DNA from: Candidatus Uhrbacteria bacterium
Lineage (GTDB): Bacteria > Patescibacteriota > Patescibacteriia > 2-12-FULL-60-25
DNA length: 64,000 nt
Direction: 5' to 3'
NCBI GenBank assembly: GCA_021413945.1
Contig: JAIOPK010000015.1
Location: 1 to 64,000 of the forward strand
Below are positions 1-64,000 of this stretch, in pieces. The notes beneath the pieces are model-generated. The model had not been told where the DNA came from, did not search any database, and saw only the letters and a list, made by a program, of their open reading frames with translations. Position numbers and translations under genes: made by a program. Position 1 is the stretch's first letter. Each line of letters begins with the position of its first letter.

Positions 1-158
1 AAAACAGCGTGCGTATGTTCATCCTTGAGATCACGGCCCAATTCAATCTGCTTGTTTTTTAGCGCCGATCGCACAAGCCGCATGACCGAGAGGGCGAGTT
101 CATCCTTGGATTTCATCGCTGTCTTGAAGTCAGTTTCCACGCGTTCGAGAACAGTCAT
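1..158 (-). CDS. GatB/YqeY family protein, N-terminal part
   Basis: Only the first 52 codons are inside the window; the gene runs off the left edge. The start is the ATG at 158. The N-terminus (MTVLERVETDFKTAMKSKDE, then LSVMRLVRSALKNKQIELG) matches the usual opening of YqeY proteins, small helical relatives of the tRNA-binding tail of GatB amidotransferase subunits. Its role is not well defined; a link to aminoacyl-tRNA metabolism is inferred from the GatB relationship. It lies downstream of rpsU on the same strand, separated by a hairpin terminator, and rpsU-yqeY adjacency is common in bacteria. Confidence 0.8.
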   Translation of the reverse strand, partial: MTVLERVETDFKTAMKSKDELALSVMRLVRSALKNKQIELGRDLKDEHTHAV

Positions 159-185
159 AGATGTGGCCTATCATAGCAGAAAAAC

Positions 186-214
186 AAAACACTCCGCCAT
201 AGGCGGAGTGTTTT
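186..214 (-). terminator. Hairpin terminator after rpsU
   Basis: A 13-bp perfect inverted repeat (AAAACACTCCGCC and its complement) with a 3-base loop lies just past the rpsU stop. A-rich and T-rich ends on both sides would let it act on either strand. Confidence 0.8.
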
Positions 215-219
215 GAATT

Positions 220-465
220 TTAGCGGCGGCCGTACTTGCGCTTAGGCTCTTCCTTCAACTGTCCGGTCTTGGAGAGATATTCGTATTTCTCGCCCATCGT
301 GACGCGGCGCAGGGCGCCGTCGCGGCGCTGGTTCTTGTTCTTTCCGCTGTCGTGGAAACGGCGTTTCTTGCTTTCAATTTGCTTGCCACTGGATTGAAAC
401 CGGCGCTGGAAGCGTCGGAGCAAGGCGTCAAAAGTTTCGTTCTTTTTGCGTTTTACTTCTACCAT
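220..465 (-). CDS. rpsU: 30S ribosomal protein S21
   Basis: An 81-residue, very basic protein that starts MVEVKRKKNETFDALLRRF, the bS21 pattern, and ends in a Lys/Arg-rich tail. bS21 sits on the 30S platform near the anti-Shine-Dalgarno end of 16S rRNA. It has a clear Shine-Dalgarno sequence (AAAGGAG, about 9 bases before the ATG) and a possible -10 (TACAAT, 483-488) in the short gap behind hisS. It is somewhat longer than the usual 60-70 residues because of the C-terminal extension. Confidence 0.88.
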   Translation of the reverse strand: MVEVKRKKNETFDALLRRFQRRFQSSGKQIESKKRRFHDSGKNKNQRRDGALRRVTMGEKYEYLSKTGQLKEEPKRKYGRR

Positions 466-501
466 GAGGTTCGCTCCTTTCTATTGTAGGATTTGCGAAA
501 T

Positions 502-1908
502 CTACACGGTAGCCGCAGGAGTGTCAACCCCGTTGGCCAGCTTCTTCTTGATTTCATGCACCGCCTTCTTCACATCGACGATTTCCTGGCTTCCGGCGTC
601 CATATCGCGGATTTGGACCGTGCCGTCGAGAACCTCCTTTTGGCCGATCACAATCGCCCATTTGGCACCGCGCTTGTTGGCGATTTCCATCTGCGCCTTG
701 ATATTAGCCTTGGAGAAGGCCTCGCCGACCGGGATTCCGGCTTCGCGGAACTCCTCGTAGAGGGCAAGCGAGCGCTTGCGGCCCATCTCGCCAAGCTGTG
801 CCAAGAATACGTCCACATGAGGCATGCGATGGTCCTGCGGAGGCGGATTCTTTTCCTTAAGACGCGAAACGATGCGGTCGAGACCGAGGCTCATGCCGGC
901 TGCGGGCGTTGCCGCGCGTCCGCCGAGGGATTCGACGAGACCGTCATAGCGACCGCCGCCACCGAGAGCGGATTGCGATAGTTCTTGGTCGTCGGAGTTG
1001 GCGTACCATTCGAAAACAGTCTTTGTGTAGTAATCAAGACCGCGTACGAGGTACGGATCGAGCTGGTATGGGACGCCGACTTCATCGAGGAATTCCAATA
1101 CACGCATGAAATGCGTTTTGGATTCTTCATCGAGCCAGTCGACGATTTGCGGGGCTTCGGCTTTGAGCTCGAGGATGACCGGATCCTTGGAGTCGAGCAA
1201 CCGAAGAGGATTCTTGAGCAAGCGCTTTTTGTCTTCTTCCGAAAGCTTGGCTTTCTTGGAACGGAAATACGCAACAAGAGCGTTCTTATAGTTGGTTCGG
1301 CATTCCGGCGTACCAAGCGAGTTGATGCGGACGGTTGTTTCAATGCCGAGGCCTTTCAAGAAATTCCAGCCGAGAATAATGAGCTGTGCGTCGATGACCG
1401 GATCGGCATCGCCAATCACCTCGTAGCCGGCTTGGTAGAACTGGCGGAAACGGCCGGACTGCGGGCGGTCGTGACGGAACATCGGACCCGTGTACCAAAG
1501 GCGGACAGGTTGTGGCAGGTTCAGCATTCCGTGCTGAATATACGATCGGACGACGGATGCGGTACCTTCAGGGCGAAGCGAAAGGCTCTCTCCCCCGGCG
1601 GTTTCCCATGAGTAGAGTTCTTTTTCGACAATGTCCGTGGCACGACCGACGCCGCGTACAAAAAGCGACGTGTCTTCAACGATTGGCGTGTCGATACGTT
1701 CATACCCATAAGCCGCGGCAAGATTCTCGGCCATCGCGTTTGTCTGTTTCCAGTAAGCCTGATCCATCGGAAGCAAATCGCGCATGCCGCGCACAACTTG
1801 GAGCGGCTGGGCGGATTTCTTAGTCGTAGCCGGAGCGGGAGTTGACGCCGATTCCGTTACGGCGGGTTTTGGAGCGGGCTTTTTGAACGGTCCTTTTTTG
1901 TTAGGCAT
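502..1908 (-). CDS. hisS: Histidyl-tRNA synthetase
   Basis: A 468-residue class II synthetase that charges tRNA-His. The catalytic core begins near residue 39 (QVVRGMRDLLP), carries the motif 2 segment RPEGTASVVRSY near residue 115 and the histidine-specific LVRGLDYYTKTVFEW segment near 290. A C-terminal anticodon-binding domain follows (VDVFLAQLG to AKWAIVIGQKE). The first 38 residues are a Lys/Pro/Ala-rich, probably disordered extension that most HisRS lack. It lies 11 bases after lepB in a minus-strand run and is probably co-transcribed with it. Confidence 0.95.
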   Translation of the reverse strand: MPNKKGPFKKPAPKPAVTESASTPAPATTKKSAQPLQVVRGMRDLLPMDQAYWKQTNAMAENLAAAYGYERIDTPIVEDTSLFVRGVGRATDIVEKELYSWETAGGESLSLRPEGTASVVRSYIQHGMLNLPQPVRLWYTGPMFRHDRPQSGRFRQFYQAGYEVIGDADPVIDAQLIILGWNFLKGLGIETTVRINSLGTPECRTNYKNALVAYFRSKKAKLSEEDKKRLLKNPLRLLDSKDPVILELKAEAPQIVDWLDEESKTHFMRVLEFLDEVGVPYQLDPYLVRGLDYYTKTVFEWYANSDDQELSQSALGGGGRYDGLVESLGGRAATPAAGMSLGLDRIVSRLKEKNPPPQDHRMPHVDVFLAQLGEMGRKRSLALYEEFREAGIPVGEAFSKANIKAQMEIANKRGAKWAIVIGQKEVLDGTVQIRDMDAGSQEIVDVKKAVHEIKKKLANGVDTPAATV

Positions 1909-1919
1909 AGTTGATAATA

Positions 1920-2531
1920 TTAAATTCCGTAGTCGTGAGAGTCAAAATGCTTCCAGCGATCGACAGGATAGCCGCGTACCCAAACGCGTCCGACGATAAA
2001 CTTTTCGTCGACAGGACCAAAGAATCGGGAGTCGAGACTGCTTGAGCGGTTATCGCCGAGCAAATAGAACTGATTGGGTTTTAAGGTGACGGTTTGGGAA
2101 GCGGCGGTGAAGTCTTGGTCGAGGTAGGAAGTTTCATCGAGGACGACGCCGTTTGGATTTGCATCGTTATAAATTTTCACTTTGCCATCCGCAACTTCCA
2201 CGGTCTCCCCCGGCAAACCGATCACGCGTTTGATGAAAAATTGCTTGGGATCGTTCGGGTAATGGAAAACAACGATATCACCACGCGATGGGTTGCGGAA
2301 ACGATAGGAAAGCTCATCGATGATGAGGTATTCATGGTCAAAAAAGTTCGGCTCCATGCTCGCGCCTTGTACGTAAAAAGGCTGGATCAGGAACCAGCGT
2401 ATCGGGATGATAATCGCAAGGGAAATCGCGAGAACTTGGACCATCTCCAAAACCAGTGCAATCGCACCGGAACCGCCTATTTTAGCGGTGCTCAAAACGT
2501 CTTCCGCAGGTTTTCGGTTAAAGAATCGCAT
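1920..2531 (-). CDS. lepB: Signal peptidase I
   Basis: A 203-residue type I signal peptidase that cleaves signal peptides of exported proteins on the outer face of the membrane. One N-terminal transmembrane helix (about residues 24-46) is followed by the nucleophile motif QGASMEPN, the lysine motif KRVIGLPGE after RGDIVVF, and the conserved LGDNRSSSLDSR box. All catalytic residues of the Ser-Lys dyad are present. It precedes hisS by 11 bases and follows a four-helix membrane protein. Confidence 0.93.
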   Translation of the reverse strand: MRFFNRKPAEDVLSTAKIGGSGAIALVLEMVQVLAISLAIIIPIRWFLIQPFYVQGASMEPNFFDHEYLIIDELSYRFRNPSRGDIVVFHYPNDPKQFFIKRVIGLPGETVEVADGKVKIYNDANPNGVVLDETSYLDQDFTAASQTVTLKPNQFYLLGDNRSSSLDSRFFGPVDEKFIVGRVWVRGYPVDRWKHFDSHDYGI

Positions 2532-2576
2532 AACAGAGAGGATATCTTAAAATGGGGCTCTTGTCGAGGGTGCGCT

Positions 2577-3779
2577 TCAACCGATCAGCAACCGAATCTT
2601 GCGGCGGAATACGTAGCGATTCAGTCTCACCGCGGCGATCACCGTCAAACCCGCGACGATTGATTCGACCGAGCCTAATAATGCCAGCACCCAGCCGTTA
2701 TGCACGATCTGCGGGAAGCCGGCGAAGACGGTGGCGGCGGCGATCGGGGCGGCAAAGGCGCCAAGGAAAAGGCCGAGGCGGGCGGGATTGCTGAAATCTT
2801 GGATAAAGGCGAGTTTCCAGAGACCGCGCGTCTCTTGTGGAAGTTTATTTTCAACTTGCTGTGATCGATAGGATTTGTGATACATCCCGATCGACTGGAT
2901 CGCGGTCGTAAGCGAGAGGGCTACGGCCGATAAGCCAAACACAGCACCGGCAAGAGCGATTTGGCCGTGTTCGATCAGCGAGTCGACGGACAAGACGCCC
3001 CATGTCGCGAGAGCAAATACGGGAACGAGAATCCATCCGCGTTTGGCGAGGGACTTCCATGAGAATCCGGACCCGTGAAGCGCAAATAATTCCGCCGTCT
3101 CGGCGAGAATGTCGTCGGCTGAAGCGGCAAAAAGCTTACCGATACCCGAAGCGTACTGCTCGAGACCATGGGCGATCGGTCCGACGATGAGGAGGGCCTT
3201 GATAATACTTTGTGCGACCTCCGTGCGCGTGTGGGCGTTGTCAAAGAGGACGCGATTAATAATGTAATCGATCGCAAAGGGATACAAATCTTCATTCACT
3301 TCGCGCATCAAGGCTTGCTCATCGGCGCTCACTCCTCTGTTGTGTAAGTCGACGAGGACGATTTTCTTGAAGTCAAAACGATGCTCCATGATGAGGCGCG
3401 CGTCGCTATTGAGATTGACGCCGGCTTTTTCCGCGTGCACGAGATCGGGTTCGGTGAACACGGGCAAAGCGCCTTGTTTCAGCAGATTCGGCAGCCACGG
3501 AATAATCGTATTGTGCTGGGAGTGGCGCGAGATGTTGTCGATGGATTTCAGTACGGCTTCCGGCGTACGGTCGACGGTGCGAATCGCAATACCAAAACCA
3601 CGTACGAGAAGGTCGGCGAACATGACATGCCGCTCAGGTCTGCGGGACAGGACGAATCTAATTTCGAGCGGCAATTCATCGACGAGCTCAAGCTCTTCCG
3701 GATGCGTCACCGTGGCGATGTGGTAGCGGTCGATGTGGCGCTTGGCCTTGAAGCCAAAAAACCGTGCAACAAGATTCAT
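2577..3779 (-). CDS. Conserved membrane protein of unknown function
   Basis: A 400-residue protein whose family I do not recognise. The first 240 residues look soluble, with mixed alpha/beta character and a segment ERHVMFADLLVRGFGIAI near 50-68. The C-terminal part has about four hydrophobic helices (about 248-265, 270-292, 335-355 and 362-385) and ends in a basic tail, RRKIRLLIG. It lies 13 bases after the EVE-domain gene and 45 bases before lepB, all on the minus strand, so it probably belongs to that transcription unit. No function can be assigned. Confidence 0.7.
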   Translation of the reverse strand: MNLVARFFGFKAKRHIDRYHIATVTHPEELELVDELPLEIRFVLSRRPERHVMFADLLVRGFGIAIRTVDRTPEAVLKSIDNISRHSQHNTIIPWLPNLLKQGALPVFTEPDLVHAEKAGVNLNSDARLIMEHRFDFKKIVLVDLHNRGVSADEQALMREVNEDLYPFAIDYIINRVLFDNAHTRTEVAQSIIKALLIVGPIAHGLEQYASGIGKLFAASADDILAETAELFALHGSGFSWKSLAKRGWILVPVFALATWGVLSVDSLIEHGQIALAGAVFGLSAVALSLTTAIQSIGMYHKSYRSQQVENKLPQETRGLWKLAFIQDFSNPARLGLFLGAFAAPIAAATVFAGFPQIVHNGWVLALLGSVESIVAGLTVIAAVRLNRYVFRRKIRLLIG

Positions 3780-3792
3780 AGTTGGCGAATCT

Positions 3793-4203
3793 TTACACGG
3801 TTTTGGTATATTTCAAAATCGCTTCCCACTGGGCCGGAGTGACGGACATGACGGACAGTCGAGGCTGTTCGACGAGGGGCATGATCGACAAACCGGCCGT
3901 ATTACGAATTTCATCGAGCGTGAGCGTACGGCCGACGGGTCGGACGGCTTTCAGGCGCACCGCAACCCACTTCCCCTCTTCGTCCGTCGGATCTTGTTTT
4001 GCGGATCCGATGACTTCCGCGATACCGACAATCTCCTTATCGTCTTCCGTGTGATACACGAGCACCGGATCGCCAACCGCCATCTCGTTTAAAAATTTGC
4101 GAGCTTGAAAATTCCGGACACCCGTCCAATCAGCCTCGACATCGGCGACGAGCTGATCCCAAGAGTATTCCGACGGATCGGATTTTACGAGCCAATAGGC
4201 CAT
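3793..4203 (-). CDS. EVE domain protein
   Basis: A 136-residue protein consisting of one EVE domain (PUA superfamily). It begins MAYWLVKSDPSEYSWDQL, continues with DWTGVRNFQARKFL and includes the VLVYHTEDDKEIVGIAEV strand. EVE proteins are thought to bind modified bases, and many are linked to restriction or RNA modification; the ligand here is unknown. I chose the internal ATG at 4203 because the family starts at this motif; an upstream in-frame ATG at 4269 would add 22 atypical residues and overlap miaA. Confidence 0.88.
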   Translation of the reverse strand: MAYWLVKSDPSEYSWDQLVADVEADWTGVRNFQARKFLNEMAVGDPVLVYHTEDDKEIVGIAEVIGSAKQDPTDEEGKWVAVRLKAVRPVGRTLTLDEIRNTAGLSIMPLVEQPRLSVMSVTPAQWEAILKYTKTV

Positions 4204-4244
4204 ACGGAGACTGTAAACCGTTATTTCCTGTCTGTAAAATAAGA

Positions 4245-5249
4245 TTACTTGGTCCGAGCTTTTAGCCATTTTGCGACAAGCTTCTCCGCCTCCTCTTCAT
4301 CTTTTACCCAGTTGATGCGCGTATCGCGTCTAAACCACGTTAATTGACGCTTGGCATATTGCCACGTCGCACGTTTGGTACGTTCAATAGCTTGTTCGAT
4401 AGTCGACTCTCCCCGAATATAGGATCCGAATTCGCGATAGCCGATGGATGTCATCGCCGGCGCGTCCCAGCCGATGCCAGATCTATGCAGACGGCGAATC
4501 TCATCGATCCATCCGGCCTCCACATAGGCTTCAACGGCCAGATCGATACGCTCGCGCAATTCCTCGCGTTCGCGCTTGATGGCGATGAGCAGCGGCTTGA
4601 TCACGGGTCTGGCCGCGCCTTTTTGTTCGGTAAATGGTTTGCCCGTAAACGTCGCGACTTCTAGCGCACGCAAAACACGACGCGGGTTTTTAATGTCGAC
4701 AAGTTTTTCCGCCGCCGGATCAAGACGTAATAATAATTTAACGAGCTCCGCCAGCGGCTTACCTTCCATGGCCCTCCGGAAAGAATCTTGCGGAGGAACC
4801 GCGGGGATTTGATAGTTGTCGACGAGGGCTTGGATATACAATCCCGTTCCGCCGACCACGAGCGGGAGATGACCGCGGGCTCGGATCCCGCGTATCGCGG
4901 TCATCGCTTTTTCACGCCACTCGGCCACCGTCAGCAGATCCGAAGGCGGCAAATAATCCATCAAGTAATGCGGGACGCCCTCGAATAGATACATGCTTCT
5001 TCCGCCTTTCGACGTACGCTTCCCACCCATCGGTTTACCCGTTCCGATATCGAATTCCCGATAGACTTGGCGCGCATCGGCATTGACGATTTCCCCGCCG
5101 AATTTCTTGGCGAGCCGGATTCCGAGCAGGGTTTTTCCGCTAGAAGTGGGCCCTATAATGCACAAAACGCGCGGAAGAGCGCGTTTCGTACCTCCTCCCG
5201 TGTTTCTCGAGAGGGTCTTGGTCTTGGCCTTTCGTATTGCTACGGCCAT
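4245..5249 (-). CDS. miaA: tRNA dimethylallyltransferase
   Basis: Transfers a dimethylallyl group to adenosine 37 of tRNAs that read codons starting with U. A P-loop (GPTSSGKT) sits near residue 30, followed by the DARQVYREFDIGTGKP substrate segment, GGTGLYIQALVD, and the RATWQYAKRQLTWFRRD motif near the C-terminus. The start at 5249 gives 334 residues and a 25-base gap from miaB; an upstream in-frame ATG at 5285 would overlap miaB. The next enzyme of the pathway, MiaB, is encoded immediately upstream. Confidence 0.94.
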   Translation of the reverse strand: MAVAIRKAKTKTLSRNTGGGTKRALPRVLCIIGPTSSGKTLLGIRLAKKFGGEIVNADARQVYREFDIGTGKPMGGKRTSKGGRSMYLFEGVPHYLMDYLPPSDLLTVAEWREKAMTAIRGIRARGHLPLVVGGTGLYIQALVDNYQIPAVPPQDSFRRAMEGKPLAELVKLLLRLDPAAEKLVDIKNPRRVLRALEVATFTGKPFTEQKGAARPVIKPLLIAIKREREELRERIDLAVEAYVEAGWIDEIRRLHRSGIGWDAPAMTSIGYREFGSYIRGESTIEQAIERTKRATWQYAKRQLTWFRRDTRINWVKDEEEAEKLVAKWLKARTK

Positions 5250-5274
5250 TAATATAAGGGTAGCCGAGCTTACC

Positions 5275-6597
5275 TTAACTGGCAAGCTCGCATTCCAGAA
5301 CCCAGGATTTCCCTTCTTTAACGATAGCGCCGACCAAGGAGCCGATCGGCGTCTCCTCGGTTGCCCGGAATCGCGCGAGCTTCATCTCGCGAGTACAGCC
5401 GTAAGCAAATCCGTGATCGAGACGGTCAACGAGAATTTCGACGGTCAAACCAACTATCGCCTGATTCTTTGCGAGCGACGTTTGTTCCATCAACGTTTGC
5501 AAATCGTCCCAGCGATCGCGCTTCTCTTCTTTGGCGACATCATCTGCGAACAACTTCACACCGAGCGTTCCGGAGCGCGGAGAGTATTGTGCGTTGTAAG
5601 AAATATCGTAGCCGACTTCTTTGTAAAGAGAAATGGTTTCGTTGAATTGTTCGCGCGTCTCCCCCGGGAATCCGACGATGATGTCGGAGCCGAGCGCGAT
5701 CTCGGGACGTCGAGCTTTGATTTTGCGAATCACATCGAGATATTGCTCGCGCGTGTACTTACGATTCATGCGACGAAGTACTTCATTCGAGCCGGACTGC
5801 ACTGGCAAATGCAAATAGTTTACTTGTTTCTCGAGTCCGAGTGCGTCGATCACTTCGTCTGTCATCGAATTTGGGTGAGCGGCGGTCCAGTGCAGGCGAC
5901 GAAGGCCTTCGATTTGGTTGATTTCCCAAAGCAGGGCGGCGAAATGATCCTTGTACGGGTTCGTGTTCGAAAAGGTCTGCGGGTCCGAGGCCTTGAACGA
6001 GTTCACCGTTTGTCCGAGCAAGGTAATTTCGATCACGCCGTGCGCGACGAGTTCGCGAACTTCATCGAGAATGTCTTTGACAGGGCGATTGCGCTCGAGT
6101 CCGCGCGCATATGGCACGACGCAGTAGGTACAGAACTTGTTACAGCCGGTTTGAATCGTGACATATGCCTGAACCGACGGGGCGCGGAGCGGGTGAATTT
6201 TCAGATAGTCGGCCTCAAGGGAATCCGAGTTGACGAGCTCGGGGCGTAGCTCCGAAATCCAGCGCGGGAGGTTCACCATTTCCGGCGTTGGGAAATAGAG
6301 GTCCGTCGCAGGGAGCTGTTTCTTGAAATTCGAGGCTTTGTCACGGCCGGGCATGCATCCCGTGACGGCGACGATCATCTCGGGCTTGGTCTTTTTATAT
6401 TCCAAATACTTTTCCTGCGATCCGAATACGCGATTCTCGGCAGACTGTCGGACAGAGCAAGTATTGATGACGATTAGATCGGCCACGGACTCGTCCTCGG
6501 TCGTCGAAAAGCCCAACGAATCGAGGAGGCCCGCGATGCGTTCGGAATCGTTCTTGTTCATTTGGCAGCCGTAGGTCGTGATCGAATACGTCGGCAT
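5275..6597 (-). CDS. miaB: tRNA-2-methylthio-N6-dimethylallyladenosine synthase
   Basis: A 440-residue radical-SAM methylthiotransferase that adds the methylthio group to i6A37, the product of MiaA. The N-terminal UPF0004 domain (TTYGCQMNKNDSERI, with further cysteines at NTCSVR and TGCMPG) holds the auxiliary iron-sulfur cluster. The radical SAM motif CNKFCTYC is near residue 155, and a TRAM domain closes the protein. The minus-strand pair miaB-miaA forms a complete modification module. A -10-like TATTCT lies about 20-25 bases before the ATG. Confidence 0.95.
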   Translation of the reverse strand: MPTYSITTYGCQMNKNDSERIAGLLDSLGFSTTEDESVADLIVINTCSVRQSAENRVFGSQEKYLEYKKTKPEMIVAVTGCMPGRDKASNFKKQLPATDLYFPTPEMVNLPRWISELRPELVNSDSLEADYLKIHPLRAPSVQAYVTIQTGCNKFCTYCVVPYARGLERNRPVKDILDEVRELVAHGVIEITLLGQTVNSFKASDPQTFSNTNPYKDHFAALLWEINQIEGLRRLHWTAAHPNSMTDEVIDALGLEKQVNYLHLPVQSGSNEVLRRMNRKYTREQYLDVIRKIKARRPEIALGSDIIVGFPGETREQFNETISLYKEVGYDISYNAQYSPRSGTLGVKLFADDVAKEEKRDRWDDLQTLMEQTSLAKNQAIVGLTVEILVDRLDHGFAYGCTREMKLARFRATEETPIGSLVGAIVKEGKSWVLECELAS

Positions 6598-6611
6598 ATT
6601 GAGCCCAGAGC

Positions 6612-6640
6612 TTACACAGAATAGGCCTTTCCCGTATAGT
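6612..6640 (+). promoter_or_regulatory. Promoter of the 57-residue ORF
   Basis: -35 TTACAC at 6612-6617, a 17-base spacer, and -10 TATAGT at 6635-6640. The predicted start of transcription is only about 7 bases before the ATG at 6654, so the mRNA would have almost no leader. Confidence 0.6.
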
Positions 6641-6653
6641 ATGCGGGTAACCT

Positions 6654-6827
6654 ATGGACACAGCCATCACACCGGAGGACAAACAAAAAATCCTCGATGC
6701 CTATAAGCGCTTTCAAGGCGAGCTGCGCGAGATTACCCATAGCCACCGCGCGACCGTGGGCGAAATTCTGTCGACGATCGACAAAAAGCAGATCGAGGCC
6801 ATTGAACAGCAAATAAAAAACGCCTGA
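6654..6827 (+). CDS. Small helical protein, 57 aa, unknown
   Basis: A short plus-strand gene between miaB and eno. It encodes MDTAITPEDKQKILDAYKRF, then charged helical sequence (GELREITHSHRATVGEILS, TIDKKQIEAIEQQIKNA). The composition is that of a real soluble protein: no low-complexity stretch, alternating charged and hydrophobic residues, probably two helices. It has its own promoter and its stop codon lies within a bidirectional hairpin. The antisense frame across it (6612-6812) looks random. I do not recognise a family. Confidence 0.6.
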   Translation: MDTAITPEDKQKILDAYKRFQGELREITHSHRATVGEILSTIDKKQIEAIEQQIKNA

Positions 6828-6839
6828 TTAGGCGTTTTT
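6816..6839. terminator. Bidirectional terminator between 57-aa ORF and eno
   Basis: AAAAACGCCT and AGGCGTTTTT form a perfect 10-bp stem with a 4-base loop. It contains the stop codons of both the plus-strand small ORF and the minus-strand enolase gene, so it can end both transcripts. Confidence 0.8.
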
Positions 6840-8093
6840 CATCTCGAGCTCGATCTCGAGTAGTCGATTGTACTTCTCTACACGCTCCGATCGCGACAGT
6901 GAACCCGTTTTGATGTATTCCGATCCGCAGGCTACGGCTAAGTCTGCGATCATTGTGTCTGATGTTTCTCCCGAGCGATGCGAGATCGACGTCTTGTATC
7001 CGTTTTGATGCGCGAGATTGATTGCGGCTACCGTTTCCGACAGGCTGCCGATTTGATTCATCTTGATCAGAATCGCGTTGGCGGCTTTTGTGTCTATACC
7101 GCGACGGAGGCGTTCGATATTGGTGACAAAAAAGTCGTCGCCGACGATGACGGTTTTCTTTCTCAAGTCAGCCGTGGCGATTTTCCATGCGGCCCAGTCG
7201 TCTTCCGCGAACGGATCTTCGATCGATTCGATCGGATAGTCGTGGACGAGCTGCTTGTAGCGAGCGAGCAATTGTTTTGCATCGTAGTCACGCCCTTCCG
7301 TCTTGAAACGATAGAGTTTTGCTTTTGCATCGTAAAATTCCGAGGCGGCGATATCGGTAGCGATGGCGATGTCGCGGCCGGGTTTATAGCCGGCCATCTT
7401 GATCGCTTTTACGAGGACGTCAAAAGCGTTTTCGACGGTTTTCAACTTGGGTGCGAAGCCTCCTTCATCACCGACCGTAGTCGCGAAGCCTTCGGCCTTA
7501 AGAATTTTGGCGAGAACGTGGAAGGTTTCAACACCGGCGCGTAGTCGATCGGCCTGCTTTTTCTGCTTTGGCACGAGCATGCACTCCTGAACATCAATCG
7601 ACCAGTCGGCATGCGCTCCACCGTTCAAAACGTTCATCGTCATGATCGGCAATCGAACCTCACGATGGAAGTTGAAGGTTTTGCGGAGGCTCTTCCAAAG
7701 AGGTAGACGACGGTGAACGGCGGTCGCTTGGGCGCAGGCCATCGACACGGCAAGAATCGCATTAGCGCCGAGCTTGGCTTTGTTCTTGGTACCGTCGAGC
7801 TTGAGCATTACTTGGTCGATCTCCTGCTGTTTGGACGCATCAAGACCATGCAACACTTTTGCGATTTTTTTGTTGACGTTATCAACGGCTTTCAACACGC
7901 CTTTTCCGCCATAGCGCTTTCCTCCATCGCGAAGCTCGAGGGCTTCATGCGAGCCGGTCGAGGCGCCCGACGGGACCTTAGCTTCTGCTGTCGCACCCGA
8001 CAGTAATGTGACGCGACAAGCGACCGTCGGATTTCCACGTGAGTCGAGCACTTCTCTGGCAAAGACCGATTTTATTTTGTTTCCTCCGAACAT
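6828..8093 (-). CDS. eno: Enolase
   Basis: A 421-residue enolase that converts 2-phosphoglycerate to phosphoenolpyruvate. It has the start signature AREVLDSRGNPTVACRV, the metal-ligand regions (IATDIAASEFYD, SIEDPFAEDDW, VGDDFFVTN), the enolase signature ILIKMNQIGSLSETV and the SHRSGETSDTMIADLAV segment with catalytic residues. Length and motifs are normal. It sits 4 bases after the SIMPL-domain gene. With gap and pgk at 13-15.6 kb it supplies the lower part of glycolysis. Confidence 0.96.
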   Translation of the reverse strand: MFGGNKIKSVFAREVLDSRGNPTVACRVTLLSGATAEAKVPSGASTGSHEALELRDGGKRYGGKGVLKAVDNVNKKIAKVLHGLDASKQQEIDQVMLKLDGTKNKAKLGANAILAVSMACAQATAVHRRLPLWKSLRKTFNFHREVRLPIMTMNVLNGGAHADWSIDVQECMLVPKQKKQADRLRAGVETFHVLAKILKAEGFATTVGDEGGFAPKLKTVENAFDVLVKAIKMAGYKPGRDIAIATDIAASEFYDAKAKLYRFKTEGRDYDAKQLLARYKQLVHDYPIESIEDPFAEDDWAAWKIATADLRKKTVIVGDDFFVTNIERLRRGIDTKAANAILIKMNQIGSLSETVAAINLAHQNGYKTSISHRSGETSDTMIADLAVACGSEYIKTGSLSRSERVEKYNRLLEIELEMKNA

Positions 8094-8097
8094 AGTT

Positions 8098-8880
8098 TTA
8101 TCGAATTTCGTATTCGACGGTTACATTAGCAACGACATCGAGTTCACCAGCCTGGATTTCAGGAGCTGGAACAGGGGCGGCAACCGCTGATGCGTCGAGG
8201 CGGCTGAAGTACATGGGCGGTACCGGGGAACCGGGAGTCGACTCGCTGAAGCCGACGACGCGGACAAGTGAGACACCGAGCGCATTGGCAAGTTCGCGTG
8301 CTTTCTTTTCCGCATCGGCGATGGCTTCCTTACGTGCTTCCTGCTGGATTGCGGACGGCTCATCGATCGTGAAGCTGATGCCGTTTACCTGATTCGAACC
8401 GAGCTCCCCTGCTTTGGAAACAACGGCACCGACTTGCGAGAGGTTACGGACTTTGATCGCGAGGTTCTGACTCACGCTGTAACCAATAATATTCTGACGG
8501 CCGTCGGTGTACTCGTAGCGCGGGCTAATCGAGTAGTTGCTTGTCTGCATATCGGCTTCCGCGATGCCGAGACCCTTGAGCGCGGCGATGATCGCATTCA
8601 CTTTCTTGGAATTATCTTCCTGCGTTGCCGGAATATCGCGTCCTTCCGAGAGAAGTCCGAGGTTCACTTCCGCGAGCGTTGGCTTTGCGGAGATCTTCCC
8701 CTCGCCGGTCATCGAGATCGTGTCGCGGACAGTCGGCGCATGACCGACTTCGCGCGCTTCCAACGTCGCTTTCCATGCTTGAACGCCAAGGAATACGACG
8801 AGGACGATTGCTACACCGGTCCACGCGCCGGACAACATGCTTTTATCTTTCATTTCAACTAGCATAGGTTTGGGAGGCAT
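8098..8880 (-). CDS. SIMPL domain (DUF541) protein
   Basis: A 260-residue protein with one N-terminal transmembrane helix (about residues 13-32 from the chosen start) and an extracytoplasmic SIMPL/DUF541 domain. The markers are ISMTGEGKISAKPTLAEVNLGL near the start and IIGYSVSQNLAIKVRNL, then ANVTVEYEIR at the end. Family members are periplasmic or surface proteins of uncertain function, linked in some species to stress tolerance. The ATG at 8880 is preferred over the in-frame GTG at 8907 because a TATACT -10 (8898-8903) lies between them. Confidence 0.85.
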   Translation of the reverse strand: MPPKPMLVEMKDKSMLSGAWTGVAIVLVVFLGVQAWKATLEAREVGHAPTVRDTISMTGEGKISAKPTLAEVNLGLLSEGRDIPATQEDNSKKVNAIIAALKGLGIAEADMQTSNYSISPRYEYTDGRQNIIGYSVSQNLAIKVRNLSQVGAVVSKAGELGSNQVNGISFTIDEPSAIQQEARKEAIADAEKKARELANALGVSLVRVVGFSESTPGSPVPPMYFSRLDASAVAAPVPAPEIQAGELDVVANVTVEYEIR

Positions 8881-8897
8881 AGAATTATTTTGTCCCA

Positions 8898-8903
8898 AGT
8901 ATA
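8898..8903 (-). promoter_or_regulatory. -10 box before SIMPL gene
   Basis: TATACT on the minus strand, 17 bases before the ATG at 8880, predicts a leader of about 10 bases. No convincing -35 is visible. Confidence 0.4.
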
Positions 8904-8968
8904 CCACGACGACATCCCAATTGAGGCTAAATCTAAAAACAGTTGATCAAATGAGACATCCGAATTAA

Positions 8969-9643
8969 CTAATCAATTATCTTCTTGATGTCGTAATCAT
9001 CGATATTTCCATTAATACTTATCGCATGCTCAATGTATTTATTGATGTCTACTATAAAATAGTCCCACTTTACTGGATATATATAAGAATGGTTATCGCC
9101 AACATGGATTGCGCCACCTCCGGAATGGATACTACATTCAGTTGTCTGCGACACCTTCCGATTGAACATGTTCTTACCCAACATTAGGAATGCGGTTCCG
9201 ATTTCCCAAGAAGTACACCCTCGCATGCAAACATTTTTGACGAAATATTCGTAACTCCCATTTTCATCCGGAAGCACAATCGCCAACATTGCGTTTGTTT
9301 TGCTAGTCCTACCTTCACGGCTTGATTCACGCAAAGAGAAGGAGATCTCCCATGGGATCCACTGGTCTTTCTCCGTCTTGGACGGATCTTTCATATTTTT
9401 TGAAATAAAAACAACCGTCAAACTACTATCAAAAATTTTGTCACGCAGTTTTGAAGCGATCGTTTCGTCCGTGAATTGCCCCAAGTCCTCACCGTCATCT
9501 TCACCTTTATAAATATGGTCCTCAGCGTCGATCATGGTAGCCAACGAGTCTACATAATGTCGAGCCTGAGTATTATCAATATTTTCGATAGGGCGCACTC
9601 CTGGGTCGCCATATTTATAGCTGACAAATATCTTCCTCCCCAT
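8969..9643 (-). CDS. TIR-domain protein, possible immune NADase/cyclase
   Basis: A 224-residue protein whose first 145 residues look like a bacterial TIR domain of the Thoeris ThsB/DUF1863 kind. It starts MGRKIFVSYKYGD, has TVVFISKNMKDPSK near 76-89, and DQWIPWEISFSLRE near 93-106, where Glu99 is the likely catalytic glutamate. Family members make signal molecules from NAD or degrade it during phage infection; that role here is inferred. The last 70 residues are unassigned. It lies 27 bases after a membrane-protein gene in the same direction, and both are AT-rich compared with the flanking housekeeping genes. Confidence 0.75.
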   Translation of the reverse strand: MGRKIFVSYKYGDPGVRPIENIDNTQARHYVDSLATMIDAEDHIYKGEDDGEDLGQFTDETIASKLRDKIFDSSLTVVFISKNMKDPSKTEKDQWIPWEISFSLRESSREGRTSKTNAMLAIVLPDENGSYEYFVKNVCMRGCTSWEIGTAFLMLGKNMFNRKVSQTTECSIHSGGGAIHVGDNHSYIYPVKWDYFIVDINKYIEHAISINGNIDDYDIKKIID

Positions 9644-9670
9644 AATGCGCCAGTAAAATTAATTAATAAG

Positions 9671-10153
9671 CTATCTGTGAAACCCATGTCGTCCATGTAA
9701 GTAGCGTTGGTGTTGCACTGACCATGCTTGATGAGTCCCGAGCGGGGGCATTGCTGGCTTCGTGACAAAAGCTACGACCAGCATCTGACCAAGAACGAGA
9801 CCTCCGTAAAAAATGAGAGCGGTTTTCGATACTGCGCAATGGTGCCATCTAACACCCTTTCGGTGAGCGGATGTATCCATCGAGAAGTCGATCGCAGCCT
9901 CATCTTTCACCCTGACTTCGTCATACAGCTTCACAAAAAGACGCTCCTGCCAAAGATAAAAACTATCCAGTAGCCAAAAGAAAAGGAGAACAACGAACGC
10001 GACGCAGATATAGAGTCCGTTCAATTCTTTGAAACTAACCGCGAGCAAACCACCGACAATGGTCACGGCCCAACCCTTTAAAATAAAACTATTCCCGGCC
10101 ATCCGATTGATGGTCGTCTGAATGAATTCAAGATGCTTGAATTTCGCCTCCAT
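9671..10153 (-). CDS. Multi-helix membrane protein paired with TIR gene
   Basis: A 160-residue protein with a short amphipathic N-terminus (MEAKFKHLEFIQTTINRMAG), two hydrophobic helices (about 25-43 and 47-65), a charged segment (LWQERLFVKLYDEVR, then DEAAIDFSMDTSAHRKG) and a third helix near 110-130. The tail after it (VQHQRYLHGRHGFHR) is His/Arg-rich and looks unusual. It is the first gene of a likely two-gene unit with the TIR protein, with its own promoter. By analogy with immune systems that pair a signalling enzyme with a membrane effector, it could be the effector; this is inference. Confidence 0.65.
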   Translation of the reverse strand: MEAKFKHLEFIQTTINRMAGNSFILKGWAVTIVGGLLAVSFKELNGLYICVAFVVLLFFWLLDSFYLWQERLFVKLYDEVRVKDEAAIDFSMDTSAHRKGVRWHHCAVSKTALIFYGGLVLGQMLVVAFVTKPAMPPLGTHQAWSVQHQRYLHGRHGFHR

Positions 10154-10168
10154 AATTCGACGATCAAC

Positions 10169-10197
10169 AAATTAGCGAAATAGCAGTCCTTGGTCAA
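10169..10197 (-). promoter_or_regulatory. Promoter of the membrane-protein/TIR unit
   Basis: -35 TTGACC (10192-10197), 17-base spacer, -10 TAATTT (10169-10174). It lies next to a short inverted repeat (GCAGTC...GACTGC) that could be an operator. The stretch between 10154 and 10275 holds no gene. Confidence 0.5.
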
Positions 10198-10275
10198 GAC
10201 TGCTAGGACGCTCCTGATTTCTCTACAGGATATACGTACTCGGCTCCTACTCCAGACTACAACGAGATATAATCG

Positions 10276-10297
10276 AAAATGGCCTCAGGGCCATTTT
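10276..10297 (-). terminator. Terminator after DUF3892 gene
   Basis: AAAATGGCC and GGCCATTTT form a 9-bp stem with a 4-base loop, directly at the stop codon of the DUF3892 gene; T-rich sequence follows on the minus strand. Confidence 0.65.
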
Positions 10298-10505
10298 ATC
10301 TTTGATTGACGTTGTCCCTTTTTGAAGAATCCGGATTATCGCGGACATACTTCTTGCCTTCAATTTTTACCGTGTGAGCCCCGGGATGCTTGCCTGCCTC
10401 GACCTCTTTTACTGCTTGGGGTCGCGACACATGTTTACGATCACCAATTCTGTAACTCTCGTTCCGCCCATTCGGGCCGTCTTTATTGCCTCGGATCTGT
10501 GTCAT
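10296..10505 (-). CDS. DUF3892-like small protein
   Basis: A 69-residue basic protein. The middle and end (SYRIGDRKHVSRPQAVKEVE, then KIEGKKYVRDNPDSSKRDNV) resemble DUF3892, a small domain of unknown function with a conserved KxYVRxNPD-like end. Proteins of this kind often occur near mobile or defence genes, and here it sits between the restriction-methylase and the TIR unit, but no activity is known. It is monocistronic by appearance, with a palindrome upstream and a hairpin at its stop. Confidence 0.6.
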   Translation of the reverse strand: MTQIRGNKDGPNGRNESYRIGDRKHVSRPQAVKEVEAGKHPGAHTVKIEGKKYVRDNPDSSKRDNVNQR

Positions 10506-10513
10506 AGGATTAC

Positions 10514-10535
10514 GGTTAATTCCTAGAAATTAACC
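10514..10535. promoter_or_regulatory. Perfect palindrome, possible operator
   Basis: GGTTAATT and AATTAACC are perfect 8-base arms around a 6-base centre, 9 bases upstream of the DUF3892 start and 46 bases after the end of the restriction-methylase gene. There is no T-run, so a dimeric repressor site is more likely than a terminator. Confidence 0.4.
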
Positions 10536-10580
10536 CTCGCATGTGCGAAAAGACCACGCAAGATGTTTCGTTGCCGATAT

Positions 10581-13334
10581 TTATCGAGCCTCTTCTACAA
10601 TACGAATCTCATTGCCAGTCAGATTGTAGAGTTTGTACACTAGTTGGTCGATCGTGCGATCGGTTGATTCGATTTGGCGCATCATTGAGACTCGTTCTTC
10701 TTCTGATTTTAGACTTTCAAACTGATCGCGCAACTTGAGTTCGATCAGAACATTTTCTTGCATCTCGGAATACAACTGATTTTCTAGCTCTGATTTAAAG
10801 TCGATGTTTTTTATTGGGAGGCTGAGTAAAGCATTCTTGAGCACATCGATTGTTACAAAGTAATTGCTATAAAAATAATTCAATAGCCGAGAGTTGATTA
10901 TGCCGAGTATATAAAGCAGCGAGAGCTGCTTGTCATTAGGAAGTAATAACATCGCATCTTTTACGTACAGCCCGCCTGGGTCATAGGACGCTACGAGCGC
11001 CTTACCCATTCTCGCTACAACAATTTTTTCAGAATTAAATCTTTCCTTTGTACCGGGTCGCGCTGTCTTAGCATTCTTTATCATTTCCTCTGGGATATAC
11101 CGTACATATTCAGACGGTTTATCGAAGTGATACTTTTTTACCCCTGCACTGCGTATAAAAGGCTTGTCTTCTGGGTATCGCGACACTTCGGAAATGAACT
11201 TTTTATCATCCGCAGTTTTAAATCCATATTGGAAGTTGATAAATTCAGACAAGGGACTACCCTTCTGCCTAACCTTCTCTAAAAGCGCATCACCCGTAGC
11301 AGCACTGTCTAGATTAAAATTATAAAGATGCGATTGTTCAATTGCTAAAAGTTGAAGATTGCGAACAAATGTCACTTTTCCGCCAGAGTCTAAGCTTTCA
11401 ATAACGATTTCGTTTTCTTTGGTAGGACTTTCTGTACGTTCAAAACGAAAAATGCATGTTTCTACAGTTGCTTTTTGAAAAACTTTCTTTGGTAGTTGGG
11501 TGAGGCATTCAATATTTACGTTACTTAAAATGTAGCGTCTAATCCTCGAAAAGCTCTCGAGAGATGTCCATGTTTTGGGAACGATAAAACTAAATTCGCC
11601 ACCTAATTTCGAAATATTAATTCCTTTCTCAATGAAGACTGAGTACAGGTCCGATTTTGCGACAAAAGTCTGATATGTTTTCCAAATAGCTTTTTTTGTT
11701 TCGACTGGTATATTTTTTGGTCTTACGTATGGCGGGTTACCTATAACTGCATCAAACCCGCCTCGGCTGAACACATCTTTAAACTCGATTTCCCAATCGA
11801 ACGGATTAATTCGTGCTAAAGCAGCCGGGTCTGAAATATCCTGCCCAGTGAAATAATTTGTTCCTATGAGCGAATTCCCACACTTAATATTATCCCCTAG
11901 TCGCGGAAGCATCCGGTCGTTAAACAAACTCTGTTGCTCTGGTGAACTCAGGGCCTCCAGCATTAAAGACAACTTGGCCATCTCCACCGCCTGTCGGTCT
12001 AGGTCAACGCCATAAATATGCGCTGTTAGAATGCGCTTCTTTTCTTCGAGCGTTAGTTGCCACTGTTCGCTCTCGTCGCGATAAATCTTCGAAGCTTTTT
12101 GATGCTTCACTGCATTGTCGGCTACGTACCAATCGCGGTACCAATCGGCTAGGAACTTGTACGCTCCAAGCAAGAACGAACCCGAACCGCAAGCCGGGTC
12201 GACGATGGAGAGTTTCTCGATTTGCTTAGGCGTTTTACCCTCGACGAGCTTTCCTACCGTATTTTTTACAATATATTCAACAATATACGTCGGCGTGTAG
12301 TAGATTCCGCCCGCTTTTCTGACTTCTGGCTTCAGCTCAACTCTTGCATGACCGCCTTCAGTCAAGCGGATTACCTTGCCTAGAAACTGTTCATAAACCT
12401 GTCCGAGAATTTCAGCCGGAATCGCATCAAACTTGTATGGACTCTTCGGGAAATAGAGTTCTGAAATAACCTCTTTCAAAACTTTGTCATCAATCTTTAG
12501 ATCAGCGATCGATTCGACCTCGAAAAGATCAGAATCATAACGCTGTTCGGCTTTCTTAAAAAGTTTATAGAGCTTTTTATAGTTATCCTCACCCTCAATC
12601 ACATTGCTCAACTCCCCTTCATGTGCAATCCCTCGATCTTCACAGATACGCAAAAACAAAATACGCGCGATTGAATCCTGCACGATACGATTCAGCCTCT
12701 CTTCCGGAATCTTGTTGCGGTTCGCGATGTTATGGGCCAACAACTCGCGCCATTTGGAAATATCGTCCAATAACTCGTCATCCACGGCCTGCTGGGCTCG
12801 TTTCTTGGTCAATTTCTCTAACGATCCGCCGAGAACGGCTTCGCGTGAAAACAACCCGGCGATTTCATCCCATCGCTCGACATATTCTGTGAATTTTATG
12901 CAATCGAGGCGGGCAATCTTGGCAGCATCACTCGACTTTGGCCTTATGGCCGTATCGTAAATGGAAAGTTCTTCAAAATCCGTCAGAATGCTGCGTGCCG
13001 TTTTTGCACTCCAGCCATATCCTCGCAACTGCAGTGCCGCATCCTGATTGCTACAGACATTCAGAGCGGGCTTCTTGGCTTCAACGAAAAAACGGAGTTT
13101 CTTGTCTAAATAAAAACCAAAGTCAGGAGCCTTGCCGTGTACAAGCTTCTCGTAGTGCACGTCTCGATCAGCTCCTTTGGCGAGCTTATTCTCCATGTCC
13201 CATCCTAAAACTTCAAAAAATGGGTTCAGGAACTCCGTTCGCAGCTGTTCCTCGTTGTACTCGTTCGATTGATAGTAATTGAAGTTCTGCTTGAAATTCT
13301 CAACGAGCTCAATGATCCGTTGCGGGACTGGCAT
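10581..13334 (-). CDS. Type IIG-like restriction endonuclease-methyltransferase
   Basis: A 917-residue single-chain restriction-modification enzyme of the Eco57I/Type IIG kind. Residues 1-160 carry a PD-(D/E)XK-like nuclease (APDFGFYL with Asp71, then FFVEAKKP with Glu86 and Lys88). The adenine-methyltransferase core has the SAM motif DPACGSGSF near 378 and the catalytic NPPY motif near 533. The last 350 residues look like a TaqI-type target-recognition domain (YGFKTADDKKF, NSRLLNYFYSN). One protein would both methylate and cut. It starts 21 bases after the pgk stop and has AT-rich codon use unlike the surrounding glycolytic genes, which suggests transfer. Confidence 0.88.
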   Translation of the reverse strand: MPVPQRIIELVENFKQNFNYYQSNEYNEEQLRTEFLNPFFEVLGWDMENKLAKGADRDVHYEKLVHGKAPDFGFYLDKKLRFFVEAKKPALNVCSNQDAALQLRGYGWSAKTARSILTDFEELSIYDTAIRPKSSDAAKIARLDCIKFTEYVERWDEIAGLFSREAVLGGSLEKLTKKRAQQAVDDELLDDISKWRELLAHNIANRNKIPEERLNRIVQDSIARILFLRICEDRGIAHEGELSNVIEGEDNYKKLYKLFKKAEQRYDSDLFEVESIADLKIDDKVLKEVISELYFPKSPYKFDAIPAEILGQVYEQFLGKVIRLTEGGHARVELKPEVRKAGGIYYTPTYIVEYIVKNTVGKLVEGKTPKQIEKLSIVDPACGSGSFLLGAYKFLADWYRDWYVADNAVKHQKASKIYRDESEQWQLTLEEKKRILTAHIYGVDLDRQAVEMAKLSLMLEALSSPEQQSLFNDRMLPRLGDNIKCGNSLIGTNYFTGQDISDPAALARINPFDWEIEFKDVFSRGGFDAVIGNPPYVRPKNIPVETKKAIWKTYQTFVAKSDLYSVFIEKGINISKLGGEFSFIVPKTWTSLESFSRIRRYILSNVNIECLTQLPKKVFQKATVETCIFRFERTESPTKENEIVIESLDSGGKVTFVRNLQLLAIEQSHLYNFNLDSAATGDALLEKVRQKGSPLSEFINFQYGFKTADDKKFISEVSRYPEDKPFIRSAGVKKYHFDKPSEYVRYIPEEMIKNAKTARPGTKERFNSEKIVVARMGKALVASYDPGGLYVKDAMLLLPNDKQLSLLYILGIINSRLLNYFYSNYFVTIDVLKNALLSLPIKNIDFKSELENQLYSEMQENVLIELKLRDQFESLKSEEERVSMMRQIESTDRTIDQLVYKLYNLTGNEIRIVEEAR

Positions 13335-13355
13335 ACGGTAAGGAGCTTACAAGAA

Positions 13356-14552
13356 CTACTTCATCAACGCCAATAACCCCGGAAGTTTTCCTTTGAGACT
13401 CAAGAACTCGAGCATGGCACCGCCTCCAGTTGAGATAAAGTCGAACCATTTGGCGGTTTTTGTTTCCGCGAGAATCGGCAGAGTATCTCCCCCACCGGAG
13501 ACGCCGAAGGCGGGGCCCTTGGCGCGAGTGGCGATGATGCGTGCGAGGAAGCGCGATCCGTTTCCGCATGGCCGGCACTCTGTCCAGCCGACAGGTCCGT
13601 TCCAGAGAATCGTTTTCGATGAGCCGAGAATCTTTGACCAGGCCGCGAGCGTTGAAGGACCGATATCGACGATGATGTCTTTCTTGCCAATGGCATCGAC
13701 CATGACGCGCTTGAGTTTTGGGTTTACGACGAGCTTGTCGGCAACCATAACGTCGATAGGTAGGACAAGTCCGGTTTTTTTGAGAAGCTTCCCCGCATCG
13801 GCGACCGAATCTTTTTCCAAATACGATTTCCCGACTTGAAGTTTCTTTGCGACGAGGAACGGTGTCGCCATGGCTCCTCCGACGAGGACTTGGTCGCATC
13901 GCGCGAGCAGTTCCTTTACCACGGGAATTTTTGTTGAAAGCTTTTTTCCTCCAATGACCGCGACAAATGGCGATGACGGCTTCTCAAGCAAACGGCCTAG
14001 GTGTGCGACTTCTTCCGTCAGGCTCGGTCCCGCATAGGAAGGAATGAGCTTGGCGATACCGACGACCGAGGAATGGGCGCGGTGGCAGGAAGCAAACGCA
14101 TCGTTAATAAAAATGTCACCGAGCGAGGACCACGCCTTGGAAAGCGAGATGGCGTTCTTCTCTTCTCCTTTCTCAAATCGGACATTTTCCAACAAATGGA
14201 TAGAGCCAGGTTTGGCTTTTAACAGACGTTCGGCAAGACGTTTCCGGTCGTCAGGCCTGGATACGGATTCCGGATGAAATGCGATCGAGAGACCGTATCG
14301 CTTCATGCGTTTGGCAAGAAAATGCGTCGAGTGGACCTTGTCCTTTCTCTTGGGTCTTCCAAAGTGCGTTAGCAAGATCACGACGGCTCCACGTTTTGAG
14401 AGTTGTTTGATAAATGAGACCGAACGCTCGAGCTTGAGCGAGCCTTCGAGACCGTGGACGGCGGCATCCGGCACATTCCAATCAACGCGCACCAAGATAG
14501 GTGCGCCTTTAATTTTTTGTTTGGGAGAAAATGTACGGAGATTCAACTTCAT
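13356..14552 (-). CDS. pgk: Phosphoglycerate kinase
   Basis: A 398-residue glycolytic kinase that makes ATP from 1,3-bisphosphoglycerate. It has the N-terminal substrate loop (VRVDWNVP; usually DFNVP), THFGRPKRK, the HRAHSSVVG segment, ILWNGPVGWTE and the C-terminal GVSGGGDTLPIL. The ATG overlaps the TGA of gap by 4 bases, so the two are translationally coupled. The next gene downstream is the restriction enzyme, not another glycolytic gene, and no terminator is evident between them. Confidence 0.95.
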   Translation of the reverse strand: MKLNLRTFSPKQKIKGAPILVRVDWNVPDAAVHGLEGSLKLERSVSFIKQLSKRGAVVILLTHFGRPKRKDKVHSTHFLAKRMKRYGLSIAFHPESVSRPDDRKRLAERLLKAKPGSIHLLENVRFEKGEEKNAISLSKAWSSLGDIFINDAFASCHRAHSSVVGIAKLIPSYAGPSLTEEVAHLGRLLEKPSSPFVAVIGGKKLSTKIPVVKELLARCDQVLVGGAMATPFLVAKKLQVGKSYLEKDSVADAGKLLKKTGLVLPIDVMVADKLVVNPKLKRVMVDAIGKKDIIVDIGPSTLAAWSKILGSSKTILWNGPVGWTECRPCGNGSRFLARIIATRAKGPAFGVSGGGDTLPILAETKTAKWFDFISTGGGAMLEFLSLKGKLPGLLALMK

Positions 14553-15565
14553 TTTTTTCCGTTAATGGCTTTGCCGACGTGGAGCGCCATTTCCGCCAAG
14601 CGATGCGAGTAGGCCCACTCATTGTCATACCAAGCGATGACTTTCACGAGATCGCCGTCGACAACTTTTGTTAAACCAAGGTCGGCGATGGATGAGGCGG
14701 GGTTGCCGATGAAGTCGGACGAGACGAGAGGTTCTTCCGTGACTTCCAGAATCCCCTTCCAGCGGGCGTTCTTGGAAGCTTTCTTCAACGCATCGTTTAC
14801 TTGCTCGACCGTGACTTTCTTTTTGAGAACAAAAGTGAAATCGCAAAGAGAAACGACTTGAATCGGAACGCGGATTGAGAGGCCGTCGAACAGTCCTTTC
14901 AATTCCGGAATGACTTCCGTGGTGGCGATCGCTGCGCCCGTTGTTGTTGGCACGATATTTTCTGCGGCGGCGCGCGCTCGTCGGAGATCCTTGTGCGGAC
15001 CGTCTTGTAAATTCTGGTCGGCGGTGTAGGCGTGGATCGTCGTCATCATCGCTTTCTTTACACCGAACACTTCATGCATGACCGCGGCGATGGGCGTCGT
15101 GCAGTTGGTGGTACAGCTTGCGTTGTTGATGACCTGTGCACCTTTACCCGCATCCTTTTCATTTACGCCGATCACAAATGTCGGAACGTCTCCCCCTTTT
15201 GCCGGTGCGCTGATGATGACGCGCTTGGCTCCGGCCTCGATGTGCTTTGACGCGCCGGCGAGATCGGTGAAGTGACCGGTGCACTCAAGCACGATGTCGA
15301 TACCGAGCTTGCCCCAAGGCAAAACAGCCGGATCTTTCTCTGCGTACACAGCGACAACTTGTCCGCCGACTTTAAGCGATTTGGCATCCGCCGAGATTAC
15401 GCGATCCCAGTTTCGGTAAGCGGTGTCGTGCTTCAAAAGATGCGCGAGGGTTTTGGTATCGGTGAGGTCGTTGATCGCCACGACCTCGAAACCGGGTTTG
15501 TCGAAACCGGCTTTGAACACGTTACGGCCGATACGGCCAAAGCCGTTGATAGCGATGCGGGGCAT
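14549..15565 (-). CDS. gap: Glyceraldehyde-3-phosphate dehydrogenase, type I
   Basis: A 338-residue NAD-dependent GAPDH. It begins MPRIAINGFGRIGRNVFKAG, has the active-site SCTTNCTTPI with the catalytic cysteine near 155, and ends in WYDNEWAYSHRLAEMA. The start at 15565 is set by this canonical N-terminus; the open frame continues upstream but only through the tsf terminator. The promoter is an extended -10 (TGTTATACT) ending 11 bases before the ATG. It forms an operon with pgk. Confidence 0.96.
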   Translation of the reverse strand: MPRIAINGFGRIGRNVFKAGFDKPGFEVVAINDLTDTKTLAHLLKHDTAYRNWDRVISADAKSLKVGGQVVAVYAEKDPAVLPWGKLGIDIVLECTGHFTDLAGASKHIEAGAKRVIISAPAKGGDVPTFVIGVNEKDAGKGAQVINNASCTTNCTTPIAAVMHEVFGVKKAMMTTIHAYTADQNLQDGPHKDLRRARAAAENIVPTTTGAAIATTEVIPELKGLFDGLSIRVPIQVVSLCDFTFVLKKKVTVEQVNDALKKASKNARWKGILEVTEEPLVSSDFIGNPASSIADLGLTKVVDGDLVKVIAWYDNEWAYSHRLAEMALHVGKAINGKK

Positions 15566-15576
15566 AGAATGAATAC

Positions 15577-15585
15577 AGTATAACA
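15577..15585 (-). promoter_or_regulatory. Extended -10 promoter of gap-pgk
   Basis: TGTTATACT on the minus strand, 11 bases before the gap ATG; no -35 match at the expected distance. The predicted leader is about 4-5 bases, that is nearly leaderless mRNA without a Shine-Dalgarno sequence. Confidence 0.6.
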
Positions 15586-15617
15586 AAATCCCGCCGAACG
15601 TGCGTTGGCGGGATTTT
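15585..15617 (-). terminator. Terminator after tsf
   Basis: AAAATCCCGCC and GGCGGGATTTT form an 11-bp stem with an 11-base loop, 14 bases after the tsf stop. It abuts the gap promoter. Confidence 0.8.
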
Positions 15618-15630
15618 ATTTCTGCTTCGA

Positions 15631-16245
15631 TTAGCAGGCGTTGGTCGCGTGAGCGGCCATTTGCATGCGCTGGAAGCGCGTGACCACAATCTTTTCTCCG
15701 ATCGTTCCGGACAAAGCGACGATGAGCTGTTCGATCGTCCTTGTATCGTCCTTGATGAAGGATTGCTTGGTGAGGCACACGTCGGTGTACCACTTGTTCA
15801 ACTTGCCTTCTACGATTTTGAGTTTCATTTCTTCCGGTTTGTTGTCGGCGGCCATCTCGGCGAGGAATTCTTGTTTCTTTTTCTCGGCGATTTCCGCGGG
15901 AATCGTTTCCGGGCTGACAAACATCGGATCCATCGCGGCAACCTGGAGAGCGATGTCGTCGGCAAGAGCGATGAACGCCTCATTGCGGGCGACGAAATCC
16001 GTTTCACACGAGAGCTCGACGATGGCGGCCAGCTTTTTGTTGTGATGGAGATAGGTTGCGAGCAGTCCTTCCGAGGCGGTGCGCTCGGCCGACTTTTTGG
16101 CGGCCTTGATCGCTCCCTTCTTTTTCAGGACTTCGATGGCTTTATCCATGTCGCCACCGGCTTCTTCCAAAGCCATCTTACAATCCACCATTCCGGCGGA
16201 AGTGCGGTTGCGAAGCTCGAGGACCATCTTGGCGTCGATTGCCAT
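15631..16245 (-). CDS. tsf: Elongation factor Ts
   Basis: A 204-residue nucleotide exchange factor for EF-Tu. It has the N-terminal UBA-like domain (LRNRTSAGMVDCKMALEEAGGD), the conserved ETDFVARNEAF core contact motif, and one shortened C-terminal core subdomain (VCLTKQSFIKDD). Enterobacterial EF-Ts is about 280 residues, so this is a compact form of the kind common in small genomes and thermophiles. It follows rpsB by 35 bases in the classical rpsB-tsf order. Confidence 0.95.
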   Translation of the reverse strand: MAIDAKMVLELRNRTSAGMVDCKMALEEAGGDMDKAIEVLKKKGAIKAAKKSAERTASEGLLATYLHHNKKLAAIVELSCETDFVARNEAFIALADDIALQVAAMDPMFVSPETIPAEIAEKKKQEFLAEMAADNKPEEMKLKIVEGKLNKWYTDVCLTKQSFIKDDTRTIEQLIVALSGTIGEKIVVTRFQRMQMAAHATNAC

Positions 16246-16280
16246 ATGTTTTGAAAGTAAGGATTATTTTTTGGTGACGT

Positions 16281-17051
16281 TTATTTGACCGGTTCGATGA
16301 ACGCTTTGTTCATGGTCTGTCCGTTTGGGACAAGCGAGCCTCCGAGGCGGGCGCGGTTGGATTCCCAGTCCTGTTTGCCATCATTGATGGCTTGGGCCAT
16401 GAGATCGGCGATCATAGCGATCGCTTTGACGGCGTCGTCGTTGGCCGGAATCGGGAAATCGATTTCGGACGGATCAACGTTGGAGTCACAGACGGCGACG
16501 ACTTTTACGCCGCGCTTGGTGGCTTCATCGAGAGCGGTCTTATCTTTCTTCACGTCGAAGATGAACAAGGCATCCGGAATGCGGGTCAGTTCCTGGATAC
16601 CGCCGATTTTCTTTTCCAAAATCTGGATGAGTTCCGCGATCTTCAACTGTTCAAACTTGGTGTACTTACCGAGTTCACCCTTCTCCTGCTTGCGCTTCCA
16701 ATCTTTGTACTTACGAATCTGGGCGGCGATGCTCGAGAAGTTCGTGAGCGTACCACCGAGCCAGCGCTCGTTCACATACGGCATGCCACAAGCCTTGGCA
16801 GCGGCCTCGACGAGAGGTGCGGCCTGCTTTTTGGTACCGACAAAGAGGATGACACCTCCGCGACCGGCGGTTTTGCGGGCAAAACCAAAGGCCTCTTCCA
16901 TGGCCTTCTGGGTCTCCTCAAGGTTGATGATGTGGATACCTTGGCGGGAACCAAAAATGAACTTGTTCATCTTTGGGTGCCATTTGGATGTCTGGTGGCC
17001 AAAGTGCATGCCGGCTTGCAGCATGTCGGCCAATTGCGGGATCTTTCCCAT
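16281..17051 (-). CDS. rpsB: 30S ribosomal protein S2
   Basis: A 256-residue uS2 protein. It starts MGKIPQLADMLQAGMHFGHQTSKWHPKM (given here only as the family N-terminus), with FVGTKKQA, YVNERWLGGTLTNF and IPDALFIFDV motifs further along. uS2 binds late to the 30S head-body junction. The ATG has a strong AAGGAG Shine-Dalgarno, and the promoter lies about 105 bases upstream, leaving a leader of about 100 bases with a small TTCGCC/GGCGAA hairpin that could be regulatory. Confidence 0.95.
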   Translation of the reverse strand: MGKIPQLADMLQAGMHFGHQTSKWHPKMNKFIFGSRQGIHIINLEETQKAMEEAFGFARKTAGRGGVILFVGTKKQAAPLVEAAAKACGMPYVNERWLGGTLTNFSSIAAQIRKYKDWKRKQEKGELGKYTKFEQLKIAELIQILEKKIGGIQELTRIPDALFIFDVKKDKTALDEATKRGVKVVAVCDSNVDPSEIDFPIPANDDAVKAIAMIADLMAQAINDGKQDWESNRARLGGSLVPNGQTMNKAFIEPVK

Positions 17052-17156
17052 AACTTAGCTCCTTTTTACGCGCGTCCTGGGACTCCGTATTCGCCGTGGC
17101 GAACAAGGGGCTGGAATCTCCAATAGGTTGGACGAACGGTGTGATTTAGTGACGAA

Positions 17157-17185
17157 AGGATACCGAAACCCCTTGATTTTGGCAA
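17157..17185 (-). promoter_or_regulatory. Promoter of rpsB-tsf
   Basis: -35 TTGCCA (17180-17185), 17-base spacer, -10 TATCCT (17157-17162), reading left. Its -35 overlaps the -35 of the divergent promoter for the gene at 17232. Confidence 0.7.
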
Positions 17186-17207
17186 GGGTTTAGGCTAAAA
17201 GTATCGG
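17179..17207 (+). promoter_or_regulatory. Promoter of the 96-residue ORF
   Basis: -35 TTGGCA (17179-17184), 17-base spacer, -10 TATCGG (17202-17207), reading right. The same seven bases, TTGGCAA, serve as -35 for both directions. Confidence 0.5.
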
Positions 17208-17231
17208 ACGCTCTTTCCCCGGAGGTCGGAC

Positions 17232-17522
17232 GTGACAGAACAGCTCAAGGTAGTGCAAGTCAACGTGGAGACCACGGAGATGTACCACGTGTATCGAGGT
17301 GAGAAGCTCGTCGCCTACGTGATCGCAATGGATGGCAATGGCCAAGCCATCAAAGAGCTGTTGGAGCCGACTCCTGAGCGGCGCGTCCGCAGTTCCGGCA
17401 TCAGCGCGGTCAAGACCGCCGAGCGCCTCGACCAGCTGGTCCCCGATGACCCAAAGTTCAACGAGGCGGACGACGGACCGCCGACCAAGCGTCTCGGGAT
17501 TCCCGTGCGCAACAAGACCTAA
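17232..17522 (+). CDS. Hypothetical protein, 96 aa
   Basis: A plus-strand gene starting with GTG behind a GGAGG Shine-Dalgarno with a 6-base spacing. The N-terminal half (QLKVVQVNVETTEMYHVYRG, then KLVAYVIAMDGNGQ) predicts a small beta-rich domain; the C-terminal half is polar and proline-containing. I recognise no family. It is a one-gene unit with its own promoter and terminator, and its codons end mostly in G or C, unlike the housekeeping genes beside it. Confidence 0.65.
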   Translation: MTEQLKVVQVNVETTEMYHVYRGEKLVAYVIAMDGNGQAIKELLEPTPERRVRSSGISAVKTAERLDQLVPDDPKFNEADDGPPTKRLGIPVRNKT

Positions 17523-17528
17523 CTGCAA

Positions 17529-17558
17529 GACCCCTGAACCAAGCTAGGTTCAGGGGTC
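17529..17558 (+). terminator. Terminator after the 96-residue ORF
   Basis: GACCCCTGAACC and GGTTCAGGGGTC form a perfect 12-bp stem with a 6-base loop, 6 bases after the stop, with a T-run a few bases further on. Confidence 0.85.
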
Positions 17559-17580
17559 GCTACGTTTTTATAAATAGAAA

Positions 17581-17612
17581 CGCGCGCCAAACCTTTTCAG
17601 ATTTGGCGCGCG
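17581..17612 (-). terminator. Terminator after first lipoprotein gene
   Basis: CGCGCGCCAAA and TTTGGCGCGCG form an 11-bp GC-rich stem with a 10-base loop, 36 bases past the stop of the 17649-18416 gene. Confidence 0.75.
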
Positions 17613-17648
17613 CGGTAGTGCAGAGCGATGGAGGGGCGCTCTGCGAGT

Positions 17649-18416
17649 TCAGGGGAGGTTGATACGCATGGCTGCATGCGTACCGTCGAGTCCTGGGCGA
17701 TTCTCGAGTCCGCAACGGCCGCCGGGAAAGGCGGGATCCGTCGAGTACTCGGTACCACGTACCCAGAGACGCCATCCCGCATGATACGCGGGGCAGGAGC
17801 TCATGATGCAGGGCGAGGTGCCGTCAGCGTGTTCCGGATAGACGTACGCGAGTCCGGTATCGATCACAGGGGTGCCGGGATCGGGAATCGCGATCTCGCA
17901 TTCGGTCGAGTCCGCATCGATGACGCGGATGCCGCCGATACAGTCGATACGATCTGCCCAGTCGATCGTGTGAAGCGAGCCGCCGGGACGCGTCCAGTGG
18001 AACTGGGCGGCCCAGTCGGCGACGAGCGGCACTCCGTCGAGACGGATACAGATGCCCGTCGTCGTGTCCTCGCAGCGGCGCGGGGGGCCACCGTCGGGAA
18101 GCGGACCTCCGTCGACAGGACCGGAGTCCGTGCCGGCGTCGATCGGATCGGGGCCCGAGTCGATCGGACCCGAGTCGGGGCCGGAATCGACGGGACCGGC
18201 GTCGCCGTCGGACAGACCGGTGTCGGCCATGATCATGGCGTCGCCGGCGTCGTTCGGAGGCAAGCCTCCGTCGACCATGTCCGCGTCTGCGGCGGGCACG
18301 CAGGCTCCGCCGATCTGGTACATCGTACCCGGCGGACAGCTGAGCCCACTTCGATCGAGCATGCAGCCAGGCAGGGCAAGAAGCGCTACCGAGAACAAGA
18401 ACAGGTTTCGAGTCAT
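17649..18416 (-). CDS. Asp/Gly-rich lipoprotein, copy 1
   Basis: A 255-residue predicted lipoprotein. The signal peptide ends in the lipobox LPGC, placing the lipidated Cys at 18. Residues 40-110 are a low-complexity Asp/Gly/Pro linker with repeated DSGP and DAG units. A cysteine-rich globular domain of about 140 residues follows, with RRCEDTTTGICIRLDG, WADRIDCIGGIRVIDAD and SPCIMSSCPAYHAGWRLW. The domain is unknown to me; the linker style is typical of myxobacterial and other predatory-bacterium surface lipoproteins. It is closely related to the gene at 18578-19249. Shine-Dalgarno AAAGGAGG. Confidence 0.75.
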   Translation of the reverse strand: MTRNLFLFSVALLALPGCMLDRSGLSCPPGTMYQIGGACVPAADADMVDGGLPPNDAGDAMIMADTGLSDGDAGPVDSGPDSGPIDSGPDPIDAGTDSGPVDGGPLPDGGPPRRCEDTTTGICIRLDGVPLVADWAAQFHWTRPGGSLHTIDWADRIDCIGGIRVIDADSTECEIAIPDPGTPVIDTGLAYVYPEHADGTSPCIMSSCPAYHAGWRLWVRGTEYSTDPAFPGGRCGLENRPGLDGTHAAMRINLP

Positions 18417-18471
18417 TTAGCCTCCTTTCGGGAGCTAGGGGTTAAAGAACATGCCAGAATCTGAACAACGT

Positions 18472-18500
18472 AATGTAGCATAAAATGCCCGTTTTGTCAA
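18472..18500 (-). promoter_or_regulatory. TTGACA promoter of lipoprotein copy 1
   Basis: -35 TTGACA (18495-18500), 17-base spacer, -10 TACATT (18472-18477); leader of about 50 bases with a strong Shine-Dalgarno. Confidence 0.7.
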
Positions 18501-18511
18501 TGAAAGAGGAA

Positions 18512-18539
18512 GAGCCACCCGATGTAGTTCGGGTGGCTC
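18512..18539 (-). terminator. Terminator after second lipoprotein gene
   Basis: GAGCCACCCG and CGGGTGGCTC form a 10-bp stem with an 8-base loop. A second small hairpin (AGCGGT...ACCGCT) sits between it and the stop codon. Confidence 0.7.
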
Positions 18540-18577
18540 AACAGAGCGGTTTTTTAGACCGCTTTTCCAGGGTGGCC

Positions 18578-19249
18578 TCAAGGGAGATTAATGCGCATGA
18601 CCGCATGCTCGCCGTCGAGGGCGATGCGATTCTCCAGAAAACAGCGGCCGCCGGGGGTGACGGGGTCCGTCGGATACTCGACGCCGCGGATCCAGAGACG
18701 CCAGCCAGTGTGATACGCGGGGCATGCGCTCATAATGCAGGGCGAGATGCCGTCTGCATGCTCCGGATAGATGTACGCGAGGCCGGTGTCCAGCACAGGG
18801 GTGCCGGGATCGGGAATCGCGATCTCGCATTCGGTCGTGTCCGCATCGATGACGCGGATGCCGCCGATGCAGTCGATGCGATCTGCCCAGTCGATGGTAT
18901 GAAGGATTCCGCCGGGGCGAGTCCAGTTGAACTGGGCGGCCCAATCGGCGACGAGCGGAACGCCATCGACGCGGATGCAGATGCCCTCGACTGTGTCTTC
19001 GCAGCGACGCGGATCGCCGGCGTCGCTGCCTCCATCGACGGAACCGTCGAGATAGCCGGAGTCGAGAGAGGCGTCGCCGATATCGGCATCGACGAGCAGA
19101 CTGCCGTCGCCGACCGATGCGTCGAGATCGACTCGACCGGAGTCGAGGGAACCGTCGGGAGCGTCCGCGGGGGGCCACGGATCGAAGTCGAGTATCAGGC
19201 CGCAGCCTGATACTCCGAAGAGACACAGGCTGAGAACCAAACGAAACAT
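18578..19249 (-). CDS. Asp/Gly-rich lipoprotein, copy 2
   Basis: A 223-residue paralogue of the neighbouring lipoprotein. The signal peptide ends in VSGC (lipidated Cys near 16). The Asp/Ser/Gly linker (about 25-80) is shorter and diverged, while the last 140 residues are nearly identical to copy 1: RRCEDTVEGICIRVDG, the WADRIDCIGGIRVIDAD segment and SPCIMSACPAYHTGWRLW. Conserved domain with a freely varying linker suggests a recent tandem duplication and surface display. It has its own promoter, Shine-Dalgarno (AAAGGAG) and terminator. Confidence 0.75.
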   Translation of the reverse strand: MFRLVLSLCLFGVSGCGLILDFDPWPPADAPDGSLDSGRVDLDASVGDGSLLVDADIGDASLDSGYLDGSVDGGSDAGDPRRCEDTVEGICIRVDGVPLVADWAAQFNWTRPGGILHTIDWADRIDCIGGIRVIDADTTECEIAIPDPGTPVLDTGLAYIYPEHADGISPCIMSACPAYHTGWRLWIRGVEYPTDPVTPGGRCFLENRIALDGEHAVMRINLP

Positions 19250-19279
19250 GGACCGTCTCCTTTCAAGGTGCGTCTACCG

Positions 19280-19308
19280 AGACTAGTATTAAAATGGCTT
19301 TTTGTCAA
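19280..19308 (-). promoter_or_regulatory. TTGACA promoter of lipoprotein copy 2
   Basis: -35 TTGACA (19303-19308), 17-base spacer, -10 TAGTCT (19280-19285). Confidence 0.65.
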
Positions 19309-19312
19309 TCCG

Positions 19313-19936
19313 TCAGGCCTGGAATCCGGAGATGCCTTCATCGGTTTTCTTGGGGACGACGATCCTTGGCTGGAGGTTCATTTCCTGACGGATTTCATCG
19401 CGCATTTTCCGTACGCTCTTGTTTGCCGGTTCATCGGCTGAAGGGGTCTCCATTTGGCTCGCTCGGTCGACTTTGTTGGCACGACCCGCAGCTCCGCGCA
19501 TACGGTCGAGGACGGTCATCTCCCGCTCCGACGGAACAGCCTCGGCTTCCGAACGCTGTTCTTGAGCGATGCGCTTCAATCGAGCCTTGATGGCGCCTGC
19601 AGTCAATCCCGGATTCGCTTTCAACTGCGCTTCGCGGCTCGCCATCAAGACCATCTCCCCCGCCGACTTGGCGTGCTTGGCGATTTTGACCTCCTGCAAA
19701 GCCTCAACAAGATTTTTTAATTCAGAATGGCGCCAGCCGGATCGATGTTCACCCGATAAAACTTTCGCGATTTCTTTATGATCTTTTCCACCCAAACCTC
19801 GGCGCGAAAGCGCGTCCTTCATCTTCCCTTTGTCGACCGTACCAAGCGTATGCTCGATGCGTTTGGCCGATTGGCCATGAAAAATCATCTTGCCGACATT
19901 GGTGCCGATGTCCTGATTGGAAGCGCGTTGGGGCAT
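19313..19936 (-). CDS. Hypothetical protein, 207 aa
   Basis: A basic, helix-rich, soluble protein that I do not recognise. It begins MPQRASNQDIGTNVGKMIFHG, has a charged middle with a possible helix-turn-helix-like stretch (LSRRGLGGKDHKEIAKVL) and a disordered, polar C-terminal third. The ATG at 19936 is preferred to an in-frame ATG at 19972, which lies within the upstream terminator. An extended -10 (TGCGATAAT) ends 6 bases before it, so the message is predicted to be leaderless. Confidence 0.65.
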   Translation of the reverse strand: MPQRASNQDIGTNVGKMIFHGQSAKRIEHTLGTVDKGKMKDALSRRGLGGKDHKEIAKVLSGEHRSGWRHSELKNLVEALQEVKIAKHAKSAGEMVLMASREAQLKANPGLTAGAIKARLKRIAQEQRSEAEAVPSEREMTVLDRMRGAAGRANKVDRASQMETPSADEPANKSVRKMRDEIRQEMNLQPRIVVPKKTDEGISGFQA

Positions 19937-19942
19937 GGGGCA

Positions 19943-19951
19943 ATTATCGCA
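19943..19951 (-). promoter_or_regulatory. Extended -10, leaderless start
   Basis: TGCGATAAT on the minus strand, with 6 bases between the box and the ATG at 19936; transcription would start at or beside the A of the start codon. Confidence 0.55.
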
Positions 19952-19952
19952 G

Positions 19953-19984
19953 AAGCCCGCCCCGAAGTACATCGGGACGGGCTT
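19953..19984 (-). terminator. Terminator after oxygenase gene
   Basis: AAGCCCGTCCCGA and TCGGGGCGGGCTT pair over 13 bp with one G-T pair and a 6-base loop, 4 bases past the stop of the gene at 19989. Confidence 0.75.
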
Positions 19985-19988
19985 GGGA

Positions 19989-21047
19989 TCAGACGGTTAG
20001 CTTCACGACCTTTTCGGTTAGGGTTCTCATCATGCGTGTTCCGCACTTTTCGCGTTCGGCGAAGTAACGCGCGGCTTCGGGCTCGTTGACGAAGCGGCCG
20101 ATGGGCTCGATGTAGCGGTCGGTGCGGATGTTGGAGAACATCGTGGTGGACACGCGCCACGGGATCTTGCCGACGAGAAGCTCCTCACGGATACGGATCT
20201 GGGCTTCCTCGCCGATCACGACTTCATGATAGCCGCGAAGGGTACGGCCGGCCGTGAGATGCTCGAGGACGCGGCCGCTCTGGAGGAGCAGACAATCGTC
20301 GTCGGGCAGGCGCACGGGGAAACGCTTCCAGCCGCGCGTGTAGGCCCAGAGCCCCGGGTAGTTGGAGCGACCGTGCATCGTGACGGCGGAAAGATCGTTG
20401 TGGAAACCGGCGGCAACCGTTCCCGACTTACCGTGGCGGTAGAGATCGAGACCGGTGGGAGCCAGCTTCTGGACGCCCTCGAAGAGCATGTTCGTGAAGA
20501 GGTCGACGGGCTCGCGGAAACCGAGTGCGAGCATCTCCATCACGGACTTGAGCGCCGATGACATCGCAACGCCCCAGGCGTCACAGATCGGCACCCAGTT
20601 CTCGATCTCGACCGGATCGATCCTTGACAGGAAGTCGATGTCAGGAAACTCGCTCGTTTCCGGCCTTGCACCGACCGGAAGCATGTAGCGCTCCTTGGGA
20701 TCGGCGGGCGGCGGAGCAGAAGGTCGAGCGCCCTCGGGAATGAGATGCAGGACCTCATCTCGGCGACGCGGCTTCTCCGTGAACGGAGGGCGCCAGCCGG
20801 TCTCGTAGATCTGCGTGCCGTCCGCAAGCGGGGTCTGCACGTACTTGGACTTGATCTCGACGGGCAGGCGGTAGAAATCCTGCATCATGTCGCGATAGCG
20901 ATTGGGCAGTCCAATATCGACGCGCGGGTCGCGGATGATGAGCACGCCATACTCCGTCATCACGTCCTTCACCTGACTGCAGGCGAGCTCGTCGTCGCCG
21001 GTCTTCAGGAAACGGTTCAGGTCCACGATGGGGATGTCGATGCTCAC
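19989..21047 (-). CDS. Isopenicillin N synthase-like 2OG-Fe(II) oxygenase
   Basis: A 352-residue cytosolic oxygenase. The N-terminal DIOX_N part has IPIVDLNRF and YGVLIIRDPRV. The jelly-roll core holds the iron ligands FHND (His and Asp) near 216 and HEVV near 274, and the 2-oxoglutarate Arg-Ser pair in WRVSTTMF near 297. The plan is that of isopenicillin N synthase and plant 2OG oxygenases; the substrate is unknown. It is a one-gene unit with strong Shine-Dalgarno (AAGGAG), a TTGACG -35 about 65 bases upstream and a terminator. High GC at third codon positions suggests transfer. An O2-using enzyme is unusual in this type of genome. Confidence 0.8.
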   Translation of the reverse strand: MSIDIPIVDLNRFLKTGDDELACSQVKDVMTEYGVLIIRDPRVDIGLPNRYRDMMQDFYRLPVEIKSKYVQTPLADGTQIYETGWRPPFTEKPRRRDEVLHLIPEGARPSAPPPADPKERYMLPVGARPETSEFPDIDFLSRIDPVEIENWVPICDAWGVAMSSALKSVMEMLALGFREPVDLFTNMLFEGVQKLAPTGLDLYRHGKSGTVAAGFHNDLSAVTMHGRSNYPGLWAYTRGWKRFPVRLPDDDCLLLQSGRVLEHLTAGRTLRGYHEVVIGEEAQIRIREELLVGKIPWRVSTTMFSNIRTDRYIEPIGRFVNEPEAARYFAEREKCGTRMMRTLTEKVVKLTV

Positions 21048-21144
21048 GCGGTATCTCCTTATGAAAGGAACCGCGATAACGATAGGACTTGGGAATTGCG
21101 CGGTCTAGCAGATACGTCAATAGGCGCCGAGTGGCGCCTATTGC

Positions 21145-22215
21145 TTATTCCTCCTCTTCATCATTCCCCTTTTTGCCGGACTTCACCGCCGCGATGAGCG
21201 GTTCGAGATCGCCGTCCATTATTTGGTCGATATTATGCCAAGACTTTTTGATACGGTGGTCCGTGATGCGATCCTGCGGTGAGTTGTAGGTTCGAATTTT
21301 TTCCGAGCGGTCACCCGAGCCGATTTGATTGCGGCGGTCGGCCTCGAGAGACGCGCGTTTCTTTTCTTCCTGCGCTTCCCAGATACGTGCGCGCAACACC
21401 GTCATGGCACGCTCACGATTTTGCACCTGCGAACGTTCATCCTGACAGGAAACGACGACGCCGGTCGGAATATGCGTGATGCGGACGGCAGACTTGGTCG
21501 TGTTTACCGATTGTCCGCCCTTGCCTCCTGCGCAGAAGGTGTCGATGCGGAGATCTTTGGTGTCGATCGTGATTTCCGTTTCCTCGATTTCCGGAAGAAC
21601 GGCGACGGTGGCAGTCGACGTATGGATTCGACCTGCTTTTTCTGTCACTGGGACGCGCTGGACGCGATGGACACCGGATTCGAACTTGAGAGAACCGTAA
21701 ACGCCGTTGCCCTCGATCGACATGACGGCTTCTTTATATCCCCCGCTCTCATTGGTCGACTCGGAAATGAGTTTTGCTTTCCAACCGCGACGTTCTGCGT
21801 AGCGTAAGTACATTCGAAGAAGATCGCCTGCGAACAACGAGGCTTCATCGCCACCGGCACCGGCGCGGATTTCGATGATGACGTCGCTTGCATCGTGCGG
21901 ATCTGGTGGGACCATCAATAATTCGAAACGTTCGAGGGAGGCGGCGAGTTCGGGTTCGAGTCGAAGAAGTTCATTTGTGCCCATCTCCTTCATTTCCGCG
22001 TCTTCCGACGAGACAGCTTCCTTTGCATCACGCACAGCTTGGTCGAGGTCGAGTAATTCTTTGGCGACTTCCGCTTTGTCGCGCGCATGCGTGAAGGCGA
22101 TTGAGGCGACCTTGAGTTTCTTTGGATCGCTAAGCACTTCCGATGTCGCAAGGACGGCTTCGGCTTTTGCGAGCTCTTCCATGGCCTGCTTGGCCTGTGT
22201 GAGAAGTTGGGACAT
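21145..22215 (-). CDS. prfA: Peptide chain release factor 1
   Basis: A 356-residue release factor for UAA and UAG. It carries the RF1-type tripeptide anticodon PVT in [12 protein letters not shown] near residue 183 and the peptidyl-hydrolysis GGQ loop in [20 protein letters not shown] near 228. The start at 22215 gives the typical N-terminus; an in-frame ATG at 22254 would add 13 unlikely residues. It lies 66 bases after rpmE, a common bacterial pairing. Confidence 0.95.
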
Positions 22216-22281
22216 ATGAAAAACCAGCTTTCGACTTCCGGCGTAATGATACACCGAACGACGAAAAGCCGGCTTTACTAC

Positions 22282-22569
22282 CTAAGCTTTGCTGGCCTTC
22301 TTGGCAGCCTTAGCAACAGCACGCTTGGCCGTCTTGATCTTCTTGGAACCAACGCCGGCGCGGTCTGTTTTTGCCTTAGCGAGGCGCGAGAACTTGTCGA
22401 TACGGCCGGCCGTGTCGACGAGGTTCTGCTTGCCCGTGTAGAACGGGTGGCAAGCGGAACACAATTCCACGCTGATCGCGGGAACCGTTGAACCTACCGT
22501 GACAGCGTTGCCACAGACACAGGTGATTTTTGCATCGGCGGTGTACGCCGGGTGGATTTCAGCCTTCAT
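22282..22569 (-). CDS. rpmE: 50S ribosomal protein L31
   Basis: A 95-residue bL31 of the zinc-binding type. MKAEIHPAY opens the protein, CVCGN and [12 protein letters not shown] supply four cysteines for zinc, and a Lys/Ala-rich tail of about 25 residues extends beyond the usual 70. bL31 bridges the two subunits. The start at 22569 is fixed by the family N-terminus. It is followed by prfA on the same strand. Confidence 0.93.
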
Positions 22570-22615
22570 ATTGATTGGCCGTAGGTTAGCAGAAACCTCC
22601 TCGATTGACAAGGGA

Positions 22616-22644
22616 TTGACTCTGCACAGCTTTTTGGCTTAGAT
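22616..22644 (+). promoter_or_regulatory. Promoter of the 146-residue ORF
   Basis: -35 TTGACT (22616-22621), 17-base spacer, -10 TTAGAT (22639-22644). A second TTGACA lies 11 bases upstream but has no -10 at the right distance. Confidence 0.5.
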
Positions 22645-22673
22645 AAGCTACGTTCTTTTTAACGGGAGATGCA

Positions 22674-23114
22674 ATGACCCAACAAGTTCAGTCGTCGACG
22701 TTCCTCGAGTTCAGCCATACAATCGAGGACAAGAAGGCCGGATTCATCGTCACCGTCTACATCAAGCTGGGTGATGAAGGCATCATCATCGGCCATGAAT
22801 TCGGCACGACCTGCGGAACGACCCAGGCTACGGCGCAGGGGGAGATCAACGTCGAGAGCCTCCGCAAGCTGCTCGATTCTTGCCGTAACGTCGACAATGA
22901 GGGCGTCGGCGTGGAGACGGCGATGAAGTCGTATGACCCGGAGACGCGCGAGATGGAAGACGAGATGGAGGATCTCCAGATCTCGTTCGAAGAGCCGCTG
23001 AACTTCCGGCCGTTCCTTCTGCAGTTCCTGCCGATCATCATCAGGTCGGCCGAGCTGGTCGACAAGAGCAGTCTGCCCACGATGGTTACGACCACGAACG
23101 TAGCCAAGTGCTGA
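22674..23114 (+). CDS. Hypothetical protein, 146 aa
   Basis: A plus-strand, acidic soluble protein with no family I recognise. The N-terminal half alternates strands (FLEFSHTIEDKKAGFIVTV, then IKLGDEGIIIGHEF) and holds a Cys-Gly-Thr-Thr segment; the middle is Glu/Asp-rich (EMEDEMEDLQISFEE). The ATG is preceded by GGGAG with about 5 bases spacing. It is a single-gene unit with promoter and terminator, and its codons favour G and C at the third position. Confidence 0.65.
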   Translation: MTQQVQSSTFLEFSHTIEDKKAGFIVTVYIKLGDEGIIIGHEFGTTCGTTQATAQGEINVESLRKLLDSCRNVDNEGVGVETAMKSYDPETREMEDEMEDLQISFEEPLNFRPFLLQFLPIIIRSAELVDKSSLPTMVTTTNVAKC

Positions 23115-23128
23115 CAGAGCCACAATCA

Positions 23129-23160
23129 AAACCCCGCCCGACAACTGTCGAGCGGGGTTT
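23129..23160 (+). terminator. Terminator after the 146-residue ORF
   Basis: AAACCCCGC and GCGGGGTTT form a 9-bp stem 15 bases after the stop. It may also serve the minus-strand glycosyltransferase ending at 23168. Confidence 0.7.
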
Positions 23161-23167
23161 GAACGTT

Positions 23168-24265
23168 TTAGACGATGAGAAGTTTTACGATCACCCAATA
23201 GACCTTCATGATCGGATTACCAATGTACTCAAGCACCGGATTACGAACGCTTTCTTCTTGGAATCGAATGTCGGCGACGGCGAGGCGAAGGAGCTCTCGA
23301 TCACCGACCGTGCGCGACTTTTGAATCGCGCGACGACGGGCGCGGATCCATTTCCAGAATTTTGGGTCGAACAATTCTTTGATTTGTTTCCGCTTCATGT
23401 CGAACCAACCATTTTTGATGGCGAAAAGTGAAAGTGCGAGATCCATGACGAGGGCCATCGGTGCGATGAGGATGAGCGTCCAGATTCGATAGAACGACAA
23501 CATCAAAACCCAGCGATTGCGTTCCATCCAATAATAATTGATCTTTGCTTTGCCAAATTGGTAGTGATGCCAAATGATGGACGCGGGTTCGACCACGATT
23601 TTCCAACCCTTGGAGCGCAAGAGAAGTGAGATATCCGTGTCCTCGTGATATGAAAAGAATTTTTCATCAAAGAGCTGTCCGCCGTTTAATACAGAGACAC
23701 GGACGAGCGCGGCGGCGCCTGAGGCATAGCCGATCTCACTCGGTCGTAAAGTGGAAAGCGCAGAGCGTAAAGCTTTATAATCATTCGAGTAGCCGAAACC
23801 GAGGAAATGGTAGGCATTCCCGGATGAGTTGATGCGTTCGCGTTCCTGACCGAGGAGCATGAGCGATTGTACAATGGCTATTTTCTCGTCCGATTGCATG
23901 CGCTCGACGGCGGTGCGGAGGAAAAGCGAATCCACATCCGTGTCCTCGTTCAATAAATAAACGAGCTCACAGCCAAGCTCGCGCGCTTTTTCCAGACCGA
24001 GGTTGTTGTTGCCGGAGAAACCAATTTCTTTCTCGAGAAAAAGATATGAGATGCGCGGGAGCGTCGTGCCTGACTTGGCAAGCCACGTTTGATCGAACCA
24101 AGGCTTGATCGGTTCGCGGCTGCCTTTGGATTCCACGCAGATCAATTCAACGAGTTCGCGCGGATAGTCGAGCTTCTCGAGTGAAGAGAGGCAGCGCGAA
24201 ATATCTTCACGACCGTTGGAGGTCGGGAAGGAAAGAAAAATAATTCCAACTTTTGGCAAGCTCAT
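23168..24265 (-). CDS. Family 2 glycosyltransferase
   Basis: A 365-residue GT2 enzyme of the rhamnosyl/galactofuranosyl type. It opens with KVGIIFLSFPTSNGREDISR, has the metal-binding region NEDTDVDSLFL, the acceptor segment FFSYHEDTDISLLLRSKGW and two C-terminal hydrophobic helices (LILIAPMALVMDLALSLFA). The ATG at 24265 overlaps the upstream TGA by 4 bases. It is the last of three GT2 genes in a tight operon, probably assembling a surface polysaccharide on the inner face of the membrane. Confidence 0.9.
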   Translation of the reverse strand: MSLPKVGIIFLSFPTSNGREDISRCLSSLEKLDYPRELVELICVESKGSREPIKPWFDQTWLAKSGTTLPRISYLFLEKEIGFSGNNNLGLEKARELGCELVYLLNEDTDVDSLFLRTAVERMQSDEKIAIVQSLMLLGQERERINSSGNAYHFLGFGYSNDYKALRSALSTLRPSEIGYASGAAALVRVSVLNGGQLFDEKFFSYHEDTDISLLLRSKGWKIVVEPASIIWHHYQFGKAKINYYWMERNRWVLMLSFYRIWTLILIAPMALVMDLALSLFAIKNGWFDMKRKQIKELFDPKFWKWIRARRRAIQKSRTVGDRELLRLAVADIRFQEESVRNPVLEYIGNPIMKVYWVIVKLLIV

Positions 24266-25140
24266 ACGATCATGCGGATATGCGGGAGGCCGAGTTTTTC
24301 CAATTCCTTGCGGCGCTTCCACATGCGGGGGAACGATTGGGCGAGCGAGGAGACGGCGCGGAACCAAACGATCGGTGAAGTGATAAAGACGAGGAACGAA
24401 CGGGCGAGCTCATTAACCAGGGAACGGAAGAAGTCGTCAAAGCCGAGCGATGGTGCGGCGTGGAGGGTGTAGATGTGATGCTGATTCCTGTAGGCGCATT
24501 GGCGAAGCAGGGTCGGGCGCTTTCGTTCCGCGACAAAGCGCGCGATCAAACCGCTCCCCTCCTCTTTGACTCCGCGTTTATGCCAAGCGATGGCTCGCGG
24601 CTCGAAGTTGCCGATGAATCCCGCACGTCGGAGTCGAATCGCAAGATCGACGTCTTCCTTGTACATGAACCACGTCGGATCAAAGAGGCCGCCGGCTTTC
24701 TCGATTGCGGAAGAACGATACAAACCGACGGCGCCGGAAACGCCAAAGACTTCTCCGGCGGATTCCGGTGCGGTGTGTCGATCGAGGACGCGAGCCATGC
24801 ATCGATAGTCCAAGCCCGATGTGTCGATGGTTTTGCCGTCCCACCGATAGACAAGACCTGTCACGGATCCAATGCGATCGTCCGACTCGATGCGATTCAT
24901 CGCGTGCTCGAGATACTGCGGATCGAGTTTGGTATCATCGTTTAAGAGCATGACAAAGGGAGACTGATGCCGCTTAAACAGCTCGACATGTCCGCCGGCA
25001 AATCCAATATTTTCTTCTATCGAATTATCGCGATAGAACACTTCAAAATCACGAAACGTTTGTGCATCGAGCGAGGCTTTCAACGTTTCGATTTTTTCGT
25101 CGCTGTAATACAGAATCACCTGAATTGCCAATCGAGCCAT
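24262..25140 (-). CDS. Family 2 glycosyltransferase
   Basis: A 292-residue GT2 enzyme. The nucleotide-sugar region includes FEVFYRDNSIEENIGFAGGH and MLLNDDTKLDPQYLEHA; the acceptor side has GLFDPTWFMYKEDVDLAIRL and WHKRG. The pattern matches rhamnosyltransferase-like members of GT2. It starts one base after the stop of the preceding GT2 and overlaps the next by 4 bases, so the three are coupled. The dTDP-sugar genes nearby suggest a deoxysugar donor; this is inferred. Confidence 0.9.
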   Translation of the reverse strand: MARLAIQVILYYSDEKIETLKASLDAQTFRDFEVFYRDNSIEENIGFAGGHVELFKRHQSPFVMLLNDDTKLDPQYLEHAMNRIESDDRIGSVTGLVYRWDGKTIDTSGLDYRCMARVLDRHTAPESAGEVFGVSGAVGLYRSSAIEKAGGLFDPTWFMYKEDVDLAIRLRRAGFIGNFEPRAIAWHKRGVKEEGSGLIARFVAERKRPTLLRQCAYRNQHHIYTLHAAPSLGFDDFFRSLVNELARSFLVFITSPIVWFRAVSSLAQSFPRMWKRRKELEKLGLPHIRMIV

Positions 25141-25141
25141 A

Positions 25142-25999
25142 TCAATACATGACAAGGTCGGCGACTTTGGCGGCGATGAGAATCGTCGGACGTGCCGCGC
25201 GAATCACCCACACGCGCCAACCCGGATGCCATTTCTCGAAGTACGACAGCATGGATCGCATGAAGTGCGTCTGCTTCCAGAACAAATGTCTTTGCTTGAA
25301 GCTCTCCCCGACCAAGTCGTGCGCGACGATCGTTGGCACGTACATCACTTTCATTTTGTGGAAATGCGCGCGCTTGCAGTAGTCGACTTCCTCGAACCAG
25401 ATGTAATAGCGCTCGTCGAGTTTTCCGATCGTGTCGAGGGCGGTGCGGTTGATTGCGAAGTAGGAGCCGCGCACGGTGTCGACGGCTTGCTCATGCTCCG
25501 GATTCAAATCGCGGGCGTGGTACCTGTCGAGCAAGCGCGGAAAAAGTTTGCCGAGTTTAAATATGATGACGAGCTGATCGCCGATCGTTGGGAAGCGTCG
25601 GAAGTGATGGATCGGTTTTCCGTGCTTGTTGAGGAGCTTGCCAGACACGACCGCGACATCCGGATGCGCGTCGAGGTACGCAATGGTTTTAGCGAGCGCA
25701 TCGGCCTCGACGAGCATGTCGGGATTCAACAGAAGAATGTGACGAGAATTCGAAGCGTCGATTCCTTGATTGCAGGCCTTTGAAAATCCGTGATTTTCCG
25801 TATTGGCGATGACGGTCACGTCGGGATAGGCGGCGCGAACAGCATCGACGGTGCCGTCTTTGGAGTGATTATCGACCACGATGATTTCAAAATCGACGCC
25901 TTGGCTCTTGCGAAGGGAATCGATGTTCTTAAGCAGGACATCGCGGACATTCCAGCCGACGATAATGACCGCGAGGTCTTTTTGGCTTATTTGGGCCAT
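25142..25999 (-). CDS. Family 2 glycosyltransferase
   Basis: A 285-residue GT2 enzyme and first gene of the three-gene operon. It has the N-terminal strand LAVIIVGWNVRDVLLKNI, the nucleotide-binding FEIIVVDNHSKDGTVDAV, LLLNPDMLVEADAL, and the acceptor motif YYIWFEEVDYCKRAHF. The end is a hydrophobic amphipathic helix. It is divergent from rfbB, with about 60 bases between the two starts, so both directions may be controlled from one short region. Confidence 0.9.
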   Translation of the reverse strand: MAQISQKDLAVIIVGWNVRDVLLKNIDSLRKSQGVDFEIIVVDNHSKDGTVDAVRAAYPDVTVIANTENHGFSKACNQGIDASNSRHILLLNPDMLVEADALAKTIAYLDAHPDVAVVSGKLLNKHGKPIHHFRRFPTIGDQLVIIFKLGKLFPRLLDRYHARDLNPEHEQAVDTVRGSYFAINRTALDTIGKLDERYYIWFEEVDYCKRAHFHKMKVMYVPTIVAHDLVGESFKQRHLFWKQTHFMRSMLSYFEKWHPGWRVWVIRAARPTILIAAKVADLVMY

Positions 26000-26059
26000 A
26001 AATCGCCAGTAACCGTATCATGCTTGGACAAGTCGTCAATCTTGATGAAAAATGCGGTT

Positions 26060-27031
26060 ATGCACCTACTTGTAACCGGAGGCGCCGGATTTATCGGATC
26101 GAACTTTATTCGGTACTGGCTTGCCAATCACCCGGACGACCATGTCACGAACTTGGATGCTCTTACCTATGCCGGCAATCCTCGCAACCTCGACGGAATC
26201 GATGGAGCTCGGCATACGTTCATTCACGGCGATATTCGAGACGTCTCGACGGTCGAGAAAGCGATGAACGAGATCGACATGGTCGTACACTTTGCGGCCG
26301 AGTCGCATGTCGACAGATCGATCGACGGGGCACGCATCTTTTTGGAGACGAATGTTCTTGGGACACACACACTGCTCGAAGAAGTGCGACGTCGCGGCGA
26401 ACAGATCAAACGCTTCCACCATATTTCTACGGATGAAGTTTTTGGATCGCTCAATATCAACTCGACGGAGAAGTTCAACGAGAATACTCCGTATGATCCG
26501 CGATCACCGTATAGCGCGTCGAAAGCGGCGAGCGATCATATCGTGCGCTCGTATTTCCATACGCATGGGACGCCTGTGACAATTTCGAACTGCTCGAACA
26601 ACTATGGCCCGAATCATTTTCCGGAAAAACTCATTCCGCTCATGATTGTGAACGCCATGCGCGACCTTCCCCTCCCCGTCTATGGCGACGGCATGAACAT
26701 TCGCGATTGGATTCACGTCGAGGATCACTGCGCGGGAATCGAGGCGGTGTTATCGAAAGGAAAAATTGGTGAGACGTATTGCCTCGGTGGAAATGCGGAG
26801 AGACATAATATCGATGTTGTGAAACAGATTCTCGAATTGACGGGGAAACCGGAGACGCTGATCAAATATGTCGAGGATCGCAAGGGACACGATCGACGCT
26901 ATGCGATTGATTCGTCTAAGGCGAAGAAGGAATTGGGTTGGGAGCCGAAGAAGACGTTCGAGCAGGGATTGAAGGAGACGGTGGAGTGGTACAAACAAAA
27001 CGAGAGCTGGTGGAAACCGCTCGTAAAATAA
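26060..27031 (+). CDS. rfbB: dTDP-glucose 4,6-dehydratase
   Basis: A 323-residue extended short-chain dehydrogenase that makes dTDP-4-keto-6-deoxyglucose. The Rossmann motif TGGAGFIGSNF follows the start; the active-site region has HISTDEVFGSL (Thr, Asp, Glu) and SPYSASKAASDHIV (Tyr and Lys), then SNNYGPNHFPEKLIP. The start at 26060 gives the canonical N-terminus; an in-frame ATG at 26045 is possible. It supplies the substrate for the RmlD-like half of the enzyme at 27813. Confidence 0.93.
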   Translation: MHLLVTGGAGFIGSNFIRYWLANHPDDHVTNLDALTYAGNPRNLDGIDGARHTFIHGDIRDVSTVEKAMNEIDMVVHFAAESHVDRSIDGARIFLETNVLGTHTLLEEVRRRGEQIKRFHHISTDEVFGSLNINSTEKFNENTPYDPRSPYSASKAASDHIVRSYFHTHGTPVTISNCSNNYGPNHFPEKLIPLMIVNAMRDLPLPVYGDGMNIRDWIHVEDHCAGIEAVLSKGKIGETYCLGGNAERHNIDVVKQILELTGKPETLIKYVEDRKGHDRRYAIDSSKAKKELGWEPKKTFEQGLKETVEWYKQNESWWKPLVK

Positions 27032-27040
27032 TATGCGAAA

Positions 27041-27068
27041 CGCCCGCAAGGAGTAATCCATGCGGGCG
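27041..27068. terminator. Bidirectional hairpin between rfbB and 27092 gene
   Basis: CGCCCGCA and TGCGGGCG form an 8-bp stem with a 12-base loop between the stops of the convergent genes rfbB and 27092-27691. Confidence 0.65.
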
Positions 27069-27091
27069 CTGCAGTCTACCGGTCTAGCAGG

Positions 27092-27691
27092 TCAGAAGGT
27101 GATGAGCTTGCGAAATGCCACGTAGCTCCAGTGGCCATACTTTCGACGATCTGCTTGACTCATCAACTTCATCTCGAGGTGATTCTCGTCCTTAGAGACA
27201 AGGCACGGATAGCATCTTGCGCCGTGGTTTCGCGGGAAGGATCGATCTACCTCAGAGATGGAAGTGACTTTATCGAAACAAGATCTCTTTAGCGCCAATG
27301 CAACCAATAGCGCGGGGTTGCCATGAAAACCCTTCTCAGCGAAGTGAGCTCGCACGGCGGTATCGGAGACCAGTCGCTCCGGATCCCACCATTCGACTGC
27401 ATACATCCCTTGAGACTCATCCCGCTTGAAGTCCCAGTTATTGAGATCCGGGTCGACGGAGGCGAGCCGAAGCTTCTTTTTTGCGTGACTGATGAGCTCT
27501 GACGAGCTGAGATCAGGGACTCGGACGAGCCCACGACGCCAGCCGTCGAAACGACACCTGTCTACCTCACGGTAGAATCCGACAAGACTCCTTGCGTTGT
27601 CTCCAAGCGTCGCCCAGTAGAGAAAGTCCTCTCCGGCTCCGCTCTCATTCAGCGCGTTGAAGAAACGAGCGAGTAGTGCCATGTTGCTCAT
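27092..27691 (-). CDS. Hypothetical protein, 199 aa
   Basis: A soluble protein with no family I recognise. It begins MSNMALLARFFNALNESG, is rich in Trp, Arg and Phe (FYREVDRCRFDGWRRGL, AVEWWDPERLVSDTAV), and holds two cysteines in GARCYPCLVSKDENHLEMKL that might bind a metal. It is a one-gene unit with a TTGACA promoter, a weak Shine-Dalgarno (AAAGGA) and a hairpin terminator, placed between the two dTDP-sugar genes in the opposite direction, which marks it as an insertion. Confidence 0.6.
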   Translation of the reverse strand: MSNMALLARFFNALNESGAGEDFLYWATLGDNARSLVGFYREVDRCRFDGWRRGLVRVPDLSSSELISHAKKKLRLASVDPDLNNWDFKRDESQGMYAVEWWDPERLVSDTAVRAHFAEKGFHGNPALLVALALKRSCFDKVTSISEVDRSFPRNHGARCYPCLVSKDENHLEMKLMSQADRRKYGHWSYVAFRKLITF

Positions 27692-27724
27692 TCGACCATA
27701 TCCTTTGCAACTAGTAGCGAGCTA

Positions 27725-27762
27725 AACATGTCAGAAAATTACCCTTTTGTCAACCGTTGACA
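27725..27762. promoter_or_regulatory. Back-to-back TTGACA -35 boxes
   Basis: TGTCAA-CCG-TTGACA at 27748-27762 presents two perfect -35 boxes facing outward with three bases between. The leftward one serves the 27691 gene (-10 CATGTT at 27725-27730). The rightward one could serve the fusion gene at 27813, but no good -10 is seen at 17 bases. Confidence 0.5.
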
Positions 27763-27812
27763 TAAGCCTCGAAATGTAGGCGTTTTTGGTGTAAGACAAG
27801 GGCTGAAATCGT

Positions 27813-29438
27813 ATGAAAATCCTCGTATTTGGATCCAAAGGCTTTATTGCCGGGAAGATGCTAGAAACCTGGGCGGATGCCGTCGGGACGGATGCGCGCA
27901 TCGACGACAAGGAGGCTGTCCTTAAAGCCCTCGACGAGCATAAGCCCGATGCCGTTGTGAATGCTGCCGGTAAGACCGGGAAGCCGAATGTGGATTGGTG
28001 CGAGACACATCAGGCAGAGACGTTCCGCGGAAATACCATCGGCGCCCTTGTGTTGGCCGAGGCGTGTCAGGAGCGCGGGATTTACATGCTGCATTTGGCG
28101 ACAGGGTGCATTTTTTACGGACCTTCTCCGGATCCACGCGGCTGGACGGAGGACGATCACGCAAACCCATCAGCTGTTTACACACGTTCCAAATACGCGG
28201 CGGATCTTGCGCTTACGACATATCCGAATGTCGCGATCGCCCGCTTGCGCATGCCGATCGATGATGTGCCGAGCCCGCGCAACCTCATCGACAAACTCGT
28301 GAAGTACAAACAGATCATCGACGTCGCCAATAGCGCGACCGTGATCAGCGACTTGGTCGATGCCTGCTACAAAATCATTCAGAAACGTGGCACCGGAGTT
28401 TTCCATACCGTGAATCCGGGCATCATGCGCCATCGCGATTTGCTGAACTTGTATCGCGAGCTGGTCGATCCGACACATACGACGGAATGGATTCGTGAAG
28501 AAGATCTCGTCGCAAAAGGACTTGCAACGAAGAAGCGCTCGAACAACATCATGCAAAGCGATCGCTTGAAAGCGCTTGGAATTGAAATGCGTCCGATCGA
28601 CGTCGCGCTCCGCGATACAATGATGAAGTATGCAGCCGCCAAACGTGCGAGCGAACGACCTGTCGTACCGAGCTTTCTTGCTAACCCCCAGCAGAATGCA
28701 GAACGCGTGAGTGCGCCGTCGACCGGCAAGCGAATGAAGGGTGTGATCCTCGCCGGCGGAAAAGGTACGCGTCTTGCACCGCTCACAAATATCACCAACA
28801 AGCACCTGTTGCCGATTGGAGACAAGCAGATGGTGCTCTATCCCCTGCAGACATTGCTTGATGCGGGCATCAGGGAAATCATGATCGTTACGGGACCAGA
28901 TCATGCGGGGCATTTCATGAACCTACTCGGAAGCGGCTATAAGCTCGGGTGCCGACTCACGTATCGCGTTCAGGACGAGGCCGGCGGGATTCCGCATGCG
29001 CTCGCTTTGGCTGAAGATTTTGTTGGAGATGACCATGTCACCGTCATCTTAGGCGATAACTTGTTCGAGGATAACTTCAGCGCACCGATCAGCACATTCC
29101 AAAGTGGCGCAATGACGTTTTACAAGCCGGTTCCGGACGCGCATCGCTTTGGCGTCGTCGAGGTCGACTCGTTTGGACATGTCCTGTCGATCGAGGAAAA
29201 ACCGCAGAATCCCAAAACAAACTTTGCACAGGCCGGTCTCTACATTTATGACAGCGGCGTGTTCGACATTATTCGCAATCTCCGACCGTCGGGACGCGGA
29301 GAGCTTGAAATTGTTGATGTGAACAACGCGTATCTACAAAAGCGACAGTTGGCGGCAAAACCGATACGCGGGTTTTGGACGGATGCGGGGACGTTTGAGA
29401 GTCTGCAGAGGGCGAATGAGTATTTTAGTAAAAAGTAA
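27813..29438 (+). CDS. RmlD/epimerase-reductase-like fused to RmlA
   Basis: A 541-residue fusion. Residues 1-280 form a RmlD-type Rossmann enzyme: GSKGFIAG, VVNAAGKTGKPNVDWCE, LHLATGCIFYG and the YTRSKYAAD active-site Tyr-Lys pair. This half resembles the nucleotide-rhamnose synthase/epimerase-reductase type (ATGCIF) more than classical RmlD. After a linker, residues 308-541 are glucose-1-phosphate thymidylyltransferase: MKGVILAGGKGTRLAPLTN, then GDNLFEDNF and EKPQNPKTNFAQAGLYIYD. With rfbB this could cover all of dTDP-rhamnose synthesis. No separate rmlC appears in the window. It is clearly one unbroken frame. Confidence 0.85.
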   Translation: MKILVFGSKGFIAGKMLETWADAVGTDARIDDKEAVLKALDEHKPDAVVNAAGKTGKPNVDWCETHQAETFRGNTIGALVLAEACQERGIYMLHLATGCIFYGPSPDPRGWTEDDHANPSAVYTRSKYAADLALTTYPNVAIARLRMPIDDVPSPRNLIDKLVKYKQIIDVANSATVISDLVDACYKIIQKRGTGVFHTVNPGIMRHRDLLNLYRELVDPTHTTEWIREEDLVAKGLATKKRSNNIMQSDRLKALGIEMRPIDVALRDTMMKYAAAKRASERPVVPSFLANPQQNAERVSAPSTGKRMKGVILAGGKGTRLAPLTNITNKHLLPIGDKQMVLYPLQTLLDAGIREIMIVTGPDHAGHFMNLLGSGYKLGCRLTYRVQDEAGGIPHALALAEDFVGDDHVTVILGDNLFEDNFSAPISTFQSGAMTFYKPVPDAHRFGVVEVDSFGHVLSIEEKPQNPKTNFAQAGLYIYDSGVFDIIRNLRPSGRGELEIVDVNNAYLQKRQLAAKPIRGFWTDAGTFESLQRANEYFSKK

Positions 29439-29443
29439 CATTT

Positions 29444-29530
29444 GTCATTGCGAGGAACGAACGTGACGAAGCAATCTTGATCCCGCATCATCGCTCAAGA
29501 TTGCTTCGTCGTCGGACTCCTCGCAATGAC
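29444..29530. repeat. Palindromic repeat element, intergenic copy
   Basis: An 87-base inverted-repeat element that begins GTCATTGCGAGGA and ends with the complement, TCCTCGCAATGAC, with inner arms GAAGCAATCTTGA and TCAAGATTGCTTC. It fills the whole gap between the fusion gene and the flavoprotein gene and stops one base before the TATAAT box of the latter. A sister copy lies inside dnaX at 43454-43531. Similar GTCATTGCGAGG elements are known from many bacterial genomes. Confidence 0.85.
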
Positions 29531-29531
29531 G

Positions 29532-29537
29532 TATAAT
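29532..29537 (+). promoter_or_regulatory. TATAAT box, leaderless start
   Basis: A perfect TATAAT with 7 bases between it and the ATG at 29545; the -35 position falls in the palindromic element and shows no match. Confidence 0.6.
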
Positions 29538-29544
29538 GCTATCT

Positions 29545-30678
29545 ATGTCCAAACGCATCGTCATCATCGGAGCCGGATTTGCCGGACTTCTTACGGCTCG
29601 GAACTTGGCGCGACGTTGTCATGCCGACGAGCAGATCTTTCTCGTCGATCCGCGGCCTCGTTTTGTCTTTACGCCGTGGCTCGTCGACGTGCTTGCGGGC
29701 GATATGAAGATGGATGAGATTACGCACCCGATCGACGAGATTGCCGGACGTAGCGGTTTTTCTTTCATTCAAGGCAAGGCGTCGGAAGTTGTGCGCGAGG
29801 AACGCCGCGTGATCGTTGAAACGGCGGATGACATAAAGTCCGTCGGCTATGACGTGCTCCTGCTTTGCCAAGGCGCGCATACCGCGTTTTATGGAATCCC
29901 CGGAACGCAGGAGTGCTGCCTACCGCTCAAAGTCGAGGAAGATGTCAGACGCATCCATGGAGCTGTTAAGGCTTTGCTCGAACAGGGAGGGGGTACGGCA
30001 GCGGTGATCGGAGGTGGGCCGACGGGTATTGAGGCGGTCTTTTCCTTGAAACGTTATGCCGAGAAGCAGGTACGCGAGAATCCTAAACTCGGAAGCGTGT
30101 CTCTTTCACTCACGCTTGTTCAAGCGGCACCGCAAATCTTGCCGGGCTTTTCTACAACCCTCGTCGATCACGTTGCCGCAGAACTTAAACGTCAGGGAAT
30201 CGTCGTTAGCGTCGGCGACCCGGTTGCGCGCGTCGAGGACCATACGATTGTCACGAATTCCGGCAAACGCATTCAAAGCGACATGACCGTCTGGGCCGCG
30301 GGTATTGAGGCGAATACGGTTCCTATCGCACCGGAGCCGGAAACCAATCACGGATATCTTATCGTCGATAATTACATGCATCTTGGTCCGGATATTTTTG
30401 TCGCCGGCGACGTCGCCTCGTTCCGACTCCATAACGCCGTCGTGCCTAAAACGGCACAGGCCGCCATGCAGATGGCCGGCGTTCTCACAAAGAACGTGCT
30501 CGCCGCTTTATACGGGAAGGATCTCAAACCGTTCAATATCGAGAACAAGGGCTTCATCATCACGCTCGGTACGACTGCCGTGGCAAGCCTGTTTCATCGA
30601 CTTACCATCAAGTCGTCATTGTTCATGTTCCTTCGCAAAGTGTTTTATCGGGCGAGGTTCAAGGAGATCGTTGGGTAA
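29545..30678 (+). CDS. FAD-dependent pyridine nucleotide oxidoreductase, NDH-2-like
   Basis: A 377-residue flavoprotein of the type II NADH dehydrogenase group. The FAD-binding GxGxxG is IIGAGFAG at the start, the NAD-binding motif is VIGGGPTGIEAV near 155, and the second FAD motif is DIFVAGDVAS near 287. The C-terminus has a hydrophobic-basic stretch (SSLFMFLRKVFYRARFK) fit for membrane attachment. It could pass electrons from NADH to quinone or another acceptor, but no other respiratory genes are in the window. The start at 29545 fits a leaderless message; an in-frame ATG at 29536 overlaps the -10. Confidence 0.85.
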   Translation: MSKRIVIIGAGFAGLLTARNLARRCHADEQIFLVDPRPRFVFTPWLVDVLAGDMKMDEITHPIDEIAGRSGFSFIQGKASEVVREERRVIVETADDIKSVGYDVLLLCQGAHTAFYGIPGTQECCLPLKVEEDVRRIHGAVKALLEQGGGTAAVIGGGPTGIEAVFSLKRYAEKQVRENPKLGSVSLSLTLVQAAPQILPGFSTTLVDHVAAELKRQGIVVSVGDPVARVEDHTIVTNSGKRIQSDMTVWAAGIEANTVPIAPEPETNHGYLIVDNYMHLGPDIFVAGDVASFRLHNAVVPKTAQAAMQMAGVLTKNVLAALYGKDLKPFNIENKGFIITLGTTAVASLFHRLTIKSSLFMFLRKVFYRARFKEIVG

Positions 30679-30686
30679 GGAAACGG

Positions 30687-30715
30687 TTGACGACTCGCGG
30701 GATTTCTCGTACTAT
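30687..30715 (+). promoter_or_regulatory. Promoter of tRNA-Gln
   Basis: -35 TTGACG (30687-30692), 17-base spacer, -10 TACTAT (30710-30715), about 20 bases before the mature tRNA. Confidence 0.75.
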
Positions 30716-30734
30716 CTCGACACAAATCGATCAT

Positions 30735-30808
30735 TCCGAGATCGTCTAACGGTAGGACTACTGCCTCTGGAGCAGTGTATCTAGGTTCGAATCCTGGTCT
30801 CGGAGCCA
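30735..30808 (+). tRNA. tRNA-Gln (anticodon CTG)
   Basis: A complete cloverleaf. The acceptor stem TCCGAGA pairs with TCTCGGA, the anticodon stem ACTGC pairs with GCAGT around the loop CTCTGGA (anticodon CTG, reading CAG), and the T arm carries GGTTCGAATCC. The 3' CCA is encoded. It has its own promoter and terminator. Confidence 0.93.
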
Positions 30809-30811
30809 ACA

Positions 30812-30837
30812 AAAACCCCGCCTGATGGCGGGGTTTT
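30812..30837 (+). terminator. Terminator after tRNA-Gln
   Basis: AAAACCCCGCC and GGCGGGGTTTT form an 11-bp stem with a 4-base loop and a T-run, 4 bases past the CCA end. It can also end the minus-strand gene at 30848. Confidence 0.9.
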
Positions 30838-30847
30838 TGATTGTTGA

Positions 30848-31321
30848 TTAGTTGTTGGGGAGCGTATTGGTCGGGATAGCGGAACCCTCTACCGGCATGA
30901 TCTTTTTCATCAATTGCTCGTTTGACGGAGCGTTGGCACCCAAGACTTTGTCGAGCTTGCCGTCGATGCGGCGCATCATCTCTTTGAGCTCGGCGATGTC
31001 GGCGCGTGAGGCGCTCTGCTTGGACAGGATCTGTGCTTGTTTGTTTTGCGAGGCTTCCGCGGATTGGAAGGCGACCGTGCCTGTGACAACGAGGGCAAGC
31101 GATGTGATCAACGCGGCGGCCCAGATATGGGTCGATCCGCGCGAGGCTGTATAGGCATGATGATCGCCGAGACTGGAAACCGGCCCGACATAGCGGACGC
31201 GGCATGAGGGGCCGGAACAGCTGTCATGACCGCAAGTGGAGCCGGGACCGCAAGGGATTGGCGATGCGCCAGCCTTGGCGGAGCGTCGGCGAGCCGGTTT
31301 CTTTGTAAGGGCGTCAGACAT
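30848..31321 (-). CDS. Single-pass membrane protein, unknown
   Basis: A 157-residue protein. The first 65 residues are basic and Cys-containing (KKPARRRSAKAG, then GPGSTCGHDSCSGPSCRVRY). One transmembrane helix (about 67-87, IWAAALITSLALVVTGTVAF) is followed by a coiled-coil-like segment (SKQSASRADIAELKEMMRRIDGK shortened here to its heptad pattern) and a short tail. The ATG at 31321 is downstream of a good promoter; earlier in-frame ATGs lie within or before the -10. No family recognised. Confidence 0.6.
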   Translation of the reverse strand: MSDALTKKPARRRSAKAGASPIPCGPGSTCGHDSCSGPSCRVRYVGPVSSLGDHHAYTASRGSTHIWAAALITSLALVVTGTVAFQSAEASQNKQAQILSKQSASRADIAELKEMMRRIDGKLDKVLGANAPSNEQLMKKIMPVEGSAIPTNTLPNN

Positions 31322-31367
31322 ACGTGCGAAAAAAGGACTTTTGATTTTGTGATTAAGCGATGAAGAC

Positions 31368-31396
31368 ATTATAGCATTTTGGGATTTGGCATGCAA
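31368..31396 (-). promoter_or_regulatory. Promoter of 31321 gene
   Basis: -35 TTGCAT (31391-31396), 17-base spacer, -10 TATAAT (31368-31373), with a leader of about 40 bases. Confidence 0.7.
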
Positions 31397-31419
31397 AAAC
31401 CCGCCTTGTGGGCGGGGTT
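31395..31419 (-). terminator. Terminator after tRNA-Val
   Basis: AACCCCGCC and GGCGGGTT pair with a 5-base loop and a T-run on the minus strand, directly behind tRNA-Val. Confidence 0.8.
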
Positions 31420-31424
31420 ATGCA

Positions 31425-31501
31425 TGGTGCGCGCACGTAGATTCGAACTACGGACCTTCACAATGTCAATGTGACGCTCTAACCAACTGAGCTATGCGCG
31501 C
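31425..31501 (-). tRNA. tRNA-Val (anticodon GAC)
   Basis: A complete cloverleaf on the minus strand. The acceptor stem GCGCGCA pairs with TGCGCGC, the anticodon stem TCACA/TGTGA surrounds the loop TTGACAT (anticodon GAC), and the T arm has GTTCGAATC. The CCA end is encoded. Confidence 0.93.
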
Positions 31502-31517
31502 AAAACAACGTGCGAAG

Positions 31518-31546
31518 ATATTAACGAAAGACCGGCCGAACGTCAA
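31518..31546 (-). promoter_or_regulatory. Promoter of tRNA-Val
   Basis: -35 TTGACG (31541-31546), 17-base spacer, -10 TAATAT (31518-31523). Confidence 0.75.
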
Positions 31547-31557
31547 CGGAACGACAA

Positions 31558-31588
31558 ACCCCCGCCCCGAAGTGATCGGAGCGGGGGT
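31558..31588 (-). terminator. Terminator after response regulator
   Basis: ACCCCCGC and GCGGGGGT form an 8-bp GC-rich stem 12 bases after the stop of the 31600 gene. Confidence 0.7.
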
Positions 31589-31599
31589 GTCAGCAGCCT

Positions 31600-32010
31600 C
31601 TACGCGAGGCTCATCATGAAGGTGTAGAGGTAGCTCTCGAAATCCTTCTTCTCGATGGGCTTCTGGTCGACGAAGGACTGCTTGGCCTCGATCTCGGCCT
31701 TGCGGGCGTCGTCGAGCGCTCCCGTAATGACGAGGCGCCACACGAGCTTGATACCGAGTTTTTTGTCGAGACGGTCGATGAGCTCGGCGCCGGTCATGTC
31801 CGGCATGTCGTAATCGGACAGGAGTCCCCACTCCGCGTCCGGGAACGCCGACCGCTTCTCCTCGGTGATCTTGAGCGCCTCGGGACCGCTGTGCGCGGTA
31901 AGCGTCTCGATCTGACGGCCGCTTTCCAGAAAGTACCTGCCCGCCATGCGCATGTAGGCCCGATTGAGAACCGGGTCATCGTCCACGATCAGAAAGAACG
32001 CTTTTCCCAT
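31600..32010 (-). CDS. Single-domain response regulator
   Basis: A 136-residue stand-alone receiver (REC) domain. The acidic pocket is VDDDP near residue 9, the phosphoacceptor Asp lies in LLSDYDMPDMTG near 66, the Thr switch is VITGA near 95 and the Lys is in QKPIEKKD near 117. No DNA-binding or enzymatic output follows, so it would act through a partner protein. No histidine kinase is in the window. It is a one-gene unit with a TTGACA promoter, Shine-Dalgarno GGAGG and a terminator. Confidence 0.88.
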   Translation of the reverse strand: MGKAFFLIVDDDPVLNRAYMRMAGRYFLESGRQIETLTAHSGPEALKITEEKRSAFPDAEWGLLSDYDMPDMTGAELIDRLDKKLGIKLVWRLVITGALDDARKAEIEAKQSFVDQKPIEKKDFESYLYTFMMSLA

Positions 32011-32040
32011 TCCGTTACCTCCGTGTTTGTGGGACGGGTT

Positions 32041-32069
32041 TGTTTACCACTATTTGAGCCTTTTGTCAA
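32041..32069 (-). promoter_or_regulatory. TTGACA promoter of response regulator
   Basis: -35 TTGACA (32064-32069), 17-base spacer, -10 TAAACA (32041-32046). Confidence 0.65.
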
Positions 32070-32090
32070 TCGTTTGAACTTCGAAGGCAA

Positions 32091-32117
32091 CGAAAAACAC
32101 GCCCTTTTGGGGCATGT
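32091..32117 (-). terminator. Terminator of the 16S transcription unit
   Basis: ACATGCCC and GGGCGTGT pair (with one G-T pair) followed by a T-run on the minus strand. It lies about 160 bases beyond the 16S 3' end and just past the processing stem, so no 23S or 5S gene can be in the same transcript. Confidence 0.7.
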
Positions 32118-32137
32118 TCTTTCTTTGCGCGCTTGGG

Positions 32138-32156
32138 CAATAGAAGAGTGATTGGA
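32138..32156 (-). other. 3' arm of the pre-16S processing stem
   Basis: These 19 bases are perfectly complementary to 33871-33889, upstream of the 16S gene. In the transcript the two arms would pair and enclose the whole 16S rRNA, the usual RNase III processing stem. The rest of 32157-32273 contains further hairpins (ACCTTCG/CGAAGGT) and no gene. Confidence 0.8.
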
Positions 32157-32273
32157 GGACCGGTCCGACCGTGAATCTACTTATTCATGACACCTTCGAG
32201 GATGTCACGAATAGTTTAGAATCGACCTTCGGTTGTTTAGTCCGACCCGAAGGTCAGGACTGAAAACTCCCTA

Positions 32274-33750
<1,477 letters not shown>

Positions 33751-33870
33751 AAAACCCACAACGTCCCTGGCGGAACGTTGGGATCATGTAACCCGTCAAA
33801 AAAAGCTTGCGCCGTTTTGACGGGCCCACCCCTCCACGCGTGAGCGCTTTGGGTGGGAAGACCAGATCTT

Positions 33871-33889
33871 TCCAATCACTCTTCTATTG
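33871..33889 (-). other. 5' arm of the pre-16S processing stem
   Basis: Perfect 19-base complement of 32138-32156. The 120 bases between it and the mature 5' end also contain an inverted repeat (AACGTTCCGCC region) but no gene. Confidence 0.8.
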
Positions 33890-33946
33890 TCAAAGCGTCG
33901 CAGGAACGTCCACAGGTTATCCTCGTGGAGTTCAAGATGTGACGGA

Positions 33947-33975
33947 AGTTTAATGAAACGCCTAAGGTCTGTCAA
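33947..33975 (-). promoter_or_regulatory. Promoter of the 16S rRNA gene
   Basis: -35 TTGACA (33970-33975), 17-base spacer, -10 TAAACT (33947-33952), giving a leader of about 190 bases. Confidence 0.75.
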
Positions 33976-33990
33976 GGACCTAGGACTTGG

Positions 33991-34818
33991 TCATTTCTGG
34001 CCTAGACTAAGGCTCAAAGTGAGGCGCACCCAATCTTCCGGACGGAGGTCTTCTGCGCGAGCCTTAGGATTCAGGCCTAGCGTTGTCGCGGTGATCAACC
34101 AAGTATCGGCTTTCTGACCGAGGTTCGATGAGAGAAATTTGCGAGGATGAGCAAAGCCAAGCTTGGCCACGGCCATCACTTTTTCCGTGTCGATTCCCCA
34201 GACCGCCAGCCGCTCCTTGTGCGACATTGGGCTCACACGAAGCACGGCGGACTCGACCTTGGGCGGCGGGAAAAAGGCACCGGCGGCGACGCGACGGACG
34301 AGCTGGGTTTCGTGCGATGCGAAGGCGACCATGAGGGAGACGAGGGAGTGCTTTTGATCACGCGCGAGGATACGCTCGGCGACTTCACGCTGTATCAAGA
34401 CGACGAGATTGGTCGGCGGATTCTTTCCGTAAAGCGCTTTGCGGAGCGCGAGCGATGTCATCGAATACGGAAGGTTCGAGACGAACTTCCACTTCCCTTT
34501 TCCGACGATCGTATCCCAATCAAATTTTGCCGCATCGGCTTGGGTGACCTTGAGATGCTTCGGGAGCTTGTTTCCCAGATAGCCGACGAAACGGCGATCG
34601 CGTTCGATGGCTTCGACCGTGGCGCCTTTTTCTATGAGAGCACCCGTCAGCACCCCAAGCCCCGGCCCAACTTCAAGGACACGATCCCCTGCCTCGATCT
34701 CGGCTTCATCGACAATGGTCGATAGCGTCATTTTGTCGATCAGAAAATGCTGGCCAAGGCCCTTGTTGGCCGTGCCGCCTAGTTCCGATAGGACCTGCTT
34801 TATTTCAGTGGGATTCAT
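33991..34818 (-). CDS. rsmA: 16S rRNA dimethyladenosine transferase
   Basis: A 275-residue KsgA/RsmA methyltransferase that dimethylates two adjacent adenosines near the 3' end of 16S rRNA. It has NKGLGQHFLID, the SAM motif VLEVGPGLGVLTG and the catalytic SNLPYSMTS near 116. It is one base overlapped by prfB (TAATG) and lies directly before the 16S gene in the same direction, so enzyme and substrate are neighbours. Confidence 0.95.
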   Translation of the reverse strand: MNPTEIKQVLSELGGTANKGLGQHFLIDKMTLSTIVDEAEIEAGDRVLEVGPGLGVLTGALIEKGATVEAIERDRRFVGYLGNKLPKHLKVTQADAAKFDWDTIVGKGKWKFVSNLPYSMTSLALRKALYGKNPPTNLVVLIQREVAERILARDQKHSLVSLMVAFASHETQLVRRVAAGAFFPPPKVESAVLRVSPMSHKERLAVWGIDTEKVMAVAKLGFAHPRKFLSSNLGQKADTWLITATTLGLNPKARAEDLRPEDWVRLTLSLSLGQK

Positions 34819-35951
34819 TAGACTTCAGCGTTTAACTCGGCCCGGAGGTCGCGGCCCTCGGCTTGGGCTCGGAGATACCCTTCGACAAAACGGTCGAGAT
34901 CGCCTCCAAGCACGGCATCGGTATCCGCCGTTTCGACGCCGGTCCGATGGTCCTTAACCATATGATACGGATGGATAACGTAGGAGCGAATCTGGCTCCC
35001 CCACTCGGCGCTTTGGAATTCGCCGCGAAGCTTCTGTTTCTGTCTCTGTAATTCTTCTTCCTTCAGTTTCAAAAGTTTTGACTTCAAAATCTTCATCGCG
35101 GTTTCGCGATTCTGGGTTTGGGAGCGTTCGTTCTGGCACGTCACCGTAATCTTGGTCGGGAGGTGCACGATACGGACGGCGGAATAGGTCGTGTTCACCG
35201 ATTGGCCGCCTTTGCCGCCGCTCATGAAGGTGTCGATGCGCAAATCTTTGGGATCGACTTCAATGTCGATGGTTTCATCGATTTCCGGGACGACTTCGAC
35301 TAATGCGAATGATGTTTGGCGAAGGGCGTCGGAGTTAAAGGGTGATTGGCGCACGAGGCGGTGGACGCCGTGCTCCGATTTGAGATGGCCGTAGGCGTAG
35401 CGGCCGGTGATTTCGAATGTGGCCGACTTGATGCCGGCTTCTCCGCCACGTGACTCGTCGAGCAAGCGAACTTGCCAGCCTTTGTTCTCGGCGTATCGAA
35501 AAAACATGCGCATGAGCATCTCGGCCCAGTCTTGGGCGTCGGTACCGCCGGCGCCGGCGTGGATCGAGAGGATGGCGTTTTTCTCGTCGTAATCCCCGGA
35601 GAATAAGAGAGTGAATTCGAGGTCGATGTATTGCTTCTCGAGCTCGCCGAGACGCTTCTCGACGCCCGCGGAAACGGACTCGTCTTTGTCGGTCATGGCC
35701 ATGCCGATCAACTCTTGAGTGTCCATCGCAGCCATGCGCACATTGTTCCAAGCGTCGTACTCTTTTTTGAGCTCTGAAAGCTTCTGCGATTCGCGTTTGG
35801 CACGCTCTTGATCGGACCAGAAGTCCGGGGCCATGGTCTCGACTTCGAGAGCGGCCATTTCCTTCTTTACGGCATCCAATTGCAAAATACGCCAAGCCTC
35901 ATCGACTTTGGCGCGGAGATCGGTTGTACGGGTTAGAAGCTCTTCCAGCAT
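34818..35951 (-). CDS. prfB: Peptide chain release factor 2
   Basis: A 377-residue release factor for UAA and UGA. The RF2-type tripeptide SPF lies in VRQSPFNSDALRQTSF near 202, and the GGQ loop in [20 protein letters not shown] near 246. The frame is continuous from MLEELL; the autoregulatory frameshift at codon 25 known in many bacteria is absent. Its presence with prfA means UGA functions as stop here. Confidence 0.95.
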   Translation of the reverse strand: MLEELLTRTTDLRAKVDEAWRILQLDAVKKEMAALEVETMAPDFWSDQERAKRESQKLSELKKEYDAWNNVRMAAMDTQELIGMAMTDKDESVSAGVEKRLGELEKQYIDLEFTLLFSGDYDEKNAILSIHAGAGGTDAQDWAEMLMRMFFRYAENKGWQVRLLDESRGGEAGIKSATFEITGRYAYGHLKSEHGVHRLVRQSPFNSDALRQTSFALVEVVPEIDETIDIEVDPKDLRIDTFMSGGKGGQSVNTTYSAVRIVHLPTKITVTCQNERSQTQNRETAMKILKSKLLKLKEEELQRQKQKLRGEFQSAEWGSQIRSYVIHPYHMVKDHRTGVETADTDAVLGGDLDRFVEGYLRAQAEGRDLRAELNAEV

Positions 35952-35984
35952 GGCGGAAGCTTAGCGTTTTTCATGAAAAAGAAG

Positions 35985-36017
35985 AAGCCCGCCGACCCAG
36001 ATAGGGACGGCGGGCTT
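35985..36017 (-). terminator. Terminator after first mini-kinase
   Basis: AAGCCCGCCG and CGGCGGGCTT form a 10-bp stem with a 13-base loop, followed by TCTTCTTTTTC on the minus strand. Confidence 0.8.
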
Positions 36018-36019
36018 GC

Positions 36020-36529
36020 TCAGACGGTTCGACCGTGAAACCAGGGGCGAACCTGATACCACTCCTTGGAGGGGCCGGTTCGCGCAAGGTACAGGTCGAT
36101 GATGACGGGGTCTCCGGTGACGATGACGCCGTCCCTCTCCTTCCAGCACTCGAGCATCATGTTCCTGGGGTACAGGTCACGATGCGTGAAGCGCTGGTTG
36201 AATTCGGCGGTGATCGCGACGCACTCCTCTACGATCTCCTGCGAGAAGCGCTTCCCCTGCTGGAGAAGCTGCTCGATCGTGGAGCCGTAGACGATGTCCA
36301 TCAGGAACACCGCTTGAGAGAGAGCCTCTCCCTGCGGTTCCGGAACCGAGCAGCCGGCCTCATACGCCTTCACGAGCATGTCGTACTCGTGGGGCGCGTA
36401 GCCGAGCTTGTGGTACTTGCCACAGATGTCCTCGACGCCGGGGAGGCGAAACACGATTCCGTGCTCACCTTCCCCGATCGCGAGCTGCGAAAGGGTCTTG
36501 AGAGCCTCGGAAACATTGGTCTCGTACAC
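36020..36529 (-). CDS. Miniature protein-kinase-like protein, copy 1
   Basis: A 169-residue protein with the core of a kinase fold. IGEGEHGIVFRL near 18 resembles a glycine-rich loop, FTHRDLYPRNMML near 115 matches the catalytic HxDxxxxN loop, and VIIDLYLA near 145 gives the metal-binding Asp. The helical C-lobe of normal kinases (250 or more residues) is largely missing. Substrate unknown; aminoglycoside-phosphotransferase and RIO-like families share this pattern. It is a one-gene TTGACA unit with AAAGGAG and a terminator, and is GC-rich compared with its sister gene at 36589. Confidence 0.7.
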   Translation of the reverse strand: MYETNVSEALKTLSQLAIGEGEHGIVFRLPGVEDICGKYHKLGYAPHEYDMLVKAYEAGCSVPEPQGEALSQAVFLMDIVYGSTIEQLLQQGKRFSQEIVEECVAITAEFNQRFTHRDLYPRNMMLECWKERDGVIVTGDPVIIDLYLARTGPSKEWYQVRPWFHGRTV

Positions 36530-36563
36530 GGAGTCTCCTTTGAAGGTACTGAAGGAACCGCTA

Positions 36564-36592
36564 AGTTAATACGAAAAATCCGATTTTGTCAA
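36564..36592 (-). promoter_or_regulatory. TTGACA promoter of mini-kinase copy 1
   Basis: -35 TTGACA (36587-36592), 17-base spacer, -10 TTAACT (36564-36569). The TGA stop of the upstream kinase gene lies within the -35 box. Confidence 0.65.
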
Positions 36593-37188
36593 GAGGTGGC
36601 CATCCGGTTGCGAAACCAGCCTTTTACCCTCTGGTATTCATCGGACTTTCCCTGAGCCGACTTATTAAAATCGATGATGATTGGCGTTCCACTGATTACA
36701 ATGCCGTTTTCAATGACGGGCGATTCGAGGAGGATATTTCTTGGAAAAAAGTCATTATGGTTGAAATCCTCGCAAAAATCTTTTGCGATCTCTTCCACAT
36801 CCTCCGCGATCTCCCGAGTAAATTTATAACCCTTCTTCATCAGTTCTTCCAGATTCTGTGCCTCCGGGACACGCTCCATCACAAACATGTTCTTTTCACT
36901 CATTTCAAAATATGGACGTGGAACTTGTTTTCCAGCCGCGTAGATTTCCTGCAATCTACGGAACTCTGTTCCGTCATATCCAAGCTTCTGATATTTGGCG
37001 CAGATACCCGCGAAAGCCGGACTATTGAACGATACGACAATTCCCTGCTCCCCTTCTCCGATCGACGAGGCGACAAGATGGTTGAAGACTTCGCCGATTT
37101 CTTTACGCAAATCATGCTCAAGCCGCTGCTCGCGAGCTTCCTGCGTAACAGATTCAGCGCCTTGAAGTCCTTCAAAGGGATTCGACAT
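36589..37188 (-). CDS. Miniature protein-kinase-like protein, copy 2
   Basis: A 199-residue relative of the gene at 36020. It has IGEGEQGIVVSF near 43, YQKLGYDGTEF, the catalytic loop FNHNDFFPRNILL near 143 and the metal-binding IIIDFNKSAQG near 175. The order and spacing match copy 1, but the N-terminus is 25 residues longer, and codon use is distinctly more AT-rich. Both end in a W-F-x-x-R sequence. The pair seems to come from an old duplication or from separate acquisitions. There is an AT-rich -10 (TATTAA) just before the ATG and no TTGACA. Confidence 0.7.
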   Translation of the reverse strand: MSNPFEGLQGAESVTQEAREQRLEHDLRKEIGEVFNHLVASSIGEGEQGIVVSFNSPAFAGICAKYQKLGYDGTEFRRLQEIYAAGKQVPRPYFEMSEKNMFVMERVPEAQNLEELMKKGYKFTREIAEDVEEIAKDFCEDFNHNDFFPRNILLESPVIENGIVISGTPIIIDFNKSAQGKSDEYQRVKGWFRNRMATS

Positions 37189-37212
37189 AGAGATTAATAA
37201 TTCAATACTAAC

Positions 37213-37243
37213 AAAAAAACCGCCGGATGTCCAGCGGTTTTTT
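37213..37243 (-). terminator. Terminator after DUF4870-like gene
   Basis: AAAACCGC and GCGGTTTT arms with long A- and T-runs on either side, between the 37255 gene and the mini-kinase. Confidence 0.75.
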
Positions 37244-37254
37244 TGTCTTTCGGA

Positions 37255-37626
37255 TTAGATGTTGATGTTCTTGCGGAGGGCGCCGAGAACGGGCACTTCC
37301 CAGAATTCACCCATCAAGCACTTGATGATAGCGATGAGGTTCAAGATCACGAGAACGAGCCAGAGAAGCCAGCCGATCAACGGGATCCAAAAGATAAACA
37401 TGCCGACCAAGCCGATGATGAACATGACCAAACCCTGCTTGGCGTGCTCTTGGGCGAACTTGGAATCCTTTTTAAGGAAGAGCGGAATGAAGACGAGAAT
37501 CCAGAGATAGGACAACGCGGCCAAGACTTTGTTGTCGTCAATGTCTTTCTTGTCGAAATGCGGAACGGCGGTAGCGGGCTTCGGAGCCTCGTGTGAGGAG
37601 TGCTCGGATTGCGTGTTGTTTTCCAT
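37255..37626 (-). CDS. DUF4870/Tic20-like membrane protein
   Basis: A 123-residue protein. A polar N-terminus of 33 residues is followed by VLAALSYLWILVFIPLFL, a conserved FAQEHAKQGLVMFIIGLV segment, and a third and fourth helix (WIPLIGWLLWLVLVILNLIAII). This plan, with the HAKQGL motif, is typical of DUF4870 and its Tic20-related kin; function unknown. The ATG at 37626 lies 9 bases after a TATAAT box, so the message is almost leaderless. Confidence 0.75.
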   Translation of the reverse strand: MENNTQSEHSSHEAPKPATAVPHFDKKDIDDNKVLAALSYLWILVFIPLFLKKDSKFAQEHAKQGLVMFIIGLVGMFIFWIPLIGWLLWLVLVILNLIAIIKCLMGEFWEVPVLGALRKNINI

Positions 37627-37635
37627 ACGGGGAGC

Positions 37636-37664
37636 ATTATACAGGAAATCGAACGAGTGATCAA
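37636..37664 (-). promoter_or_regulatory. Promoter of DUF4870-like gene
   Basis: -35 TTGATC (37659-37664), 17-base spacer, -10 TATAAT (37636-37641), predicted leader of 2-3 bases. Confidence 0.65.
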
Positions 37665-37666
37665 GC

Positions 37667-37691
37667 AAAAATGGGCTTGTGGCCCATTTTT
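37667..37691 (-). terminator. Terminator after groEL
   Basis: AAAAATGGGC and GCCCATTTTT form a 10-bp stem with a 5-base loop at the groEL stop. Confidence 0.85.
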
Positions 37692-37694
37692 GGC

Positions 37695-39338
<1,644 letters not shown>

Positions 39339-39629
39339 TTATTCAATTACGGCGAGAACATCGGATTCGGAAATGACAAGATATTCTTTTTTGTCGATCT
39401 CGACTTCATCGGGTGAGTATTTCTTAAAGACGATCGTGTCACCGATTTTGACGCTCATCGGAATGCGAACACCTTTTTCGTCGAGACGGCCGGGACCGAT
39501 CGCAATAACTTTGCCTTGTTCCGGACGTTCCTTGGCGGCTGTGTCGGGCAAAAACAAGCCCGATGCGGTCGTCTCTTCTTTCTTGCCGGCCTCGATAATG
39601 AGGCGGTCTGCCAGAGGGCGTAAGTTCAT
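39339..39629 (-). CDS. groS: Co-chaperonin GroES
   Basis: A 96-residue cap protein for GroEL. It begins MNLRPLADRLIIEAGKKEE, has the mobile loop with SGLFLPDTAAKERP near 23-36, GKVIAIGPG, and KKYSPDEVEIDKKEYLVI. No CIRCE element precedes it, although the dnaK operon has one, so the two chaperone systems appear to be regulated differently. A -35 TTGACG, 16-base spacer and -10 TATAAA lie just upstream. Confidence 0.96.
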   Translation of the reverse strand: MNLRPLADRLIIEAGKKEETTASGLFLPDTAAKERPEQGKVIAIGPGRLDEKGVRIPMSVKIGDTIVFKKYSPDEVEIDKKEYLVISESDVLAVIE

Positions 39630-39643
39630 ATAAGTAACGTAGT

Positions 39644-39671
39644 TTTATACTAAAAAAAGGCTAACCGTCAA
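39644..39671 (-). promoter_or_regulatory. Promoter of groES-groEL
   Basis: -35 TTGACG (39666-39671), 16-base spacer, -10 TATAAA (39644-39649), giving a leader of about 8 bases. Confidence 0.6.
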
Positions 39672-39680
39672 GATTTCGAA

Positions 39681-39708
39681 AGCCCCGCACCAGATGAGGT
39701 GCGGGGCT
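39681..39708 (-). terminator. Terminator after PAS-GGDEF gene
   Basis: AGCCCCGCACC and GGTGCGGGGCT form an 11-bp stem with a 6-base loop, 5 bases past the stop. Confidence 0.85.
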
Positions 39709-39713
39709 ATCAG

Positions 39714-40730
39714 TCAGTGTTCTTCGTACTCGATGAAGCAGGAGAGCTGTTCCCCTTCCTTCACGCGGCGTTTGCAGGTGAACATGCACCTGTCGGCGAG
39801 CTCGAGCAGGGACTTGGCGTCGGGGATGTAGAGCCCCTCGCGCCAGACGGCACCGATGTCGGCCCGAATGTCGACCTTTTCGATACGGCCGGTGTGCGGG
39901 TCGACCAGCTCGATATCAAAGCTGATCGCATTGGCGAGCTTTGCGACCGCCTTCTCGACATCGCCGCGGTTGATGCGGGTCAGGAGAACGGCGTACTCGT
40001 CTCCATGCAGACGCGACTTGAAGTCGGTGACGAAGATGGTCTCGTCCAGGAGCTGGCCGACCTTCTTTAGCACGCGGTCGCCCTCGGCATGGCCGTAGCG
40101 GTCGTTCAGCGGTTTGAAGCGCCGCATATCGATGTAGACCATCGCCATCGGCTCGTTCTTGCGGCGAGCCATGCGAATCTGCTCGTCGACGCGCTTGAGG
40201 AACGCGCGCTCGTTGAGCAGACCGGTCTTCTCGTCGATCTCCACGAGCTTCTCGAGCTCGGTGCGGTCGCGGAAGACGCCAAAGGCGCGGAGGATCTGTC
40301 CCTCCTCGACCAGCGGACCGACGCAGAGCGTGCAGGAACGGCGCGTGCCGTCCTTCCGCTTGATGAAGACGTGCCGATTGCGGATGAAGCGATAATCGGA
40401 GACCTGGCGTCCGATGGCATCGGCCAGGGAAACGCCGTACTCGTCCTCGAGATGGGAAAAGATCGGAGTCTCGACCAAGTCGCCGAGCGCAAGGCCGAAC
40501 AAATCGAGTGCGGCCGGGTTGGCATCGGTGATGATCCCGAGCGGATCGGTCGCCACGACGCCATCCGGCAGGTGATGGAACATGAGACGCAGCAGCTTCA
40601 GCTGGCCTTCCTCATAAGCCGGCACGAGGACCGGATTGGAGGGACGGCGGCTCGGGTATCGTCCCATGATACCCTGCTCTGCCTTTGGAGGAATCGAGGA
40701 GCCGAACGGTTTCCTATCGCTTAAGTCCAC
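39714..40730 (-). CDS. PAS-GGDEF protein, GGDEF motif altered
   Basis: A 338-residue cytosolic signalling protein. A PAS domain at about 45-165 (LPDGVVATDPLGIITDANPAA, VFRDRTELEKL) is joined to a GGDEF domain (DEKTGLLNERAFLKRVDEQI, MVYIDMRRFKPLNDRYGHAEGD). The active-site loop reads LHGDEY instead of GGDEF, with the essential Asp-Glu kept, so cyclic-di-GMP synthesis is possible but uncertain. No transmembrane segment and no EAL partner is present here. It starts with GTG behind AAAGGAG, and is a one-gene TTGACA unit. Its C/G-ending codons differ from its neighbours. Confidence 0.85.
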   Translation of the reverse strand: MDLSDRKPFGSSIPPKAEQGIMGRYPSRRPSNPVLVPAYEEGQLKLLRLMFHHLPDGVVATDPLGIITDANPAALDLFGLALGDLVETPIFSHLEDEYGVSLADAIGRQVSDYRFIRNRHVFIKRKDGTRRSCTLCVGPLVEEGQILRAFGVFRDRTELEKLVEIDEKTGLLNERAFLKRVDEQIRMARRKNEPMAMVYIDMRRFKPLNDRYGHAEGDRVLKKVGQLLDETIFVTDFKSRLHGDEYAVLLTRINRGDVEKAVAKLANAISFDIELVDPHTGRIEKVDIRADIGAVWREGLYIPDAKSLLELADRCMFTCKRRVKEGEQLSCFIEYEEH

Positions 40731-40756
40731 ACAATCTCCTTTGTTAGAGCCTGATA

Positions 40757-40785
40757 GATTTACGTTATTTTGGCGCTCTTGTCAA
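40757..40785 (-). promoter_or_regulatory. TTGACA promoter of PAS-GGDEF gene
   Basis: -35 TTGACA (40780-40785), 17-base spacer, -10 TAAATC (40757-40762). It lies within the last codons of the O-antigen ligase gene. Confidence 0.65.
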
Positions 40786-41926
40786 CCCCAAGACACATCC
40801 AAACCGTCAGCAAAGCTAATAACACATGGCCGGACCAGTAGGACCAAAGATAATGGTCAAGTGCGGCGAGAATCGCGACTGGCAAGATCATTAGGAGGAG
40901 ACGATCTCGTCTGACGATTGTTGATGTGCAAAAAAGAGATCCGAGTAGAAGGAGCGCGCCGAATCCTATTACTCCGGTCTCTGCCAGAATGAGTAGCGGA
41001 ATGCTGTGCGGAAGTGCGTAGTTGGGAAGCGTAGCACTAAAAGCGTTCAGACCGATGCCGGTCCAAGGATGTTCACGGAAGATCGTAATGCCAGCCTGCG
41101 TACCTGCGACGCGCTCGGAAACGGAACGCGCTTCAAGTCGGCCTTCTGCAGTGACTCGAGTGTGAAGCAAAGGCCATTGCCAGATAATGGCGACGACGAG
41201 TGAAGCGAGGACGACGAGCGGCGCACGTTTGTCAGGAAGGGACTTTCGATACTTCCAAGCGAGAGCGATGAGGAGAACGGCGCAAGCGATCCATGCGGAT
41301 CGGGAATGCGTGAGGACGAGGGCGATAGCGAACAAGCTTGAGGCGATGATCCAAAGTCTGTTTCGATAAGCAAGCCAAATTGAGGCGGGCAAAGCAAAGA
41401 CAAGGTAACCTCCAAGAATATTCGGATACGGCATTCCGCCATACGCGCGTAGGAATCGAACACCGGCGGACTCGACAACGGCAACGCCGCGTGTGATCGG
41501 ATCTTGCGGGGCGATGCCGAGTAGCGTGGAGCCAAATACATGCTGCGTCATCCCCTGCTGAATTGCGAGAAGGGCGTGAGGGATGATTGAAATGACCGAC
41601 CAAGTGAGCAAGTCGTGCAGATCGACGTTGAGACGAGTCAGTGACCAAGCAAATCCTGTCAGAAGAAGGGCTTGAATCCACCACTGCCATGTAGCAACGG
41701 GAAATGCGCTGACCATTGAGACGAGAACGAGCGCGACAAAGCCTAAGATTGCAAGCTTGTTACGTCGATTTAATTTCGGCCTCGGAGAAATCACTAACGC
41801 GAGGTAGATGCAAACGAGCATCGGTAACCACGATAAGTAAATAAGGAACCCGTTTATAAAAATAAGATGCGTCTGCCATGGCAGAACAAGAAGTGCGAGG
41901 CGCCACGACCAATTACGAAACTCCAT
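40760..41926 (-). CDS. O-antigen ligase/polymerase-like membrane protein
   Basis: A 388-residue protein with 10 or more hydrophobic helices and a large outside loop holding the Wzy_C-type signature (HTRVTAEGRLEARSVSERV, then FREHPWTGIGLNAF). Such proteins join or polymerise surface glycans on lipid carriers. It probably acts with the glycosyltransferases at 23-26 kb; that is inferred. The start at 41926 (MEFRNWSWRL) overlaps the upstream gene by 14 bases; an in-frame ATG at 41998 lies deeper in it. The C-terminal end overlaps the next promoter. Confidence 0.85.
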   Translation of the reverse strand: MEFRNWSWRLALLVLPWQTHLIFINGFLIYLSWLPMLVCIYLALVISPRPKLNRRNKLAILGFVALVLVSMVSAFPVATWQWWIQALLLTGFAWSLTRLNVDLHDLLTWSVISIIPHALLAIQQGMTQHVFGSTLLGIAPQDPITRGVAVVESAGVRFLRAYGGMPYPNILGGYLVFALPASIWLAYRNRLWIIASSLFAIALVLTHSRSAWIACAVLLIALAWKYRKSLPDKRAPLVVLASLVVAIIWQWPLLHTRVTAEGRLEARSVSERVAGTQAGITIFREHPWTGIGLNAFSATLPNYALPHSIPLLILAETGVIGFGALLLLGSLFCTSTIVRRDRLLLMILPVAILAALDHYLWSYWSGHVLLALLTVWMCLGVDKSAKIT

Positions 41927-42761
41927 ATTTTTTACAGGTCTCCTCGGCTCTTGATCGGAACAGCTCGCGGCCGTCGTCAGCGTGGAATTTGAGGACATGC
42001 GCGTTGATGATGACGCGAGTGTCTTGATTGCGCATCGCTTTTAGCTTCGAAGAGATTATACGCTCGTGCAAACGGGAGGCGAGCGGGTCGAGAAACGATA
42101 CTGTCGGCAAACGCCACCAAGGACGATGGACACGGAGATCTTCTGCGACGATCCAAGGCCGGGCATTGGGATGGTGCGACAGGATCGAAGCGTTGGCTTT
42201 CCAGAGATCGGTAGCGACGCCATCGTCGAATAAGGGTAAAAGCGAGAGGAACCAGAAACGGAAGTAGGGATCATCGCCGGGCAGCATGTGCGACGAGAGG
42301 TCGAGGGCGGAGTCGTCGACAAAATAGGAGAGGCAGACGGCGTCGCGGTCGGAATCATGCGTGCCGGGGCGGGAGCCGGCGAATCGCAAGGTCGACCAGC
42401 CGCGGGTTTGCATGATGGTGCCTTTGCGGGTGATGACAAAGAAGTCGAGATCGCCGTCTTCGCTCGCATGGGCAAGCGCTGTCGTATTGCAAAGCGCGAC
42501 AAAGCGGACTCCCGAGAGGCCCGCGAGAAATTTGGCGACGGTTTGCGCGCGTCGAACTTTTGCGGGAAACAATTTCTCGCGACGCTCGTGTTCCAAGATC
42601 AGATTTTCGCGACCGTCGAACACGACTCGGCCTCGGATGAGTTTGAATGGCGGCTCGATCGGAGCTGGAACAGAAGACGCATCCAGTTCTGGCGCGGTGG
42701 GCGGATAAGCCATGGCGTCGTAGAGAGCCATCGCTTTGATCCGCGAGACACGCGCGTCCAT
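41913..42761 (-). CDS. Nucleotidyltransferase-fold protein
   Basis: A 282-residue soluble protein. LCNTTALAHASEDGDLDFFVITRKG near 88-110 resembles the minimal nucleotidyltransferase active site, with a small-residue turn followed by Asp-x-Asp, but the usual GSxARG start is not clear. The rest has no features I can assign. It precedes and overlaps the O-antigen ligase gene and follows a PRC-barrel gene by one base. A role in surface-sugar or RNA metabolism cannot be decided. Confidence 0.65.
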   Translation of the reverse strand: MDARVSRIKAMALYDAMAYPPTAPELDASSVPAPIEPPFKLIRGRVVFDGRENLILEHERREKLFPAKVRRAQTVAKFLAGLSGVRFVALCNTTALAHASEDGDLDFFVITRKGTIMQTRGWSTLRFAGSRPGTHDSDRDAVCLSYFVDDSALDLSSHMLPGDDPYFRFWFLSLLPLFDDGVATDLWKANASILSHHPNARPWIVAEDLRVHRPWWRLPTVSFLDPLASRLHERIISSKLKAMRNQDTRVIINAHVLKFHADDGRELFRSRAEETCKKYGVS

Positions 42762-42762
42762 A

Positions 42763-43023
42763 TCAAGCGGTCGCGACAGCGGAAGAGCCGACGGGAATCG
42801 CCGTATCGCTTACGATGATTTTTTCAGGCGTGATTTCCATGACTTGGTTCCACGCGATGACGAGTTCATCGTTCAATAAACCTTTCACGATGCCGGAACT
42901 CACATGAATAGCGACAAGATGACCCGTGTCCGCATCCAAATCCAAACTTGCGAGCTTGCCGAGTGACTGGCCTCCTCGCGTCACGACATGTGTTCCTGCT
43001 AATTGTTTGGAATTGACCTGCAT
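42763..43023 (-). CDS. PRC-barrel domain protein
   Basis: An 86-residue protein forming one PRC-barrel: MQVNSKQLAGTHVVTRGGQ, then LGKLASLDLDADTGHLVAI and LLNDELVIAWNQVMEITPEKIIVSD. PRC-barrels occur in the RimM ribosome-maturation factor and as stand-alone small proteins in many bacteria, where the role is unknown. The start at 43023 follows the dnaX stop by one base, so it is probably translated from the dnaX message. Confidence 0.85.
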   Translation of the reverse strand: MQVNSKQLAGTHVVTRGGQSLGKLASLDLDADTGHLVAIHVSSGIVKGLLNDELVIAWNQVMEITPEKIIVSDTAIPVGSSAVATA

Positions 43024-43024
43024 A

Positions 43025-44650
43025 TTAGGACTCGACAACGGAACCACCGAACGCTTTCAAGATATTTCCGACTATATCCTGACTTCTCTCCTCTGCCGCG
43101 GCCACATCTTCTCCGACAATGCCGTCGATGTTGAGCGTGTCGTTGACCATGACGAGTCGGACGGCGTCTTCTACGGTTTTCCGATTGCGCGGATCGGAAA
43201 TAATTTTGTCGCGGTGGAATCCGTACTGGAAACGGATGACGACGGTACTCCCCTGAATCATTTCCGGCTTGCTGATCTTGAGAATGAAGGGCAAGGAGTG
43301 GTTGATTTCATCGACCGCGCGAATGATCGCGGCCCACTTCATGCGGACGGTGTTCAAATCGACGGATGAGGGGACGGTTTCAACGGGAAGGGACTGATTT
43401 GTTTTGGGTTCGGCTTTTGGGACGGGGGTGGGTTCAGGTATTGGTTCGACTATGTCATTGCGAGGAGCCTCGGGCGACGAAGCAATCTTGGGTGCAGGGG
43501 CAGAGATTGCTTCGCTTCTGCTCGCAATGACAGTAGGAGGCGGAGCGACGGTGCCAGCGTTCTTTAGCAATCCCCCAGCAACGATCGTCCCCGCGAGTTG
43601 GAGCGCAAACAACGCATCGATACCTGACTTTGCATCCTTGCGGCGCTCGAATAACAAAAGCGCCATGTCATTTAGTTCTCCGGGTTCAAATTTGCCGATG
43701 AGTGGAACCATCGCGCGTTCGTCCTCTGTTCCTTTGGACCATTTGTCGACGAGAGTCGGATCAGCCGAAGCGACGAGGAGTTTGCGGACGATCGTAATTA
43801 AGTCATCGAACAATGGAAGTAGAGGCAAGCCTTCATCGGCGAGGCGTTGGGCTTCATTGATGGCTCCGACGTGGTCGCGACGGGACCAGAAGCCGACGAG
43901 AGCTGCGGCGGCGGGCAAGTGGCCGGGAGGGATGACGAGCTGGGCGACGTCGAGCGTCAGGTGCTTCTCGCCGAGACCTCCGAGTTGGCCGAGAAGCGTC
44001 TCTGCATCGCGCACACAGCCGTCGGCGCGGGAGACGATGAGCTTGGTCACCTCTTCATCAATCTTCCATCCTTCTTGCGCGGCGATAAACTCGACACGTT
44101 CGCGCATGACATCGTCTTGAACGCGCTTGAATTCGAAGCGTTGGCAACGTGAAACGATGGTGGCGGGAACTTTGTGCCATTCGGTCGTCGCGAGAATGAA
44201 GAATGCGTATGGAGGAGGTTCTTCCAGTGTCTTCAAAAGCGCATTCCATGACGCGGACGAGAGCATGTGGGCCTCGTCGAGGACGTAGACCTTGCGCGCA
44301 CCGCCCATCGGAGCAAATCGAACGTGCTCGATGATGGATTCGCGGACCGTCTCGACGCCGGTGTGGGTTGCGGCGTCCATTTCTATCAAATCGATCTGGC
44401 GTCCTTCGTTGGCGGCGACGCATCGCTCGCAGGAATTATCGGGTTCACCGTCTTTTGGATTCAAACAGTTGAGGGCTTTGGCAAAAATGCGGGCCGTCGT
44501 CGTCTTCCCGACACCGCGCGGACCGCAAAAAAGAAACGCGTGACCGAGTTTACCTGTCGCCACTTCCTTGGCGAGGGTATCGGTCACATGGGCTTGGCCC
44601 GTGACATCCGCGAACGTCTGTGGACGGTATTTTTGGGACAAAGACGGCAT
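43025..44650 (-). CDS. dnaX: DNA polymerase III subunit gamma/tau
   Basis: A 541-residue clamp-loader ATPase. The Walker A is CGPRGVGKTTTARIF near 43, zinc-binding cysteines follow (CERCVAANEG), then the Walker B-type DEAHMLS, and the arginine-finger region IVSRCQRFEFKR. Domain III ends near 365. Residues 374-399 are encoded by an in-frame palindromic repeat (VIASRSEAIS ... IASSPEAPRNDI), then a proline-rich linker and a tau-like C-terminal domain. The insertion lies at the edge of the flexible linker, where it should do little harm. Confidence 0.94.
   Translation of the reverse strand: MPSLSQKYRPQTFADVTGQAHVTDTLAKEVATGKLGHAFLFCGPRGVGKTTTARIFAKALNCLNPKDGEPDNSCERCVAANEGRQIDLIEMDAATHTGVETVRESIIEHVRFAPMGGARKVYVLDEAHMLSSASWNALLKTLEEPPPYAFFILATTEWHKVPATIVSRCQRFEFKRVQDDVMRERVEFIAAQEGWKIDEEVTKLIVSRADGCVRDAETLLGQLGGLGEKHLTLDVAQLVIPPGHLPAAAALVGFWSRRDHVGAINEAQRLADEGLPLLPLFDDLITIVRKLLVASADPTLVDKWSKGTEDERAMVPLIGKFEPGELNDMALLLFERRKDAKSGIDALFALQLAGTIVAGGLLKNAGTVAPPPTVIASRSEAISAPAPKIASSPEAPRNDIVEPIPEPTPVPKAEPKTNQSLPVETVPSSVDLNTVRMKWAAIIRAVDEINHSLPFILKISKPEMIQGSTVVIRFQYGFHRDKIISDPRNRKTVEDAVRLVMVNDTLNIDGIVGEDVAAAEERSQDIVGNILKAFGGSVVES
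43454..43531. repeat. Palindromic repeat element inside dnaX
   Basis: A 78-base copy of the element seen at 29444-29530. It starts GTCATTGCGAGGA and ends with CTCGCAATGAC, with inner arms GACGAAGCAATCTTG and GAGATTGCTTCG. It is in frame with dnaX and adds 26 residues. The arrangement recalls the palindromic elements that Rickettsia genomes carry inside genes. Confidence 0.85.
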
Positions 44651-44695
44651 AGGGATCGGCCCTATCTAAACACAAAGGCGCGCCTTACGGAACGC

Positions 44696-45310
44696 CTACC
44701 ATTCCGACCCGTCTTTTTTGATCATGTTCTCAACGGCAGCCCAGCTGGATGGAGCACTTTTTGGTACAAGAATGACGGCTTCATCGCCAACCTCTCCTCT
44801 ATGAAACGAGATCGCTGCGGCGAGGACGTTGTAGCCGTTTCCGCCGGCAACGACCTTCCAATCGCCGGACAATTCATCCTGCATGAGCGAGCCGACGAGG
44901 CGCTGACGCTCGATCGGGCCTTTTTGTTTGAAGAGGAAGCGGCCGTTCTCGCTGATAGTGAGGCGGAGCAAGTCGCCTTCGACCAGCTTCGACTTTGAGG
45001 CGTAGTTTGGCGGTACGGCGTATTGACGGCCATCTTCTCCGACCATGTGCTCGCCATCGAATACGCCCTCGATGGAACGGCCTTCAAACGATCCGAATGA
45101 AGACTCATCGGTTGAGGACATGCTGTACGAATCCATGTCGGCGGATTCCGAGCGACTCTCAAGGAGGCGCTCCAAGTTGTCCAAACGCGATTTTAAGTCG
45201 CGAACAACGCGCAAAGCGAGCGCAAGCTTGGTCTCGGCCCCCGATAACGCGGGAGCTTCCCCTTCTTCCATAACAACCCCCTCATCGAGGATGTCATTTG
45301 ATTCTTCCAT
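44696..45310 (-). CDS. Conserved hypothetical, coiled-coil N-terminus
   Basis: A 204-residue protein. An acidic start is followed by a heptad-like helix (LALALRVVRDLKSRLDNLERLLE, about 28-50), a Ser-rich linker (SYSMSSTDESSFGSF) and a folded domain with GEDGRQYAVPPNYASKS, LVEGDLLRLTISENGRFLFK and a later segment EVGDEAVILVPK. I recognise the general look of proteins conserved in this radiation but cannot assign a function. It lies 45 bases before dnaX on the same strand, and 53 bases after the TraG-like gene. Confidence 0.7.
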   Translation of the reverse strand: MEESNDILDEGVVMEEGEAPALSGAETKLALALRVVRDLKSRLDNLERLLESRSESADMDSYSMSSTDESSFGSFEGRSIEGVFDGEHMVGEDGRQYAVPPNYASKSKLVEGDLLRLTISENGRFLFKQKGPIERQRLVGSLMQDELSGDWKVVAGGNGYNVLAAAISFHRGEVGDEAVILVPKSAPSSWAAVENMIKKDGSEW

Positions 45311-45363
45311 AGATTGTTTTTGTTTTTATTCCTCCCGCGACTTCTTAGCAATAGGATACCACA

Positions 45364-47937
45364 TTATATCTTGAAGTCATCCCCACTCTCCGCTTCCATG
45401 ACCGCTTCACGGCGCTCCAGGATTTCCGCTTCCACCAATTCACGCTTGCGGCCAAATTTGTAACGCGAGAGCTCCTTGATCATCTTGGAAAGCTCCTTGT
45501 CTTTTGGACGCTGCGGCATGATCGGCTTCATGTTGAAGGGACGCGAAGCCGTATTGTCGATCAGCATCTTGATATTGCAGGTAAACGCCTCGGCATTCAC
45601 CAGATCATAATCGCTGAAGACGGGGGTAAATTCTTTGGAAAGGAATTCCGCGTCCTCCACGCCGATACGGAACGCGACCATGGTGCCGACGTTTCCAAAA
45701 ATAGCATCGCGAATCATCGTATCCCCTCCCTTGCCCTCGAGCTGACCGATAAATTGGTGGGCGATAATCAGGTTCAAACCGTATTTGCGGGCTTCGGAAA
45801 GAATTGCGCTGATCGAATCGGTGAGAAAGTTCTGGAACTCGTCGATGTAGAGGTAAAAGTCCTTGCGGTCTTTCTGATCCATGTCGCCGCGAGCGAGAGC
45901 GGCCATCAAAATCTTGCCGACCAAGACCATGCCGATGAGATAGGCATTCAAATCGCCGATTTTTCCTTTGGACAATTTCAGCAGGAGAATTTTCTGACCG
46001 TCCATGACATCGCGCAGGTTGAAGGCGCTCTTTTGCTGGCCGATAATCGGCCGCATGTAGTCGTTGTAGATGAAGGGCGTGAGTTTACTCGTGATGTACG
46101 GAACCATGTTGGCGAGCGAGGCTTCACCGCCGGCCTTGGTCGCCTCTTTTTGCCAGAAATCTTTCACGTCCTGCGATTTACACTTGCTCAATTTGAAGTT
46201 GCGATATTCCTCGTCGGCCAAAACCTTTGGAATCTCCATCAACGTGGAGCCGGATGCGACGTCTTCCATGAGAAGCAAAATCGCATTGCGCATGTAGAGC
46301 TCAAACATCGGACCACCCGTCGACTTCAGGTCGTACAGTTTGTCGAAAATCTTAAGCATCTCGTTGATCACGAAGGTTTTCTGCTCCGGATGCGTCTCGT
46401 CAAACTCGAGCATGTTCAGACCCATCGGACGGGAGTAATCGGCGGGGTCAAAGAAGATGACGTCGTCGGCGCGCTCCTTGGGAACGTACTCGAGGACTTC
46501 ATCGCACAAATCTCCGTGCGGATCGATGACGCAGACGCCGTGGCCGGCCTCGATATCCTGTTTGATGAGGGACGCCTGATAGACAGATTTACCTCCACCG
46601 GACTTACCGATGATGTACATGTGACGACGGCGATCCCCCGGCTTCATGCGGATCTGATAATTGTGGCCGCGGTATTCCGACTGGCCGAGGAGAATTCCCT
46701 CGCTCGGGAGATTCGACGGCGGCAAAGCGCGGCGGGAGAGAAGCCAGTTAATTTTTGGCGTTTCCGTGGTCGGCAACGGGAAATGATACACCGTCGCCAT
46801 CTCCTCGGAGTTCAAGACGATGCGCTGATTCTCTTCAAAGTGGCGATAGATAAAGGACTCGACAATGCCGGCTTGCTTGCGCGGCATCTCGCTTTTGAAG
46901 CTGTTGCCAAATTCGTAAATACTGAATTGACCGTAAGCATTCAGGATGTCGTTCAGATAGCGCTGAGCGCGTTCCGGCGTTTTTCCGCAGACGACGACGC
47001 GCACATTCACATCGAGACCGGCATGCGAGGCTTTTTCCTCAAGGCCTTTCACCATTTCTTCCTCAAGCGGAGACAGTCGATAGCCTTCGTCCGGCTTCTT
47101 ATCCTTTGACTTGGTCGAACTGAGACTCGAGAGTTCCTTAGTCACCTGCTTCGTAAAAGACTTGCGCTCGACATCCTTGAGCTTTTTCCCTTGCTGCATG
47201 CCTCGGGCAATGCGCAACCCCTCTTGGCGCCATTCCTTGCGGGCGCTGCGGACGACGTATTGAATCGCAACACCATCCCCCGTCTCGATCTTGGACAAGG
47301 CGTTGGTAATCGAGTTCATCGAGTCGGCCTCGAGCTTGGTGTAGAGCTTGATCGGGAAATAGTTGGGACGGCGCAGTTTGAGGTAGCTGCCCATGATCAC
47401 GCCGTTTGGCGAAAAAATATTGTAGTCGGGAACTTCGTCGATTTGCGCGTTTGGATATTGTGCATGGATCTGCTGTTCCATGAAGTCTCGGAGTTTTTCC
47501 GGAACGGTGACATAGAAGCTGATTTTGTCGCGATGGCAGACAATCTCAAACGTGAAGAGGTCACTACGGCCGGCAAACCAGGAGCCAAAACCTCGCTGCG
47601 CCTTCATTCCGCCGATGGTGGCAAATACGGTCGCCATCGCGCCGACCAATTCCTGAATCTGCTGTTGGGATTTATCCTTGCCGGCTTCATCGCCGCTCAA
47701 TTCTTTTGGCACGCGGACCATTAATACCTTGAGTCCGAACGCAACTTTGGCGCGATTGCGGCGGACATTGATGGCGCGGGCGATTTGGACGGTTATAAAG
47801 ACGGCTACGATCAGGGCGAGCAGGCCATAAACTAGAAAAGCGATCGGACTCGTCAACAAAACGACCGGATCAAGCAAGTTCGGCGACGATGCGATCGGCG
47901 TCGTCAGATCGAGCTGGAGAAGGAACAGGGGGATCAT
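45364..47937 (-). CDS. TraG/VirD4-like membrane ATPase
   Basis: An 857-residue protein with one N-terminal helix (about 26-50) and a cytoplasmic body. The first 430 residues form a DUF-like region with beta/alpha pattern. The motor domain has Walker A IGKSGGGKSVYQAS near 443, DPHGDLCDEVLEYVP, FDPADYSRPMGLN, and Walker B LYIDEFQNFLTD. These are features of HerA/FtsK-type coupling ATPases such as TraG and VirD4 that push DNA or protein through a membrane channel. The gene is not near other conjugation genes here. It overlaps nothing and is 9 bases after a small membrane-linked partner gene. Confidence 0.85.
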   Translation of the reverse strand: MIPLFLLQLDLTTPIASSPNLLDPVVLLTSPIAFLVYGLLALIVAVFITVQIARAINVRRNRAKVAFGLKVLMVRVPKELSGDEAGKDKSQQQIQELVGAMATVFATIGGMKAQRGFGSWFAGRSDLFTFEIVCHRDKISFYVTVPEKLRDFMEQQIHAQYPNAQIDEVPDYNIFSPNGVIMGSYLKLRRPNYFPIKLYTKLEADSMNSITNALSKIETGDGVAIQYVVRSARKEWRQEGLRIARGMQQGKKLKDVERKSFTKQVTKELSSLSSTKSKDKKPDEGYRLSPLEEEMVKGLEEKASHAGLDVNVRVVVCGKTPERAQRYLNDILNAYGQFSIYEFGNSFKSEMPRKQAGIVESFIYRHFEENQRIVLNSEEMATVYHFPLPTTETPKINWLLSRRALPPSNLPSEGILLGQSEYRGHNYQIRMKPGDRRRHMYIIGKSGGGKSVYQASLIKQDIEAGHGVCVIDPHGDLCDEVLEYVPKERADDVIFFDPADYSRPMGLNMLEFDETHPEQKTFVINEMLKIFDKLYDLKSTGGPMFELYMRNAILLLMEDVASGSTLMEIPKVLADEEYRNFKLSKCKSQDVKDFWQKEATKAGGEASLANMVPYITSKLTPFIYNDYMRPIIGQQKSAFNLRDVMDGQKILLLKLSKGKIGDLNAYLIGMVLVGKILMAALARGDMDQKDRKDFYLYIDEFQNFLTDSISAILSEARKYGLNLIIAHQFIGQLEGKGGDTMIRDAIFGNVGTMVAFRIGVEDAEFLSKEFTPVFSDYDLVNAEAFTCNIKMLIDNTASRPFNMKPIMPQRPKDKELSKMIKELSRYKFGRKRELVEAEILERREAVMEAESGDDFKI

Positions 47938-47946
47938 GTGATTGGA

Positions 47947-48501
47947 TTAAACTTGGCGCTCCGAATCTTCCTTGCGGTTACGAGCAAGTGAAATGATGCG
48001 GTCGGTTTTGATTTTGGCTTCCTGTTCGAGGAAGTAGCGATTAACTCCCGGGATGGTCAGCAGCCAGTCGCTGATCAGGGAGACCACACGGCGAATCTCG
48101 ACTTTGAGCTCGCGCACCATCACGGCGATCTGCGTCGAGACGTCGCGTCCCTTGGCGAGAAATCTTTGGCGAGCATCTTCCGGCATGGATTCAACATAGT
48201 CGCCAAGACCGTCTTCCATGATTTTCTCGACCTCGATCATGACTTCATCCGCGGGAACGGCGGGCGCGGCTTCCGCAACGGGAACTGCCGTGGAACCGGC
48301 GGCGACCGTCGTCGTTGGCGCATCTTCCGCCGGTTTTTCCAAGAACTCGTCTTTGCGTTCTGCGGACTGTTCAAACGCCGCACGATCCGCAAGAAGCGGA
48401 GCATCCTCAAGTACGGCCGCCGACTCGACGGGCGGCGTCACAACCGGCACCGGTGCCTTTTCCGGAGCCACTCCGGCCCCCTGTAAAAAACCGTCGGACA
48501 T
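47947..48501 (-). CDS. Partner of the TraG-like ATPase, unknown
   Basis: A 184-residue protein. Residues 1-85 are Ala/Pro/Glu-rich and probably disordered (VAPEKAPVPVVTPPVESAAV). The rest is helical: VEKIMEDGLGDYVESMPEDARQ, then STQIAVMVRELKVEIRRVVSLI and a mildly hydrophobic LISDWLLTIPGVNRYFLEQEAK. It ends with a charged coil. It directly precedes the ATPase gene, so the products may work together. The start at 48501 is 6 bases after an extended -10 (TGTTATACT). Confidence 0.7.
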   Translation of the reverse strand: MSDGFLQGAGVAPEKAPVPVVTPPVESAAVLEDAPLLADRAAFEQSAERKDEFLEKPAEDAPTTTVAAGSTAVPVAEAAPAVPADEVMIEVEKIMEDGLGDYVESMPEDARQRFLAKGRDVSTQIAVMVRELKVEIRRVVSLISDWLLTIPGVNRYFLEQEAKIKTDRIISLARNRKEDSERQV

Positions 48502-48507
48502 GTCGGA

Positions 48508-48516
48508 AGTATAACA
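48508..48516 (-). promoter_or_regulatory. Extended -10, leaderless start
   Basis: TGTTATACT on the minus strand, with 6 bases between it and the ATG at 48501. It is the same box as in front of gap. Confidence 0.6.
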
Positions 48517-48546
48517 CAAAACGGGCTTTGTTAGCCCGTTTTGTGT
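48514..48546. terminator. Terminator after cysS
   Basis: ACACAAAACGGGCT and AGCCCGTTTTGTGT form a perfect 14-bp stem, 8 bases past the cysS stop, with the next promoter overlapping its far arm. Confidence 0.8.
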
Positions 48547-48553
48547 CGATTTC

Positions 48554-49942
48554 CTATGAAAGTGGCTGTAAATCGTATCCTCCGTTCTTTCCGTCCTCGA
48601 TGAGCCAGCCCTTGGCGGCGATTTTGTCGCGCAATTCATCAGACTTTTTCCAATCCTTGGATTCTCTCGCAAGCTGACGTTCTTCCGCGATCGCGACGAT
48701 CTCCCCCGGAGCCTGAATCGGTTTGCCGAGGATACCGGCGAGACCGAGGCCGAGGACCTCATCCATCGCGAGCAAGTTCGAAGCTTTTTCCTTCTCGTCG
48801 GTTTTGGATTTCAGCATTTCCCACACAACGGCAAGCGCTTCCGACGAATTCAGATCGTCCGACATAGCACTCGTGAACTTCTCGATCCACTCCCCTTTTG
48901 TTGCGGCCTTCGCCGACGGAAGTCGGCGGGCTTCAACCTGCAGTTTGCGCAATGCATTCTGCGCACCCTCCAATCCTTCCCATGTAAAATTTAGTTTGGA
49001 TCGATAGTGGGTGCCGAGACAATAGAATCGGTACGCGAGCGGGTCGAATTTTTTGGCGATCAAATCGTCGAGAAGATACGCATTCCCCTCGCTCTTGCCC
49101 ATGCGGCCGCCGTCGACGAGAAGAAATTCTCCGTGCACCCAATAATTGGCAAGCGGTTTGCCGTACGCGGCTTCCGACTGCGCGATTTCATTCTCGTGGT
49201 GGACGGCAATGTGATCGACGCCTCCGCAATGAATATCAAAAGGCTGACCAAGCAATTCCTCGGCCATCGCGGAACACTCGACGTGCCAACCAGGGAAACC
49301 ACGGCCCCAAGGCGAGTTCCATTCCATTTGGCGGACGGCATCGGCAGGAGAAAACTTCCAAAGCGCAAAATCCGTGGGATGTTTTTTCTCGCGATTCAGC
49401 TCGATCCTGATTCCCGCCTGCTTGTCGCCGATTCTCTGGCCGGAGAGCTTGCCGTAGCCGTCGAACTTGGTGGTGTCGAAATAGATGCCGTCGCTAATGC
49501 GGTACGTCAATCCCTTGTCTTCCAGTTTTTCAACGAGTGCGATCTGCTGCTTGATGTAGCCGGTAGCATGCGGACGGTCTTTGCCGACGGGCGTAATGAT
49601 GTTGAGACGCATCATGTCCTTGTCGAACATGCGCTCGTACATCTTGGCGATGTCCCACGCGTCTTTCCCCTGCTTGGCCGCCTCTTTCTCGACTTTGTCC
49701 TCTCCGGAGTCACCATCGCCGACCAAGTGGCCGACGTCGGTGATGTTCATGACGTGATGGACTTTATAGCCAAGGGAGACGAGCGTGCGCTTCAAGATGT
49801 CCTCGAATACATAGGTTCGAAGATTGCCGATCGTTGCCGGATTGTAGACGGTCGGCCCACAGGTATAGAGGCCGACGTTTTTGCCCTTGATGGGTTTAAA
49901 CTCCTCCAAAGCCCGATGCAGAGTGTTCCAAAGCTTGAGCAT
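48554..49942 (-). CDS. cysS: Cysteinyl-tRNA synthetase
   Basis: A 462-residue class I synthetase. The N-terminal zinc/ATP region reads LYTCGPTVYNPATIGN, where the HIGH-type motif has Thr instead of the first His. Zinc ligands continue in HVECSAMAEELL and HCGGVDHIAVHHENE, and the KMSKS loop is RMGKSEGN. The C-terminal helical DALR-like domain follows. Despite the altered signatures the chain is full-length and unmistakable. It lies 18 bases after a DoxX-like gene on the same strand. Confidence 0.94.
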   Translation of the reverse strand: MLKLWNTLHRALEEFKPIKGKNVGLYTCGPTVYNPATIGNLRTYVFEDILKRTLVSLGYKVHHVMNITDVGHLVGDGDSGEDKVEKEAAKQGKDAWDIAKMYERMFDKDMMRLNIITPVGKDRPHATGYIKQQIALVEKLEDKGLTYRISDGIYFDTTKFDGYGKLSGQRIGDKQAGIRIELNREKKHPTDFALWKFSPADAVRQMEWNSPWGRGFPGWHVECSAMAEELLGQPFDIHCGGVDHIAVHHENEIAQSEAAYGKPLANYWVHGEFLLVDGGRMGKSEGNAYLLDDLIAKKFDPLAYRFYCLGTHYRSKLNFTWEGLEGAQNALRKLQVEARRLPSAKAATKGEWIEKFTSAMSDDLNSSEALAVVWEMLKSKTDEKEKASNLLAMDEVLGLGLAGILGKPIQAPGEIVAIAEERQLARESKDWKKSDELRDKIAAKGWLIEDGKNGGYDLQPLS

Positions 49943-49960
49943 GCCCGCAATTGTAGCGGA

Positions 49961-50416
49961 TCAGGCGCTTTTTGTCATTTTACGACGATTAGCGAGCCAT
50001 CCGTCCACTCCCCAGTAGCGGCCGGCGTCAAAAGCGACCAATGCGAGTAAAGCGGCGATATAAATGATGTGTTCGTCGACGAGAAAGGCGTGCGCGTTAG
50101 GATACGGGAAGTCGAGGATCGCCAGATAGTAGAGCGCCATCAGTCCGACGCCTGCGTAAGAGCTGAAGCGGACAAGACAACCGACCAAGAGCGAGATACC
50201 GAGCAAGGTCAAACCCCACTCATTCAAGAAATTAACGATTGGAATAATGGAAGGATCCAACATGCCTTGGAAAAGGAAGGAGAATGTTTTTGTTCCTTTC
50301 AAATAACCGGCCGCCGACCAGTTTGGATCCATGAACTTTGTGATGCCGGCATAGAAATACATCCAGCCGAGCGAGAGACGAAGAGCAAAGAGCGCGATGC
50401 GTTGATATTTTGTCAT
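49961..50416 (-). CDS. DoxX-family membrane protein
   Basis: A 151-residue protein with four predicted helices. The N-terminal ALRLSLGWMYFYAGITKFMDP motif is typical of the DoxX/DoxD group (thiosulfate:quinone oxidoreductase small subunit and relatives), followed by GLTLLGISLLVGCLVRF. Members range from redox-partner subunits to proteins of unknown role. The ATG overlaps the TGA of the upstream DoxX gene by 4 bases, so the two are co-translated. Confidence 0.8.
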   Translation of the reverse strand: MTKYQRIALFALRLSLGWMYFYAGITKFMDPNWSAAGYLKGTKTFSFLFQGMLDPSIIPIVNFLNEWGLTLLGISLLVGCLVRFSSYAGVGLMALYYLAILDFPYPNAHAFLVDEHIIYIAALLALVAFDAGRYWGVDGWLANRRKMTKSA

Positions 50417-50814
50417 ACATTTTTACGAAAATTTTTGGACGTGATTACCCAGAGCGCGAGCGGCGCTCCCCAGTTTGCCCATCGCTCCACAAAATCCCAG
50501 ACCGGAGCTCCCGAGAGCGGGCGGATGAGAGCGGTCATGAATCCCCAGAACGCCATCCAGAGCAGGATCGGGCGCACCGGATAAACGAGGACCAAGAGGC
50601 CAAGCACGATGTCCAAGCTGCCGATCATCGGCATCAGCTGGTTCGCGAGATCGGGTCCGATGCCAAAGACGACAAAGAATTTAACCCAATCGGCTTTCTG
50701 TCCGAGGGCAAAAACGCCGTGACCGATGAACTCGCCCGCAACGGCGATACGGAGGATCCAGTTGGCGGCTTCAGGCGTTGTGAGGCGCTGCATCAATGAG
50801 GAGGGATTGGGCAT
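50413..50814 (-). CDS. DoxX-family membrane protein
   Basis: A 133-residue protein with four helices. WILRIAVAGEFIGHGVFALG and IGSLDIVLGLLVLVYPVRPIL fit the DoxX superfamily. The start at 50814 (MPNPSSLMQRL) is preferred over an in-frame ATG at 50889 deep in nrdG, because the DoxX fold begins soon after. It overlaps nrdG by 44 bases and the next DoxX gene by 4 bases. The two DoxX proteins may form a pair. Confidence 0.75.
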   Translation of the reverse strand: MPNPSSLMQRLTTPEAANWILRIAVAGEFIGHGVFALGQKADWVKFFVVFGIGPDLANQLMPMIGSLDIVLGLLVLVYPVRPILLWMAFWGFMTALIRPLSGAPVWDFVERWANWGAPLALWVITSKNFRKNV

Positions 50815-51508
50815 AGGGCTTAAATGATTCGGCGATCGTTCGCATTTCCTGCGAAGTGAATGGATGATGATTGGCGAATAACGGATCAAGTGTAACAGAC
50901 GGTCGATAGGTTTGCAGACGATAGCGCTTTGCGCCCCGGATAAGCTCCCTGATTTTTTCTATGGTTTTCGTGCTGTGACATTCGCGGATCAGCGTCGTGC
51001 GAAATTCGTAGTCGGGAGCGCGGGCCTTGATGAGCGCGATACTTTCGGCGATCGCTGCGGGTCTGATGCATGGTCCGACAAGCTCCGGATATTTTTCCAG
51101 AGATGTTTTCACGTCCATGGCGATGTAGTCGATCAGATGATCGTCGAGGAGTTCAGCCAATACTTCCGGCCTGCTTCCGTTGGTGTCGAGCTTCACCTTA
51201 AATCCCTTCTCGCGGATACGGCGCATGAAGTCGGACAGTCCGGCGTGCAGTGTCGGTTCGCCGCCCGAGATGACGACGCCGTCGAGCAAGCCACGGCGCT
51301 GATCGAGAAAGTTGAGAAACACGTCTTCCGCAATCCAGCTCTCCGACGTTTCCGCGAGGCGCTCTGTGAGAACGAACTCCGGATTATGACAGTAGCCGCA
51401 TCGAAAATTACATCCGGGCAGGAACGCGATGCAGGCGATCGATCCGGGAAAATCGATTTGGGTGAATGTCTGGACGGCGCTACACCGTACACGCGGTTTC
51501 CCCTGCAT
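50771..51508 (-). CDS. nrdG: Anaerobic ribonucleotide reductase activase
   Basis: A 245-residue radical-SAM protein that puts the glycyl radical on NrdD. The cluster motif CNFRCGYC lies near 36 with TQIDFPGSIACIAFLPG before it; SGGEPTLHAGL is the SAM-binding GGE, followed by KLDTNGS and AMDVKTSLEKYPELVG. The ATG at 51508 overlaps the end of the small radical-domain ORF by 29 bases; no better start is visible downstream. It is the natural partner of the reductase encoded just upstream. Confidence 0.9.
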   Translation of the reverse strand: MQGKPRVRCSAVQTFTQIDFPGSIACIAFLPGCNFRCGYCHNPEFVLTERLAETSESWIAEDVFLNFLDQRRGLLDGVVISGGEPTLHAGLSDFMRRIREKGFKVKLDTNGSRPEVLAELLDDHLIDYIAMDVKTSLEKYPELVGPCIRPAAIAESIALIKARAPDYEFRTTLIRECHSTKTIEKIRELIRGAKRYRLQTYRPSVTLDPLFANHHPFTSQEMRTIAESFKPYAQSLLIDAAPHNA

Positions 51509-51683
51509 AGGCCGCGAGAAAATGATGGTTTGCGGCGACGCACTCCGAAAAGTGCTTGCGGGAATAGTGCTCACTCTTTTTTCCCGTGTTGAATTGGGAA
51601 ACCGGACGGTGATAGCCCATGACGCGTGTCCAGACTTCACAGGGTGTCCGCTTGGCTTGCATGTCGGGGTGGATTTGGTTCAT
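51480..51683 (-). CDS. Separate glycyl-radical C-terminus of NrdD
   Basis: A 67-residue ORF that encodes what is normally the end of NrdD. KRTPCEVWTRVMGYHRPVSQ contains the glycyl-radical motif RVMGY, and FNTGKKSEHYSRKHFSE the following family tail. The main nrdD frame stops 23 bases earlier, in another frame. The ATG at 51683 has no clear Shine-Dalgarno. The frame stays open upstream into the nrdD coding region, and a GGAAAAAT run at the nrdD stop would allow a -1 shift to join the two. A truly split enzyme, programmed frameshift or assembly error are all possible. Confidence 0.8.
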   Translation of the reverse strand: MNQIHPDMQAKRTPCEVWTRVMGYHRPVSQFNTGKKSEHYSRKHFSECVAANHHFLAAYAGETACTV

Positions 51684-51706
51684 ATTTTTATATTGAATGG
51701 GATAAG

Positions 51707-53821
51707 TTATTTTTCCGCTTGGGCCGATGCGTGGACGCGTCGTATCTCTTGGTCGAGATGGGGCGCTTCTATACCCAGTGCGACGTCGCAGGTTGGACAG
51801 AAGTCCCATTCCCCTTGGAGATAGCCGTGCTTGGGACAGATGGAGAACGTCGGCGTGATGGTCACATACGGCATGCGATAGCGAGTCAGGATACGGCGGA
51901 GAAGCTCGCGGCATGCTTCCGGGGAACTCGTACGCTCCGTCATATACGCATGAAGGACGGTACCGCCCGTATAACGCGTCTGGAGGTCGTCCTGCAGGTC
52001 CATAGCCTCGAATACGTCGTCCGTGTAGCCGACAGGGAGCTGGGTCGAATTCGTGTAATACGGCGCCTCCTTGGTTCCGGCTTGGAGAATGCCGGGGAAA
52101 CGTTTTTGATCCTCCTTAGCAAAGCGATACGTCGCGCCTTCCGCGGGAGAGGCTTCCAAATTGTAGAGATGGCCGGTTTCTTCCTGATATTGCTTCAATC
52201 GATCGCGCATGAAGTCGAGCACTTCTCTTGCGAAGGCGAGTCCATCTGGCGATGCGATATTCTCGCGGTCATCGGTTAGGTTGCGTATCGCCTCATTCAC
52301 GCCGTTGATGCCGATGGTCGAGAAATGATTGCGCAGGGATCCGAGAAAGTGCCTCGTGTACGGAAACAAGCCGCGATCCATCCACTTTTGGATTTCTTTG
52401 CGCTTGATCTCGAGCGATGTGCGCGACAAATCCATGAGACGTCCGAGACTTTCAAAAAAGATATCCCGATTCCCCCGAGCGATATATCCGAGACGCGCGG
52501 CATTGATCGTCACGACGCCGATGGAACCGGTCATTTCCGCGGAGCCAAACAGTCCTCCGCCGCGCTTGCGTAGCTCGTTCAAATCGAGCTGGAGCCGGCA
52601 GCACATCGAGCGGACATCGCCCGGCTTCAGATCGGAGTTGATGAAGTTCTGGAAGTAGGGCGTTCCGTATTTTGCCGTCATTTCGAAGAGTGGGAGCGTT
52701 TTTGGATCGTTCCAGTCAAAGTCTTTGCCGACATTGTAGGTCGGGATCGGAAACGTGAATGCGCGGCCCTTGGCATCACCTTCGGTCATGACCTCAATGA
52801 AGGCGCGGTTCACGATCTCCATCTCGTTCTGGAGTTCGCCAAAGGTATATTCGTAGCTCTCGCCGCCGAGGACCAGCTTTTTCTCGCGTAAATCCTCCGG
52901 ACAGACCCAGTCGAGGGTGATATTGGTAAACGGCGTCTGCGTTCCCCAGCGCGACGGCGTGTTGAGGTTGAAAACAAAGGACTGGATGTTCTGCTTCACG
53001 TATTTCCAAACACGGTCTGTAACAAAGCGTTCGCAGGCGGCCTCGTCCGGAAAGGAAACACCCGCATCTGCGAGCTCAGCACGAACTTCCTTCTCATATT
53101 TCTTCACGAAAGGCGCGAGATACGTGTCGAAGCTAGAAAATGCCTGCGCTCCGGCCCACTCGTTCTGCAAGGTGCCCAGAAAGTTCACCATTTGAGCCAC
53201 GGCGGACGTGAGATGCTTTGGCGGAGCCGACTCTGTTTTGCCGGGAACGCCGTTGAAACCCTGCTCGAGCAGCATGCGGAGGCTCCAGCCGGCGCAATAG
53301 CCGGAAAACATGTCGAGATCGTGAATATGCACGTCGCCGTTGCGATGCGCTTCTCCGGCTTCACGCGGAAGGACATGTGAGAGCCAATAATTGGCCGTTA
53401 CTTTTCCCGCGCTGTTTAGAATAAGACCGCCGAGCGAAAATCCTTGGTTGGAGTTGGCAAAAACGCGCCAATCGCTCTTTTCCAAGTATTCATCGATGGT
53501 TTTTCCGACTTCTACGACGACATCACGCGTTTCACGCGATTCGCGGCGCTTCTCTCTGTATAAAATGTAACCTTTGGCGATGTCGGCGTAGTCGTAACGT
53601 ATGAGGACGCGCTCGACGACGTCCTGCGTCTGCTCGACGGACGGGATCGCGCCGTTATATTTTTCCTCGAGATCAAACATGACCTCTTTGGCAACCAAGT
53701 CGGCCAAGCCTTCCTGATTGTTGCCTGCGGCGACGGCCGCTTTGCCGATCGCGAGACGAATTTTCTCCGGCTCAAAGTCGACGATGGCACCGTTCCGCTT
53801 TTGAATCTTGTAAATGGGCAT
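51707..53821 (-). CDS. nrdD: Anaerobic ribonucleoside-triphosphate reductase, main part
   Basis: A 704-residue class III reductase that makes deoxynucleotides without oxygen. Residues 1-90 form an ATP-cone (YKIQKRNGAIVDFEPEKIRL) for allosteric control. The barrel has NLNTPSRWGTQTPFTNITLD, CCRLQLDLNELRKRGGG and GSIGVVTINAARLGY, and near 655 the zinc-binding region FSICPKHGYLQGEWDFCPTC starts. The chain stops before the glycyl-radical motif, which lies in the next ORF. It precedes nrdG, as is usual. Confidence 0.93.
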   Translation of the reverse strand: MPIYKIQKRNGAIVDFEPEKIRLAIGKAAVAAGNNQEGLADLVAKEVMFDLEEKYNGAIPSVEQTQDVVERVLIRYDYADIAKGYILYREKRRESRETRDVVVEVGKTIDEYLEKSDWRVFANSNQGFSLGGLILNSAGKVTANYWLSHVLPREAGEAHRNGDVHIHDLDMFSGYCAGWSLRMLLEQGFNGVPGKTESAPPKHLTSAVAQMVNFLGTLQNEWAGAQAFSSFDTYLAPFVKKYEKEVRAELADAGVSFPDEAACERFVTDRVWKYVKQNIQSFVFNLNTPSRWGTQTPFTNITLDWVCPEDLREKKLVLGGESYEYTFGELQNEMEIVNRAFIEVMTEGDAKGRAFTFPIPTYNVGKDFDWNDPKTLPLFEMTAKYGTPYFQNFINSDLKPGDVRSMCCRLQLDLNELRKRGGGLFGSAEMTGSIGVVTINAARLGYIARGNRDIFFESLGRLMDLSRTSLEIKRKEIQKWMDRGLFPYTRHFLGSLRNHFSTIGINGVNEAIRNLTDDRENIASPDGLAFAREVLDFMRDRLKQYQEETGHLYNLEASPAEGATYRFAKEDQKRFPGILQAGTKEAPYYTNSTQLPVGYTDDVFEAMDLQDDLQTRYTGGTVLHAYMTERTSSPEACRELLRRILTRYRMPYVTITPTFSICPKHGYLQGEWDFCPTCDVALGIEAPHLDQEIRRVHASAQAEK

Positions 53822-53874
53822 AAGGTACGGATGTCCTCCGTACCTCTACAAACACGCGAGGCGGGCAAAAGGTG

Positions 53875-54891
53875 TCAAAGCTCTCCGCGGAGGCGTTTGC
53901 GGGATCGAGAGAGTACGAGTTTCACGGCGTTTTCTGATTTTCCCGTGCGAATCGCAATCTCGGACACGGAACAACCCTCCGTATAGAAGGCTTTGAGTAT
54001 TTGCCGGTCCGACTCGGTCAGAATGTCCATCGCGCGCTCCAGGGCATCGCGGTTTTCCATGGACTCGATCATCGACCCTGCAGGCGGGATATCCATCCGC
54101 TCGGCATTTTTCATCTCCGAGGTAATACGGCGATAGCGGTTCAAGAGCTCATTGTGCGCGATACGGAGCAAGTAGGTTTTGTACGAGGCGTTCCGGACTT
54201 GGTAGCGCGAGAGCCCGTTCATCGCCTTGATAAAAACGTCCTGTGCCAGGTCTTCCGCTTCCGCGGCGTCGGCTAAACGTCGGCGGAGGTAGCCGACAAT
54301 GGTTCCGTAGTAGCGTTCGAACAGCGATGCATACTGATGCATATCTTGCTGTGCCAAGAGGACAGAGCGATGGTCAAGGTCACGGCCGGCAAATCGTTCC
54401 GACATCGGATCGATCAGGGCGCGCTCTACGCACGAGACAACGGATTCATCGGGCAAGACGTCGATTTTTGTGCCGATCCAACGTTCGATCCAGAGTGATA
54501 ACGCGACAGGGTCGCGGGCTAATCGTTGCCATTGCGTAGAGAACTCCATATCGAACGTATTCCACGCGGCAGGGTCGGGCTGCATCGCAAAAAAGTACTT
54601 TGGCGCACCGTTTTGCATGACCGGCAATACGGTCAACAGCGACGGGAGCGTGCGTCCGGCTTTGGATCGATTTGCGAGGCGCGATGAAAACGACTTCTTA
54701 TCGATTGCGATCGACTTCCACATCGACTGGTAAAAACTCTTGTCCATGTTCCCGCCCCAGAGGTCACCGGGCTTGGCTCCGACGGATTCCGCAACGGAAA
54801 ATCCCGACCAGTTTTCCACGGATCGAGAAACGTACGCGATACGGCCGGCCGCATCGGTCACGAGCAAGACACCACGCTCCTCCCTCGTCAT
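53875..54891 (-). CDS. PAS domain fused to an ECF sigma factor
   Basis: A 338-residue protein. Residues 1-110 read as a PAS sensor (VLLVTDAAGRIAYVSRSVENW, then a KAGRTLPSLLTVLPV strand). A helical linker follows. From about 187 it is an ECF sigma factor: region 2 with LFERYYGTIVGYLRRR and AEDLAQDVFIKAMNGLSRY, then region 4 with ILTESDRQILKAFYTEGCSVSEIAIRTGKSEN split by a normal helix-turn-helix. It probably redirects RNA polymerase in response to a PAS-bound signal, without an anti-sigma gene nearby. A -10-like TTAGAT ends 6 bases before the ATG. Confidence 0.85.
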   Translation of the reverse strand: MTREERGVLLVTDAAGRIAYVSRSVENWSGFSVAESVGAKPGDLWGGNMDKSFYQSMWKSIAIDKKSFSSRLANRSKAGRTLPSLLTVLPVMQNGAPKYFFAMQPDPAAWNTFDMEFSTQWQRLARDPVALSLWIERWIGTKIDVLPDESVVSCVERALIDPMSERFAGRDLDHRSVLLAQQDMHQYASLFERYYGTIVGYLRRRLADAAEAEDLAQDVFIKAMNGLSRYQVRNASYKTYLLRIAHNELLNRYRRITSEMKNAERMDIPPAGSMIESMENRDALERAMDILTESDRQILKAFYTEGCSVSEIAIRTGKSENAVKLVLSRSRKRLRGEL

Positions 54892-54897
54892 AGGCCC

Positions 54898-54903
54898 ATC
54901 TAA
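54898..54903 (-). promoter_or_regulatory. -10 box before PAS-sigma gene
   Basis: TGCTTAGAT on the minus strand (TTAGAT at 54898-54903, TG one base upstream), 6 bases before the ATG; suggests a leaderless transcript, possibly recognised by an alternative holoenzyme. Confidence 0.4.
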
Positions 54904-54933
54904 GCACCCTCGAATCGATCCTTCAATCAGGCG

Positions 54934-55464
54934 TTAGTCTTCATCGTCATCGTCAAATACTTCACGACCGATCACAAAGAGGAGCGGGATTGGGGCGATG
55001 AGCCAGAATGAACGGCCGATCTCGCCGAGGAAGGCTTGCTGAAAGAAGGGCGAGAGGGTTTGGGTCGCTTCCGGCGGCAAAAGGAAGAGCGCAATGGAAA
55101 CGAGGAGACCGATCTGCGTGATACTGAACAACGCCGTCTCCCACCAGACTCCCCGTTCTTGGGCGAGGTTCTTCAGCAGGTGGCTTCGCCAGAGAATCGC
55201 GAAGATGAGGAAGAAAAGTCCGAGAAACCAGACGAGCTGGAACGCTGAACTCTTGCCGGCGTTCAGTGCTTGCGACAAGCGCGAGAGGATTGGCGCGTTG
55301 GTGACGACGGCGAGGGCGAGATATGTCGAAAGCAAGACGGTGACAGCGCGATCACGACCAACGGCGAATCCATAACCGAGTCCGGCGAGGGCGAGCAAAC
55401 AAAACAAGATCACATCCCAAGTGAATGGAAGTCCGGCGACGGCAAATTGGGCCTCGGGAGGCAT
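54934..55464 (-). CDS. Five-helix membrane protein, unknown
   Basis: A 176-residue protein with about five transmembrane helices: WDVILFCLLALAGLGYGFAVG, VLLSTYLALAVVTNAPIL, LVWFLGLFFLIFAILW, ALFSITQIGLLVSIALFLL and SFWLIAPIPLLFVIG. It ends in an acidic DDDDED tail. The pattern recalls CvpA-like proteins, but I cannot confirm the family. It lies between dnaJ and the PAS-sigma gene on the same strand, and could be read from the dnaJ side. Confidence 0.65.
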   Translation of the reverse strand: MPPEAQFAVAGLPFTWDVILFCLLALAGLGYGFAVGRDRAVTVLLSTYLALAVVTNAPILSRLSQALNAGKSSAFQLVWFLGLFFLIFAILWRSHLLKNLAQERGVWWETALFSITQIGLLVSIALFLLPPEATQTLSPFFQQAFLGEIGRSFWLIAPIPLLFVIGREVFDDDDED

Positions 55465-55485
55465 GAATAGAATAATAACACGGGC

Positions 55486-56565
55486 CTAGAGGCCCGTGTT
55501 ACGCAACTGCTCGAGCAGTGCTTTTTGTTCTTTGGATAGTTTGCGCGGGACATCGGCGACTAATCGCACGATGTGGTTGCCGCGCGTGCCCGATCGACCA
55601 TATGGGATGCCTTTGGCGCGGATAGTGATGAGCGTGCCGTCAGGCGTGCCCTCGGCGACGCGGACGGATTCATCGCCGTCGATGGTTGGGACGTGGATGG
55701 TGCCGCCGATGGCGAGGACGGAGAACGGAATCGCCATTTCGGAGACGATGTCGTTGCCGTTGCGCTCGAATGTCGGGTGCTGTTCCACGTGGATGCGGAC
55801 GAACAAGTCGCCTGCGCGGCCGCCACCGGCCGGCGCCTCCCCTTCTCCGGAGACTTGGAGCATGGCTCCGTCATCGACACCGGCTGGGATGCGGATCGAA
55901 ACGCTTTGTTCGCGACGATGTACGCCGTGGCCTCCACAAACCGTACATTCTTTCTCGGCTTTCTTGCCTCGACCATGACAGTCCTTACATTGAACGGCGG
56001 TTTGCATCGTGCCGAACATCGTTCGCGTCGCCTGCGTGACTTGTCCCTTACCTCCGCACGTTTTGCACTCGTTCACTTTTGTTCCCGGCTCGGCTCCTTC
56101 TCCTTTGCAGTGCTCGCAAGTGAGTTGGCGATAGAGCTTGAGCGTCTTGTCGGCGCCAAACACGGCTTCACGGAATGAAAGCTCAACATCGACCTCAATA
56201 TTTTGACCGCGCTTCTCACGACGACCGCCGCGGCCGCCGCCAAAGCCGAACATTTCACCGAGGACGTCGTTCAGATCGCCAAAGTCTTGGCCTTGGAAGT
56301 TGAAATCGAATCCGCCAAAACCTCCCGAACCGCCCGGAGCACCGCCGCCGCCGTTTTCAAAGGCGGCCGAGCCGAACTGGTCGTAGGTTTGGCGTTTCTG
56401 TTTATCGCCCAAAATTTGATACGCCTCGTTAATGTCTTTGAATTTAGAAGCATCACCGCCTTTGTCGGGGTGATGTTCATGCGCAAGACGACGAAATGAC
56501 TTCTTGATTTCATCGTCGTTGGCGCTCTTCGAAACTCCTAAAATGGAGTAGTAATCCTTGGCCAT
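55486..56565 (-). CDS. dnaJ: Chaperone DnaJ
   Basis: A 359-residue Hsp40 that loads substrates onto DnaK. The J domain (DYYSILGVSKSANDDEIKKSF) carries the HPD motif in EHHPDKGG near 32. A Gly/Phe-rich segment (about 70-105) leads to the zinc domain with four CxxCxGxG motifs: CEHCKGEG, CKTCGGKG, CKDCHGRG, CTVCGGHG. The start overlaps the stop of the DUF3467 gene by one base. Confidence 0.96.
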   Translation of the reverse strand: MAKDYYSILGVSKSANDDEIKKSFRRLAHEHHPDKGGDASKFKDINEAYQILGDKQKRQTYDQFGSAAFENGGGGAPGGSGGFGGFDFNFQGQDFGDLNDVLGEMFGFGGGRGGRREKRGQNIEVDVELSFREAVFGADKTLKLYRQLTCEHCKGEGAEPGTKVNECKTCGGKGQVTQATRTMFGTMQTAVQCKDCHGRGKKAEKECTVCGGHGVHRREQSVSIRIPAGVDDGAMLQVSGEGEAPAGGGRAGDLFVRIHVEQHPTFERNGNDIVSEMAIPFSVLAIGGTIHVPTIDGDESVRVAEGTPDGTLITIRAKGIPYGRSGTRGNHIVRLVADVPRKLSKEQKALLEQLRNTGL

Positions 56566-56825
56566 TATTTCTTCGGTACTTCGTAACGCAATTTCTCGTA
56601 TTCAGCCAATGTTTTCTGAATGACTTCTGCCAATTCTTTGGCGGTGAAGTGATTCAAGAAAATACGCGAGACAAGTTGGGCTTGCTGTTGGTCGCCGACG
56701 CGGGTGTGGGCGAGGAAATCGATCACAACATCACGTTCTTGGCTCGTGACGGCGACGATGTTGGCGTAATTGCCTTTCATGTCTTCCGGCATCGCGTTGA
56801 CGTTCATTGGCTGGGGTTGAGACAT
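56565..56825 (-). CDS. DUF3467 family protein
   Basis: An 86-residue protein. GNYANIVAVTSQERDVVIDF and QLVSRIFLNHFTAKELAEVIQ are the marks of DUF3467, a small family of unknown function. It lies between dnaK and dnaJ, 9 bases after dnaK and overlapping dnaJ by one base, so it is made with the chaperones. An association with the DnaK system is inferred from the position only. Confidence 0.85.
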   Translation of the reverse strand: MSQPQPMNVNAMPEDMKGNYANIVAVTSQERDVVIDFLAHTRVGDQQQAQLVSRIFLNHFTAKELAEVIQKTLAEYEKLRYEVPKK

Positions 56826-56834
56826 ATGTGTTGG

Positions 56835-58736
56835 TTACTCCGCTTTAGGTTCTTCCGGCTTTGACTCTTCTGCGGACGGCTCCGGCTCGGCTGATGCAGG
56901 CGCTTCCGATTCCGGACGGGTCTGGTAGAGAGCGGCGCCAACTTTTTGTGCCTCCGTGGCGAGTTCATCGGCGGCCTTTTTGATGGCTTCGAGGTCTTCA
57001 CCGTCCTTCACGGCTTTCAATGCTTCAATCTTTGCTTCGACATTGGCCTTGTCTTCCGGTTTCACTTTGCCGTCGTTCTCCTTGAGCATCTTCTCGGAAG
57101 TATAGACCATCGTGTCGGCCATGTTGCGCATCTCAATGCCTTCACGTTTCTTCTTGTCGACCTCGGCGTTGGCCTCCGCGTCCTTTTTCATGCGCTCGAT
57201 CTCTTCTTTCGAGAGATTGGTCGAAGCAGTGATCGTGATCATCTGCTCCTTTCCGCTCGCCTTGTCCTTGGCCTTCACATTCAAGATGCCGTTGGCGTCG
57301 ATGTCGAAGGAAACTTCAATTTGCGGGACGCCGCGCGGGGCTGGAGGGATTCCGTGGAGAGTGAATCGGCCAAGGGACTTGTTGTCGGCGGCCATTTCAC
57401 GCTCGCCTTGGAGGACGTGGACCTCAACCGAAGGCTGACCGTCGGCTGCCGTCGAAAAAGTCTGCGACTTTGAGGTCGGGATTGTGGTGTTGCGGTCGAT
57501 GACCTTGGTCATGACACTGCCAAGCGTCTCGATACCGAACGAAAGTGGCGTGACGTCGAGGAGCAAGAGCTCGCCTTTGATGTCGCCCTGCAAGTTACCG
57601 GCCTGAATGGCGGCGCCGATGGCGACGACTTCATCCGGGTTCACGGTTGCATTGGGTTTCTTGCCGAAAAACTTTTCGACGGTAGCGATCACGAGCGGCA
57701 TGCGTGTCATACCACCGACGAGAATCACTTCTTGTATGTCGGACGTCGAAAGCTTGGCGTCGGCGAGGGCTTTCTTGCATGGCTCGAGGGATTTCTCGAT
57801 GAGATCGCCTACAAGCTGTTCGAGCTTAGCGCGTGAGAGCTTCAAGAGAAGATGCTTCGGGCCGTTTGCATCGCTCGTGATGAATGGCTGGTTAATTTCC
57901 GTTTCCATTGCGCTCGACAATTCGATCTTTGCCTTTTCTGCGGCGTCCTTGATGCGCTGAAGAGCCAAATTATCTTTCGACAAGTCTACGCCTTCCGCCT
58001 TTTTGAATTCATCGACAATCCAGCTGATGATGCGCTGGTCAAAGTCGTCACCGCCGAGGTGCGTGTCGCCGTTGGTGGCGCGAACCTCGATCGTGTTCTG
58101 CGATGTTGCGGCATCGTAAGCGACTTCGAGGACGGAAACGTCGAACGTTCCGCCGCCCAAGTCGTAGACGACGATCTTTTCATCTTTCTTGTTATCGAAA
58201 CCGTAGGCCAAAGCGGCAGCGGTTGGCTCGTTGATCACGCGGCGGACATTGAGTCCGGCGATTTCACCGGCGGTCTTGGTGGCTTGGCGCTGGGCGTCGT
58301 CAAAATAGGCCGGAACCGTGATGACGGCTTCCGTAATTTTCTCGCCGATCTTGGCTTCAGCGTCGGTTTTGATCTTTTGGAGAATCATCGCGCTGATTTC
58401 TTCCGGCGAGTATTCTTTGCCGCCCATGATGACGCGGATCGCGTCGCCATTCGGGACGACTTTGTACGGCAACCACTTAATATCGCGCTGAACTTCCGCG
58501 TCAGAAGCGCGGCGGCCGATGAGGCGCTTAACCGAGAACAGGGTGTTCTCCGGATTCACAACGCCTTGGCGTTTGGCGATTTGGCCGGCAAGACGCTCGC
58601 CCGTTTTGGTAACGGCGACAACAGACGGCGTGGTGCGAGCACCTTCCGCATTTTCCAATACCTTTGGCTGGCCACCTTCTACAACCGCAAAGCAGGAGTT
58701 GGTGGTACCAAGATCGATTCCAAGAATTTTAGACAT
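56835..58736 (-). CDS. dnaK: Chaperone DnaK
   Basis: A 633-residue Hsp70. It has the N-terminal ATPase signature [35 protein letters not shown] and [13 protein letters not shown], the inter-domain linker [18 protein letters not shown], a substrate-binding domain and a Glu/Pro/Ala-rich tail with EE/PE repeats. Length and motifs are normal. It follows grpE by 11 bases. Confidence 0.97.
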
Positions 58737-58747
58737 ATATTGATAGT

Positions 58748-59239
58748 TTATTCAGTGATGATGACTCGAGCGGGGCGAAGAACTTTTCCGTGCAGTGACC
58801 ATCCTTCTTGTACAACGCGGACGATCGTACCAGATTCTTTGCCTTCGACGGATTCCGTACCGGCGGCATCATGGAGCATTGGATCGAATGTGCCGTCGAC
58901 AGGGACTCGCGAGAGGCCGGCGTTCTGTGCGGCGTGATCCCAAAGCGATTTCACGGCTTTGATTCCTACCAACCAGTTATCCCATTTCTTTTTCTCGTCT
59001 GGTGAGAGCGTCGACGTGTCCGGAATGAAGGCGAGCGCGAGATTGAATTGATCGATGGCAGGAAGTAAGTCTGAGAGGAGTCGCTCGTTGGCAAATTTGG
59101 CGTATTCCGAGGCGGCGCGTTCCGAATCTTTTTTGAGGTTCTGGTAATCGGCTTGGGCGCGCTTCCATCCAGCGAGATATTCTTCCGATTCTTTCTTCAG
59201 TGCATCGATATCAATTTCGTTTGGTGTGATTTCATCCAT
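58748..59239 (-). CDS. grpE: Nucleotide exchange factor GrpE
   Basis: A 163-residue exchange factor for DnaK. The long helix at the N-terminus includes [20 protein letters not shown], and the beta-domain has [16 protein letters not shown] and the closing [15 protein letters not shown]. It is slightly short (190 or so is usual), because the N-terminal acidic stretch is reduced. Second gene of the hrcA operon. Confidence 0.95.
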
Positions 59240-59241
59240 AG

Positions 59242-59913
59242 TTATGCGTTCAAAACTTCTAGAGCGGATACAAGATGCGACATCGCTTGCTGATAGTCCA
59301 TACGGACGGGGCCGAGGACTCCGATGAGTGTATTATTTGGTCCTTTGGTTACGATGACTCCGCAAGCGGGGCCAAACGGACAGTCCTCGCCGAGGAGAAC
59401 GATTGGTTCGTCGAATGAGATTTTTTTTAATCCGGAAAGTGTTTCATCCAAGTGCTCAAGAAGCGCGGTCAAATGAATCGCTTTTTCCCAGTTACGAAAT
59501 TCCGGTTGCGCGAGGAGCTGAGACAGACCGGTGAAATAGGTTTCGTCTTCACCAGCGACGATGGAGGCGAGACCGGTGAGGTTAGCAAGTTCTCCGGCGA
59601 TGGCGCGGAGCTTGTGCTCGTCCCCTGCTTTCACGGCTGCTTCGAATCGATCACGAGCGCGCTTAGGGGCGGGCTTGGGAAGCATTTCATCGACGAATTG
59701 TTTAAAGGCGGCCTCTGTCGGAATACGTCCACCCGAGGTGTGGGGCTGTTCGAGGAAACCGAGCTCATCAAGTTCCGCAAACCAGTTGCGGACGGTGGCC
59801 GGACTAACCTCGAGGGTATAGCGGTCGACCAAATACTGCGAGCCGACCGGCTCAGCCGAGGCCACATATTCCTGCAGAACGAGGCGTAAAAGTTGTTGAA
59901 GTCGTGGGTCCAT
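59242..59913 (-). CDS. hrcA: Heat-inducible repressor HrcA, short form
   Basis: A 223-residue repressor of the heat-shock operon. The N-terminal winged helix-turn-helix is LQQLLRLVLQEYVASAEPVGSQY, VSPATVRNWFAELDELGFLEQPHTSGGRIPTEAAF in parts. Normal HrcA has about 340 residues; much of the inserted dimerisation region is absent, while the C-terminal GVIVTKGPNNTLIGVLGPVRMDY is kept. Its target site, CIRCE, lies 4 bases upstream of its own ATG, so it regulates itself and dnaK. Confidence 0.9.
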   Translation of the reverse strand: MDPRLQQLLRLVLQEYVASAEPVGSQYLVDRYTLEVSPATVRNWFAELDELGFLEQPHTSGGRIPTEAAFKQFVDEMLPKPAPKRARDRFEAAVKAGDEHKLRAIAGELANLTGLASIVAGEDETYFTGLSQLLAQPEFRNWEKAIHLTALLEHLDETLSGLKKISFDEPIVLLGEDCPFGPACGVIVTKGPNNTLIGVLGPVRMDYQQAMSHLVSALEVLNA

Positions 59914-59917
59914 GGAT

Positions 59918-59944
59918 TTAGCAGTCTAATGCTTCGATTGCTAA
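59918..59944 (-). promoter_or_regulatory. CIRCE operator of the hrcA-dnaK operon
   Basis: TTAGCAATC, nine bases, GACTGCTAA: the CIRCE inverted repeat (consensus TTAGCACTC-N9-GAGTGCTAA) with one change in each arm. It covers the start of transcription and so blocks the promoter when HrcA binds. Confidence 0.9.
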
Positions 59945-59971
59945 TATAGGACGATACGAAAACGGGGTCAA
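59943..59971 (-). promoter_or_regulatory. Promoter of the hrcA operon
   Basis: -35 TTGACC (59966-59971), 17-base spacer, -10 TATATT (59943-59948), directly overlapping CIRCE. Confidence 0.75.
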
Positions 59972-59981
59972 GGGGATGCGA

Positions 59982-60008
59982 AACAGCGCTCCAGGAGGGA
60001 GCGCTGTT
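59982..60008 (-). terminator. Terminator after NUDIX gene
   Basis: AACAGCGCTCC and GGAGCGCTGTT form an 11-bp stem with a 5-base loop, 14 bases past the stop. Confidence 0.8.
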
Positions 60009-60022
60009 GAATCAGGGATGGT

Positions 60023-60487
60023 CTAGAGATGCGCGAGCAAAAAGCGATGAATATTCTCGGGAGCGGGATACTCCTCGAGTCGGTTTCGTGGAATCCACTC
60101 TGCATGACTCCCTTTACAAGGGGTCTGGTGCGGCACCCAAATCACGTACATCAGGTCGAGGAAGTAGTGTTCGGGGTCGCCGGGATTCGGCTTATCGGCT
60201 GGAACGTGGATCGAGAGCAGGTATGCAGGAGGGGGCAGAACCTGCACATGACCAATTGTCGCTATGACAGGAAGATATGACGTCAGGTCGATCCCAACCT
60301 CTTCCTTGAACTCGCGGATGAGCGCGACGATCGGATCTTCGTTCCACTCGACGTGACCGCCGGGCGGCAACCAATGCCCAAGCTTGGGATGAAGGTGCAA
60401 AAGGGCGCGAGGTACTTCCTCGTCGTTGCTCACGAGAAGTGCCGAGACGGTGAACGCGCGTTCACCATTCCTGACCGTACGCGACAT
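60023..60487 (-). CDS. NUDIX hydrolase
   Basis: A 154-residue hydrolase of nucleoside diphosphates linked to another group. The NUDIX box GGHVEWNEDPIVALIREFKEEVGI spans about residues 43-66, with Arg-Glu and Glu-Glu in place. The rest matches the usual alpha/beta/alpha sandwich; substrate unknown. The ATG at 60487 is chosen because GGAGG lies 5 bases before it; earlier in-frame ATGs lack one. Confidence 0.9.
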   Translation of the reverse strand: MSRTVRNGERAFTVSALLVSNDEEVPRALLHLHPKLGHWLPPGGHVEWNEDPIVALIREFKEEVGIDLTSYLPVIATIGHVQVLPPPAYLLSIHVPADKPNPGDPEHYFLDLMYVIWVPHQTPCKGSHAEWIPRNRLEEYPAPENIHRFLLAHL

Positions 60488-60531
60488 AACAGCCTCCATG
60501 CGGACCTTACGACGTTTCTCCAAAAACGAGA

Positions 60532-60561
60532 AGACCCCGACAGCGTGCGCTATCGGGGTCT
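60532..60561 (-). terminator. Terminator after the 158-residue ORF
   Basis: AGACCCCGA and TCGGGGTCT form a 9-bp stem with a 12-base loop, followed by T-rich sequence on the minus strand. Confidence 0.75.
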
Positions 60562-60567
60562 GGTCAG

Positions 60568-61044
60568 TTAGCGGCTCATGAAGCCGTAGAGCATCATCTG
60601 GCAGGTTTTGCCAAAGACGTTATTCGCTACGAGGTCGGAACACTCGTAGCGTTTGGAAGGTTCGATGAGACCGGTGCGCTTACAGAGACGTCGCATCTCG
60701 TGGGAGCCGTATTCCAGATTCACCTGGAACCCGAGCCATGATCCGACCGATGGCCGTCTGTAAAAACGAATGAGCGGCGTGTGGAAGCCGAGGCCCGGCT
60801 CGACCAAGGTGAAGCCGGTCTCGATGCTCTTTGCGCGCTTGCGCATCTCGAGACGCAGGACGTAACCGCATGAAGCGGAAAACGACGCCGTCACTTTGTA
60901 GTCATCCGACTCGATTTCCTGCTCGAGCTCATCGAGCCGGTCATGATGATCTTCTACGGCAAAGCCGAGATCCATGAAACGGCGGATGGCGAGCGTCTCC
61001 GGGTTATCGAGGCCGGACGACAGATCCGGGAGTCCAAAGAGCAT
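60568..61044 (-). CDS. Hypothetical protein, 158 aa
   Basis: A soluble protein with no family I recognise. It begins MLFGLPDLSSGLDNPETLAI, has an acidic helix (HHDRLDELEQEIESDDYK) and a beta-rich half (SFSASCGYVLRLEMRKRAK, FHTPLIRFYRRPSVGSWLGF). The ATG at 61044 has a good Shine-Dalgarno (GGAGG) and is 27 bases from a TTGACG promoter; an upstream in-frame ATG would be before it. It is one of a run of orphan units from 60 to 63 kb. Confidence 0.65.
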   Translation of the reverse strand: MLFGLPDLSSGLDNPETLAIRRFMDLGFAVEDHHDRLDELEQEIESDDYKVTASFSASCGYVLRLEMRKRAKSIETGFTLVEPGLGFHTPLIRFYRRPSVGSWLGFQVNLEYGSHEMRRLCKRTGLIEPSKRYECSDLVANNVFGKTCQMMLYGFMSR

Positions 61045-61070
61045 ACCTTCCTCCGATCCATCCCGATCCA

Positions 61071-61099
61071 GCAATATCAAAATATAAGGTTTTCGTCAA
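61071..61099 (-). promoter_or_regulatory. TTGACG promoter of the 158-residue ORF
   Basis: -35 TTGACG (61094-61099), 17-base spacer, -10 TATTGC (61071-61076). Confidence 0.5.
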
Positions 61100-61109
61100 C
61101 ATACGACGA

Positions 61110-61139
61110 GGCCCCCATACCAAGTTTGGTATGGGGGCC
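61110..61139 (-). terminator. Terminator after the 61146 gene
   Basis: GCCCCCATACC and GGTATGGGGGC form an 11-bp stem with a 6-base loop, 7 bases past the stop. Confidence 0.8.
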
Positions 61140-61145
61140 GGTCAG

Positions 61146-61466
61146 TCAGAAGTGGCGACGCGGGCCGGAGGCGCCGCGCAGATCACGGAGGTAGCTCTGG
61201 GTATCCGAGGTCTCGTCGAACGGGACGGGGGCGGCATGGCGCCCCGCATTCTCGGGAAGCTCCGGATCCATGCCGCCGCCCGCGCAGTGGACGAAGGGCG
61301 GGAGCTTGGGCGGTTCGCGGAAGTCCTCGGGGACGCTCGGCCGCAGAACCATCGGGATCGATGCGGCCTCGTCCGCGCACTCTTGGCACGGCTCGCCGGG
61401 CTTCATGTCACAGCCGCGATCGACGCAGATCTCTCCGGCCATGTAGCGCTCGTAGTACGAGCGCAT
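61146..61466 (-). CDS. Hypothetical Cys-containing protein, 106 aa
   Basis: A polar, Pro-rich protein. The N-terminal part has four cysteines in a possible metal-binding arrangement (GEICVDRGCDMKPGEPCQEC), while the rest (LRPSVPEDFREPPKLPPF, then an Arg-rich end) looks disordered. The ATG overlaps the stop of the preceding gene by one base (TGATG), so the two are coupled. No family recognised; coding by context (coupling, terminator, promoter) more than by sequence. Confidence 0.5.
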   Translation of the reverse strand: MRSYYERYMAGEICVDRGCDMKPGEPCQECADEAASIPMVLRPSVPEDFREPPKLPPFVHCAGGGMDPELPENAGRHAAPVPFDETSDTQSYLRDLRGASGPRRHF

Positions 61467-61771
61467 CAGAACCCGCCCTCCCGCGACGCCGAAGCGCTCG
61501 CGAGGCGCAGGACGTCCTCGAGGGTGCCGACCTTGCCCGAGCTCGAGGTCCGGAGGAAGTCGCGGTAGCCCTCGGGGTGCTCGCGCTCGTGCTCGGCGGT
61601 CGCCTTCACCGGATCGTAGGTGAACGGCTCGGGTCCGGCGGGAACGGGCGGCGGGAAGCCGCTCTTGGTGCGAACGTCGATGGGGACGCCGGACGCGCGC
61701 TCCTCGAAATCGATGTCTCGATGGGTCACGCGCCTGCTGGGAAGGGGCTTTCCTGCCATCTGTGAACTCAC
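61466..61771 (-). CDS. Hypothetical protein, 101 aa
   Basis: A polar protein with little predicted structure (SRRVTHRDIDFEERASGVP, FPPPVPAGPEPFTYDP) and one likely helix near the middle (VKATAEHEREHPEGYRDFL). First gene of a two-gene TTGACA unit. The start is uncertain: GTG at 61771 lies 3 bases behind an AGGAG, while ATG at 61759 is the next option. No family recognised. Confidence 0.5.
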   Translation of the reverse strand: MSSQMAGKPLPSRRVTHRDIDFEERASGVPIDVRTKSGFPPPVPAGPEPFTYDPVKATAEHEREHPEGYRDFLRTSSSGKVGTLEDVLRLASASASREGGF

Positions 61772-61795
61772 TTTCTCCTCAAAAGAGGTCCGTGC

Positions 61796-61824
61796 AAGAT
61801 ACAGGAAATTGACGTTCGTGTCAA
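61796..61824 (-). promoter_or_regulatory. TTGACA promoter of 61771-61146 pair
   Basis: -35 TTGACA (61819-61824), 17-base spacer, -10 TATCTT (61796-61801). Confidence 0.65.
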
Positions 61825-61848
61825 TACTTCCTCCTTCTTTGTATTGAA

Positions 61849-61877
61849 AACGCCGACAGGAGAACCCTGTCGGCGTT
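61849..61877 (-). terminator. Terminator after the 61883 gene
   Basis: AACGCCGACAGG and CCTGTCGGCGTT form a perfect 12-bp stem with a 5-base loop and T-rich sequence beyond. Confidence 0.85.
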
Positions 61878-61882
61878 CGGCC

Positions 61883-62347
61883 TCATCCGTCGAGGAGGAT
61901 GTTGGCCAGATGTTGGGCTGTGGCATTGATAAGACCGTCCTGATCGAGCTGTACCTGCGACTCGCCTCGGGGAAACCACTGAGCAACCAGCGCGTCGATA
62001 CGCGCGTCGGGGCACATTCCCCTGCTCCAGGAGCGAAGCCAGATCCGATCGGCTTCCCGATACATGAGGAGAAGCGTCGATGTGCGTTCGTGATCTTCAT
62101 TGGCCGCATGGATCGATATCCAAGACGTGTGGCCGACAAAGGGCTGGCGCGTGACGCCCATCGAGAGCGTGTACGGGCTCTCGAGCAGATACTCGATGCG
62201 GGGGTAGTGCTCGTCTCCCGCCGACTTCCACTTGCGGTCCACCGTCGCGATGCCGAGAACATCGAGCGTTTCAACGATGCGCGAAAGTCCTTTGTGCGGA
62301 ACACGGTGGAAATGCGAGAGGATGTCGATGTCGATGTCTTCATCCAC
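61883..62347 (-). CDS. Hypothetical protein, 154 aa
   Basis: A soluble protein with no known family. It opens with MDEDIDIDILSHFHRVPHKG, whose SHFHRVPHKGLSRIVETLDVLG could be a winged-helix start, and continues with mixed strands (HTSWISIHAANEDHERTSTL). The start is set at the GTG at 62347, 8 bases after GAGGAG; an upstream GTG at 62356 overlaps that site. It overlaps the preceding gene by 8 bases and both share one promoter. Confidence 0.6.
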   Translation of the reverse strand: MDEDIDIDILSHFHRVPHKGLSRIVETLDVLGIATVDRKWKSAGDEHYPRIEYLLESPYTLSMGVTRQPFVGHTSWISIHAANEDHERTSTLLLMYREADRIWLRSWSRGMCPDARIDALVAQWFPRGESQVQLDQDGLINATAQHLANILLDG

Positions 62348-62942
62348 GGACCGCACTCCTCTTCAACTGCCTGTGACTCGGACCGTGCGCCTCGATGATG
62401 TCCATCATGCCGTCGATGAACGCATGGGCGCGGTCGGCGCTGATGCCGGTTGCCAGCTCGCCAAACTCGTCGAGTTTGCACGCGGCGAGAATGTTGGTCC
62501 AAGACTCCGGACGCACGTAGGGCGTCCGCTTCTCCTCGCCATGACGGATGCCGGCCGAGGCCTTCCACGTGTTGCCGACAGCCTCCCAGAAGACCGTGAC
62601 GGGAAAGTCATAGAAGGTCGGCTGGGCGGCGATGCCAAACTCGTGCGAGAAGTCGAGCCGATACGACACGACGATCTGCCCGCGTCCGATCTGAAACTCA
62701 TCCTCGAAACCGAGGGCGTAGTCGTATTCGACGTGGTAGTCCGGAAGGAGGAAGACGTCGCGTGAGAACTCGAGATGCAGCGGGTTCGGATTGCTCTTGC
62801 GCGGGATGAATCGGTCCGAGTACCCCCAGTTGAAGGTATCGGAATCCCGAGCAGAGACGATGAGATTGCGCATCTTGGCGAGCGCGTCGGTGCGCGCGCA
62901 CTCGGCGTGGACCTTGTTCAAACGATCGAGCACTTTGTGCAT
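62340..62942 (-). CDS. Hypothetical protein, 200 aa
   Basis: A soluble protein of unknown family. It begins MHKVLDRLNKVHAECARTDA, has a beta-rich core (FSRDVFLLPDYHVEYDYALGF, IVVSYRLDFSHEFGIAAQPTFYDF) and ends with a charged tail. It starts behind AGGAG and a TTGACA promoter, and overlaps the 61883 gene. The two unknowns are probably made together. Confidence 0.6.
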   Translation of the reverse strand: MHKVLDRLNKVHAECARTDALAKMRNLIVSARDSDTFNWGYSDRFIPRKSNPNPLHLEFSRDVFLLPDYHVEYDYALGFEDEFQIGRGQIVVSYRLDFSHEFGIAAQPTFYDFPVTVFWEAVGNTWKASAGIRHGEEKRTPYVRPESWTNILAACKLDEFGELATGISADRAHAFIDGMMDIIEAHGPSHRQLKRSAVRG

Positions 62943-62969
62943 GATCTCTCCTGTGAAATGTGCGTACGC

Positions 62970-62998
62970 TATGTAACGGAAAACGTGTCGATTGTCAA
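62970..62998 (-). promoter_or_regulatory. TTGACA promoter of 62942-61883 pair
   Basis: -35 TTGACA (62993-62998), 17-base spacer, -10 TACATA (62970-62975). The TGA stop of the upstream methyltransferase gene lies inside the -35. Confidence 0.65.
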
Positions 62999-63492
62999 CG
63001 GCTATAGAGCATAGCGATCCCCTTCCGTTCGACAGGATCCCAACCCGGGAGCTCAAATGCGAACGAGATGATTTTTGTTCCGGGACGGCATTCTCGGCGC
63101 AGTTTGTCGGCGACCTGCGGCATGATCGATGTAATGCCGAAGATATAAATGAGGGTCGCTTGAGAAAGATCCGCGTCGAGCAAGTTTTTGCGATAGACGA
63201 CCGCGCGATTCCCGAATGACGACAACTTGCGGCGGGACCACCACACAAGAAACGGGTTTAGCTCGTAGCCGACTACGGCCGCTCCCCTTTTGGCGGCCTC
63301 GACAAGGAGACGGCCATCGCCGGAGCCGAGGTCGATGACGGTGTCGGCCGACGTGATATCGACGAGCGCGAATCCATCGGGGATATCGCGTCGACGTGAA
63401 GGAAGCCAAGGCGCGCCAATACCGACGCCCAGGAAATAGCGCGAAAAAAAGACGAGGACAGCGATGAGTAGAAGAAGGGCGAGGAAATCCAT
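62995..63492 (-). CDS. Membrane-anchored SAM methyltransferase
   Basis: A 165-residue protein with an N-terminal hydrophobic helix (FLALLLLIAVLVFFSRYFLG) and a class I methyltransferase core: TVIDLGSGDGRLLVEAAKRG is motif I, VVGYELNPFLVWWSRRKL follows, and the NPPY-type motif is replaced by ATLIYIFGI. The layout, with one helix and a short core, resembles the FAM173/ATP synthase c-subunit lysine methyltransferase group. Substrate unknown. It lies between an ABC permease and the orphan pair, on the same strand. Confidence 0.8.
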   Translation of the reverse strand: MDFLALLLLIAVLVFFSRYFLGVGIGAPWLPSRRRDIPDGFALVDITSADTVIDLGSGDGRLLVEAAKRGAAVVGYELNPFLVWWSRRKLSSFGNRAVVYRKNLLDADLSQATLIYIFGITSIMPQVADKLRRECRPGTKIISFAFELPGWDPVERKGIAMLYSR

Positions 63493-63497
63493 GGCGT

Positions 63498-64000
63498 CTA
63501 TTCGTACCGCAGAGCCTCAATCGGCGAGAGTTTGGAGGCTCGTCTGGCAGGCGCAAAACCAAACACGATGCCGATGACTGCGGAAACCGTGAACGCGAGG
63601 ATGATTGAGTCGATGGAGAGCATAAAGGTCCAGCCCGGTTGGAACTGGTTGAGGATTTGGATGGTCAGCCAAGACAGGAAGACGCCAAAGATGATGCCGA
63701 CGACACCGCCAACCGATGTGACGGCGATCGCTTCCGCAAGAAATTGTCCGAGGACGTCCGCGCTTTTGGCGCCGAGTGCTTTGCGCAATCCGATTTCCGA
63801 AGTGCGCTCCGTCACCGTCACATACATAATGTTCATGATACCGATACCGCCGACGATGAGCGAGATTGCGGCGATTGAGCCGAGCAGAATCGACAAAACT
63901 TGGCCGATGGTACCGGCGTTTTTCTGCGCGTCCTCCTGTGTGCCGACGCGGAAATCGTCTTTCGACAGTTCGCCGTTCGGATTATCGAGCTTATGCGTCT
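63498..64000 (-). CDS. MacB/FtsX-type ABC permease, C-terminal part
   Basis: Only the last 167 codons are in the window; the gene continues past the right edge. It has the three closing helices of the FtsX-like domain: LLGSIAAISLIVGGIGIMNIMYVTVTERTSEIGLRKALGAK in two parts, VTSVGGVVGIIFGVFLSWL, and a final helix before APARRASKLSPIEALRYE. The ERTxEIGLRKALGA and PARRASKLxPIEALR motifs are the family marks. Such permeases export peptides or lipoproteins with a MacB-like ATPase. Confidence 0.92.
   Translation of the reverse strand, partial: THKLDNPNGELSKDDFRVGTQEDAQKNAGTIGQVLSILLGSIAAISLIVGGIGIMNIMYVTVTERTSEIGLRKALGAKSADVLGQFLAEAIAVTSVGGVVGIIFGVFLSWLTIQILNQFQPGWTFMLSIDSIILAFTVSAVIGIVFGFAPARRASKLSPIEALRYE

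Follow-up and report, generated by a model that had tools for sequence, protein, structure and literature searches.

The 64,000-nucleotide stretch of DNA analysed here (the window) encodes, at positions 53875-54891 of the minus strand, a 338-aa protein in which a PAS domain is joined in one chain to an ECF sigma factor. The genes for an anaerobic ribonucleotide reductase (RNR) and its activase, nrdD and nrdG, follow on the same strand, and a two-block, promoter-like element stands in front of nrdD. We consider it probable, though well short of established, that this protein, hereafter PAS-sigma, is a one-component redox or oxygen switch that gates RNA polymerase onto the nrdDG promoter; data on cofactor, transcript and binding are absent. 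With slightly less assurance, we favour the view that it represents a new one-protein class in which a flavin PAS domain directly gates an ECF sigma factor, a single promoter is served per genome and the cassette is mobile between lineages.

The open reading frame of PAS-sigma was intact, with no stop or frameshift. The fusion was also kept in a single frame in 10 orthologues, four from the same family and six from elsewhere, which excludes an assembly artefact; the fusion is genuine. Pfam placed sigma region 2 at residues 190-255 (54127-54324, minus strand, as are all features below; Sigma70_r2, 9.5e-18) and sigma region 4 at residues 282-334 (53890-54048; Sigma70_r4_2, 2.8e-11). Regions 1.1 and 3 were absent and region 4 ended at residue 334 of 338, so that the protein, judged by its domains, is an ECF sigma factor. 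The acidic core-binding motif of region 2.2 was found as AED at residues 212-214, followed by Q217, and E/D variants of it occurred across the 11 members of the family. In a full-length AlphaFold model the sigma part was confident and its fold matched SigW, SigE, SigH and AlgU, while the PAS part was weak, and the PAS domain was therefore modelled separately. Between the two parts lies a helical linker of residues ~107-185 (54337-54573) with predicted helices at 107-124, 128-139 and 151-182. The architecture proposed in the earlier note, a PAS-like N-terminus (1-110) followed by sigma regions 2 and 4, is one on which Pfam, profile and model agree.

The PAS domain spans residues 7-105 (54577-54873). 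When the window sequence was searched alone, Pfam returned PAS_9 at residues 7-99 (5.5e-5) with 23.8 bits, slightly below the Pfam cut-off of 27 bits. A profile built from all 11 orthologues and compared with the PDB matched MmoS (1.4e-23), NifL (3.3e-20), phototropin LOV (5e-14) and Aer (5.8e-13), which makes the PAS assignment secure despite the low single-sequence score. The PAS-only AlphaFold model, for which one orthologue served as the alignment, had the canonical order of strands and helices from A-beta to I-beta at moderate confidence (mean pLDDT 64); the value was lower inside the full-length model, and neither model of the domain was fully confident. Among solved structures, the best Foldseek matches of the PAS model were the NifL-NifA complex, NifL PAS1, LOV domains and Aer, and VIA-align against the NifL/LOV/Aer set gave Z scores of 12.9-14.5. 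The profile search and the structure prediction that the earlier note had proposed for the N-terminal region both came out in favour of PAS, the first through MmoS, NifL and Aer and the second through NifL, LOV and Aer.

Two residues bear on the likely signal. W58 is located on the predicted F-alpha helix (51-63) and aligned to the Trp of NifL and MmoS; N74, in G-beta, aligned to their flavin-contacting Asn and was invariant in all 11 members. The only member without the Trp, G315, carries Arg in its place, and both element and nrdD are still present there. According to a survey of PAS domains, FAD binding depends primarily on the F-alpha Trp and secondarily on an Asn and a His (PMC10468136). 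Within residues 1-110 of the window protein there was no heme-ligating His and no flavin-adduct Cys, and FixL-type heme sensing and LOV photochemistry were therefore ruled out. From sequence and model together we infer that the PAS domain is of the flavin type and binds FAD, without cofactor data. PAS domains are diverse in ligand, flavin being only one, and may do no more than dimerise; since flavin binding has not been shown and one orthologue has lost the F-alpha Trp, the domain might bind a metabolite, or act only in dimerisation or as an intramolecular lock, with nrdDG controlled by some other cue, for instance nucleotide or energy status. We regard this as unlikely, though deserving of attention, because the nearest relatives by profile and by fold are FAD redox sensors, the Trp and Asn pair is present in 10 of 11 members, and the target enzyme works only without oxygen in genomes that hold another RNR as well.

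The gene behind PAS-sigma, nrdD (51707-53821), encodes a class III (anaerobic) ribonucleoside-triphosphate reductase with an ATP cone (NRDD, 3.2e-171; NF006126, 1051 bits). It is followed by a gene for an nrdG-type radical-SAM activase (NrdG2; 50771-51640) that matched TIGR02495 from residue 54 (2e-59); its true start probably lies downstream of the listed GTG. The earlier placement of nrdD-nrdG downstream of the PAS-sigma gene is thus correct, and the accompanying statement that the PAS-sigma gene follows the anaerobic reductase genes has to be reversed, as it precedes them.

Within the window's own family (f1, 41 genomes), full-length PAS-sigma was found in five genomes of three genera, the window's included, and the other four proteins were 71, 57, 38 and 36% identical to that of the window. 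Searching 381 sampled genomes of the window's class with a profile added six full-length members, giving 11 in total. When genome contigs were scanned, the single further full-length match (L041, Candidatus Magasanikbacteria JABIEQ010000011) proved to be on the same contig as the member from G296. No PAS relatives were found in viral contigs, and a homologue from another class (G500) lacked the conserved Asn and had no nrdD in its 4-kb locus. In nine of the 11 genomes nrdD came directly after PAS-sigma, on the same strand. Behind nrdD, nrdG was visible in eight of these nine loci; the contig of the ninth, G353, in which 0.9 kb (900 bp) separate PAS-sigma and nrdD, ends within nrdD. In G144 nrdD lies ~9 kb beyond PAS-sigma on the same contig, the two being separated by a withheld (N) stretch of ~9 kb (contig 30, about 9320-18487), and G291 encodes PAS-sigma but lacks both nrdD and the element. 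Overall, nrdD was present in 10 of the 11 PAS-sigma genomes compared with 150 of 381 genomes (Fisher p = 5e-4), a value that is merely indicative because related genomes are not independent. A separate observation in G144 was a 382-aa open reading frame one gene upstream of PAS-sigma (L168:1871-3016), similar to part of PAS-sigma (34.5%, 9e-16).

In the tree, the PAS-sigma proteins formed one group (SH-aLRT 94). The NrdD proteins of the f1 genomes with PAS-sigma were far from other f1 NrdD proteins and nested in the type of another family, f63, beside a Magasanikbacteria protein. An f63-type NrdD in f1, together with the common element, suggests that a cassette of sensor, promoter and enzyme moved between families, into f1, where it would have landed behind the dnaK-dnaJ operon.

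The window element, TGACACCTTTT-N11-GTGTTT, runs from 53877 to 53850, and the stop codon of PAS-sigma forms its first three bases. In all cases the element before nrdD consisted of TGACACCTTTT, 10-11 bases and GYGTTW (the form taken for our preferred explanation ends in GYGTTTA). The search pattern GACACCTTTT-N10/11-GYGTTW had exactly one occurrence per genome in the 10 that have both PAS-sigma and nrdD, always immediately before nrdD, and was absent from 20 other genomes (19 comparison genomes and G291). The comparison set included 13 upstream regions of nrdD of the same subtype without PAS-sigma, which lacked the element (p = 9e-7); in the comparison upstream regions whose start could be placed, the best scores were 10-12 out of 18, inside the shuffled range (9-15), compared with 17-18 in the cases. 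Across the 381 genomes there were 14 matches: 10 at nrdD, two downstream of short ECF genes and two apparently by chance, one of the latter inside a coding frame. The reversed pattern, used as a control, gave two. In G353 and G144 the element was at nrdD and not at the distant sigma gene, which speaks against a simple conserved neighbourhood as the reason for its conservation.

The two short ECF genes (G073 and G276) encode PAS-less proteins, have the element directly downstream, and fell in tree groups neighbouring PAS-sigma. At both sites (L244:1501-1720 for G073; L245:1526-1340, minus strand, for G276) the element was followed by a tiny lysine-rich open reading frame (MAKKKGGKK and MKMAKKKPAKKK) and a terminator-like hairpin, and a micropeptide may be the sole target there. 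We infer that the element before nrdD is the promoter on which PAS-sigma acts; the comparative inference is strong, and transcript and binding data are absent. The simplest reading would be that this ECF clade recognises the element and that one branch gained the PAS domain and the nrdDG target.

Some of the element might serve differently. GACACC is the 3' arm of a terminator-like hairpin, GGTGTC...GACACCTTTTTT (GGTGTC...GACACC-TTTT), in five of the 10 genomes (G036, G144, G296, G315 and G325), so that some of the element's bases may do double duty there. The element could thus be a terminator, or another regulator's site travelling with the gene pair, rather than a PAS-sigma promoter, and its presence behind a PAS-less ECF gene without nrdD in two genomes is compatible with that. 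However, the window's genome and four others keep the element without the hairpin, so termination is not its common function, and a terminator has no need of a downstream GYGTTW at fixed spacing. Against either form of the proposal, the element stays at nrdD where the sigma gene lies at a distance of 0.9 or 9 kb, is found a single time in each genome and follows the sigma clade; we hold the proposal to be quite improbable and retain the element as the putative PAS-sigma promoter.

A relaxed pattern (GACACCT, 13-14 free bases, GYGTTW) yielded nothing beyond the nrdD site in the 10 genomes, and a wider regulon was rejected on this result. No copy of the element was found upstream of the PAS-sigma gene, and autoregulation was likewise rejected. 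Of the two places where a shared -35/-10 pair had been expected, nrdD has it and the sigma gene does not. With no element upstream of its own gene, PAS-sigma is probably transcribed constitutively by the housekeeping polymerase, with its control exerted after translation.

The nrdD leader carries a hairpin, AGGTACGGA-GGACA-TCCGTACCT (53823-53845; fold z = -5.0), over the ribosome-binding site and at the predicted 5' end of the nrdD mRNA. It was kept in two congeneric genomes, and G005 has a different hairpin at the same place. NrdR is encoded in all 10 genomes with PAS-sigma and nrdD. Clear NrdR boxes were seen in G144 at nrdA and, in G185, which lacks PAS-sigma, at nrdD. No box above shuffles was found at nrdD of the window's genome or of the eight other PAS-sigma genomes scored (nrdD of G144 was left out), and NrdR control of nrdD was rejected for these nine. 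In four loci from three other families without PAS-sigma (L184, L189, L190 and L191), tandem GAAGCTCA-like repeats precede nrdD, in three of the four followed by a hairpin, and a different nrdD regulator may act there.

All 10 genomes encode a second large RNR subunit besides NrdD. In the two genomes inspected, the window's (G000) and G144, it is located beside NrdB and was assigned to class I (nrdAB), as read from the sequences without an NrdB profile search. Class I RNR generally needs oxygen for radical formation and class III is destroyed by oxygen, and a redox switch ahead of nrdDG would therefore be physiologically sensible.

In the mechanism we propose, a flavin PAS domain of the NifL/MmoS/Aer type, with the helical linker, would control a bare ECF sigma factor and decide whether it loads RNA polymerase onto one promoter, that before nrdD-nrdG. 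Loss of oxygen would lead to reduction of the flavin and release of the sigma domains, and the oxygen-sensitive glycyl-radical RNR would be produced once the oxygen-dependent class I enzyme no longer works; both steps are inferred. In particular, that PAS-sigma is active when reduced is deduced from the oxygen behaviour of the class I and class III enzymes and has not been shown. The idea of a redox or oxygen signal, raised previously, has gained from the kinship to FAD-binding PAS domains, the Trp and Asn residues, the adjacency to nrdD in nine of 11 genomes and the nrdD-unique element, but which cofactor and signal are involved, and in which direction the switch works, is still unproven.

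An ECF sigma factor usually has a distinct anti-sigma protein as its regulator. The gene adjoining dnaJ at 54934-55464 encodes a predicted membrane protein without significant Pfam or NCBIfam match; it is present in 31 of the 41 family genomes, mostly without PAS-sigma, and is probably not a dedicated PAS-sigma partner. That it is an anti-sigma holding PAS-sigma, with the PAS domain a mere adaptor, is very improbable: its f1 copies often directly precede a canonical ECF gene and may be ECF partners, and in the window PAS-sigma stands in place of that ECF, but it is absent beside the f63 PAS-sigma genes, many of the genomes that encode it lack PAS-sigma, and no anti-sigma family matches it. The earlier statement that no anti-sigma gene is nearby is nevertheless not fully certain, as this neighbour lies beside another ECF gene in about half of the relatives inspected. 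The membrane protein follows dnaJ in most f1 members, and a canonical ECF gene (~165-190 aa) came directly next in about half of the loci inspected (L227, L228, L229, L231, L234 and L240), though not in the window. Membrane protein and ECF are a candidate for an unrecognised regulator-ECF pair tied to the heat-shock operon.

If PAS-sigma does work as proposed, no path from redox state to the choice of a promoter could be shorter than a flavin sensor built into a sigma factor, and it would be clear how bacteria with such small genomes decide which RNR to use, the one that depends on oxygen or the one that is sensitive to it. With a putative regulon of one promoter per genome, the whole circuit of sensor, sigma factor, promoter and enzyme would fit on ~4 kb and could be reconstituted in vitro or in E. 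coli.

ECF sigma factors with built-in sensors have been described: CorE and OrbS with C-terminal Cys clusters, ECF41 and others with SnoaL domains, and ECF42 with TPR (PMC8999054, PMC9023288). Neither a PAS-ECF fusion nor a described ECF group extended by a PAS domain, the latter named in the earlier note as a refutation, was found in the open literature; the support this gives is weak, as the main ECF classification of 2021 was not covered. By its domains PAS-sigma falls outside the CorE and SnoaL groups; in its inferred action it resembles a FAD-PAS sensor attached to an ECF factor. CorE/CorE2 (former ECF44, now ECF238) and OrbS are, like PAS-sigma, single ECF proteins with their own sensor and no need of an anti-sigma (PMC8999054, PMC9023288). 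They respond to metals through C-terminal Cys clusters, whereas PAS-sigma has an N-terminal PAS domain, probably for flavin redox sensing, and the window protein, which ends right after region 4, has no CorE-type Cys-rich C-terminal domain. ECF41, ECF56, ECF205, ECF294 and ECF295 resemble PAS-sigma in that a small ligand-pocket domain is fused to the ECF for conformational gating. Their SnoaL fold is C-terminal and their targets are others; in the window protein there was no Pfam match to a SnoaL-like domain and no C-terminal extension. NrdR, encoded in the same genomes, is also a regulator of RNR genes, but unlike PAS-sigma it is a nucleotide-sensing repressor with its own box, unseen at nrdD wherever PAS-sigma genomes were scored. 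The PAS domain itself is closest to those of NifL (PAS1), MmoS and Aer, with which it has in common its sequence and fold as well as the F-alpha Trp and the Asn, and NifL is moreover placed in front of an oxygen-sensitive process. NifL acts as an anti-activator, MmoS through a histidine kinase and Aer as a chemoreceptor, and none of them drives a sigma factor, whereas in PAS-sigma the predicted sensor is part of the sigma factor itself.
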